Source: Deltaproteobacteria bacterium CG11_big_fil_rev_8_21_14_0_20_42_23 (GTDB lineage: Bacteria; UBA10199; 2-02-FULL-44-16). Taken from it: a DNA stretch of 41,237 bases. The number at the start of each line of letters is the position of its first letter. Within the stretch, counting starts at the first letter, position 1. The stretch lies in contig PCXC01000029.1 in NCBI GenBank assembly GCA_002796345.1, positions 576-41,812 on the forward strand, in the 5' to 3' direction. Of this stretch, positions 1-41,237 are shown in pieces. The translations under genes were made by a program, and so were the position numbers. Below the pieces are notes generated by a model. It made no database searches, was not told the DNA's origin, and saw only the letters and a program-made list of their open reading frames with translations.

Positions 1-6
1 TCTCTC

Positions 7-46
7 AGAAATAAAAAAGGATCCTTTCGGATCCTTTTTTATTTCT
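7..46 (-). terminator. Strong intrinsic terminator after tRNA-Ser
   Basis: A perfect inverted repeat of 18 bp (7-24 with 29-46) closes a 4-nt loop. The GC core is GGATCC, flanked by A6 on one side and T6 on the other, so it can end transcription in either direction. Its outer base, position 46, is also the last A of the encoded CCA end of the tRNA, so stem and mature tRNA share sequence. Confidence 0.9.
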
Positions 47-135
47 GGCGGAGAGAGAGGGATTCGAACCCTCGGTGCCCTTTCGAGCACAACACCTTAG
101 CAGGGTGCCCCATTCGGCCACTCTGGCATCTCTCC
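46..135 (-). tRNA. tRNA-Ser (anticodon GCU)
   Basis: Read on the minus strand the sequence starts GGAGAGATGCC and ends with the matching acceptor arm plus an encoded CCA. The T-arm GGTTCGAATCC is present, the anticodon loop reads CTGCTAA, giving GCU (serine AGC/AGU codons), and there is the long variable arm expected of a class II serine tRNA. The length is 90 nt. It lies 47 bp downstream of the methyltransferase gene on the same strand and is followed at once by a terminator. Confidence 0.95.
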
Positions 136-182
136 AAGCTTCACTACAGCCGAAGCTCATTAACTGCTCTTTTCTTATTTGT

Positions 183-1007
183 CTACCCTTCTTTTGTTCG
201 AAAAATCCGTGGGAAATAGGCTCCAACTCTTTGCCTGTAGACTTTATATTCGGGAAAAACACTTTCCAGCTTTTGCTCTTCCACAAAAGCTCGGTACCTC
301 TGTGCCGCTAGCCACAATACAACTAAAGTCCAATTGCACCACGACGGCACATCGCATGCGCAGCCCAGCATAACAATGCTCTCACCCACATAGACTGGGT
401 GCCGCACAAAACGGTAGAGGCCTTTCGTGATCAACACCCTGGCCTCGGTGAGGATGCTAAACGATTTTCCCAAGGTGCAAAATCCTGTCAGCGTAATAAT
501 GTGGCCTACAATCAGAAAAAAGAAGGCAAGTTGAGAAAAATTTCCCGGCATTTTACTTTTTAGAGGATGAAAAAATGAAAAAATCCATGGAATGTGACGA
601 AGAGCTTCTATTTGCAACAAACGATGCGTCTCATAAAGTGCTATTGGCGTTACAGCGCAAACAAGTGGCAGTATAATTTCCACCGTTTTGTTTGCCCGCA
701 CTTTTGGAGCATGCCGAAAAAGATAGGCATAAGCGAAAAAAACAAACACACCCATCACTAAAATCCAGTTTATCCACGAAAAAATGGTGAAAGCCTTCGG
801 AAATCTGGAAAATTGATCGATCTGAAGCGCAATACGATAACTAATATAGAGCAGAAAAAAGGTGCTCCCCAACCACTTGGAGGCCCATTCCAGGGCTGGT
901 TCGTGAATGCCCTGCTGTTTTAAGGATCGGAAACGGAGGAAAAGGAAAGGGCTGGTGCAAAAAATAAAAAAAATTGCCAATGGCGCAAAGAAGTGGAGTG
1001 TAATCAT
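183..1007 (-). CDS. ICMT/PEMT-family integral membrane methyltransferase
   Basis: A 274-residue membrane protein with several hydrophobic helices. Near the C-terminus (about residues 196-209) it carries the family signature GLYRFVRHPVYVGE, followed by a second conserved block with the E-E-Q-K-L segment around residue 243. This is the SAM-binding region of the isoprenylcysteine carboxyl methyltransferase / phospholipid methyltransferase superfamily. In bacteria the substrates are usually unknown, so the exact reaction cannot be named. The ATG has a G-rich ribosome site (AAAGGGGG) three bases upstream. It is transcribed toward the tRNA-Ser gene and may share a transcript with it. Confidence 0.8.
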   Translation of the reverse strand: MITLHFFAPLAIFFIFCTSPFLFLRFRSLKQQGIHEPALEWASKWLGSTFFLLYISYRIALQIDQFSRFPKAFTIFSWINWILVMGVFVFFAYAYLFRHAPKVRANKTVEIILPLVCAVTPIALYETHRLLQIEALRHIPWIFSFFHPLKSKMPGNFSQLAFFFLIVGHIITLTGFCTLGKSFSILTEARVLITKGLYRFVRHPVYVGESIVMLGCACDVPSWCNWTLVVLWLAAQRYRAFVEEQKLESVFPEYKVYRQRVGAYFPRIFRTKEG

Positions 1008-1337
1008 GTTCCCCCTTTAAAAACGAAAAGACGATATATCTTGCCCTGATTCGCAGCACAAGCTTTCTTGCCGAGCAAGCACACGTGCCTGAAATGCCAA
1101 TTTCAAGCTTTTTAAAAGGAGTGCCGAAAATCTGTACCAGGCTGTCACTTTTCAAGCCTTTGAAATTGAAGAGACTTTTCGTCCATTTCTTCACAACCCT
1201 CTAAAATCAGAAGGCTTTCTTCTCATCAAAAAATATCCCTTATTTATCAAGAACTTACAAAAATTCAGTTTCTAGACTAAAACCAAAAAACTTCCTATAC
1301 TTGCAACAGCTTCTTGAGAAAGGCCTAGGGGGAGGGA
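1008..1337. other. Intergenic region between divergent genes
   Basis: About 330 bp separate the methyltransferase (minus) from the prepilin (plus). The half near the methyltransferase can be read as an open minus-strand frame from a GTG, but it overlaps the methyltransferase in another frame and resembles no family I know. The half near the prepilin is AT-rich and holds a plausible sigma70 promoter. I see no riboswitch signature. Confidence 0.5.
1273..1301 (+). promoter_or_regulatory. Putative sigma70 promoter of the prepilin gene
   Basis: TAGACT at 1273-1278 (4 of 6 matches to the -35 box) and TATACT at 1296-1301 (5 of 6 to the -10 box) are separated by exactly 17 bp. Transcription would start near 1308, about 35 bp before the start codon. 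This rests on sequence match alone. Confidence 0.45.
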
Positions 1338-1343
1338 ATGAAT

Positions 1344-1748
1344 ATGTCATCACAAAAGGGTTTTACACTAATTGAACTTGTTTTGGTCATCGCCATTCTG
1401 GGTATTTTGTCCATAAGTGCCTTGCCGCGCTTTATGTCACTTGCCACAGATGCAGAGAACGCTTCAAAGGATGGGGTTTTGGGGGCCGTGCGATCTGCCG
1501 TGGTGATGAGCCGCGCCGAGAGCATGATCAATGACGGCGGCGATGGCGTCTTCCCGGCTACACTTGATGCTGAAGCAGCTGGAGAATGTGCCAACTGCTT
1601 TTCAAGCATTCTTTCATCCGGGATCAGTGACCCAAGCTGGCAGAAAATCGACAACCAAACCTACAGTTTTGATGATGGAACTGGTGCGGTGAATTACGAA
1701 TACGACAGCGCAACAGGAACGTTTGTGGAAGCCGCTGCCGCGCCATAA
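1344..1748 (+). CDS. Type IV prepilin-like (pseudopilin) protein
   Basis: The protein opens with a short leader ending in glycine followed by the prepilin signature, KGFTLIELVLVIAILGIL. A prepilin peptidase would cut after the glycine and methylate the phenylalanine, and Glu5 of the mature protein is present. The rest is a small globular domain with a close cysteine pair (GECANC) and an Ala-rich end. I prefer the second ATG (1344) over the one at 1338 because the purine-rich site GGGGGAGGG at 1328-1336 then sits 7 nt away; from 1338 it would be only 1 nt. The mature protein is about 128 residues, near the size of minor or MshA-like pilins. No other pilus genes are nearby, so partners must be encoded elsewhere. 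Confidence 0.88.
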   Translation: MSSQKGFTLIELVLVIAILGILSISALPRFMSLATDAENASKDGVLGAVRSAVVMSRAESMINDGGDGVFPATLDAEAAGECANCFSSILSSGISDPSWQKIDNQTYSFDDGTGAVNYEYDSATGTFVEAAAAP

Positions 1749-1760
1749 GTTTTTTGAAAT

Positions 1761-2171
1761 TTACTCTTTTTTCACGGCTGATTTTTCGAATGCACCTGGA
1801 AGGAGATCTGAGAGACAAGCTACACTCACATCTCCTTTTAAGTTTGTCATGATCACTTCCATTTTTGGCGAGAACTCAAATAAAATTTGCCTACAAATAC
1901 CACACGGCGCAATTGGCCCATCGGTGTTAGCCACAATAGCGATGCGCGAAAATGATTTACTTCCTTCCGAAACAGCCTTCATCACCGCAACACGTTCGGC
2001 ACAATCGGTGAGCCCATAACTCGCGTTTTCTACATTGCAGCCTAAAAAAACTTTTCCGCTTTTCGTTTCAAGCGCAGCTCCCACCTGAAACTTTGAATAT
2101 GGTGCATAAGCTTTTTTGCGAATAATCTTCGCTTTTGCTATTAATTTTTTCTGATGCGCGGTAATTTTCAT
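1761..2171 (-). CDS. cdd: Cytidine deaminase
   Basis: Converts cytidine and deoxycytidine to uridine and deoxyuridine in pyrimidine salvage. The 136 residues match the small homotetrameric class. The zinc site is visible as C57-A-E59 (Glu59 the proton shuttle) and P89-C90-x-x-C93, and the substrate motif NVENASYG lies at 46-53. It begins 9 bp after the Lon-like protease gene with its own site (AGAGGAAAG), so the two are probably cotranscribed. It converges on the prepilin gene with only 12 bp between stops. Confidence 0.95.
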   Translation of the reverse strand: MKITAHQKKLIAKAKIIRKKAYAPYSKFQVGAALETKSGKVFLGCNVENASYGLTDCAERVAVMKAVSEGSKSFSRIAIVANTDGPIAPCGICRQILFEFSPKMEVIMTNLKGDVSVACLSDLLPGAFEKSAVKKE

Positions 2172-2180
2172 TTCTTTCCT

Positions 2181-4721
2181 CTAGTTTTTTTCTTTTTCTT
2201 CGATTTTTTCTTCCTGTTTGTGCACTCGCTCTTTGGCAAGCTCTTCTAGCTCGGCATGCTCTTCGGCACCAAAACGAATATAATTGAGCGCCATCTCTCT
2301 TAATTTTTTCTCTGCTTTTCCAAATACTGAATGAGAAGGATAGCTTCCATTTTTCACTCGCTTCCCAGCCGTCACCCCGGTGAGCACTTCTATTCCTTCT
2401 TCAATAGTTCGCACGGAATAGATCTGAAATTTTCCTTTTTTCACAGCCTCCAGTACTTCATCTTTGAGCATCAGGTGTCGCTCATTTTGCCATGGGATAA
2501 TCACACCTTGCTTGCCGGTGAGGCCACCCTTTTTGCAGACATCGAAATAGCCTTCAATTTTCTCGTTCACTCCACCAATGGCTTGAATTTCACCCATTTG
2601 ATTCACGGAACCTGTCACGGCAATACCTTGCGAAATGGGTAAGCCCGAAAAACTTGAAAGCAAAGCGTAGACTTCGGTGGACGAAGCGCTATCGCCATCA
2701 ATGCCTCCGTAGCTTTGTTCGAAGGCAACGGAAGCTGAAAACGACAAAGGGAACCCTTGGCCAAAACAGTGTCGAATGTAACCGGTTAAAATGTGAACAC
2801 CTTTATCATGCGTTGGGCCAGAAAGGTGTGACTCGCGCTCGATGTTTACAATGCCAGCTCTTCCCAGCGATGTGCTTACCGTTACGCGCGAAGGTTTCCC
2901 AAACGAAGCATTGGCCAACGAATACACGGCAAGCCCATTTATTTGGCCTACTTTTTTAGATGAAGTGTCAATCATGATCACTTCTTCATCAATAGCTCGC
3001 TGAATATATTCTTCCACTCTGCTGTGGCGATAGTGCTTCAGCCGTAAAGCTTCATCTACGTGAGCTTTCGAAATTGACTTCGACTTTTTTTGCTCGGCAA
3101 TGTGGTTTGCCTCGCGCAACACATCGGTGATGTAGGTGAAACGTGTCGAGAGTCTGTCGCGCTGACCAGATTCTTTTACTCCATATTCAAGCAAAGCTGC
3201 CATTCCACTTTTGTCGGGCAAGAGGAGCTTGCCTCGATCACACACGGCTTTCAACACAGCAGCAAATTCTTTGAGGCTCGTTTTATTTTTTGGCATCGAT
3301 GTTTCAAAGTCAGCCAAAATTTTGAAAATTTTTTCAAACTCATCTTCGTGTTCCCACAAAAGATGATATAACCAACTTGGACCAATCAACAAAACCTTCA
3401 CCGAAATTTCTATCGGTTCTGGCTTGAGTGCTACCGGCACAAACGGAGAAAGAATTTCCGGTTGTTGGATAATAAGCGTTTCGGTTTTGAGGACACGTTT
3501 GAAGTGATCCCACACATAAGGTTTTCGCAGCACATCTAAAGCATGCACAATCAGGTATCCGCCATCGGCCTTCAGCAGAGAGCCTGCGCGAATGCGGCGA
3601 AAATCGGTTGTAAAACCACCGCCGGGAGTGTTGTTGTATTCGATTGCTCCAAACAGATTGGTAAAGGTTGGATTATTTTCTTCCACAATCAAGCACGTTT
3701 TTTGAGTGCTTTTTTCCACTGTATCCACATTCAACACATTCACTTCATAAACCCAAAAAGGATCTTCTGCTTGGAATGCCATGGAAGGAGCAAACATCAT
3801 CATTCCTTCTTGCGGCTTTTCTTCTTTAGCAGAAAAGTGATCGAGGTTTTTGAGAATGTGACTTTTCACGCGGAACAAATACTTGCGCACTTTTTCATCT
3901 TGATATCGACTTTTCAAATCATCGATGAGTCCATCCAACACAAATGCACCAGTACGTTGAGTGAGATGATCTAAGTGTTCGTTCATCTCTTTTCCCAAAC
4001 TGCGAGCTTTTGCTAAAACTGTTTTTAATTCGGAAGAAAATTTTCTGTATTGAGAAATAAGTTTTTCTCTTTGCTTTGAAGAAAGCTTTCCTTCTTTCAC
4101 ATATATTTCAAGCCGGTCTGGCGGAACAGCTTCTTTTCCAATCAACGGGAAAACAGCGGGGGCAATGAAGTTGCCGTCTTGCACTTGTATGAGCGCAAAT
4201 TTTTCTTGTTTCAAACGTTCTGCAAATTCTTCGAACATTTTTTTTTCTTCGCGTTGATATCGTTCTAGCAGCAGCTCTTTTTCTTTTATCACATGAGTTG
4301 CTTCCAATGCTTTTGGAATATCGGCACGCAAAACACGGATAAGATTTTTCATGTCATCGCGAAAATGGCGGCCTTCGCCTTGTGGAAAGCTAAGCAAGAT
4401 GGGCTGATTTGCTTCTGCAAAATTGTATACGTAGCATCGATCTTGCGGAGAGCGGCAATCTGGTTTGAGATGTTCCAACGTTCTGCGAATTGTGGTGGAA
4501 CGCCCGCTTCCCACCATGCCCGCTACATAAATATTGTAACCAGAACGAGAAATGCTAAGCCCCGTTTCAAGTGCAGCAATGGCACGATCTTGCCCCACCG
4601 CATAATCTGCTCCCTGAAATGTTTTTGGATTTTTGTAAAAGGAAAGGTCCGCAGAACTGCAAAACCAACGAAGATCTGAAGCTTTAAGTTTTTTTGCTTT
4701 CATCCGCGCAAAGTGCCACAT
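2181..4721 (-). CDS. LonH/LonB-like AAA+ serine protease (S16 family)
   Basis: An 846-residue ATP-dependent protease. An N-terminal AAA+ region has a phosphate-binding loop at 68-75 that reads GMVGSGRS, with arginine where lysine is usual. A long charged, coiled-coil-like insert follows (about 150-260), then the second half of the ATPase, and a C-terminal Lon protease domain. The catalytic Ser-Lys dyad is Ser678 (in GDSASS) and Lys721 (in GGVNEK), 43 residues apart as in E. coli Lon (Ser679/Lys722). It lacks the long N-terminal substrate domain of LonA, so it fits the YcbZ-like group. The last 30 residues are Glu/Lys-rich. A second in-frame ATG six codons in is an alternative start. It probably degrades damaged or regulatory proteins in the cytosol; substrates are unknown. 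Confidence 0.88.
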   Translation of the reverse strand: MWHFARMKAKKLKASDLRWFCSSADLSFYKNPKTFQGADYAVGQDRAIAALETGLSISRSGYNIYVAGMVGSGRSTTIRRTLEHLKPDCRSPQDRCYVYNFAEANQPILLSFPQGEGRHFRDDMKNLIRVLRADIPKALEATHVIKEKELLLERYQREEKKMFEEFAERLKQEKFALIQVQDGNFIAPAVFPLIGKEAVPPDRLEIYVKEGKLSSKQREKLISQYRKFSSELKTVLAKARSLGKEMNEHLDHLTQRTGAFVLDGLIDDLKSRYQDEKVRKYLFRVKSHILKNLDHFSAKEEKPQEGMMMFAPSMAFQAEDPFWVYEVNVLNVDTVEKSTQKTCLIVEENNPTFTNLFGAIEYNNTPGGGFTTDFRRIRAGSLLKADGGYLIVHALDVLRKPYVWDHFKRVLKTETLIIQQPEILSPFVPVALKPEPIEISVKVLLIGPSWLYHLLWEHEDEFEKIFKILADFETSMPKNKTSLKEFAAVLKAVCDRGKLLLPDKSGMAALLEYGVKESGQRDRLSTRFTYITDVLREANHIAEQKKSKSISKAHVDEALRLKHYRHSRVEEYIQRAIDEEVIMIDTSSKKVGQINGLAVYSLANASFGKPSRVTVSTSLGRAGIVNIERESHLSGPTHDKGVHILTGYIRHCFGQGFPLSFSASVAFEQSYGGIDGDSASSTEVYALLSSFSGLPISQGIAVTGSVNQMGEIQAIGGVNEKIEGYFDVCKKGGLTGKQGVIIPWQNERHLMLKDEVLEAVKKGKFQIYSVRTIEEGIEVLTGVTAGKRVKNGSYPSHSVFGKAEKKLREMALNYIRFGAEEHAELEELAKERVHKQEEKIEEKEKN

Positions 4722-4757
4722 GACCTAAAAAGAATCAAGCAGTGAAGAAATAATGAA

Positions 4758-5051
4758 TTAATGATGAACTTCGGTTTTAATTTTTTCGAGCCATTTCACC
4801 ACAAGAATGTGGGCATGGTTGCTAAGGCGTTCTGGAACTTGATGCGTTTTCATCACTTCCATAAAAGCAGTGAGTGCTTCTTGCGTTTCACCAACGGTAA
4901 GCACTTTTCCTGCAGCTTGAATATTATCACGAGCTTCTTTTGCCGTAGCCACAAGCATGCGGAACATATTGTGCACGCCATCATCCACATCACCCACTTG
5001 GCTGATGACGCCACGCAGAAACTCTTCAATGTCGGTATCTTCCCGTCGCAT
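4758..5051 (-). CDS. Small protein of unknown function (97 aa)
   Basis: I do not recognise this protein. It is a soluble, mostly helical 97-residue chain with acidic N-terminal and basic C-terminal parts, no cysteines and no signal peptide. The ribosome site is weak. It lies 36 bp upstream of the Lon-like protease on the same strand, with another gene diverging from its start, so it probably opens a three-gene operon with lon and cdd. A plus-strand frame covers the same stretch, but its composition (many His and Phe) looks like an antisense shadow. A role as adaptor or regulator of the protease is a guess from position only. Confidence 0.6.
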   Translation of the reverse strand: MRREDTDIEEFLRGVISQVGDVDDGVHNMFRMLVATAKEARDNIQAAGKVLTVGETQEALTAFMEVMKTHQVPERLSNHAHILVVKWLEKIKTEVHH

Positions 5052-5149
5052 GTTTTTTAGTATATCAAGAACTCATAGGCGAGGGAAACAAAATAATTTT
5101 TACCAAGAATACTGGTCTGCTTAAATCAATTATGCTAGGATTCTGAGAC

Positions 5150-7402
5150 GTGAAAAAAAAGTACCTCCCATATTTTTACACTGCAAGCGGCATTGCCTTT
5201 TTTTTCTTGCTTGTGCTGGCCTTGCTTCCGTTTCTTGTTTCGCTAACGCCTTACAAACAACTTATTGTAGACGAACTTGAACATCGCTTTCACGCGCATG
5301 TCACTGTGGATTCTTTTCGTTTTTCTCTTTTACCAGCTCCTCATTTTAATATTGAAAACCTTAGTATCCATCCAAGAGATGAAAAGTTTTCACAACATCC
5401 CCTCATGGTTATTAAAAACATTACGGGAAATCCTTCGTTTTCAGATTTAGTTTTTCACCAAAAAGTGAGCACCAATTTCGAGCTTCATTCACTTACACTT
5501 TTTCTCTCTCAAGATGATCAAGGAGCCACAAACCTTGATTCATTTTTTTTCACGAATGAAAATGAATCAAAAACAAATTTAAGTTTTGAAATCAAATCGC
5601 TTCACGTCGAAAAAGGAAGTATTCATTTTTTAAACAATGGCAACACAAGTTACTCCATAAAAAACTTTTCTCTGGAATCATTGAATGCAACAGAGTTTTT
5701 TTCTCGTGGCAGCGGCGTTAAAATTAAAGCTGGGCTTAACAATGCAAGCCAGCAAAACCTGGGCCTCGTTGGACTTTTGAGTTTTGACCAAAAAACAAAC
5801 AGCATTTTGCTTTCTCGTGGACAAATGCAATTTTTGAATACACGTCTCGCCTTCAACGGCATGTTAGAGTGGGGGAAAACTCCAAATCATTTTCAGTTTC
5901 ACATTGCTTCTTCGCAGTTTAATCAGCAAACCCTTGAAAACATTTCTCCTTCGTTGGCTCAACTTTTTCCCCAAGCACTGCAGTGGAACGGAAACGCAAG
6001 CATCGATGTAACGCTTGAAGGAACGCGCGATGACTACACGGTTGCATTTGCAAGCAATGCCACAGAATCGCAAGTGTATTTTCTTCCCTACTTCTCTAAA
6101 GATGCTGGCGTCCCGCTCAGCATCGATTTACAGCTTCACCTTCTTCCAGGAAAAATGAACATCACCGAAAGTTCAATTCACTTGCAGCAAAACGCGTTTA
6201 GTTTTTCTGAAAAAAATGGAACTGAAGAAAATTCTGCACGCACTTTTCATTTGCATGGTGAAGACATCGACTTCGAACCACTCAAACCGTATTTTCCCTT
6301 TCTTGCAATTGTTGATGATGCAAAACAGCTCACCTTTGATTTCACTTTTAATCCAAACGCAGAACCACTCTACAACGGAACGGTGAGTGCTCACACTTTT
6401 TCTCTTTTAGAGACGCAAATGGAAAAGGTGCACTTTTCTTTTTTTGAAGAAGCAGGTGGAATTCAGTTCACCGGTATTGAGGCTGGTTTTGCGGGTGGAA
6501 ACTTTTCTGGAACTGGAACTCAGTCACACACTTTTCCACATGCATATCAGTTTCAGTTTATTGGAAAAAATGTTGAGGCTTCTCGTTTAAAAACGGCTCC
6601 ACTTTTTTTTGTAGGATCAAGTGACGTGGTTGCAAATCTTTCCACTTCAGGCGCAACAAAAGATGAACTGCTCAAACATTTTCACTGCGATGCCACACTT
6701 CTGTTGGCGGAAGGAAAAAGTGAAGGCCTCGCTCTTCCTCAAGCGCTTCTGCGAGAACAAACACTTGAAAATTTAGGGATCACCGAAAAAAATTCATTAC
6801 TCGCTCAGGATACAGAAAATACTTCGGTGAAAAACCTGAAAGCTGAAATCAGCACATCTTCAACATCAACTTCTTTTGATGCACTCCAATTTGAAAATGA
6901 TTTTGGAAACGTTTTGCTCCAGGCTAAACTTTCCGAAGAAAAGATTTTTTCTGGCAATGGCGTTTTCACCCTTTCTCCAAAATGGAAAAACAAATACACC
7001 CAAGCCTCGCAAGCAAAAGAAACCCTTCAGTCGCTGGCTCAGCTTAAAATTCCATTTCAGATTTCTGGAGATGAAAGCGCGCTCACTTTGTCTGCCGATC
7101 AAAACTTGCTGGCGTCGCTGCTTAAAGGGGAAAAAGGTATTTACGACCTCAACATTGTGAAGGAAAAACTGAAAGCGCCTCCGCCAACTCTAAGCCTTCC
7201 CACAGAAGAAAAGAAAAGTCTGCCGGAACAAACTGCGGATAAAGCAAAGGCAGCTCCAAAATCGCAGCTTTCTCTCGGTGAAAAGAAGAAATCTCTCCCC
7301 CCACAAAAAGCGAAGGCCACCACAAAAAAACAAAATGATTCTTCCCAAAAATTAAATGACGACGACCTCTTTGATATTTTTCAAGTGATCATCGGAAAAT
7401 AA
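5150..7402 (+). CDS. AsmA-family envelope protein
   Basis: A 750-residue protein with one N-terminal membrane helix (about residues 7-31) and a long beta-rich periplasmic part. The segment after the helix, including VDSFRFSLLPAPHFNIENLSI, matches the start of the AsmA/DUF748 fold. Family members bridge or act in the periplasm in lipid transport and outer-membrane homeostasis. Translation starts at a GTG with AGGA at 5137-5140. The last ~85 residues are Lys/Pro/Ser-rich and contain an imperfect repeat (LSLPTEEKKSLPEQ and LSLGEKKKSLPPQ), then a short amphipathic end (DDDLFDIFQVIIG). That tail is not a usual AsmA feature and may sit in or bind the wall. The gene appears monocistronic. Confidence 0.8.
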   Translation: MKKKYLPYFYTASGIAFFFLLVLALLPFLVSLTPYKQLIVDELEHRFHAHVTVDSFRFSLLPAPHFNIENLSIHPRDEKFSQHPLMVIKNITGNPSFSDLVFHQKVSTNFELHSLTLFLSQDDQGATNLDSFFFTNENESKTNLSFEIKSLHVEKGSIHFLNNGNTSYSIKNFSLESLNATEFFSRGSGVKIKAGLNNASQQNLGLVGLLSFDQKTNSILLSRGQMQFLNTRLAFNGMLEWGKTPNHFQFHIASSQFNQQTLENISPSLAQLFPQALQWNGNASIDVTLEGTRDDYTVAFASNATESQVYFLPYFSKDAGVPLSIDLQLHLLPGKMNITESSIHLQQNAFSFSEKNGTEENSARTFHLHGEDIDFEPLKPYFPFLAIVDDAKQLTFDFTFNPNAEPLYNGTVSAHTFSLLETQMEKVHFSFFEEAGGIQFTGIEAGFAGGNFSGTGTQSHTFPHAYQFQFIGKNVEASRLKTAPLFFVGSSDVVANLSTSGATKDELLKHFHCDATLLLAEGKSEGLALPQALLREQTLENLGITEKNSLLAQDTENTSVKNLKAEISTSSTSTSFDALQFENDFGNVLLQAKLSEEKIFSGNGVFTLSPKWKNKYTQASQAKETLQSLAQLKIPFQISGDESALTLSADQNLLASLLKGEKGIYDLNIVKEKLKAPPPTLSLPTEEKKSLPEQTADKAKAAPKSQLSLGEKKKSLPPQKAKATTKKQNDSSQKLNDDDLFDIFQVIIGK

Positions 7403-7502
7403 TTTTCCCTTCCAAAAGCTTTCTTCAGGCTATTTTTAGCTTTACGTCAAAAAACAAACATCACTCCCTGCTTGAGATGGTGAAAAAATTCATCATGCCT
7501 AT

Positions 7503-7530
7503 TTGATTTTTCATTTTTTCGTGGTATCAT
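7503..7530 (+). promoter_or_regulatory. Possible promoter of the L,D-transpeptidase
   Basis: TTGATT at 7503-7508 and TATCAT at 7525-7530 have a 16-bp spacer. The -10 box lies 9 bp before the ATG, which implies a very short or absent leader. Match by eye only. Confidence 0.3.
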
Positions 7531-7539
7531 TGACCGGTT

Positions 7540-8484
7540 ATGTCAAAAAACCGTTTTCAGCTTTTGTTTTTTTTCAAACTTCGCTTTGCCTCCTTTCATG
7601 AACAAAGGCTTTTTTCCTTCTTTCTTTTGCCTTTTTTGCTTCTTTCACTTTTTCTTCTTTATACACCTCAACTTTCGTTTCAGGCAAAAGCCAGCATAGC
7701 TCCAGAAAATTCCCCGGAGAAAAATATCCTCATTCAGAATGCTGAGCATGGGCTTGCTCCCACCAAAAAACCGTATCGTGAAATTATTGTCAACACAGCC
7801 GCCACAAAACTGACGCTCTACGAAGACGGATTGCCGGTGAAAACCTTCCCCATTGCGATTGGGCAGAAAAAATACCAAACACCCGAATTTGATGCCGAAA
7901 TTTCTCGTATCGAGTGGAACCCCAGCTGGTATCCGCCGAAAGACGCCGAGTGGGCCAAAGATGAAGTCGTCACTCCTCCTGGGCCAAAAAATCCGCTGGG
8001 CCCAGCAAAAATTCCGCTCAAATATGGCATCCTCTTTCATGGCACTCCCAATAGCCGCAGCATTGGCAGCGCTGCTTCACACGGATGCATGCGCATGCAT
8101 AATAGAGATGTGAAAGAATTGGCGTGGTATCTTCAGGAAAATTACTCGAAAAAAAATAACCCCAGCTACAGAAAATTGTATGAGAAAAAAAATGACAAGA
8201 CCTACGTGGTGAACTTGGAAGAAAAAATTCCGGTGAAGGTTCGCTACGAACCCATTGTGGTGGAGGGAAGCAAGCTTCACTTTTACCCCGACTACTATCA
8301 CTTCACGCGAGGAAAACGAAAAGCGTTTATTCTTTCTGCGCTTTACAATGCTGGCATTGAGCTAAAAAGTTTGAGCGATAAAAACATCGAAACGTTATCG
8401 GAAAATAATAAAATCAACAAAATCGAAATCAACACTCTTCTTCGTGAAAACGAACGTGAAGATTCCCCAAAAACTTGTGGGTAA
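7540..8484 (+). CDS. L,D-transpeptidase (YkuD domain)
   Basis: A 314-residue enzyme that forms 3-3 peptidoglycan cross-links or attaches proteins to the wall. An N-terminal hydrophobic stretch (about residues 26-45) is a signal or anchor. The YkuD domain runs from about residue 85 to 200, with the catalytic motif S180-H-G-C183-M-R185. A basic tail of roughly 100 residues has no recognised domain. The ATG has no Shine-Dalgarno sequence: the bases before it read GACCGGTT. A possible promoter (TTGATT, 16 bp, TATCAT at 7525-7530) would put the transcript start only a few bases from the ATG, so the mRNA may be nearly leaderless. The next gene is convergent. Confidence 0.92.
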   Translation: MSKNRFQLLFFFKLRFASFHEQRLFSFFLLPFLLLSLFLLYTPQLSFQAKASIAPENSPEKNILIQNAEHGLAPTKKPYREIIVNTAATKLTLYEDGLPVKTFPIAIGQKKYQTPEFDAEISRIEWNPSWYPPKDAEWAKDEVVTPPGPKNPLGPAKIPLKYGILFHGTPNSRSIGSAASHGCMRMHNRDVKELAWYLQENYSKKNNPSYRKLYEKKNDKTYVVNLEEKIPVKVRYEPIVVEGSKLHFYPDYYHFTRGKRKAFILSALYNAGIELKSLSDKNIETLSENNKINKIEINTLLRENEREDSPKTCG

Positions 8485-8520
8485 AAAGCAAACCCTTTTG
8501 CCTCATTTTTAGGCATCTCA

Positions 8521-8545
8521 CCAAAAAGTGCCAGGCACTTTTTGG
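8521..8545. repeat. Near-perfect 25-bp palindrome, possible bidirectional terminator
   Basis: CCAAAAAGTGCC and GGCACTTTTTGG are exact inverted copies around one central base (8533). It sits between two convergent genes and has A and T runs inside its arms, so it may end both transcripts. Its compact form also resembles short dispersed palindromic elements. I saw only this copy in the window. Confidence 0.6.
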
Positions 8546-8552
8546 TAAAACT

Positions 8553-8807
8553 TTAAAATTTAATTTTTACTTCGCCTGATTTAATTTTTGTTTGGCATGC
8601 TAATCGACATGGTTTTTCGCAGCCCATCAACTTTTCTTTTTCGTTTGGCTCTTCAAGATTTTCATATCCTTCAAGCACTTCTACTTCACACGTTGCGCAC
8701 AAACCAGATTCACAGCCAAACGGCACGCCCAACTCTCGTGCGGTTTCGCGGATTTCGGCTCCATCGGGAAGCTCTAAACTTTTCTCTTCGGTTTTTAATT
8801 TCGCCAT
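8553..8807 (-). CDS. [2Fe-2S] ferredoxin
   Basis: An 84-residue plant-type ferredoxin that carries one electron per cluster. Counting from the start chosen here, ligands are Cys32, Cys37, Cys40 and Cys71, giving the spacing C-x4-C-x2-C-x30-C in the motif CESGLCATC and near RLAC. Two extra cysteines lie at 63 and 67. An ATG three codons upstream (8816) directly abuts the AAGGA site, whereas this ATG has 8 nt spacing. It begins 15 bp after the mrp stop and ends the bcp - mrp - fdx operon, so it may serve the Fe-S carrier or the peroxiredoxin pathway. The partner is not evident from sequence. Confidence 0.9.
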   Translation of the reverse strand: MAKLKTEEKSLELPDGAEIRETARELGVPFGCESGLCATCEVEVLEGYENLEEPNEKEKLMGCEKPCRLACQTKIKSGEVKIKF

Positions 8808-8822
8808 CTTCTTCATCCTTCT

Positions 8823-9635
8823 TTAAAGGTTAAGTGATTCAATTATTTTTTCTGAAAGCGTTGCAAATGGATTCACTCCATCCCGCAACGCATATGGTTT
8901 TCCGGCTTCAGCGCCTTCCATAATTTCTGACATGAGTGCAAGCTCGCCAAAAAAAGGAATATTAAATTCTTCTGCCAAACGCCTTCCACCTTCTTTACCA
9001 AACGGATAATATTTGCTTCCATGCTCGCATTCAAAGTAAGCCAAATTTTCCACAACTCCAATGAGTGGAATATTTACTTTGCGAAACATGTCGACACATT
9101 TTCGAACATCATTCACAGCGATTGATTGCGGTGTTGTGACCAACAGCACACCATCAACCTGCAAGGTTTGGATCATCGTGAGATGCACATCGCCCGTTCC
9201 TGGAGGAAGATCAAGCACCAGCACATCAAGCTCACCCCAATTTACATCCGACATCAGTTGCTGCAAAAGCTGATGCACCATAGGTCCGCGCCAAATCATC
9301 GCCTGTTCTGCAGGAACTAAATTGCCCACCGAAATAGTTTTTATCCCAAACTGAACAACGGGATTCATTTTATCATTTTCTCCCACGGTTAAACCAACAC
9401 CTGCCAACCCCATCATGTGCGTTACCGATGGACCGTAAATATCGGCGTCCAGCAAACCCACTTTTTTCCCTTGTTTGCCAAGAGCCACGGCAAGATTTAC
9501 TGCGAGCGAAGATTTTCCAACGCCGCCCTTTCCACTTGCAACCGCCAGCACTTTTTTTGCGCTGGGAATAAGATTTCGTTTTTGAACTGAACCGCGAATT
9601 GAAATGGGTTCTGAAACGCCTGAAGCTGATATCAT
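8823..9635 (-). CDS. mrp: Mrp/ApbC/NBP35-family ATPase (Fe-S cluster carrier-like)
   Basis: A 270-residue P-loop ATPase of the deviant Walker A class: G35-KGGVGK-S42, with LDADIYGPS and the switch region LDLPPGTGD. Family members bind and transfer Fe-S clusters as dimers, using a C-terminal CxxC. Here that region reads YFECEHGSKYY: Cys203 is present but the second cysteine is Gly206. The N-terminal MIP18/DUF59 domain of some homologues is also missing, with only about 27 residues before the ATPase. A strong site (AAGGAG, 6 nt) supports the start. It lies 15 bp after bcp and upstream of a ferredoxin. Cluster binding may need another ligand or may have been lost. Confidence 0.88.
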   Translation of the reverse strand: MISASGVSEPISIRGSVQKRNLIPSAKKVLAVASGKGGVGKSSLAVNLAVALGKQGKKVGLLDADIYGPSVTHMMGLAGVGLTVGENDKMNPVVQFGIKTISVGNLVPAEQAMIWRGPMVHQLLQQLMSDVNWGELDVLVLDLPPGTGDVHLTMIQTLQVDGVLLVTTPQSIAVNDVRKCVDMFRKVNIPLIGVVENLAYFECEHGSKYYPFGKEGGRRLAEEFNIPFFGELALMSEIMEGAEAGKPYALRDGVNPFATLSEKIIESLNL

Positions 9636-9650
9636 TATTTTCTCCTTGGA

Positions 9651-10190
9651 TTACTGTGCACATCTCGGCAAAACAGCTTGTGGCAACGAAATGCTGTCTT
9701 CTCGAAACTCTCGCATCAAATCAAGAGCATACTTCACTTCTTCCACATGCCCTTTCGTTTTTACATTTCGCCAAATTCTCCGCACAAAACCTTTGTGGTC
9801 GATGAGAAACGTTGCGCGCTCTCGTTCAAGCCCCAAAGCCTTTCGCCACCAACTTTCGTGAAACACTCCGTAGCTTTTTGCAATCTTGCCGTCTTCATCA
9901 AAAAGCAAAGGAAATGAAAACTGAAATTTGTTTGAAAAATTCCGATGTGAGTTCAAATCGCCCTTACCAATTCCAAGCACTTCAACTGACTTTGCTTGAA
10001 GCGATGCATAAGCATCTTGAAACTGACACAGTTCTTTTGTGCACACTGGCGTGTTATCCTTTGGATAGAAGAGCACAATCACTTCTTTTCCCAAAAAGTC
10101 AGCAAGCTGTAACTGAGGCCCCAAGCTGCTTTCAGCGGAGAAGGCTGGAGCTCTCATTCCAATAATCAGTCCATTTTGATCCGATTTCAT
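9651..10190 (-). CDS. bcp: Thiol peroxidase, BCP/PrxQ-type peroxiredoxin
   Basis: Reduces hydrogen peroxide and organic peroxides. The active-site block FYPKDNTPVCTKELCQF has the peroxidatic cysteine in TPVCT and a resolving cysteine five residues later, as in 2-Cys BCP enzymes. The frame stays open upstream to 10451, but that part is antisense to the divergent queG gene; the ATG at 10190 has GGTGAG before it and gives the usual family size (179 residues). It heads the operon with mrp and the ferredoxin. Confidence 0.92.
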   Translation of the reverse strand: MKSDQNGLIIGMRAPAFSAESSLGPQLQLADFLGKEVIVLFYPKDNTPVCTKELCQFQDAYASLQAKSVEVLGIGKGDLNSHRNFSNKFQFSFPLLFDEDGKIAKSYGVFHESWWRKALGLERERATFLIDHKGFVRRIWRNVKTKGHVEEVKYALDLMREFREDSISLPQAVLPRCAQ

Positions 10191-10275
10191 AGGCTCACCA
10201 ATAGTCAATTTGTCAAAAGAGGCAAGCACTATATGTGGCTTGACAGGAGCGGATTTCCTTGACCATGAGAACGTC

Positions 10276-11217
10276 ATGCAAAAGGCGAAGCTTCGAGAAG
10301 AGGCAAAACAATTCGGTTTTGATTTATTGTGCGTCGCACCAGCCAAACAATTTAAAGAACACCTCACCCTTAAAAGCTGGATTGACAAGGGTTTCCACGG
10401 AAGCATGACGTGGCTGGAAAAAAATGTGGAGAAACGCCTCGACCCCCTCAAGGTAATGCCGGAAGCAAAATCCGTAATCGTGTGCGCTACAAATTACAAT
10501 ACCGCAAAACCTTACTCCACTGAACACTCGCCACTTGCAAACGAAGACAGGGTATGGATTTCCCGTTATGCGTGGGGAGACGATTATCATGAAGTCTTAA
10601 AAAAACGCTTTCTCGCTTTCTGCGAACAGCTTCACCAACAATTTCCTGATGACATTTTTCGCGCCTATACCGACACCGGACCGCTCACAGAGCGAGTGTT
10701 TGCGCAGCATTCCGGCTTGGGTTGGGTTGGAAAAAACACATGCATCATTCATCCAAAGCTTGGCTCATTTTTATTTCTCACTGCTATCATTACTTCACTT
10801 GAACTTGAACCTGATGAAGTGATGAGTGATCACTGCGGAAAATGCACGCGTTGCATTGACGCGTGTCCAACACAAGCTCTCAAACCATATGAGTTGGATG
10901 CCAGAAAATGCATTTCGTATCTGACGATAGAACACAAAGATAAAATTGATGCAGAACTAGAAGAAAAAATGGGAAAGCATCTTTTTGGCTGCGATATTTG
11001 CCAAGATGTGTGTCCGTGGAATCAAAAATCACAACGAACCGAAGATGTACACTTTCAAGCGCGTGAACATTTTTTCGCGCCAACGCTAAAAGAATTTAAA
11101 CACCTTGTGGAAACTCAGTATCCACAAGCCTTTAAAAACTCCCCACTCAAACGCGCAAAAAAAGAGGGTTTGCTGAAGAGCCTGGCAAGAATTGAAAAGT
11201 TGAAAAAAGAAAAATAA
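10276..11217 (+). CDS. queG: Epoxyqueuosine reductase
   Basis: Performs the last step of queuosine synthesis in tRNA, reducing epoxyqueuosine with cobalamin and two [4Fe-4S] clusters. The two cluster motifs are CGKCTRCIDACP and CDICQDVCPWN; the conserved segment SGLGWVGKNT precedes them. I chose the ATG at 10276 (313 residues, GAGAA upstream) over 10210, whose extension lacks similarity and intrudes on the bcp promoter region. Compared with about 380 residues in E. coli and B. subtilis, the C-terminal HEAT-like region is missing; the protein ends in a Lys-rich tail. Shorter forms occur in the family, so it is probably active. The tRNAs that would be modified are those with GUN anticodons. Confidence 0.92.
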   Translation: MQKAKLREEAKQFGFDLLCVAPAKQFKEHLTLKSWIDKGFHGSMTWLEKNVEKRLDPLKVMPEAKSVIVCATNYNTAKPYSTEHSPLANEDRVWISRYAWGDDYHEVLKKRFLAFCEQLHQQFPDDIFRAYTDTGPLTERVFAQHSGLGWVGKNTCIIHPKLGSFLFLTAIITSLELEPDEVMSDHCGKCTRCIDACPTQALKPYELDARKCISYLTIEHKDKIDAELEEKMGKHLFGCDICQDVCPWNQKSQRTEDVHFQAREHFFAPTLKEFKHLVETQYPQAFKNSPLKRAKKEGLLKSLARIEKLKKEK

Positions 11218-11600
11218 TTAGTCTGCAATCGGAAAATCTTTTTCCGCCCATTCAATTATCCCGCCACCAAGTGAATACAAATGCTGATACCCTTTTTGCT
11301 TTAAAATATTTGCAGCTTTTAGTGAACGAACTCCAGAGCGGCAATAGCAAACCACTTGCCATGACTTGTCTCATAAAATGCTTTCGGCTTTTTCTTCAAG
11401 CTGGTCCAAGGGAACATGAAGCGCACCTGGAATATGTCCTCCATCCCACTCTTGCTGTGTGCGCACATCCAGCAAAATACACGGCGCAGTTCTGCTGCAG
11501 CTTCATCGCTTTTTTGATTTAAATCTTCAGCCGAAATTTCCACAATATCAGGAAAATCGCGTTGAGCTTTTTTGTGCAAAAGTTTCCAAATAAATTCCAT
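11218..11600 (-). pseudogene. Rhodanese-domain protein, broken by a frameshift and a stop
   Basis: From an ATG with a good site (AAAGGAGC) the first ~38 codons read MEFIWKLLHKK... to ...DEAAAEL. The rhodanese sequence then continues in another frame (APCILLDVRTQQEWDGGHI), meets an in-frame TGA after AESIL, and resumes as DKSWQVVCYCRSGVRS, with the catalytic Cys loop CRSGVR, ending at IAD and a TAA. The span of 383 bp is not a multiple of three, consistent with one lost base. It would be a single-domain sulfurtransferase of about 127 residues. It starts 10 bp after the methyltransferase stop in the ispH operon. Either the gene is decaying or the assembly has two errors here. Confidence 0.85.
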
Positions 11601-11610
11601 GAGTGCTCCT

Positions 11611-12258
11611 TTATTTTTTTCGCGCCACAATTATTCCGTCACGAAGGGGAAGAAGAGTTACATCAAAATCTGAATGATCATAAATCATTTGGTTATGTTT
11701 TTTGATGGCTTCATTCCAACCAGGATGTTTGTTTTCAATTACCTTTTCAGCAACAACATTTCCATGCCACAGCGCATTGTCGGCAATGTAAAGCCCACCG
11801 CGGGAAAGCCGCTTGCAAGTCATTGCAAAAATTTCGGGATAGGAACCTTTGTCGGCATCGTTGTAGATGATATCAAACGTGTCATTGCTTTGAGAAAAAA
11901 TATCTTGCGCTTTTCCAATATGATACTCGATGCGATTCCAAAGATGTGCTTCGGTTAAAAATGTTTCCGCTTGCGCCTTGTTCTTTTCGTCGGTGTCGGT
12001 GCACACTACTTTTCCGTTTTCACCAACAGCTTCTGCAAACCAATAGGCTGAATATCCAAAGCCAGACCCAAATTCAAACACACGCTTGGCATTCATAAGA
12101 CGAGCAAGAAGCAAAAGCAGTTTTCCACACGAAGGACCAACAATGGGAAACTGACGCTCCGCTGCCAAACGTTCCATCGCTCGCAAAACCTCAGTGTGAT
12201 TGTTCACAGAAAAAGTGTGAAGATACTTTTCGATATCGGGATTAAGAATGGAAAACAT
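11611..12258 (-). CDS. SAM-dependent O-methyltransferase (YrrM/TrmR-like)
   Basis: A 215-residue class I methyltransferase. Motif I is VFEFGSGFGYSAYWFA (about residues 60-75), the acidic end of strand 2 is CTDTDE, and the catechol-OMT-like metal-site region is IIYNDADKGSYP. This family includes catechol- and caffeoyl-CoA-type O-methyltransferases and bacterial TrmR, which methylates 5-hydroxyuridine in tRNA. TrmR is an attractive guess given its size, but the sequence does not settle it. It starts 17 bp after ispH and is followed by the broken rhodanese, in one operon. Confidence 0.82.
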   Translation of the reverse strand: MFSILNPDIEKYLHTFSVNNHTEVLRAMERLAAERQFPIVGPSCGKLLLLLARLMNAKRVFEFGSGFGYSAYWFAEAVGENGKVVCTDTDEKNKAQAETFLTEAHLWNRIEYHIGKAQDIFSQSNDTFDIIYNDADKGSYPEIFAMTCKRLSRGGLYIADNALWHGNVVAEKVIENKHPGWNEAIKKHNQMIYDHSDFDVTLLPLRDGIIVARKK

Positions 12259-12275
12259 AGTGAAGTGTTTTGTTC

Positions 12276-13205
12276 CTACATAGTTTCGGTTTCAACCGCC
12301 ACATCCATTCCCACGACATCGCCTTCTTTTGTGGTCTGACGAAGTTCAACTGAAGTTGGCGAAAGTTCCACAATGCGCTGAAGAACATCTTGAATTTGCG
12401 ATTGCGGCGTAGAGGTTCCAGCGCCAAGGCCCAAGTGTTCTACGTTTTCGAACCATTCAGCTTTTATTAAATCTGGCGAATCAATGTGATACGTTTTTTC
12501 TGGTAAATATTGCTGAGAAATTTTTGCGAGGTTTGTAGTGTTTGAAGAATCATAACCACCAACGATCAACATGGCATCCACCCACTGTGCAAGCGATTCC
12601 ACTGCGCCTTGCTGGTTTTTTACGGGCTTGCATCTGGTATCAACTGCTTTGAGGTTTGGATATTTGGTACGGCGAAGATATTCCACGAGAGAATCAAATT
12701 TTTCTTTCGTAATTGTGGTTTGGCAAATCACCACTACATTTTGCAAGTCATTGGGAAGTGCATCAATTTGGGCTTCGGTATAAACGGCATGCAACGGTTT
12801 TGAAGCGTAAGTTCTGCTGGCGATAATTTCGGCATGCTCGGGATTTCCAATAATGACAATGTCTGCGCCTTGATGATCAAAGGTTTCAATTTTTTTGTAC
12901 ACCCATTTCAGCAACACAGGACAGGTGGCATCATGGTAAGTAATCCCATGTTTTGTTAATTCTTCTTTTAGTTCTTTGGGATAACCATGCGCGGTGATCA
13001 CCACATCGGTGAGCCCTTCTTCTTTAAGGCCTGCAATATCAGAGTAGCGGTCGTAAATGGGAATACCTTCTCTGGCAAGATCGCCCACAATTTTGGGATT
13101 ATGCACAAGCGGCCCCAAAATAGGCTTTCGTTTTTCTTCGGCTACATTGATGGCAGCTTGAACTCCAAAACACGTTCCTGCTGCATGTGCGATAATCACT
13201 TCCAT
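12276..13205 (-). CDS. ispH: IspH/LytB-type hydroxymethylbutenyl diphosphate reductase, divergent
   Basis: IspH makes IPP and DMAPP in the last step of the MEP isoprenoid pathway with a [4Fe-4S] cluster. All three cluster cysteines are present: Cys12 (GTCFGV), Cys95 (DATCPVL) and Cys192 (DTRCKP). His35, His73, Glu123 and Thr164 match known substrate contacts. Three places depart from the usual pattern: Asn121 replaces the histidine of the GHPEVEGT motif, the third-cysteine motif (normally TICxATxxRQ) reads DTRCKPVKNQQ, and the ITAGAS motif reads LGAGTS. I start at 13205 (GAGGAAAATT before ATG; 309 residues). Probably a true but divergent IspH. It heads an operon with the methyltransferase. 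Confidence 0.82.
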   Translation of the reverse strand: MEVIIAHAAGTCFGVQAAINVAEEKRKPILGPLVHNPKIVGDLAREGIPIYDRYSDIAGLKEEGLTDVVITAHGYPKELKEELTKHGITYHDATCPVLLKWVYKKIETFDHQGADIVIIGNPEHAEIIASRTYASKPLHAVYTEAQIDALPNDLQNVVVICQTTITKEKFDSLVEYLRRTKYPNLKAVDTRCKPVKNQQGAVESLAQWVDAMLIVGGYDSSNTTNLAKISQQYLPEKTYHIDSPDLIKAEWFENVEHLGLGAGTSTPQSQIQDVLQRIVELSPTSVELRQTTKEGDVVGMDVAVETETM

Positions 13206-13290
13206 AATTTTCCTCACTTCAGATAATAAGTCCGTCACTTCTAGGCTGATTCTTCCTCGATAATCCAGCTTTTTTTTCATTCCTTTCCCC

Positions 13291-13332
13291 AAAAAAGAAG
13301 AGCCCGATTTTCTTCGCGGAAAATCGGGCTCT
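13291..13332 (-). terminator. Intrinsic terminator of the superoxide dismutase gene
   Basis: A perfect 13-bp stem (13299-13311 with 13320-13332, AGAGCCCGATTTT) with an 8-nt loop is followed on the minus strand by CTTTTTT. It lies about 30 bp beyond the stop codon of the dismutase. Confidence 0.9.
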
Positions 13333-13363
13333 TAGAGAAAGAAAATGTTGAAAATTCAAACGC

Positions 13364-13999
13364 TTAGCAACCGCAAGCGGCTTTCCAGTTTTGATCTACT
13401 TGCTTCCAGTTCACCACATTCCACCAAGCCTTCACATAATCTGGTCTGCGGTTTTGGTAGTTGAGGTAATAGGCATGCTCCCAGACATCAAGCCCAAGAA
13501 GCGGAATACCTTTATGAGGTGCTGCTCCTTCCATAAGCGTATTGTCCTGATTTGCGGTAGAGCACACAAACAATTTTTTCTGATTTTTGCACCAAGAAAG
13601 CCACGCCCAGCCAGATCCAAAACGAGTTGCTGCTGCCTTTGAAAACTGCTCTTGAAACGATTCGAAAGAACCGAATTCTTTTTTGATGGCATCAAGCAAG
13701 TCGCCAGTTGGCTCTCCACCTGCGTTTGGCGCCATCACTTGCCAAAAGAGACTGTGGTTATAGTGGCCACCACCATTGTTGCGAACAGCTGTTCGTTGCG
13801 CTTCTGGCACTTTGTCTAAATTAAGGCAAAGCGCCTGGATATCCATATCAGCAACTGCTCCACCAGCTTGCTCAAGTGCTGCATTGAGATTGGTAACATA
13901 CGCGTTGTGGTGCTTGCCATGGTGAATTTCCATCGTCTTGGCATCCACATGCGGTTCCAAAGCCGAAAACTCATACGGTAGTTGAGGTAATGTGTGCAT
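13364..13999 (-). CDS. sodA: Superoxide dismutase, Fe/Mn family (Mn-like)
   Basis: Converts superoxide to oxygen and hydrogen peroxide. The 211 residues contain all four metal ligands: His26 (MEIHHGKHH), His82 (NHSLFW), Asp171 and His175 ([11 protein letters not shown]). Gly77 in the GGGHYNHS block and Gln151 in STANQD are the pattern of manganese enzymes, in which the second-shell glutamine comes from the C-terminal domain; metal use should still be tested, since cambialistic forms exist. No signal peptide, so cytosolic. An ideal AGGAGG lies 6 nt before the ATG, suggesting high expression. Monocistronic, with its own terminator. Confidence 0.95.
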
Positions 14000-14112
14000 A
14001 ACGTCCTCCTATGGTAAAAGGTGTGAGCAAGAGATTGCTTACGGACGAGTAAATGTGCCGCTTGAAGAAAAAAGTCAATGCCTAGTCTATGGAATATTTT
14101 CAACAGAAAGTA

Positions 14113-14679
14113 CTACCATCGGCGAACAGGGCCGGTATCAACATGCACAAAACGGTTTCGGCCGTAGTAGCCAACGCCACCACTTTGCAGCGAAATGACA
14201 TAATTGCGAAGGGTAAGAGATGGAACTTCGGCAAGCTTGATATCCATTGCCCTTCCCTTCATGTGAAAGCTTTTGGAAGCCACGCGTCTTGAATGCTTGC
14301 GAAGGCGCGCGTTGTACTCTGGGCTGCGATATCCCGAAATAACACTTACCTTGTCTGCCTCGAAATGATCTTGGACGTGATCGATAAGCTCGATCAGCTT
14401 CAAGGAAATGGGAAACTCTTCATCATTATAGTGACATTTGAGCAAAGCATTAATCTCGCGCAAGGCTTCTTGATTGTAAAACCCTTGGATATCCCGATAT
14501 AGCAGTTCTTTTACTTCGCCGGTATTCACAATGTTGAAGGTAATATGGCCATCGCCAGTGTACTTAAATACAGACGTATGTTCTACGCTGGTGGAACCCG
14601 AGCCGTACGGAAAGCAAACAAGAACAAAGAAGAAAAGGCTCGCCAAAAGAATTTGAAATGTTTTATACGTTTTTTTCAT
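14113..14679 (-). CDS. DUF882 / M15-like zinc peptidase, secreted (paralogue A)
   Basis: A 188-residue protein with an N-terminal hydrophobic signal or anchor (about residues 8-26) and a DUF882 (YcbK-like) domain. The zinc-peptidase pattern SFHMKGRAMDI (S-x-H-x-x-G-x-A-x-D) and the later FVHVDTG (H-x-D) are intact, as in D-Ala-D-Ala carboxypeptidases and related murein endopeptidases. A role in trimming peptidoglycan is likely. The chosen ATG lies directly back to back with the ATG of the next gene in the palindrome CATATG. No ribosome site is visible; an upstream TTG (14745) is the alternative. The domain closely resembles that of its neighbour. Confidence 0.82.
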   Translation of the reverse strand: MKKTYKTFQILLASLFFFVLVCFPYGSGSTSVEHTSVFKYTGDGHITFNIVNTGEVKELLYRDIQGFYNQEALREINALLKCHYNDEEFPISLKLIELIDHVQDHFEADKVSVISGYRSPEYNARLRKHSRRVASKSFHMKGRAMDIKLAEVPSLTLRNYVISLQSGGVGYYGRNRFVHVDTGPVRRW

Positions 14680-15606
14680 ATGAATAGTATCGGTTGTTCT
14701 TCGAAAAGGTTGCGCTTCCCTAGTGGACTTTGGGCAAAAAAGCAAGCCTTTGCTAGCTATCTAGCTGGAATTGTGTTGCTTTTTCCACTTTTGCTTTGGG
14801 CAGATTTTCCCCTTCCGCACGACGGGAAGCTAAAGCTTTACAGCTATCACCACGACGAATTTCTTTCGGTTGAATATGAGAAAGAAGGAAAACTTCAAGA
14901 GCAGGCGTTGAAGCAAATTGAAAAAATCTTCCGCTCTCACGAAGACAACACGCAGCATGCCATCGATCCAAATCTCATTCGGCTGCTGGATCATATCCAA
15001 GATCACTTTGCGGCCGATACGGTCGAAATCATTTCGGGCTTTCGTAGCCTTGCCTACAATGCCCAGCTCAAAACAAATGGGCACAACGTAGCTTCGGAAA
15101 GCTATCACACCAAAGGTTTTGCAGCCGATATTCACTTGGATGAAATCAGCGAACGTGATCTGTGGGAATACGTCAAGAGCTTGCACCTTGGTGGCGCTGG
15201 CTATTATCCCCGCTTTGATTTTGTGCACGTTGATGTAGGCCCCAGAAGAATTTGGCAAGAGGCCGACAGCACAACGCGCCAGCTCATTGGAACTGAAAAC
15301 AACAAAAATGTAACCTGGTCAGCCACCACAAATAAAAACATCTATAAACAAAACGATTCGCTAGAACTCACGCTTACGAACCAAGCTTATCACGCACAAA
15401 AGCTAAGTCGAAATATTTGGCTTGAAGGATTTCGCGAAGGCAAATGGCAAACACGCGTTCGTATTTTGAAGTCGCCGGGAAAACGAGTGGCAGCAGGTGC
15501 CAGCAAAGAGCTCACCCTTTCTCTTTCTTCCGCAAAACCTGGAAAATACCGCCTTGTAGTTTTTGCAGATCGCAAGTTCAAAGCGCTCACCTGTTTTATC
15601 GAATGA
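14680..15606 (+). CDS. DUF882 / M15-like zinc peptidase with C-terminal beta domain (paralogue B)
   Basis: A 308-residue secreted protein: hydrophobic segment at about residues 24-42, DUF882 domain from about 70 to 195, then a ~100-residue beta-rich, Ig-like C-terminal domain. The zinc motif SYHTKGFAADI and the second motif FVHVDVG are intact. Shared blocks with the divergent paralogue include DHIQDHF, ISGFRS, YNAQL and GGAGYY. Probable function is peptidoglycan hydrolysis in the periplasm. The frame is open for 45 codons upstream of this ATG, but that stretch is antisense to the paralogue. No Shine-Dalgarno is visible, so the start is uncertain. Confidence 0.82.
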   Translation: MNSIGCSSKRLRFPSGLWAKKQAFASYLAGIVLLFPLLLWADFPLPHDGKLKLYSYHHDEFLSVEYEKEGKLQEQALKQIEKIFRSHEDNTQHAIDPNLIRLLDHIQDHFAADTVEIISGFRSLAYNAQLKTNGHNVASESYHTKGFAADIHLDEISERDLWEYVKSLHLGGAGYYPRFDFVHVDVGPRRIWQEADSTTRQLIGTENNKNVTWSATTNKNIYKQNDSLELTLTNQAYHAQKLSRNIWLEGFREGKWQTRVRILKSPGKRVAAGASKELTLSLSSAKPGKYRLVVFADRKFKALTCFIE

Positions 15607-15696
15607 GTTTTACCTGAAAAAAGATTGAGCTCTGCTCTTCTTTCCGTTACCATAAAAGATTGTGTTCATTTCACTGTTCTCAAGAAAGGATAACTT

Positions 15697-16572
15697 ATGA
15701 AAATGCGTCTTTTTGCTTCTGCACTTCTGTGCACTCTGCTTGTTTCTTGTTCCGGTGATGGTGGTGGCTCAGGAGAGAGTCCCCTTGGCAATCTTGGTGC
15801 TGAACCCACAAAAGAGCTCAGCGATACCACTAAAGACATTGTGGGTGATTTTCTTGACTTCATGTTTGAAGGGGAAGTGTTAGCCGTTCCAGACAGCAGA
15901 CCAGTTGCGTCACCAGTAAGGAGTATGCCTTCAGATTCTTCTTCAAGTGTGAACGACTCCGCCGAAGTGAGCGTTAATAGCAGCGTAAAAAATACCGCCG
16001 TTTCCTCTGATGCCACAGAACAAAAAATTCTTTCTTGGATTGAAACTCTCAGTGAAAACGATGAAGCAAACAGCAGCTCAAAAACCATCACACGAACCGG
16101 AACTGAAAACGGAAGTGGAAGAACAACCTGGACAAATCATGAATCAGAATTTTATCCAGGCACTACCATTGATGGTTTTATTCAAGTAAACAAAAACTCT
16201 TCAAACTACTCCGCAAACGCAGAAGTAAAACGAACGTTTCATGATCTTGCAAGACGGTACTATGGAAAAAGTATTAACTTCAATGGAACGGTGACCAGAA
16301 CTTTAAATGGAACTATCACTCTAATACCTCCACCACCAGAACAAACTGAAGTTATCGCGCTTGATTTCACGGAAAAAGTGAAATCGATGAACATCACCCT
16401 TTCTGGTGATGTAAGTGGAACCCTTAACTCAAACATTCAAGTGCGTGTAAAGGGTTCGTTTGGTGACGTTTCCACTGATCCCTTTTTTGAATGCAGTGGA
16501 AAATTTGTGTACACCAATGGTGACGATGTAGAAGTGTGTAACATAAATTCAAACTGCTTCGGCTGTTTGTAG
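15697..16572 (+). CDS. Secreted lipoprotein of unknown function
   Basis: I do not recognise a known domain. The N-terminus is a lipoprotein signal with lipobox LLVSC (Cys18), followed by a Gly/Ser-rich linker. The remainder (291 residues in all) is rich in Ser, Asn and Thr and looks beta-structured, with alternating patterns such as FNGTVTRTLNGTITL. The C-terminus ends in a cysteine cluster: one Cys in FFECSG and three in CNINSNCFGC. A good ribosome site (AAAGGA) precedes the ATG and a strong terminator follows. It is likely anchored to the outer membrane. Confidence 0.75.
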   Translation: MKMRLFASALLCTLLVSCSGDGGGSGESPLGNLGAEPTKELSDTTKDIVGDFLDFMFEGEVLAVPDSRPVASPVRSMPSDSSSSVNDSAEVSVNSSVKNTAVSSDATEQKILSWIETLSENDEANSSSKTITRTGTENGSGRTTWTNHESEFYPGTTIDGFIQVNKNSSNYSANAEVKRTFHDLARRYYGKSINFNGTVTRTLNGTITLIPPPPEQTEVIALDFTEKVKSMNITLSGDVSGTLNSNIQVRVKGSFGDVSTDPFFECSGKFVYTNGDDVEVCNINSNCFGCL

Positions 16573-16592
16573 CAGAAATGCTATTTTTCTTG

Positions 16593-16626
16593 AAAAGCTC
16601 CTCCCTAAAAAGAGGAGCTTTTTTTT
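16593..16626 (+). terminator. Intrinsic terminator after the lipoprotein gene
   Basis: An 11-bp perfect stem (16593-16603 AAAAGCTCCTC with 16612-16622) and an 8-nt loop lead into a run of T (16619-16626). It lies between convergent genes and its A-run may also serve the minus-strand gene. Confidence 0.9.
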
Positions 16627-16629
16627 GTT

Positions 16630-16968
16630 TTATTTTTCTACGGTACAAAAACGTTTCATCGCTTGAACAAACTGCCTTTTTGTAATTTCGGCGTGCGAAT
16701 CGATGGCACCTTTCACCAAATCTTCTGCGCTTCCGCCCATGTTTATCCAGTGGTCGGCCTTGGCTAAACCAAGTCCGCCGTAGCTTTGCCACAAGACCTC
16801 ACGCATGTTTAAACTTCCATCTTGAAGTACGCTGGCAATCCTTCCTTCAACTCGCAACTTTTCTGCAGTTTCTTGTGAACTCACCGAGGCCACAAACTGA
16901 TACAACACTTCTCCCCAATCTTGACGATATGCTTTCTGACCCTGAACCAACGTACATAACTGTGACAT
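16630..16968 (-). CDS. Small protein of unknown function (112 aa)
   Basis: I do not recognise this family. From the ATG with an excellent site (GAGGAGG) it gives 112 residues, predicted soluble and helical, without signal peptide or zinc motif. Features include two early residues of interest (Cys5, and Cys109 near the end), a Gly-rich central turn (QSYGGLGLAKADHW) and a mixed-charge C-terminus. The frame extends nine codons upstream, but that start lacks a ribosome site. It is alone on its strand between two plus-strand units. Confidence 0.65.
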   Translation of the reverse strand: MSQLCTLVQGQKAYRQDWGEVLYQFVASVSSQETAEKLRVEGRIASVLQDGSLNMREVLWQSYGGLGLAKADHWINMGGSAEDLVKGAIDSHAEITKRQFVQAMKRFCTVEK

Positions 16969-17227
16969 GTTTCCTCCTCTTGAAAGTGTGCACAAGAGAA
17001 GAGCAAACTCAGTGCCAAAAAATGAAAACGCCAGTAAATGCTTATTTCATCAGCGTTTACGGTGATCGCCTCAAAAGTGTAGCCTTGAGATGCTGATTTA
17101 TCTTCGACGTTTTTATCCATATCAATGCAGAAAATAAAGTTGTCTCACTGCATTATTTTCTTGAATCTCGTAGCAGCTTTGTGAAAGGGTGATCCCACAA
17201 CCATTTCTCATGAAGGATACTCCAACT

Positions 17228-18817
17228 ATGTTAAAACGCATTTTTTCACTTTTGTTTCTTTCCGTTTTTCTGTTCTCGTTTTTTACTGCGTGCAGCAAAA
17301 AGAAGAGTGTTAGCTCATCAGGTTCAGATCAAACTTTTGTTTTTAACAATAGAACTGAACCAGAATATTTAGATCCAGGCTTAGCTGCTGATACGCAGTC
17401 TTCTAATGTTATTGTCAATTTGTTTGAAGGTCTAACGCGCTATCATCCCAAAGATCTTTCTGTTCTGCCTGGTGTGGCGCACTCGTGGAAAATAAGCACT
17501 GATGGAAAAACCTATACATTTTTCCTTCGCCAAGACGCAAAATGGTCTGATGGCTCTGCAGTTACCGCAGAAGATTTTGTATATTCTTGGAGAAGGGTTG
17601 TAAATCCTAGCACGGCTTCAAACTATGCTAGTCTTTTGTATTCAATAAAGAATGCACGGGAGATTAATTCTGGAAAAGAAAAACCGGAAACGCTTGGAGT
17701 GAAAGCCTTAGATCCGTACACCCTCGAAGTGCAGCTTGAAAATCCTACACCTTACTTTTTACACCTCACGCAATTTTATACGTATGCGCCTGTGCAAAAA
17801 AAGACACTCGATGCCTTTGGCGACGATTGGACAAGGCAAGAACACATCGTCAGCAATGGGCCCTTCATCTTAACCGAGTGGATTCCACAAAAGCATATTG
17901 TGATGGAACCAAATCCTCACTATTGGGGAAGAGACGAAGTAAAGCTCAAGAAAATTTACTTCCTTGCCATTGAAGACCTCGAAACTTCACTTAAAAAATA
18001 TTTAGCCGGCGAAATTCATTTCCTAGATGAACTTCCTCCCATCAAACTTGATGCCCTTCGCAATCGCGCGGATTTTGTTGATGGTCCGTGGCTTGGCACT
18101 TACTATATCGAAGTAAATACAACGCGACCCATCCTCAACCAAAAACTTGTCCGACAAGCATTGGCGCACGCCATTGATCGCAAGCAGCTTGTAGCAGTTT
18201 TGAAAAAGGGAATTCCAAGTTCGACTATGACTCCGGAAAATGTAAATAACTATATTCCACCTTCGGGTCATGAGTTTAATATCGAAAAAGCGAAACAACT
18301 TTTGGCTGAAGCTGGCTATCCAGAAGGAAAAGGATTTCCAAAATTTGTTATCAGTTACAACACCCACCAAACACATCAGATTGCAATGGAAGTGGTACAA
18401 AACATGTTGAACAAAAATCTTGGAATAAATGTTGAAGTCCAAAATCTGGAATTCAAAGTGTTGTTAAAGCAGCGTGCAGCTCTTGCCCACGACCTTGCGC
18501 GCGCAGGTTGGATTGGTGATTTTTTAGATCCTTACACTTTCCTCGAACTCTACACCACTACAAGTGGAAATAACCACAGTGGATGGAGTAACAAAGAATA
18601 TGATGATCTCATCCAGCTTTCAAACACCATTTTAGATCCTCAAAAAAGAAATGAAGTGTTGCAAAAAGCTGAGCGCATTCTTTTGGACGAATCTCCTATC
18701 GTTCCTCTTTACACGTACACAGAGCCATCGCTCATCAGTCCAAAAGTGACTGGTATTTATCACAACCTTCAAAATATTGTTCCACTCAGAAATGTTTCGA
18801 TGGGGGAAAACAAATAG
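17228..18817 (+). CDS. oppA: Oligopeptide-binding lipoprotein, ABC transporter
   Basis: The solute-binding component of the Opp importer, family 5. The 529 residues begin with a lipoprotein signal (lipobox FFTAC, Cys22), then the family pattern with EPEYLDPGLAAD, VAHSWKISTDGKTYTF and WSDGSAVTAEDFVYSW. It captures peptides in the periplasm and delivers them to OppBC. I chose the ATG at 17228, with AAGGA 10 nt upstream; the ATG at 17210 and further codons upstream would put charged residues before the signal. It is followed by a cluster of hairpins before oppB, which probably makes oppA mRNA more abundant than the rest. Confidence 0.93.
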   Translation: MLKRIFSLLFLSVFLFSFFTACSKKKSVSSSGSDQTFVFNNRTEPEYLDPGLAADTQSSNVIVNLFEGLTRYHPKDLSVLPGVAHSWKISTDGKTYTFFLRQDAKWSDGSAVTAEDFVYSWRRVVNPSTASNYASLLYSIKNAREINSGKEKPETLGVKALDPYTLEVQLENPTPYFLHLTQFYTYAPVQKKTLDAFGDDWTRQEHIVSNGPFILTEWIPQKHIVMEPNPHYWGRDEVKLKKIYFLAIEDLETSLKKYLAGEIHFLDELPPIKLDALRNRADFVDGPWLGTYYIEVNTTRPILNQKLVRQALAHAIDRKQLVAVLKKGIPSSTMTPENVNNYIPPSGHEFNIEKAKQLLAEAGYPEGKGFPKFVISYNTHQTHQIAMEVVQNMLNKNLGINVEVQNLEFKVLLKQRAALAHDLARAGWIGDFLDPYTFLELYTTTSGNNHSGWSNKEYDDLIQLSNTILDPQKRNEVLQKAERILLDESPIVPLYTYTEPSLISPKVTGIYHNLQNIVPLRNVSMGENK

Positions 18818-18821
18818 GACG

Positions 18822-18912
18822 AAGTCCTCTTCTTGAGACAAGGACTTAGGGGGATGCTCACACGTTGAGCATCAGAAAGCTTCTTCACAGAAATGTGAAG
18901 GAGCTTTTCTTT
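18822..18912 (+). terminator. Three tandem hairpins between oppA and oppB (attenuator/3' stabiliser)
   Basis: Stem 1: AAGTCCT (18822-18828) with AGGACTT (18841-18847). Stem 2: GATGCTCA (18853-18860) with its exact complement at 18866-18873. Stem 3: a 14-bp arm (18876-18889) with 18894-18907, one G-U pair and a GAAA tetraloop, followed by TTTCTTTTTT. Stem 3 has the form of an intrinsic terminator inside the operon. Similar intercistronic structures raise binding-protein levels in other ABC operons. Confidence 0.75.
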
Positions 18913-18980
18913 TTTGAATGTAAAGATCATTGACAGTAGAAATAATTCGCTTAAAGATATTTTTTAAAAAAAGGCCGTTC

Positions 18981-19904
18981 ATGTTACATTACATCCTCAA
19001 ACGTTTTTCTGGAGCACTGCTTGTCGTTTTTATCATTACGACTTTTTCTTTTTTTATGATTCGCATTGCGCCTGGCGGACCGTTTGATAAAGAAAAGGAC
19101 ATCCCCGCAGAAATCAAAAAAAATATCGAAAAAAAATACCACCTCGACGAACCACTCTACAAACAATATTGGCGCTACATAAGCGGTGTTCTTTTTCGTT
19201 TTGATCTTGGACCTTCCTACAAATATCCAAATCGTGATGTAAACGAATTCATCGCCTTGGGATTTCCCGTGAGCATGCAGCTTGCTTTTTTTTCTATGGT
19301 CTATGCTTTGCTCGTCGGCATTGGCGCTGGCTTGTTTGCAGCACTGCGGCAAAACACGCGCTGGGATTACGCGGCCATGGGCTTTGCGATGATCGGCGTC
19401 TCCATCCCCAACTTTGTCATGGGCCCACTCTTCCAACTTTTCTTCGGCGTAAAATTAGGATGGCTACCCATCGGCGGCTGGGAAGGCCCGCTACACTATA
19501 TTTTGCCGTCCATCACCCTTGGCTCTATCTATGCTGCTTCTATTGCGCGCCTTACTCGCGGCGGAATTTTAGAAATTGTTCGTCAAGACTTCATCCGAAC
19601 CGCGAGAGCAAAAGGCCTTAAGGAGCGTGTCATTATTTTTCGCCATATGCTGAAGGGTGGCTTGCTTCCCGTTGTTTCGTACATTGGGCCCGCAGCCGCG
19701 TTCATGATAGGCGGCTCTATTGTGATTGAAAAAATTTTCGACATTCCAGGTTTGGGAAGACACTTTGTGCAAAGCGCACTCAATCGTGATTACACCCTCA
19801 CCTTGGGGCTGACTATTTTTCTTTCTTTTTTAATTCTCTTTTTTAACTTGGCCGTAGATCTTTTCTACACTTGGCTTGATCCTCGAGTGAGTTATGACGA
19901 ATAA
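18981..19904 (+). CDS. oppB: Oligopeptide ABC transporter permease
   Basis: Inner-membrane permease of 307 residues with about six helices. Typical OppB/DppB features are visible: MLHYILKRFSGALLVVF at the N-terminus, the early block RIAPGGPFD, and the EAA loop with RTARAKGL, which docks on the ATPases. I start at the ATG at 18981 with AAGG upstream; the longer frame adds a charged leader without support. It overlaps oppC by 11 bp. Confidence 0.93.
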   Translation: MLHYILKRFSGALLVVFIITTFSFFMIRIAPGGPFDKEKDIPAEIKKNIEKKYHLDEPLYKQYWRYISGVLFRFDLGPSYKYPNRDVNEFIALGFPVSMQLAFFSMVYALLVGIGAGLFAALRQNTRWDYAAMGFAMIGVSIPNFVMGPLFQLFFGVKLGWLPIGGWEGPLHYILPSITLGSIYAASIARLTRGGILEIVRQDFIRTARAKGLKERVIIFRHMLKGGLLPVVSYIGPAAAFMIGGSIVIEKIFDIPGLGRHFVQSALNRDYTLTLGLTIFLSFLILFFNLAVDLFYTWLDPRVSYDE

Positions 19905-20781
19905 AGAAGCGCTTGTGGAAGAAAAATATGCCGAAGCTGGCACAAGCCTGTGGCAAGATGCTTGGAAGCGTTTGCTCAAAAACCGCATGGCGGTTGCAAG
20001 TGGCGCTTTTATTCTGCTAACAGCTGCGCTCTCTTTGCTGAGCCCTCTCATTTCTCCCTACGAAGTAGACACTGTCAATTATAGCGCCATCGGACAAGGC
20101 CCTAGCTTTGCTCATTTTTTTGGCACCGATGTTTTAGGCCGCGACCTTTTTTCTCGCTGTCTTTTTGGACTTCGCATTTCCCTTGCCATTGGCGTCACAT
20201 CAACGCTTGTCACGTTTGTCATTGGTGTTGTTTGGGGTGCTGTTTCTGGTTACTTCGGTGGAAAAATCGATTCGCTCATGATGCGCATTGTTGATATTCT
20301 TTATGCGCTTCCTTACATGTTTTTTGTCATCGTGCTCATGACCGTTTTTGGCAGAAATATTTTGTTGCTCTTTGCTGCCATCGGCGCTGTATCATGGCTC
20401 ACCATGGCGCGTATTGTTCGTGGCCAAGTTATGTCCATTCGCAAAAAAGAATTCATCGAAGCCGCTGTTTCCTGTGGAGTTGGACATCGCGCCATTATTT
20501 TCAGACATCTTATTCCAAATGCGTTGGGCCCTATTATTGTTTACGTTACGCTCATGGTTCCCCGGCTCATTTTGGTGGAAGCTTTTTTAAGCTTCTTGGG
20601 TTTGGGCGTGCAAGCTCCGCTGGCTTCACTGGGTTCGCTTACTTCAGACGGAGCTCAGGGAATGGAGTTGTACCCGTGGCTCATTTTGTTCCCCGGCGGA
20701 ATTTTGGCTGTTTTGCTTTTTGCGCTCAACTATTTAGGTGATGGACTTCGAGATGCACTCGATCCGAAAATGAAACTCTGA
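19894..20781 (+). CDS. oppC: Oligopeptide ABC transporter permease
   Basis: Second permease, 295 residues. The N-terminal OppC segment (WQDAWKRLLKNRMAVAS) is followed by the motif FGTDVLGRDLFSR and the EAA-type loop EFIEAAVSCGVGHRAIIFRH. It pairs with OppB to form the channel. The start overlaps the oppB end by 11 bp and its stop overlaps the oppD start by one base (TGATG), which suggests translational coupling. Confidence 0.94.
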   Translation: MTNKEALVEEKYAEAGTSLWQDAWKRLLKNRMAVASGAFILLTAALSLLSPLISPYEVDTVNYSAIGQGPSFAHFFGTDVLGRDLFSRCLFGLRISLAIGVTSTLVTFVIGVVWGAVSGYFGGKIDSLMMRIVDILYALPYMFFVIVLMTVFGRNILLLFAAIGAVSWLTMARIVRGQVMSIRKKEFIEAAVSCGVGHRAIIFRHLIPNALGPIIVYVTLMVPRLILVEAFLSFLGLGVQAPLASLGSLTSDGAQGMELYPWLILFPGGILAVLLFALNYLGDGLRDALDPKMKL

Positions 20782-21749
20782 TGACTTTGCTCAAAGTAGA
20801 AAACTTGCACGTTTCATTTCATACTCCGGATGGCACTTTCCGCGCAGTGAATGGCGTGAGCTTTACGCTGCAGCAAGGTGCTACACTTGGCATTGTGGGC
20901 GAGAGCGGAAGTGGAAAAAGCATCACGAGCCTCTCGCTGATGCAGCTGGTACCTTGTCCTCCGGGAAGTATTGATGCTGGAACTGCGCTTTACAACGGCA
21001 TCGATTTGCTTTCGCTGCCCGAAGAAAAAATAGCAAAGCTTCGCGGGAATGACATCGCAATGATTTTTCAAGATCCGATGACATCGCTCAATCCCTTTCT
21101 GAAAATTTCTCGGCAGCTCACCGAAACCTTGGAAGCTCATCAAGACATTTCATCATCTGAAGCCTTGCAGCGTTCTATTGACATGTTGGAACTCGTTGGC
21201 ATTCCCGAAGCACGCAAACGTATTCACGATTATCCGCATCAGTTTTCGGGCGGGATGCGCCAGCGGGTGATGATTGCGATGTCACTTTTGTGCAAGCCGA
21301 AGCTGCTTATTGCTGACGAGCCAACCACAGCTCTTGATGTCACCATTCAGGCGCAAATTTTGGAACTCATTCAAAAGCTGCGCGAAGAATTGGGCACCAC
21401 GGTTATCCTCATCACGCATGATCTTGGCGTTGTTGCTGGAACCTGTGATCACGTTGCGGTGATGTATGCCGGAAAAATTGTGGAGTACGGAAAAACGGAA
21501 GATATTTTTGCGCACCCCAGACATCCTTACACCAAAGGACTCTTGGCTTCCCTTCCAAGGCTTGATGCCGAAAAAGAGCAGCTTACTTCCATTCCTGGCC
21601 AACCGCCCGATATGAGCAAACCTCTTCAAGGCTGCCCGTTTGCGCCTCGTTGTCAGTATGCTCTCGAAAAATGTTGCAAACTGTTTCCAGACACCTTCTC
21701 TTTTGAAGAAGAACATTACTCGCTTTGCTGGAAGGCAAACGAACTGTAG
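20781..21749 (+). CDS. oppD: Oligopeptide ABC transporter ATPase
   Basis: 322-residue ATPase. Walker A is GESGSGKS, the signature is FSGGMRQR, Walker B is [12 protein letters not shown], and the switch histidine is in LITHD. The C-terminal oligopeptide/dipeptide extension includes CPFAPRC and further cysteines (CCKLF, SLCW), the pattern that binds a [4Fe-4S] cluster in some OppD/DppD proteins. It energises peptide uptake with OppF. Confidence 0.94.
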
Positions 21750-21751
21750 TG

Positions 21752-22777
21752 ATGAGTGAACAAAACATGAAACCATTGGTAGAAGTTAAAAATTTAAAAA
21801 TATACTTTCCCATTGAGAAAGGCCTTATCCTCAAGAAAAAAGTTGGCGCCATAAAAGCTGTGGATGGGATTTCGTTTTCCATTATGCCGGGCGAAACCCT
21901 TGGGCTTGTGGGAGAAAGCGGCTGCGGAAAATCAACCACCGGCCGAGCCTTGATACAGCTGATAAAGCCAACCGATGGTGAAATTCTTTTCGAAGGAAAA
22001 AATTTAACCTCCCTCTCAAATGAAGAACTGAGGAAAAAGCGCCAAGATTTTCAAATGATTTTTCAAGATCCCTACGGCAGTCTTAATCCCAGAATGACCG
22101 TTGGCGACATTATTGCCGAGCCGCTCAAAACCTACAATATTGCAAAGGGAAAGCCGTTGGAGCGCATGGTGCAAGATCTTTTGTACGAGGTAGGCTTAAA
22201 TCCGCGTTTCATTCGCCGTTATCCCCACGAATTTTCCGGTGGGCAGCGTCAACGTATTGGCATCGCGCGCGCTCTTGCCCTGAAGCCAAAGTTCATTGTC
22301 TGCGATGAACCCATTTCTGCTTTAGATGTTTCAATTCAAGCGCAAATTTTAAACTTGCTGGACGAACTCAAAAAGCGCCATCATCTTACCTTGCTTTTCA
22401 TTGCACACGATCTCGCGGCCGTTCGTCATATTTCTGATCGCGTTGCCGTAATGTACTTGGGAAAAATTGTGGAAATTGCACCAAAGAAAATGCTGTTTGA
22501 AAATCCTTCTCATCCTTATACTCAAGCCCTCATGAGCGCTGTTCCCATTCCTGATCCTCTGATTCAGAAAAAGCGTCAAAGAATTGTGCTTGTAGGTGAT
22601 GTTCCAAGCCCCATCAACACGCCATGCGGATGTCGTTTTCACAGCAGATGCCCAAAAGTTATGACAGAGTGCCGCAGCATTCAACCCAAGCTCAAAGAAT
22701 ACGAAGCTGACCAATATGTTTCTTGTCACTATGATGGAACAATAAATATTACCATTAGAAAATCCCTTGATTTTTGA
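21752..22777 (+). CDS. oppF: Oligopeptide ABC transporter ATPase
   Basis: Partner ATPase of 341 residues. Walker A is GESGCGKST, signature FSGGQRQR, Walker [13 protein letters not shown] and the H-loop FIAHD. A cysteine-bearing C-terminal extension ([10 protein letters not shown]) matches OppF. I use the ATG at 21752, two bases after the oppD stop; a frame opening at 21725 would overlap oppD, and an ATG at 21767 is also possible. It closes the opp operon, 70 bp before the symporter gene. Confidence 0.92.
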
Positions 22778-22847
22778 AAGCCTTACCGCTAAATCACAGC
22801 AAACTTTTTTCATCCTTTTCCTTTCATCATCACAAAAGTGAGGACAC

Positions 22848-24242
22848 ATGACAGCTCTTGTAAGTGCACTGGGAACGAAATTCAAACATCCAAAGGGGCT
22901 TTATATCCTCTTTTTCACAGAAATGTGGGAACGATTTAGCTATTACGGAATGCGAGCTATTTTGGTGCTGTATCTTGTTGCCGAAACCAAAAACGGGCCA
23001 ATGGGTGGTCTTGGTTGGTCAAAAGGAGATGCCTTAGCACTTTATGGTTGGTACACCATGCTTGTGTATGTTGCGTCAATTCCTGGAGGATGGCTTGCCG
23101 ATCGCGTCTTTGGTGCAAGAAAAGCCGTGATGTTCGGAGGTCTTCTTCTTTGTATTGGCCATTTTTTGCTGGCATTCCACGGGCTTTTTCTTTTTTACAC
23201 TTCCTTAGGCTTTATCATCGCCGGAGTTGGTCTTTTAAAACCAAATATTTCAACCCTCGTCGGAACCCTCTACGCACCCGGCGATCCTATGCGCGATAAA
23301 GGCTTCACCACTTTTTACATCGGCATCAATGTTGGGGCCTTCCTTTCTTCTTTCGTGGTAGGTACCGTAGGGGAACTTATAGGCTGGCATTACGGTTTTG
23401 CACTGGCTGGCGTTGGAATGCTGCTTGGGCAAGCCGTCTTTGTTTGGGGGCAAAAATATATTATCTCTGTTGATCATGAGAGTGGTATCAATCAAAAGCT
23501 TACAGATGCACAAAAAAACATACCTCTCACACGCATTGAAAAAGACAGAATGGGCGTTATGTTTCTCTCGTTCCTTATCGTCGTTGTTTTCTGGGGGGCC
23601 TTTGAGCAAGCTGGCGGTCTTATGAACCTCTACACCTTGGAAAAAACGAATCGTTTTCTTTTAGGTTGGGAAATTCCTGCAAGCTGGTTTCAGTCATTAA
23701 ATCCGTTCTTCATCATGATTTTTGGAACTATGGCAGCTCAATTTTGGTACGTCCGTGCAAAACTTAAAAAGGAATCTTCATCGCTCTATAAAATGGCACT
23801 TGGCACCATGATCATGGGTTTTGGATTTGTCTTCATGGTTTTTGCAACCATGCAAACCTCTTCTGGTACCCAGGCTTCTATGATCTGGTTGATTTTGGCC
23901 TACCTCTTCCATACCATAGGTGAGCTTTTTGCTTCACCCGTAGCGCTTTCTTTTATCACCAAGTTGGCTCCGGTAAAATATGCCTCCCTCATGATGGGGG
24001 TTTATTTCGCAACAACTGGTTTTGGAAACAAGCTGGCTGGTCTTCTTGGCGAGTGGTCAGAAAATGCTGGTGAATTTGCTATCTTTGGCGGAATTGCCGC
24101 CTTCACTATTTTGTTTGGTTTGATTATGATCGCCTTCTTAAAACCATTAAAACGTTTAACACATGGAGCTGAAGATGAAACACCTCCGCCTTCATCTGCT
24201 AAGCTTGCGAAAGATGAAATAGCAACCATCGAATACGGCTGA
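22848..24242 (+). CDS. POT/PTR-family peptide:proton symporter
   Basis: A 464-residue inner-membrane carrier with about 12 to 14 helices. The first helix carries the family signature FFTEMWERFSYYGMRAI, including the proton-coupling E-x-x-E-R-F motif. Members import di- and tripeptides with protons (DtpT/DtpA type). GAGG lies just before the ATG. It follows oppF by 70 bp on the same strand and ends in its own terminator, so it may be cotranscribed with opp: one system powered by ATP and one by the proton gradient for short peptides. Confidence 0.9.
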   Translation: MTALVSALGTKFKHPKGLYILFFTEMWERFSYYGMRAILVLYLVAETKNGPMGGLGWSKGDALALYGWYTMLVYVASIPGGWLADRVFGARKAVMFGGLLLCIGHFLLAFHGLFLFYTSLGFIIAGVGLLKPNISTLVGTLYAPGDPMRDKGFTTFYIGINVGAFLSSFVVGTVGELIGWHYGFALAGVGMLLGQAVFVWGQKYIISVDHESGINQKLTDAQKNIPLTRIEKDRMGVMFLSFLIVVVFWGAFEQAGGLMNLYTLEKTNRFLLGWEIPASWFQSLNPFFIMIFGTMAAQFWYVRAKLKKESSSLYKMALGTMIMGFGFVFMVFATMQTSSGTQASMIWLILAYLFHTIGELFASPVALSFITKLAPVKYASLMMGVYFATTGFGNKLAGLLGEWSENAGEFAIFGGIAAFTILFGLIMIAFLKPLKRLTHGAEDETPPPSSAKLAKDEIATIEYG

Positions 24243-24265
24243 TATTTCTTTCCTAAAGTAGACTG

Positions 24266-24299
24266 AACCCGATGCCATCATATGGCGTCGGGTTTTTTT
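24266..24299 (+). terminator. Intrinsic terminator after the peptide symporter
   Basis: A 12-bp stem with one G-U pair (AACCCGATGCCA at 24266-24277 with 24283-24294) and a 5-nt loop runs into T7. It closes the peptide uptake block. The ~200 bp from here to the next start are AT-rich, and I see no RNA gene there. Confidence 0.88.
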
Positions 24300-24500
24300 A
24301 TGGACTTGATGCCGCAAGAACAAAAACATTATCCGAATCAATCTGAAAGAAATATTTAAAACAAGGCTCTTTTTTGTGAAAAAAGGAGTATTATTTCAAG
24401 AAATTAGAGCTTTTGTTTGTTGTCGGTGGAATAGAGAGCAACTTTCATCAAAAGCGGACGATAATAAGAGTAGAGGAAGTGTTTAAGCAAAGGAGAGCCT

Positions 24501-24674
24501 ATGATAGCCCCTGACATCTTAGACAAATTGCGAAGAGAGCGTGAAGAGCAAGAAAGCCGCAATGCTCCCATTCAGATTCCACTTCATGTTCCCGAGCTCA
24601 TCTATCCCAACACTACCCCAGCTGAACAGCTGGAAGAAGAAACTGCTCGTATTTTCATCATCGATTTAGCCTAA
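24501..24674 (+). CDS. Small acidic protein (57 aa), unknown function
   Basis: An ORF of 58 codons with an ideal site (AAAGGAG, 7 nt before ATG) and terminators on both sides. The product starts MIAPDILDKLRRER, has a highly charged helix (about residues 5-20), a hydrophobic Pro-containing segment IQIPLHVPELIYP (25-37), and ends EEETARIFIIDLA. No signal, cysteines or known domain. I recall similar arrangements (charged helix, proline strip, short hydrophobic end) in small proteins of related bacteria but cannot name a family. Its own promoter and terminator argue that it is a real gene. It converges with the pyrophosphatase gene. Confidence 0.72.
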   Translation: MIAPDILDKLRREREEQESRNAPIQIPLHVPELIYPNTTPAEQLEEETARIFIIDLA

Positions 24675-24691
24675 ATTTTGTACATACCACA

Positions 24692-24729
24692 TAAAAAAGC
24701 CCAGGCTTGTTTCCCAACCTGGGTTTTTA
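24692..24729. terminator. Bidirectional terminator between the small protein and hppA
   Basis: CCCAGG (24700-24705) and CCTGGG (24718-24723) form a short stem flanked by A6 and T5. Placed between two convergent stop codons, it can serve both genes. The stem is short, so the strength is uncertain. Confidence 0.65.
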
Positions 24730-24745
24730 TTTTGGGTTCAAGCTA

Positions 24746-26818
24746 CTACACTAAAAATGGAGCAATCACCAAACTGATCACACTCATCAACTTCAACAAA
24801 ATGTTAAGCGATGGACCCGAAGTATCTTTGTAGGGATCTCCCACCGTATCACCAATTACCGCTGAAGCGTGACGGTCGCTGCCTTTTCCGGTTCCATTTA
24901 TGCTGCATCTTTTTTCGCCTTCGATTTGCTTTTTGGCGTTATCCCACGCTCCACCAGCATTTGACATGAAGATGGCAAGCAATACACCTGTTACGGTCAC
25001 TCCAACCAACATTCCGCCAAGAGGTGCTGCATCTCCCCAAATGGCTTTTGAACCAAAGCCCACAATCACTGGAACAACAACTGCCAACAATCCTGGTTTT
25101 ATCATTTGCTTCAAGGCTGCTGAAGTTGAAATGTCAACGCAGCGTGCGTAATCAGCTTTTGCGGTGCCTTCCATGAGGCCTTTAATTTCGCGAAACTGTC
25201 TGCGGACTTCTACAATCATTTCGTTTGCAGCCAGACCAACCGCGCGCATGGTCATTGCACTAAATAAAAACGGAAGCGTTCCGCCCAACAAAATACCCAC
25301 CATTACTTCTGGACGGGTAACGTCAATTGAAGTGAGACCCGCTTGCTCGCGAAAAGCTGAAAACAAAGCAAGGGCGGTCAATGCTGCAGAACCAATGGCA
25401 AAGCCTTTTCCGATGGCAGCTGTTGTATTTCCCACGGCATCAAGACTATCGGTGCGTTCTCTTACCTCTGGCCCTAATTGACTCATTTCGGCAATGCCGC
25501 CAGCATTATCAGCAACTGGGCCGTATGCATCTACCGCCAACTGAATACCTGTTGTGGCCAACATTCCCAAAGCTGCAATGGCAATCCCAAACAAACCTGC
25601 AAGGCTAAAGCTAACGAGAACAGCTGCACCAATAAAGAAAAGAGGAAGCGCCGTTGAGCGTTTTCCCAAGGCAAGCCCAGACATAATAACAGTTGCCGTT
25701 CCGGTGAGTGAAGAGTTTACAATTTCATTTACCGGCTTACGTTGCATGGCGCAGTAATATTCTGTCACCATTCCGATCGCACTTCCTGCAACAAGCCCAA
25801 CTACAACCGCTCCCCAAATGTGAAGCGCGTCGATGTTCATGGAAGAAAGCGTAATGCCATCTCCAACTGTAAAACGAATTACAAAATATGCGCCCACAAC
25901 AAACAAACCCGCGGCTACAAACATGCCGCTGTTTAAAGCTTTTTGTGGGTTTCCACCTTCTTTTGTTTTTACGAAAAAAGTTCCAATGATGCTGGCAAGA
26001 ATTCCAATGGCTGCAATGAGAAGCGGCAAAATAACTCCATTTAATCCAGCTGTAGCACCAAGCACCATAGCTGAGATGATGGCACCAACGTAAGACTCGA
26101 ATAAATCTGCACCCATTCCACATACATCACCAACGTTGTCACCTACGTTATCGGCAATCGTGGCAGGATTTCGCGGATCATCTTCTGGAATGCCAGCTTC
26201 AACTTTTCCCACAAGATCAGCGCCTACATCTGCAGCTTTGGTGTAAATTCCTCCACCAACGCGCGCGAACAAAGCAATGGAAGAAGCTCCCAATGAAAAA
26301 CCTGAAAGAATAGGAAGCACCACATCTTTTAAATTATTTACATCCGTTCCAAACTTTCCAGAAAAAATCAGAAAGAGTCCACCAAGGCCAAGCACTCCAA
26401 GACCCACAACACAAAGCCCCATCACGGCACCACCGCGGAATGCAACATCAAGCGCTTGGGTGAGGCCGATTCGCGCTGCACTTGCGGTTCGCACGTTAGC
26501 TTTGGTAGCAATGTTCAAACCAAGAAAACCGGCAAGGCCCGAACAAAAAGCACCAATCACAAAAGCAACAGCAGTGAGCTTTAGGGCGCCAGTATTTGCA
26601 ACAGCAAGTATAATAGCTACTGCCATCACAAAAATGAAGAGGATGCGATATTCGCGTTTAATAAAAGCCATGGCTCCTTCACGAATTGCAGCTGCCACTT
26701 CAATCATTTTTTCTGTTCCAGGATCTTTATCTGAAACTTGCTTCGCCAAAAAAGCTGCATACAGCAACGCAACCACTGACATCAGTATTGCAAACCACAT
26801 CATTGTTTGACCTGTCAT
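24746..26818 (-). CDS. hppA: Membrane-bound pyrophosphatase (ion-pumping, K+-dependent type)
   Basis: A 690-residue protein with about 16 membrane helices that hydrolyses pyrophosphate and pumps H+ or Na+. The active-site loop reads [16 protein letters not shown], then [23 protein letters not shown]; both are diagnostic. The K+-site motif is [11 protein letters not shown] with alanine in the position that is lysine in K+-independent enzymes, so potassium dependence is expected. Whether the ion is H+ or Na+ cannot be read safely. GGAGG lies 7 nt before the ATG. It lies directly downstream of the atp operon, separated by a terminator. Confidence 0.95.
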
Positions 26819-26980
26819 GATTTATCCTCCGTTACACATCGTAAATAATTTGTTATGCAGCATGAAGAACTCTTCCATTTGAGATCTTCATCATAACGAC
26901 TCTAGATAAGGGTGCGGCTTTCTACCGAAATAGCCAAGAAAAGGCAAGATGTGAGATGCCTTCTTTCTCATTTTTCCACA

Positions 26981-27019
26981 AAAAAAAGCCCACGCAGTTT
27001 TATCCTGCATGGGCTTTTT
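26981..27019 (-). terminator. Intrinsic terminator of the atp operon
   Basis: A 15-bp stem with one C-A mismatch (26983-26997 with 27005-27019, core AGCCCA/TGGGCT) and a 7-nt loop is followed on the minus strand by a T-run. It begins 17 bp beyond the atpC stop and separates it from hppA. Confidence 0.88.
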
Positions 27020-27035
27020 AGAAAGTGAAATGGTA

Positions 27036-27287
27036 TTACGTGTAAGCTTCAGCCGATTGCGCCAAAACGGTTACATGATCTTTTGCTACTTCTACTAAAC
27101 CTTCTCCTAGACGAAAAAGGGTATCGCCTTCTTTGGATCTGATTTTCATTTTTCCTGCATCAAGTTTTCCCACAAGAAAAGTGTGTCCTGGCAAAATGGT
27201 AAGTTCTCCCACTTCACCTGGCAATGTGACGGACGTGATCTCTCCCTCAAATACTTTTTTTTGCGGCGTAATGACTTTCAGTTCCAT
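27036..27287 (-). CDS. atpC: ATP synthase F1 epsilon subunit, short form
   Basis: Only 83 residues, against about 130-140 in most bacteria. It consists of the N-terminal beta-sandwich domain (MELKVITPQKKVFEGE, then VTLPGEVGELTILPGHT) that binds gamma and the c-ring. The C-terminal helical hairpin that can extend and inhibit the enzyme is absent. The gene ends cleanly: stop, 17 bp, then the terminator, with no remnant of a second domain. Short epsilon forms are known in a few groups such as green sulfur bacteria. It is the last gene of the operon, 42 bp after atpD. Confidence 0.93.
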   Translation of the reverse strand: MELKVITPQKKVFEGEITSVTLPGEVGELTILPGHTFLVGKLDAGKMKIRSKEGDTLFRLGEGLVEVAKDHVTVLAQSAEAYT

Positions 27288-27329
27288 ACTTTTTCCTTTG
27301 CGGACTTAAAATCCGCACTACATCTAAGT

Positions 27330-28805
<1,476 letters not shown>

Positions 28806-28816
28806 TCACGCTTCTT

Positions 28817-29674
28817 TTATTGTATCGCTTCTGCTCCACCTAAAATATCGATTAATTCGGAAGTAATTGCGGCTTGGCGAGCTCGATTGTACACAAGCGC
28901 CAAGTCGGCAATCATATCGCTGGCATTTTTCGTTGCGCTGTCCATTGCTTGCATTCTGCTTGCAAGCTCGGATGCATATGAATCGAGAAAGGCTTGGCGA
29001 ATGGTTCCCAAAATAGTTTCTTCGCATATTTCCGCCAAAAGTTTTTTTCGTTCCGGTTCGCACAGGTATTCAATTCCGTACTCCGCAGAAGTTTCGGCGC
29101 TCAATGGAATAAGTTCATCGAACAACACTTCTTGTCTTCCTGCTGAAATAAAATGATTGTACACAAGCACAACGCTATCAGTTTCTTCGGCATAGTAACG
29201 TTCTGTTAACAATGTTGAAACTTTGTGCGTAATGGCTTCAGGATGAGATTCTGGAACTTGATCCGCAATAACATGTGCTTTCAAACGCGCGCGAGACAAA
29301 GATTCGCGGCCTTTCTTTCCCAGCACAATGGGATAAACTTCAAAACCACTTGCGGTTTTTTCAGCAATCCAATTTTTCACGGCACGAAGTAAATTTTCGT
29401 TGAACCCGCCACACAATCCTCTGTCGGAAGTAAAGAGAACGAGGTCAATTTTTTTCACATTGCGGCGGTTCATCAAAACAGGAAGGTCTTCACCCGCTGC
29501 AGCAGCAACTCTTCTGGCAACGGCCAAAAGATTATCCATATAGATACGGCTTGCTTGCGCTGCATTTTGCGCACGGCGAAGTTTTGCCGCAGCAACAAGC
29601 TTCATGGCCTTTGTTACCTTTTGCGTATTCTTCACCGACAAAATGCGTTTTCGTATGTCTTTTAAATTTGCCAT
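28817..29674 (-). CDS. atpG: ATP synthase F1 gamma subunit
   Basis: The 285-residue central rotor shaft. The N-terminal helix (MANLKDIRKRILSVKNTQKV) and the C-terminal helix with YNRARQAAITSELIDI are the conserved coiled coil; SDRGLCGGFNENL is the family block in between. It couples c-ring rotation to the catalytic sites. It lies 14 bp after atpA. Confidence 0.96.
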   Translation of the reverse strand: MANLKDIRKRILSVKNTQKVTKAMKLVAAAKLRRAQNAAQASRIYMDNLLAVARRVAAAAGEDLPVLMNRRNVKKIDLVLFTSDRGLCGGFNENLLRAVKNWIAEKTASGFEVYPIVLGKKGRESLSRARLKAHVIADQVPESHPEAITHKVSTLLTERYYAEETDSVVLVYNHFISAGRQEVLFDELIPLSAETSAEYGIEYLCEPERKKLLAEICEETILGTIRQAFLDSYASELASRMQAMDSATKNASDMIADLALVYNRARQAAITSELIDILGGAEAIQ

Positions 29675-29688
29675 ATCTCTATCTAGTC

Positions 29689-31197
29689 TTATGCAGTAAA
29701 CTGCGTTTTAGCTTCGTTAATTGCGGCTGTTAGTTTTGCTTTCAGCTCATCATCTAAAGCTTTTTTCTTGATGATTTCATCTAAGACTTCTTTGCGATGT
29801 GAAGTCATGTAGCGTTCAAGGAAAGTAACGAACTCTAATACTTTTTCGATTTCAACATCATCTAACAAACCTTGTACGCCCGCAAAGATCTGCGCCACCT
29901 GCATTTCCACGCTGAGTGGAACATATTGGCCTTGTTTCAACAATTCAACAAGTCGTGCTCCACGGTGAATTTGCTTTTGCGTTGCTTCATCAAGCTCTGC
30001 GCCAAACTGTGCAAACGCTGCCATCTCACGATATTGTGCAAGTTCCAAACGCATTGTTCCTGCAACTTGTTTCATGGCTTTAATTTGCGCAGCTCCACCT
30101 ACACGAGATACAGAAAGTCCAACGTTAATCGCTGGGCGAATTCCAGAGTGGAACAAATCACTTTCAAGATAAATTTGACCATCCGTAATTGAAATCACGT
30201 TTGTTGGTACGTAAGCAGAAACGTCTCCCGCTTGTGTTTCAATGATAGGAAGTGCGGTTAATGAACCTGATCCGCGCTCTTTGCTGAGTTTTGCAGCGCG
30301 TTCAAGCAAACGAGAATGAAGATAGAAAACATCTCCTGGATATGCTTCACGTCCTGGAGGACGACGGAGCAAAAGAGAAAGTTGACGATACGCAACAGCG
30401 TGCTTTGAAAGATCATCATAAATAATAAGAGAATGACCACCATTGTCGCGGTAAAATTCCGCCATGGTCACCCCAGCGTATGGCGCCAAATACTGCAATG
30501 GCGCAGGTGCGGAGGCTCCAGCTACAATTACGGTAGTGTATTCCATTGCACCGTGTTGTTTCAATTTTTCCACTACACGCGCAACGGTTGAAACTTTTTG
30601 ACCAATGGCAACATAGAAGCACTTCATGCCGCTGCCTTTTTGATTGATGATAGCATCAATAGCAACTGCAGTTTTTCCGGTTTGACGATCACCAATAATA
30701 AGTTCGCGCTGACCTCTTCCCACCGGCGTCATCGCATCAATGGCTTTAATCCCGGTGAGCATCGGCTCGTGAACTGATTGACGCGCAACAATTCCTGGGG
30801 CTTTAATTTCGATATTACGCATTTCGCTTGCTACAACATCGCCAAGACCATCAACAGGATTTCCAAGGCCATCAACCACTCTTCCCAGCAGCCCATCACC
30901 AACCGGAACTTGTGCAATTTTTCCCGTGCGTCGTACTTCGTCGCCTTCGTGCAAGTCGGTGTCTTCTCCCATGATGGCAACACCAACGTTGTCTTCTTCA
31001 AGGTTCAAAACGATACCACGAACGCCGCCAGAAAATTCAACAAGCTCACCCGCCATAGCGCCAGTGAGACCGTGAATGCGGGCAATCCCATCACCCAACG
31101 TGAGAATTTGCCCCACTTCATCGGCACCTGCAGCGCCGGCATAGTCACGGATCTGTTCTTTAATAATGCGGCTAATTTCATCAGCTCTTATACTCAT
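29689..31197 (-). CDS. atpA: ATP synthase F1 alpha subunit
   Basis: The 502-residue non-catalytic nucleotide-binding subunit. The P-loop is GDRQTGKT and the alpha-subunit signature appears in [17 protein letters not shown]. Length is normal. It lies 9 bp after atpH in the operon. Confidence 0.97.
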
Positions 31198-31206
31198 TCT
31201 TGCTCC

Positions 31207-31755
31207 TTATTGATGATGTGAAAATGTTTCCTTCATTCGTTGAAGACGGCCTTTAAGGCTTGAATCAAAAACGGAATCGCCCACTTTAAGGACAAAGCCG
31301 CCCCAAATATTTTTATCAACCGTCACCGTACATTTTGGTGTTTTTCCAATGAGCCCACCCAAAATACTTACTACCGATTGACATGCCTCATCGGAAAAGC
31401 GCTCGTCCGCCACGGTCACTTCTGCGTTTGCAATATTTTCAAGCTTGTCATGCAAGCGTTTGTACTCAAGATAAATGTGCTCAATAAGCGAAAGGCGCTG
31501 ACGCTCCACCAAAAGAAAAAGAAAGCCCAAAATATCTTGCGAAAGGTTCAAGTGTTCTGCAAACGATCTGGCTAAACCATGTTTTTGAGATTTGCTTACT
31601 TGTTGTTCATCAAAAATATGCAAGGCCGATGGCGACACATGAAAAAGATCGACAAGTTTTTTGATTTCTTTTTCATATTCAGCCACTTTTTTCTCTTCAA
31701 GCGCTAATTCAAAAAAAGCTTTTGCATAACGTCTTGCAACTACGAACTCGCTCAT
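31207..31755 (-). CDS. atpH: ATP synthase delta subunit (OSCP)
   Basis: A 182-residue stator subunit that links the b/b' stalk to the top of F1. The N-terminal helical domain starts VARRYAKAFFELALEEKK, and the C-terminal domain ends in GGFVLKVGDSVFDSSLKGRL, both typical. Its start overlaps the atpF stop by 4 bp (ATGA). Confidence 0.94.
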   Translation of the reverse strand: MSEFVVARRYAKAFFELALEEKKVAEYEKEIKKLVDLFHVSPSALHIFDEQQVSKSQKHGLARSFAEHLNLSQDILGFLFLLVERQRLSLIEHIYLEYKRLHDKLENIANAEVTVADERFSDEACQSVVSILGGLIGKTPKCTVTVDKNIWGGFVLKVGDSVFDSSLKGRLQRMKETFSHHQ

Positions 31756-32267
31756 GCCGCACCCCCTTCGGAAAGCTCGAGATTTTGGGGAGTAAATGAG
31801 CGAAGGTTCCCAAAGCTGCTGAGGGAAGTTTGGAAAATATCGTTTTGTTCGTGCTCACTCAGACCTTTGTTGAGCTCAGCTTCAATACCAGCAAAGGCTT
31901 TTTCGAGAATTTTTCGTTTTATTTCTTCTTGTGTTTTTAAGCGATCATTTTTCACCTGTCGCAAAGCCTCATCTTGCATTTTTTGCGCCTGCTCTTTTGC
32001 TCGTTTTGCAAGAAGCATACATTCGTGATCAGTCACACTGTGCATTTCGGCTACAATTTTCTCAAGCTCCGCATCAAGATGCTTAAGGCGTTGTGAACTG
32101 TCGTGCAAACGACGCTCTGCCGCAAGATGTTCCTCACGCGCAGTGCGAAGAGAAAACTCAGTGTTGATATTTCTTTCGGCAAAATATTTTTTGATGGGCG
32201 CACGAAGAAATGTTCTGAGAAGAAAAATCAAGATTGCAAAGTTAATGAGGGGAAAAATCACATTCAT
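31752..32267 (-). CDS. atpF: ATP synthase F0 b subunit
   Basis: A 171-residue peripheral-stalk subunit: one N-terminal membrane helix (about residues 4-20), then a long charged coiled coil (about 35-140). The final ~25 residues are not coiled coil. It pairs with b' to form the stator. It overlaps both neighbours by 4 bp, so it is translationally coupled. Sequence is poorly conserved, as usual; the assignment rests on topology and position. Confidence 0.9.
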   Translation of the reverse strand: MNVIFPLINFAILIFLLRTFLRAPIKKYFAERNINTEFSLRTAREEHLAAERRLHDSSQRLKHLDAELEKIVAEMHSVTDHECMLLAKRAKEQAQKMQDEALRQVKNDRLKTQEEIKRKILEKAFAGIEAELNKGLSEHEQNDIFQTSLSSFGNLRSFTPQNLELSEGGAA

Positions 32268-32734
32268 GAATGAAGCCCCTCTCTTTGTTTATGCGTAAGT
32301 CGTGAAAGAATAAGCGCTTCTAAAGTGGTGATTTCTTTTTCAAGGTTTTTTTCTGTTTCAGCGGCTTCACGTTCAATTTCAACACGAGCTTTCTCAACCT
32401 GCAGCTTTATCTCTTCTCTTGTTTTCTGGAGGAGTTTTCTGGCGGTGTCTTCGGCCACTCTTCTTTTTTCGTCGCCTTCTAAGCGAGCAGCGTGACGTTT
32501 TTCAGCGATGCAGGCATGAATTTTTTGCTCATTTTCTTCAGCCTTTTTCGTGAACTTTTTGGCCTCAAGCGATGAACCCTCGGTAAGCTCATAACGGCGA
32601 CGCAAAATACGCAACGCCGGCCTAAACACAAGCGTGTTCAAAAAGGAGAGCGTGAACAAGAAAAAGCACAGTTGAAGAAAAAAAGTTTCGTCAGGAAAAA
32701 GATTGATTCCCTCTGACGCAATAATTGCCAGCAT
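32264..32734 (-). CDS. atpF': ATP synthase F0 b' subunit
   Basis: The 156-residue first gene of the operon. A membrane helix (about residues 15-38, LQLCFFLFTLSFLNTLVF) is followed by a long Lys/Glu-rich coiled coil. Two different b-type subunits in tandem imply a b/b' heterodimer stator, as in photosynthetic bacteria and many former Deltaproteobacteria. Genes for the a and c subunits are not in the window. No convincing promoter is visible in the 163 bp before it. Confidence 0.88.
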   Translation of the reverse strand: MLAIIASEGINLFPDETFFLQLCFFLFTLSFLNTLVFRPALRILRRRYELTEGSSLEAKKFTKKAEENEQKIHACIAEKRHAARLEGDEKRRVAEDTARKLLQKTREEIKLQVEKARVEIEREAAETEKNLEKEITTLEALILSRLTHKQREGLHS

Positions 32735-32897
32735 GTTTCCCTCTTAAGTCATAAAAACGATGTTTTGGAAAATCGCGGGGGCACATTCACCACACTTTGC
32801 TTTTTTACGCAAGCCAAAATCTTGTGCTTCTTTCAGAAGAAGAATTGAGCAAATAAACTACCCCAAATGCCAAAAAGAAAGAAAAGCGCTTTGATTT

Positions 32898-33326
32898 TTA
32901 TCCTATTGTTTTCGCTTCTTTTTCTTGTCTTTGTTCCGTGGGCTGACGCAAAGGTGTAATATTTTTCCCAACGGTTTGACTTGTTCCGTGGAAAAGCGCG
33001 CCCTCTTCAATGATAAGGCTATGTGTTTTGAGATTTGCCTCAACACGCGCACCTTTTTTCAAAAAAATCCGTGAAGCCGCTTCAACTTCGCCATTCACAA
33101 GACCTTCTACAATGACAGTATCAACATGAAAGTTGCCCACAATATTTGCTTCCGGCCCTACCATGAGGGTTCCAGAAGACTCAATATCTCCTTGAAAGCT
33201 TCCATTAATCTGAACGATGCCTTCAAAACGAAGTTTTCCTTCAAAACTACAGGCATTATCTAATAAACCATTAATTTGAGTTGAACTTTCACTATTTCCT
33301 GATGACCACTTACTATTTTTTGACAT
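32898..33326 (-). CDS. Bactofilin (polymer-forming cytoskeletal protein)
   Basis: A 142-residue bactofilin: a right-handed beta-helix core (about residues 30-110) with repeating short strands such as LRFEGIVQINGSFQGDI and DTVIVEGLVNGEVEA, flanked by disordered ends. The short N-terminal tail and Lys/Gln-rich C-terminal tail fit. Bactofilins polymerise without nucleotides and, in myxobacteria, position the ParABS machinery. It lies between parAB and the atp operon on the same strand, with a terminator on its upstream side. Confidence 0.93.
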   Translation of the reverse strand: MSKNSKWSSGNSESSTQINGLLDNACSFEGKLRFEGIVQINGSFQGDIESSGTLMVGPEANIVGNFHVDTVIVEGLVNGEVEAASRIFLKKGARVEANLKTHSLIIEEGALFHGTSQTVGKNITPLRQPTEQRQEKEAKTIG

Positions 33327-33371
33327 TTCTCCCCCTTTTTTTTGATTTTCCCCTAGTTTTTTTACTTAAAT

Positions 33372-33405
33372 AAAAAAGCACCTGCTTTTTGAAAAGTGGT
33401 GCTTT
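33372..33405 (-). terminator. Intrinsic terminator of the parAB operon
   Basis: The 8-bp arms AAAGCACC (33375-33382) and GGTGCTTT (33398-33405), with possible further pairing inside the loop, are followed on the minus strand by T6. It lies about 30 bp after the parB stop and separates parAB from the bactofilin gene. Confidence 0.8.
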
Positions 33406-33436
33406 CTTAAAGAAAAAAAGTAAAAAAGACAAGAAA

Positions 33437-34372
33437 TTATGAAATTTTGTGGTAAATCCGATCTAAATCAGCCTGATTGTAGTATTCAATCACAATTTTA
33501 CCAGCGCCTTTTTGGCCCAGCTTTATGCTCACTTTTGTTCCCAACTCTTGCTTTAACCTGTCAGTGATGGCTTCAAGTTGTGGGTCGAGGCGTTCCCTTT
33601 TCTTCTGTTCTTGCGATGATGGCTGCATTTTTTTCTGAATATGACGTTCAAGATCACGAACACTGATCGTGTTGGACAAAATCGTTTCTCTACACTTCAA
33701 CTGCTCATGAATAGTTGTGAGCGATAAAAGCGCCCGTGCATGCCCGGCCGAATACCTGCCTTGAGCAAGATCTTCTCGAATAATCTGAGGAAGCTTCAAT
33801 AAACGCATGCTGTTGGTAACTGCCGTTCGCGATTTCCCCATGGCTGCGGCAATTTCTTCTTGGGAATACTGAAAACGATCGGCCAAGTCGCGATAAGCAA
33901 TAGCTTCTTCAATAGGATTCAAGTCCTCACGCTGAATATTTTCCAAAATGGCAAGCACCAGCATGTCTTTTGAAGTTTTTACATTCTTTATAATAACCGG
34001 AATTTCAGCAAGACCCGCAAGCTTCGAGGCGCGAAGACGACGCTCACCCGCAATAAGTTCATAACGTTCTTCCGAAAGCTCTTTCACCAATATGGGCTGC
34101 AAAACGCCTTGTTCTTTGATAGAAGCTGAGAGTTCACGCAATTTTTCCTCATCAAAAAGGCTTCGTGGCTGCTCTTTATTTGCAATAATTTTATCTAGAG
34201 GCACCATGCGCAAAGGAGACGTTTTTTCAACCGTTTCCCTTGTTTTTTCAGTTTCAGAGGCAGTTTTTTGAACTTTCTCCTCTTTTTTTGGCTCTACTTT
34301 CCGTTTTTCGTCCGAAAAAGTGTTCTGAATAATGGCGTCTATCCCTCTTCCAAGGGCTGGTCTTCCCTGCAT
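33437..34372 (-). CDS. parB: Chromosome partitioning protein ParB
   Basis: A 311-residue CTP-dependent DNA clamp. The N-terminus (MQGRPALGRGIDAII) matches the ParA-contacting segment. A charged linker at 20-50 precedes the CTP-binding domain with GERRLRA at 109-115. The helix-turn-helix lies around QEEIAAAMGKSRTAVTNSM, and a C-terminal dimerisation domain ends the protein. It loads at parS and spreads. GGAGG precedes the ATG. It lies 41 bp after parA. Confidence 0.96.
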   Translation of the reverse strand: MQGRPALGRGIDAIIQNTFSDEKRKVEPKKEEKVQKTASETEKTRETVEKTSPLRMVPLDKIIANKEQPRSLFDEEKLRELSASIKEQGVLQPILVKELSEERYELIAGERRLRASKLAGLAEIPVIIKNVKTSKDMLVLAILENIQREDLNPIEEAIAYRDLADRFQYSQEEIAAAMGKSRTAVTNSMRLLKLPQIIREDLAQGRYSAGHARALLSLTTIHEQLKCRETILSNTISVRDLERHIQKKMQPSSQEQKKRERLDPQLEAITDRLKQELGTKVSIKLGQKGAGKIVIEYYNQADLDRIYHKIS

Positions 34373-34413
34373 ATTACCTCCGTAATCTCTCTTTAGGTTA
34401 GAGAGCGCGTGAA

Positions 34414-35340
34414 CTATGAAGTTCTGTCACATGAATCAAGTGCGCCTTGCAATACATTATGTTCGGGCGCTGGAATACTGAGTTCTGTTTCGAATGGAGA
34501 GGCTTGAAATTCTGCTTCAACTCCTTCTGCCACAACTTCATCCTCTTCTCTTTCTTCGTGAAGCGGAAGGTCTTTCGCTTCAGTGTGCTTCATCACTTCT
34601 TGAGCTAATTCAATGTAGCTTGTAGCTCCCTTGCACTCTACGTCGTATAAGACGATTGGTTTGCCATGACTTGGGGCTTCGCTTAAGCGAACGTTCCGTG
34701 GAATCAATACTTCGAAGACCTTTTCATTGAAGTACTTGCGCATACTCTCTTGAACTTGCCGTGACAAGTTGTTGCGAGGGTCGTACATGGTAAGCACAAT
34801 ACCTAAAATGCTCAAATTTTGATTTATTCGTTGCTGGACTAACTGAATGGTTTTTTGGAGTTCAGCCATCCCTTCCATCGCAAAGTACTCACATTGCACG
34901 GGAACCAAAACAGAATCTGCGGCGCAAAGAGAATTGAGGGTCAACAAGCCTAGTGATGGTGCGCAGTCTATAATAATATAGTCATAGTCATCACGGACTT
35001 TATCAATTTGCTCTTTTAACCTTGTTTCTCGAGACATCACCGTTACCAGCTCTACTTCGGCACCTACCAAAGCAGGGCTGGCTGGAAGCAGAGAAAGATA
35101 AGGCATTTCAGTAGCTTGAACAGCTTCTGCAATTGGAAAATCTTCCACTAAAACATTATAAATGCTTTTTTCGGCCTCATACTTGTTGAAGCCCAATCCG
35201 GTTGTGGCATTCGACTGTGGATCGAGATCGATAAGCAAAACTCTTTTTTCTGCACCTGCAAAACAAGCAGAAAGATTGATTGAAGTGGTCGTTTTACCCA
35301 CGCCCCCTTTTTGATTACAAATAGCAATAACTTGAGCCAT
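34414..35340 (-). CDS. parA: Chromosome partitioning ATPase ParA (Soj)
   Basis: A 308-residue deviant Walker ATPase: K11-GGVGKTT, with LLIDLDPQSNATTGLG and IIIDCAPSLG. It forms nucleoid-bound dimers that drive ParB-parS movement. About 50 residues beyond the usual end form an acidic, Pro-containing tail (with EEREEDEVVAEGVEAE), which could be a docking site for a polar or cytoskeletal partner; that is inference. The first gene of the parAB operon, immediately next to two parS sites. Confidence 0.96.
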   Translation of the reverse strand: MAQVIAICNQKGGVGKTTTSINLSACFAGAEKRVLLIDLDPQSNATTGLGFNKYEAEKSIYNVLVEDFPIAEAVQATEMPYLSLLPASPALVGAEVELVTVMSRETRLKEQIDKVRDDYDYIIIDCAPSLGLLTLNSLCAADSVLVPVQCEYFAMEGMAELQKTIQLVQQRINQNLSILGIVLTMYDPRNNLSRQVQESMRKYFNEKVFEVLIPRNVRLSEAPSHGKPIVLYDVECKGATSYIELAQEVMKHTEAKDLPLHEEREEDEVVAEGVEAEFQASPFETELSIPAPEHNVLQGALDSCDRTS

Positions 35341-35359
35341 TAACTCCCCCGTTGAAAGT

Positions 35360-35386
35360 AGTTTTTAGTTAATAGTTATAGTTGCT
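35360..35386. repeat. Degenerate AGTTNNN heptamer array (copy 1)
   Basis: AGTTTTT, AGTTAAT and AGTTATA follow each other with exact 7-nt period from 35360 to 35380, then AGTTGCT starts one base early at 35380. It lies between the parA start and the first parS. Confidence 0.55.
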
Positions 35387-35442
35387 GGAGCTAACTAAGT
35401 AACTCCGCTGTTTATACGGGGTTTTGAGAAGAAATCAAGAAA

Positions 35443-35458
35443 TGTTTCACGTGAAACA
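35443..35458. promoter_or_regulatory. parS site 1 (ParB binding)
   Basis: A perfect copy of the 16-bp palindrome TGTTTCACGTGAAACA. It lies 102 bp before the parA start codon, so ParB may also control parAB transcription. Confidence 0.97.
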
Positions 35459-35508
35459 TTCCAAAAAGATCCTCGACCAAGCAGCTTATGCATGATATGA
35501 GCACGCAA

Positions 35509-35524
35509 TGTTTCACGTGAAACA
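35509..35524. promoter_or_regulatory. parS site 2 (ParB binding)
   Basis: A second perfect TGTTTCACGTGAAACA, 66 bp from the first centre to centre. It lies 89 bp upstream of the divergent flavin-reductase-like gene. Confidence 0.97.
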
Positions 35525-35532
35525 TATGCGGC

Positions 35533-35562
35533 AGTTATAAGTTCATAGTTTGTAGTTTTTAG
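35533..35562. repeat. Degenerate AGTTNNN heptamer array (copy 2)
   Basis: Four units with exact 7-nt period: AGTTATA, AGTTCAT, AGTTTGT and AGTTTTT, followed by AG. An 11-bp stretch GTAGTTTTTAG is shared exactly with copy 1 (35358-35368 and 35552-35562). The two arrays bracket the parS pair. Confidence 0.6.
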
Positions 35563-35613
35563 AGCTCAATACACATAAACCATGGGCCAAAAACGGATAA
35601 AAAAGGCGGTTGC

Positions 35614-36168
35614 ATGATAAAGGGATCTCAAACGTTTTTTCATCGGGTAAACCATGAAATTTTTCTCATCACTTCAGCTTTAGGAGAAGAAAAATGTGGG
35701 ATGATTGCAACTTGGATTATGCCGGGCACATTAGTAGAAGAACATCCTCGCTTAATTGGAGTTTTTTCTCCTGAAAACAGAACTACGCAAGTATTGCTTG
35801 CTCGAGGACAGTTTGTGGCGCATCTTTTAGCCCAAGAACAGTTGGAACTTGTCCCTCTTTTTGGATTGCGTTCGAGCAAAGAAATCAACAAGTTTTCAAC
35901 AACAGCTCATAGCTTAAATTCAGATGGAATTCCGATTGTTTACAACACTTGCGGTTGGGTGAAATGTAAAGTTATCAACAAGCTGGATTTAGGAGATAGA
36001 ATTGTGGTTGTGAGTGATATTTTTGAAGGCGAAACTGATTCTCTGAAGACACCTCTTTTAAAAGAATATTGCTTCTCATACCTTCCCCCAGAGGCTAGCT
36101 TTTCACTTCTTGAAAAAAGGCAGCGGGATAATATCCGCGATCAAAAGCTGATGCTTCACCCTTCATGA
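35614..36168 (+). CDS. Flavin reductase-like (FMN-binding split barrel) protein
   Basis: A 184-residue protein with the flavin reductase-like fold: the N-terminal strand region around IATWIMPGTLVEEHPRLIGV and NRTTQVLLARGQFVAHLLA matches the FMN-binding split barrel. Such proteins reduce free flavin or act as small flavoenzymes with NAD(P)H; the substrate is unknown. No partner oxygenase lies near. The start codon has an A-rich AAGGCGG site. It diverges from parA across the parS region and its end overlaps the rsmG end by 13 bp on the opposite strand. Confidence 0.75.
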   Translation: MIKGSQTFFHRVNHEIFLITSALGEEKCGMIATWIMPGTLVEEHPRLIGVFSPENRTTQVLLARGQFVAHLLAQEQLELVPLFGLRSSKEINKFSTTAHSLNSDGIPIVYNTCGWVKCKVINKLDLGDRIVVVSDIFEGETDSLKTPLLKEYCFSYLPPEASFSLLEKRQRDNIRDQKLMLHPS

Positions 36169-36752
36169 GCCAACGCAAACACGAAAAGTGTTCTCTTGTC
36201 TTGATTTGAAAGCGCATAGTCTTCTCGATGAATCAATTGGAGCGATAAAGATTTTAAAACTTCTTTTGCGTCGGATAACTCTTCATCGGCCTTTGCAGAC
36301 TTCATCGCAATGATAGAGCCGCCTTCTTTAAGGTAAGGAACAGCAAGTGGAAGATATTCTTTTAAAGCCCATGTTGCTCTGCTAATAACGATGTCAAATT
36401 TTCCACACTGCTTCTGGAGATTTTTATCCTCAGCTCGTCCACATGCTGTGGATATGTTGTTCAAGTGCAATGAAAGAATAACTTGTTGTAAAAAATTGGT
36501 TTTTTTCTGAGTAGCGTCAAGAAGCACAACACGTAATTCTGGCAGGCTCAATTTTATTGGCACTCCGGGTATACCTCCTCCGGTGCCGAGATCAATAAGG
36601 CTCGTTGCATTTTTGACGTAAGGCAAAACGTGGAGAGCATCTTCAATATGCTTAATTTTGATTTCAGCAGGATCAGTAATAGCAGTGAGATTAATTTTGG
36701 CATTCCACTTTAAAAGAAGATCGATGTAAGAAAAAAACAAATCGTTTATCAT
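36156..36752 (-). CDS. rsmG: 16S rRNA (guanine-527-N7) methyltransferase
   Basis: A 198-residue SAM-dependent methyltransferase (GidB). The SAM motif is LIDLGTGGGIPGVPI, and later blocks VISRATWALKEYL and GGSIIAMKSAKADEE are typical. It modifies G527 of 16S rRNA; loss gives low-level streptomycin resistance in many bacteria. The ATG at 36752 overlaps the tag stop (ATGA), and the longer frame to 36818 is inside tag, so I use the shorter. rsmG near parAB is common close to oriC, though mnmG is absent here. Confidence 0.94.
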   Translation of the reverse strand: MINDLFFSYIDLLLKWNAKINLTAITDPAEIKIKHIEDALHVLPYVKNATSLIDLGTGGGIPGVPIKLSLPELRVVLLDATQKKTNFLQQVILSLHLNNISTACGRAEDKNLQKQCGKFDIVISRATWALKEYLPLAVPYLKEGGSIIAMKSAKADEELSDAKEVLKSLSLQLIHREDYALSNQDKRTLFVFALAHEG

Positions 36753-37354
36753 CGTTTTAATCCATTTTTTTGAGAAGGTGCAGGGGTAAGCCTTGCTATT
36801 TCTGCGTGTCGAAAACAATCAATCGTATGATCATTCACCATTCCTACCGCCTGCATATGGGCGTATAAAATAGTTGAACCCACAAATTTAAAGCCGCGCC
36901 GTTTCATATCTTTACTCCAAGCATCTGAAATTTCGGTATGAGGAGGAAGTTCTTTTATGGTTTTCCGTTTATTTTGAAGCGGTTTTCCTCCTACAAACTG
37001 CCAACTATAGTTTGCAAAACTTCCAAATTCCCTTTGAACTTCCAAAAAGCATTTCGCATTCGTAATAGCAGCCTCCACTTTTAATCGATTGCGAATAATG
37101 CCGGGGTTTAGCAAGAGCTTCTCCACTTTTTGGGATGAGAACTTTGCTACTTTTTGAGGATCAAAGTTTGCGAAGGCTTCACGATAAGATTCTCTCCGCT
37201 TTAAAACAGTAAGCCAACTTAAACCTGCTTGCGCACCTTCCAAAAGAAGAAACTCAAATAAAACTCTATCGTCATAAACGGGAACTCCCCACTCATGATC
37301 GTGGTAGTCTTGATAGATTTTGTCTTCAGTAACCCAAGCACATCTTTTTTTCAT
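36749..37354 (-). CDS. tag: DNA-3-methyladenine glycosylase I
   Basis: A 201-residue enzyme that removes 3-methyladenine from alkylated DNA. The zinc ligands Cys5 (RCAW) and His18 (YHDHEWG) at the start and the His and Cys of NDHTIDCF near the end are all present, as is the catalytic-pocket block LLEGAQAGLSW. I use the ATG at 37354 with AAAGGA 9 nt upstream. The stop overlaps the rsmG start by 4 bp, so both are translated together. Confidence 0.95.
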   Translation of the reverse strand: MKKRCAWVTEDKIYQDYHDHEWGVPVYDDRVLFEFLLLEGAQAGLSWLTVLKRRESYREAFANFDPQKVAKFSSQKVEKLLLNPGIIRNRLKVEAAITNAKCFLEVQREFGSFANYSWQFVGGKPLQNKRKTIKELPPHTEISDAWSKDMKRRGFKFVGSTILYAHMQAVGMVNDHTIDCFRHAEIARLTPAPSQKNGLKR

Positions 37355-37390
37355 AAAGTTGAGTCCTTTAAGCTTTTCCAAAGCTGCACT

Positions 37391-38383
37391 TTATTTTTTT
37401 TCACGATACTCTTCAACTTGTTTTGAATGTCCCATTCTAAGATGTGCAAGGAACAAAAGATTTTGCGCAAGTGGATTTGGTTTTTGCTTCATCACCGGTT
37501 CCAGTGCATCAACCATGGCATGAAAAAGATCGAACTGATAATACACTTGAGCTTTGAGCAATGCACTTGCCTGCGGAGAAAGTTGTAAAACCTCAAGCTG
37601 TTTCAGTTTTGCATTGAGATTTTTTTCATCGTTGCTGTTTAACAGTTGAAACCAATATCGCGCACCTTTTATGTGCAATTGCTTGCCCTTCTTTTCTGAC
37701 AAATACCAAAAATATTTTTTCCCAGGCTTTAGTTTTTGTAATGGAGAATAAAGGCTAAATTGATTTTGATTTTGTGTGAGCTTGCTTGAATAAAATGGTT
37801 TTTGATGCTCGTCTTCGATGACTAAATAAGGATGATTAAGCTTTGTTTTACCTTCCAGCTTCCATTTGAAAATTATTTTTTTCTGATTTGAAAAAATACG
37901 CGAGTGAGTTGGAGAAATGCCATCAACTCCAAAAAACGCTCCACCAAGCACTAATCCTTGTGGGGGACCACTTTGCGGGTTCCCCATTTTTACTCTTCCA
38001 TGAAGTGTTGGGCTATTTTCTCCTTTAATGTGTTTCACTTCTTCAAGCGCACTCGCTAAACCTGGAATGATGGTGGTGCTTTTCACTTGTTTTGATTTTA
38101 TTTTTTCACCAATGGTTACACATTCATTTTCTTTCAGCGAAACAAGTTCGCCGTTCATATACATGAGACTTGCGCTGCTTTTTTCCCCAATACTTAAAAC
38201 TGTGGCATCCGGAAGAGTGCTGCCTATACTAATCGCAAGTTTATCTTTTTTTAGTTTTGCGGAAACATCGCCGCTGACATCGATGAGTACTGCATCAGCA
38301 AAAACTGATTGACTGATAAACAGAAAAATTAAAAGTGAAAAAGGAAATATACTGTGTGTAAAATGCTTGTGGAAAAATTTCAT
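37391..38383 (-). CDS. Secreted FecR-domain protein
   Basis: A 330-residue protein with a signal peptide (cleavage near SVFADA, about residue 30), a FecR-like beta domain (about 31-120, with DVSGDVSAKL, STLPDATVLSIGEKSSASL and LKENECVTIG), a middle beta-rich part, and a helical C-terminus resembling one or two TPR units (about 255-325). Stand-alone periplasmic FecR-domain proteins of this kind are common in Gram-negative bacteria, and their role is usually structural or unknown. It is not the iron-sensing FecR with a membrane helix. It ends 36 bp before the start of tag. Confidence 0.7.
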   Translation of the reverse strand: MKFFHKHFTHSIFPFSLLIFLFISQSVFADAVLIDVSGDVSAKLKKDKLAISIGSTLPDATVLSIGEKSSASLMYMNGELVSLKENECVTIGEKIKSKQVKSTTIIPGLASALEEVKHIKGENSPTLHGRVKMGNPQSGPPQGLVLGGAFFGVDGISPTHSRIFSNQKKIIFKWKLEGKTKLNHPYLVIEDEHQKPFYSSKLTQNQNQFSLYSPLQKLKPGKKYFWYLSEKKGKQLHIKGARYWFQLLNSNDEKNLNAKLKQLEVLQLSPQASALLKAQVYYQFDLFHAMVDALEPVMKQKPNPLAQNLLFLAHLRMGHSKQVEEYREKK

Positions 38384-38435
38384 GCTTCTTTGTAAAAGAT
38401 TTTTATTATGGTGACAATTTTATTCTAGGGAAAAT

Positions 38436-38777
38436 TTAAATAGCGTCGTGACCTTTTTCGCCTGTTCGAATACGGACGCATTCTTCCAGGGGAAGGATGA
38501 AAATTTTTCCATCGCCTAATTTTCCATCACTGTGAATAGCCACCCGCATTATAATTTCACAAATTTTATCAACGAAGCTATCGTTGCATGCAATTTCAAT
38601 TTGAATTTTTGGTGAAAGGCTTGGCGCGCGTTCTTGTCCGCGATAGAGTTGCGAGCTGCGTGAGCGTCCATGACCAGATGCTCGCAAAACGGTGATGCGC
38701 GTGATATCCGCTGCTAGCAAGGCTTCGCGGACTTCGTCTAGCTTATCAGGTTGAATGATGGCGATTACTAATTTCAT
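38436..38777 (-). CDS. glnK: PII-family nitrogen regulator with altered T-loop
   Basis: A 113-residue PII protein; the ends are typical (MKLVIAIIQPDKLDEVREAL and GKLGDGKIFILPLEECVRIRTGE). The T-loop is not: the usual GRQKGHAELYRGAEY becomes GRSRSSQLYRGQER, one residue shorter, so the 2-oxoglutarate/Mg ligand Gln39 is Ser39 and the uridylylated Tyr51 is Arg50. It follows amtB by 27 bp with a GGAG site. It probably binds AmtB and controls ammonium entry, but it cannot be uridylylated at the normal site and may not sense 2-oxoglutarate in the usual way. Confidence 0.9.
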   Translation of the reverse strand: MKLVIAIIQPDKLDEVREALLAADITRITVLRASGHGRSRSSQLYRGQERAPSLSPKIQIEIACNDSFVDKICEIIMRVAIHSDGKLGDGKIFILPLEECVRIRTGEKGHDAI

Positions 38778-38804
38778 GCAGTCTTCACTCCTTCGCGGTT
38801 CATT

Positions 38805-40133
38805 CTATTCTGGGTTCATCAAACCATATGCTGATTCGCCATGCTGACTATAATCTAAACCAGATCGTTCCGAAGCTGGATCGAGCCTGAGGCCGCAACA
38901 TTTGTCGATGACAAAAAGAAAAAGTAAGGTCATTGCAGAAGCGTAAACAAGCGTAACGCCAACACCTAAGGCCTGTACTCCAAACTGATGCAATACACTC
39001 CACTCTGTACCAGCACTGAGAGCGGCCGCTTTTAAATCGGCAGCAGTTGAGCCTCGAATAAAAAAACTAAGGCCTAATGCGCCCAAAATACCGCCGGTGC
39101 CGTGAATGCCAAACACATCCAGCGTGTCATCGTAGCCAAGTCGGTTTTTAAGCATGATGGCGCCGTAACAAACAAGCGAAGCAAGAGCGCCAAGTGCCAT
39201 CGCACCCAAAGGTTTTACTACACCTGCTGCAGGCGTGATGGCAACAAGACCTGCGATGATACCACTCGCAATACCAAGACTCGTTGCCTTCTTCAAAAAG
39301 ATGCCTTCGAGGAAAATCCACATAAGTGCTGCTGAGGCGGCCGCAACTTGTGTTGCTGTAAAAGCTTGCGCTGTTTGTAGATTGCTTGCAATGGAACTTC
39401 CGGCGTTGAAACCAAACCAGCCAACCCACAGCAAACCCGCACCAATCAAGGTGAAGACAAGGTTGTTTGGTCGCATAGAACTTTTTGGATAACCGATTCG
39501 TTTGCCCAGATAAAGTGCAGCCACAAGACCACTGATACCAGCAGCAATGTGAACCACAGTGCCGCCAGCAAAATCGATGGCGCCTAATTTGAAAAGAAAA
39601 CCATTTTCGTACCACACCCAATGACAAAGCGGATTGTAGACAAACAAGCTCCAAAGCGCGATGAAAATGCAATATGGCCAAAAACGAATGCGCTCGGCAA
39701 ACGCGCCTGCAATAAGGGCTGGCGTGATGATGGCAAATTTTCCTTGGAACATCGCAAACACATATTCAGGAACACCCGCAGTCATGATGGAGCCATCGAT
39801 GCCGTCCAAAAAAAGAAGATGTGGCGACCAACCAAACCATCCGCCAAACACATCTTCGCCAAACGCCATTGAATATCCACAAGCTACCCACAACACACCA
39901 ATAATGGCCATGGCCGCAAAGCTATGCATCATGCTGCCCAGCACGTTTTTGGTACGAACAAGTCCACCGTAGAAAAGCGCAAGACCAGGAATCATCAGCA
40001 ATACGAGGACAGTAGAAACGAGCATCCAAGCTGTAACACCGGAATCAGCATCGGCCGCAAACGCGGGTGTGGAAAGAATAAGAAGGAAGAGAGATGCAAA
40101 AAAGGAACGGTAGATTTTTTTCACCGGGAACAT
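38805..40133 (-). CDS. amtB: Ammonium transporter
   Basis: A 442-residue trimeric channel with a cleavable signal (AFA-AD around residue 26) and 11 helices. The pore histidine pair is His195 (TVVHIAAGISGL) and His344 (FGIHGTGGI), and AIDFAGG is conserved. It conducts ammonium into the cell. I use the ATG at 40133; the frame continues to a TTG at 40160. Neither start has a clear ribosome site. It precedes the PII gene, the reverse of the common glnK-amtB order. Confidence 0.95.
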   Translation of the reverse strand: MFPVKKIYRSFFASLFLLILSTPAFAADADSGVTAWMLVSTVLVLLMIPGLALFYGGLVRTKNVLGSMMHSFAAMAIIGVLWVACGYSMAFGEDVFGGWFGWSPHLLFLDGIDGSIMTAGVPEYVFAMFQGKFAIITPALIAGAFAERIRFWPYCIFIALWSLFVYNPLCHWVWYENGFLFKLGAIDFAGGTVVHIAAGISGLVAALYLGKRIGYPKSSMRPNNLVFTLIGAGLLWVGWFGFNAGSSIASNLQTAQAFTATQVAAASAALMWIFLEGIFLKKATSLGIASGIIAGLVAITPAAGVVKPLGAMALGALASLVCYGAIMLKNRLGYDDTLDVFGIHGTGGILGALGLSFFIRGSTAADLKAAALSAGTEWSVLHQFGVQALGVGVTLVYASAMTLLFLFVIDKCCGLRLDPASERSGLDYSQHGESAYGLMNPE

Positions 40134-40276
40134 ATAAACTAGGCAAAGAAGAAATTGCAAGATGGAAAATTTATTTCAGTTTGCCATTCTCTCATGGTCT
40201 TATTGAAAATCTCTTCTGACAATTGAGTTTAAACTAAAGCATTGCTTTTCTTCTTCGGATTGGGAATGGTTCGCGT

Positions 40277-41155
40277 ATGAAAAAACTTAAAAAATACTGT
40301 TCTCTTTTCTTGCTCACCTTTCTTTTTGCCTGTAGTCATTCTTCGTCAGGAGAAGCTACCATGAAAGAAGCTACAAAAAATCTCAACGCTCAAAACCTTG
40401 AAACAGCCACCTTTGCGGGCGGTTGCTTTTGGTGCATGGAAGGTCCTTTCGAAGCACACGAAGGTGTAGCCGAAGTTTTGTCAGGTTACACGGGCGGAAA
40501 AAAAGCAAACCCAACGTATGAAGAAGTTTCAAGCGGAAGGTCTGGACACTTTGAAGCCATTCAAATTTTTTATAACCCTCAGAAAATAAGTTACCAAGAA
40601 TTGCTCGACATTTTCTGGATGCAAGTAGACCCTACCGATGCTGGTGGGCAATTTGTAGATCGTGGCGATCAATATCGTTCAGCTATTTTTTATAAAAATG
40701 AAAAAGAAAAACAATTGGCAGAAGCTTCAAAAACTGCACTAGAAAAATCTGGCCGCTACAGCAAACCTATAGCAACACTCATTTTACCGGCATCAACCTT
40801 TTATTCTGCGGAACAATATCATCAAGATTATTACAAAAGTAATCCAATACGCTACAAATTTTATCGCTCGCGTTCGGGAAGAGATGACTATTTAGATAAA
40901 GTATGGACGAAAGAAGAACGTAAAGCTTCAAGCACTCACCATATTGAAGAAGAAAAGGCAAAAAACATGAGCAGCACTTTTCACAAACCAAGCGACGAAG
41001 AATTGAAAAAAAAGTTAACTCCATTGCAATATAACGTAACGCAAAAAGATGGAACAGAGCGTTCGTTTGATAACGAATACTGGAACAATCACCGTGATGG
41101 CATCTATGTAGACGTGGTGTCTGGCGAAGTGTTGTTCAGTTCGAAAGATAAGTAG
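40277..41155 (+). CDS. msrA: Lipoprotein MsrA with a truncated MsrB domain
   Basis: A 292-residue methionine sulfoxide reductase. A lipoprotein signal (lipobox LFAC, Cys19) is followed by the MsrA domain (about 40-200) with the catalytic motif GGCFWC and the typical GHFEAIQ and YHQDYY blocks. After a linker, an MsrB domain starts ([18 protein letters not shown], then [19 protein letters not shown]) but stops at SSKDK, about 55 residues in, before its zinc and catalytic cysteines. The MsrA part should repair oxidised methionine in the envelope; the MsrB remnant cannot work. No continuation is visible in the last 80 bp of the window. Confidence 0.88.
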
Positions 41156-41237
41156 TTCCCCCTGAAAAACCCATTTTTTCAAGATAGCGGACCTTGAGCG
41201 GTGTGTTTTTTCGGAGGCTCAACAAAAATCAACCTCA

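Follow-up and report, generated by a model that had tools for sequence, protein, structure and literature searches.

The window analysed here, a stretch of 41,237 nucleotides, harbours two divergent open reading frames that abut at the hexanucleotide CATATG: a minus-strand frame running from 14679 to 14113 (188 aa) and a plus-strand frame running from 14680 to 15606 (308 aa), the latter being open from 14545. A Shine-Dalgarno-like stretch is absent before ATG 14679 as well as before ATG 14680; ribosome sites are visible at the neighbouring superoxide dismutase gene and at the gene beginning at 15697. Both predicted products exceed the cut-off of 27 bits for PF05951 (DUF882 / M15_2), the short protein with 137.8 and the long protein with 121.5 bits, bearing out the first-pass annotation of two DUF882 frames that diverge at CATATG. 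The features discussed below are collected in Table 1.

Table 1. Features of the divergent peptidase locus, in window coordinates
Feature	Position	Strand	Basis or remark
Predicted short murein peptidase of 188 aa (DUF882/M15_2) with N-terminal signal peptide	14113..14679	-	ATG start 14679; PF05951, ortholog alignment
CATATG	14677..14682	.	Start codon of the minus-strand gene plus a probably chance plus-strand ATG
Candidate -10 box AACCGATAC	14687..14695	-	Pattern match G000:C29:15263-15286; score 27.7, p<=0.0003
Candidate -35 box GCAACCTTTT	14704..14713	-	Plus-strand reading is AAAAGG, a ribosome-site lookalike next to TTG 14710
Long DUF882/M15_2 peptidase, 298 aa, signal peptide, C-terminal Ig-like domain (Big_14) (predicted)	14710..15606	+	Preferred start TTG 14710; PF05951 scanned from 14680

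The zinc ligands H-x6-D...H are kept in both proteins (H139/D146/H179 in the short one; H143/D150/H183 in the long one, numbered from 14680), and the H, D and H are invariant across the eight aligned short proteins. Both window proteins are predicted to be exported, zinc-dependent murein peptidases of the DUF882 (M15_2) type; as enzymes, the two make an unremarkable pair. A PDB search with the short-gene profile returned no solved relative, and for the long protein the only matches were two Argonaute entries (E 0.007), which look like chance and were discarded. The C-terminal Ig-like domain that had been attributed to one paralogue is a marginal Big_14 match in the window long protein (27.3 bits against a cut-off of 27) and falls under the cut-off in two of three long partners from relatives (23.9 and 21.1 bits); in other long proteins of the class the C-terminal extension matches no named domain. 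While the domain itself stands as a marginal match, its recent gain is doubtful: the extension is common to the long clade and appears to be a feature of that old clade, not a fresh acquisition by one paralogue.

Matches to the short protein were found in 44 of the 60 genomes searched (its own genome included), and its own genome contains a third, more distant DUF882 gene. A first genome-contig scan with the long protein confirmed no relative. Three genomes of the window's own order (G005, G006 and G008) keep the divergent pair, which is absent around the short gene in G001, G002, G003 and G007. A tree of 35 proteins joins the plus-strand window gene to the long partners from these three genomes (support 97/89) and the minus-strand gene to the short genes of its own family (support 95/88), so the divergent pair predates the split of the two families. 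An SBP_bac_5 oligopeptide-binding gene lies at 17189-18817, about 1.6 kb downstream of the plus-strand gene; in G001 and G003 a similar-looking gene stands directly upstream of the short peptidase, a difference in position from which we conclude that the surroundings of the pair were rearranged.

Comparison of the locus with its relatives upholds the pair but not its junction. In the three genomes that keep the pair, the two genes are 63-70 bp apart with ribosome-site-like stretches at their starts, and CATATG occurs in none of them (0/3; gaps and junctions both counted by hand). Nor is the hexanucleotide rare in the window, which has nine copies where 5.28 are expected; shuffling gave nine or more in 6 of 100 trials. 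CATATG as a designed bidirectional start, with the shared six bases as its core, was therefore rejected, and chance is the likeliest reason why the two starts abut.

The minus-strand start at ATG 14679 agrees with the orthologues in an alignment of the short proteins and appears sound. For the plus strand, ATG 14680 is probably not the true start; TTG 14710 fits better, because the pairs in relatives have the wider gaps just described, without CATATG. The mature domain begins with a conserved GDG/HDG motif, which by hand count lies 37 residues from TTG 14710 and 47 from ATG 14680; in the three long partners of relatives the corresponding distances are 26, 30 and 34. A start at TTG 14710 leaves an intergenic gap of 30 bp, almost wholly occupied by the candidate promoter of the minus-strand gene. 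The weak point of this start is the AAAAGG that directly touches it, which is too close to serve as a ribosome site and coincides with the -35 box of the minus-strand gene. A more distal start at ATG 14545, preceded by GAAGG at four bases, is unlikely, since the resulting N-terminus would include a long basic segment that resembles nothing in the relatives. The earlier remark that neither start has a ribosome site accordingly holds for the two ATGs, although ATG 14680 as the start of the plus-strand gene is not confirmed; with TTG 14710 in its place, the proposal that each promoter lies inside the coding region of the other gene is borne out for neither.

Two words recur upstream of the short genes, GCAACTTTT and, after a fixed gap, GCCGATAA. 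In the window they form part of a candidate promoter of the minus-strand gene, GCAACCTTTT-N8-AACCGATAC (14713-14687), which ends 7 nt before ATG 14679. The extended sigma-28 consensus is TNAAG-N14-GCCGATA as given in PMC3333780. The window architecture, GCAAC-N14-ACCGATA, has the same spacing and nearly the same -10 box, with A for the first G; among the sites of our matrix, G is the commonest letter at this position (11/21). The -35 box TNAAG is not matched; at this place the window, like the majority of the 21 matrix sites, has GCAAC, a variant -35 box. These sites were taken from the window's own genome with the pattern itself, the window site being left out.

Scored with this matrix, 10 of 14 short-type orthologues of the class reach at least 12.4 upstream, the 14 leaving out the short-looking matches G035:C25, G006:C2, G025:C3, G005:C29 and G008:C88. 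The other four have no convincing motif (G003, G007 and G042, plus G034, which has a -10 box only). From a scan of named genomes, five of 79 loci score at least 10. Four of the five belong to class genomes included in the count above; other records make up at least 74 of the 79 loci, and among them a single one scores at least 10. The missing ribosome site of the minus-strand gene likely has its reason here, in a putative sigma-28 (FliA)-type promoter and a leaderless mRNA.

The motif is not confined to the short peptidase genes. The pattern AACNTTT-N9..14-CCGATA occurs 27 times in the window's own genome against twice for a reversed control, with exactly N11 in 22 of the 27. Across 46 genomes of the class it was counted 1106 times versus 141 for the reversed control, and across 14 genomes outside the class 48 times versus 44. 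Within the class some genomes, for example G009, G012 and G041, show few matches or no excess over the control. At 22 of 63 sites from three genomes (9/27, 5/16 and 8/20; the reading covered every one of the 16 G001 sites and 20 of 41 in G003), an ATG-initiated frame of at least 60 aa begins 5-12 nt after CCGATA, compared with 3.3% of random positions. The ATG of the window minus-strand gene, 8 nt after CCGATA, is among these 22. After such a -10 box, sigma-28 transcription is expected to start about where the ATG stands, so transcript and reading frame would begin together. This leaderless arrangement is not universal, because in the pairs of G005, G006 and G008 the motif lies 15-18 nt before the ATG, with a ribosome-site-like stretch. 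Either the window gene and its closest relatives would have lost a leader, or the family of these three genomes would have gained one. Elsewhere in the data, loci L033 and L041 (G000:C20, C51) have near-identical gene starts, each 7 nt after the motif, and represent a duplicated regulon gene.

The proteins encoded downstream of the motif mostly lack a Pfam domain (20 scanned, 19 of them regulon candidates), the exceptions being subtilase, histidine-kinase-like ATPase, FGE-sulfatase-like, TSP_3 and DUF4912 proteins. Sec-exported and lipoprotein-like products are included among the candidates, namely the subtilase, the TSP_3 protein and lipoproteins. Over the first 25 residues, charged residues make up 14.0% in the regulon versus 24.8% in controls (p 1.2e-6; 55 proteins from three genomes versus 80). 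The control N-termini were read from the first possible start codon, so their charge may be overestimated, and the regulon set comprises proteins of at least 100 aa. In G001 the difference is smaller (20.9%). Regulon N-termini are also richer in S and P than the controls. Low charge and more S and P are known for the N-termini of type III secretion signals. Three regulon proteins (L034, L039 and L050) begin with the same pattern, M-(F/I/L)-S-A-G-(D/E), which may be a shared signal. Roughly 10 kb from sctV, L135:14358-16697 (G000:C7) encodes a 779-aa protein with a PF02518 histidine-kinase-type ATPase domain and an unusual N-terminus; its start follows the motif by 7 nt.

A FliA-like sigma factor of about 300 residues, scoring 117.8-147.9 bits against a FliA/WhiG cut-off of 189.6, is encoded in 39 of the 46 class genomes (hand count), and a full FliA in only four (G011, G025, G029 and G045). 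An FHIPEP protein of the SctV/FlhA type is present in 44 of the 46. In G011, G025 and G029 the full FliA lies within 6 kb of a second, higher-scoring FHIPEP, which suggests flagella beside an injectisome in these genomes. The FliA-like sigma adjoins type III genes in all seven relatives whose stretches were read; in its neighbourhoods NCBIfam names SctN in G001 (over the cut-off) and SctJ in G013 (best match, under the cut-off), the remaining type III genes being judged by like N-termini. Sigma and FHIPEP lie within 20 kb on one contig in 11 of 39 genomes (hand count). G024 has six motif matches against one in the control and is without a FliA-like sigma. The window's own genome encodes SctV (TIGR01399, 791 bits, over the NCBIfam cut-off). 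In its assembly, 99.99% complete by markers, no FliA-like sigma, SctN or SctJ was found, and the sigma factors found were only RpoD and RpoH-like. Because SctV and 27 motif copies are present, we think that the sigma/SctN/SctJ cluster is missing from the assembly; it may have been lost. In the type III stretches read, the motif occurs only at L135 and L136, and neither copy precedes an apparatus gene, an absence that would fit late genes. The likely reader of the motif is the FliA-like sigma encoded inside the type III secretion clusters.

The long gene appears to be controlled otherwise. Sigma-70-like sites are absent from both strands of 14400-14900, and a sigma-70 promoter for the plus-strand gene within this interval was discarded. 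The sigma-28-type motif was found neither before the window long gene nor before the three long partners (those of L009 and L011 being scored with starts off by a few bases). Since the partners in relatives lack the motif, the short and long genes probably answer to different sigma factors. The first-pass annotation had expected coupled or interfering expression. The two sets of signals do touch, the -35 box of the minus-strand gene covering TTG 14710, but separate regulation fits better than simple coupling, with interference as a possibility.

From the computed pair and its conservation, and from the computed motif, its enrichment and its position, we infer which sigma factor reads the motif, a leaderless transcript, a peptidase function for the products and a tie to secretion, and we hold the reading that joins them with moderate confidence. 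We postulate an ancient divergent arrangement of two genes for exported DUF882 (M15_2) zinc peptidases that act on murein. A sigma-28 (FliA)-type promoter within the short intergenic gap would drive the short gene. RNA polymerase with a FliA-like sigma would initiate on ATG 14679 or no more than one or two bases from it, yielding a leaderless mRNA and hence no visible ribosome site. Promoters of the same type would head tens of genes per genome in much of the class, often in the leaderless arrangement, and would be read by the FliA-like sigma from the type III (injectisome) cluster. The short peptidase would be a Sec-exported member of this type III-linked regulon that opens cell-wall peptide cross-links, and the long gene would stand outside it, probably starting at TTG 14710 and having another promoter.

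A different account accepts the sigma-28-type promoter and detaches the regulon from type III secretion, assigning it for example to an envelope or life-cycle programme, with the place of the sigma in the cluster being historical. We regard this as possible, if doubtful. The Sec-exported and lipoprotein-like products would suit it, as would the motif preceding no apparatus gene in the stretches read; the embedding of the sigma in the cluster in the seven relatives read, and the many candidate proteins with charge-poor, S/P-rich N-termini, argue for the type III link instead. It seems improbable that the motif is the operator of a class-wide transcription factor, with ordinary promoters elsewhere. 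In favour of an operator are the length and bipartite build of the motif and its occurrence in G024, where no FliA-like sigma was recognised; against it, the -10 box and N14 spacing follow the sigma-28 consensus, its position relative to the ATGs is that of a core promoter, and FliA-like sigmas occur in 39 of the 46 class genomes.

We give similarly little credence to the original model, in which CATATG provides the start codons of both genes, the promoter of each is located in the 5' coding region of the other, and the arrangement couples expression or causes interference. The junction is absent in 3/3 relative pairs with their gaps of 63-70 bp, and no sigma-70-like site lies in 14400-14900; frames do open from both abutting ATGs, neither with a ribosome site, and a plus-strand start at 14680 would indeed put the minus-strand promoter inside plus-strand codons 3-12. 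The N-terminus from 14680, however, is 10 residues longer than that from TTG 14710 and so further from the lengths in relatives.

The motif is readable by eye and not enriched in the 14 outside genomes; as such it marks candidate secreted and envelope genes in a class known here from metagenome assemblies alone. If the FliA-like sigma reads it, injectisome-linked proteins, mostly of no known domain, could be listed directly from the motif, and their genes would lend themselves to the study of leaderless translation in a bacterium where ribosome sites are otherwise visible. More speculatively, and only tentatively, this uncultured class of small-genome bacteria may have a FliA-derived sigma dedicated to a non-flagellar type III system, with a large regulon of mostly unknown proteins, many of them leaderless. 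The short DUF882 peptidase would then be the enzyme with which this regulon opens the cell wall, doing for the injectisome what other wall hydrolases do for flagella and further secretion systems.

A literature search outside subscription papers found no report combining UBA10199 and type III secretion and, among the papers listed, none that links a FliA-like sigma to an injectisome in bacteria of this kind or describes an injectisome M15 peptidase. Among known enzymes, E. coli/Klebsiella YcbK, which we take to be MepK, is a DUF882/M15 murein endopeptidase of the same Pfam kind as the window proteins. Unlike YcbK, the window peptidases form a divergent pair, the long one has an extra C-terminal Ig-like domain, and their function is predicted. 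The zinc ligands of Klebsiella KPN_00953 are His169/Asp176/His209 according to PMC3927764, and the His-7-Asp-33-His spacing of the window proteins is identical to it. FliA (sigma-28) promoters have the -10 box CCGATA and the N14 spacing in common with the window motif, whereas their -35 box is TNAAG and that of the window and class is GCAAC(T/C)TTT. The FliA-like sigma of the class differs from FliA in scoring below the FliA/WhiG cut-off and in sitting in an injectisome cluster. Chlamydiae, too, combine a non-flagellar type III system with a sigma-28 family factor, which serves their sigma-28 late genes. The chlamydial sigma-28 targets include the protease gene tsp, according to PMC3333780. 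Few sigma-28 targets are known in Chlamydia, whereas in the class described here the motif heads tens of genes per genome, often with leaderless geometry.
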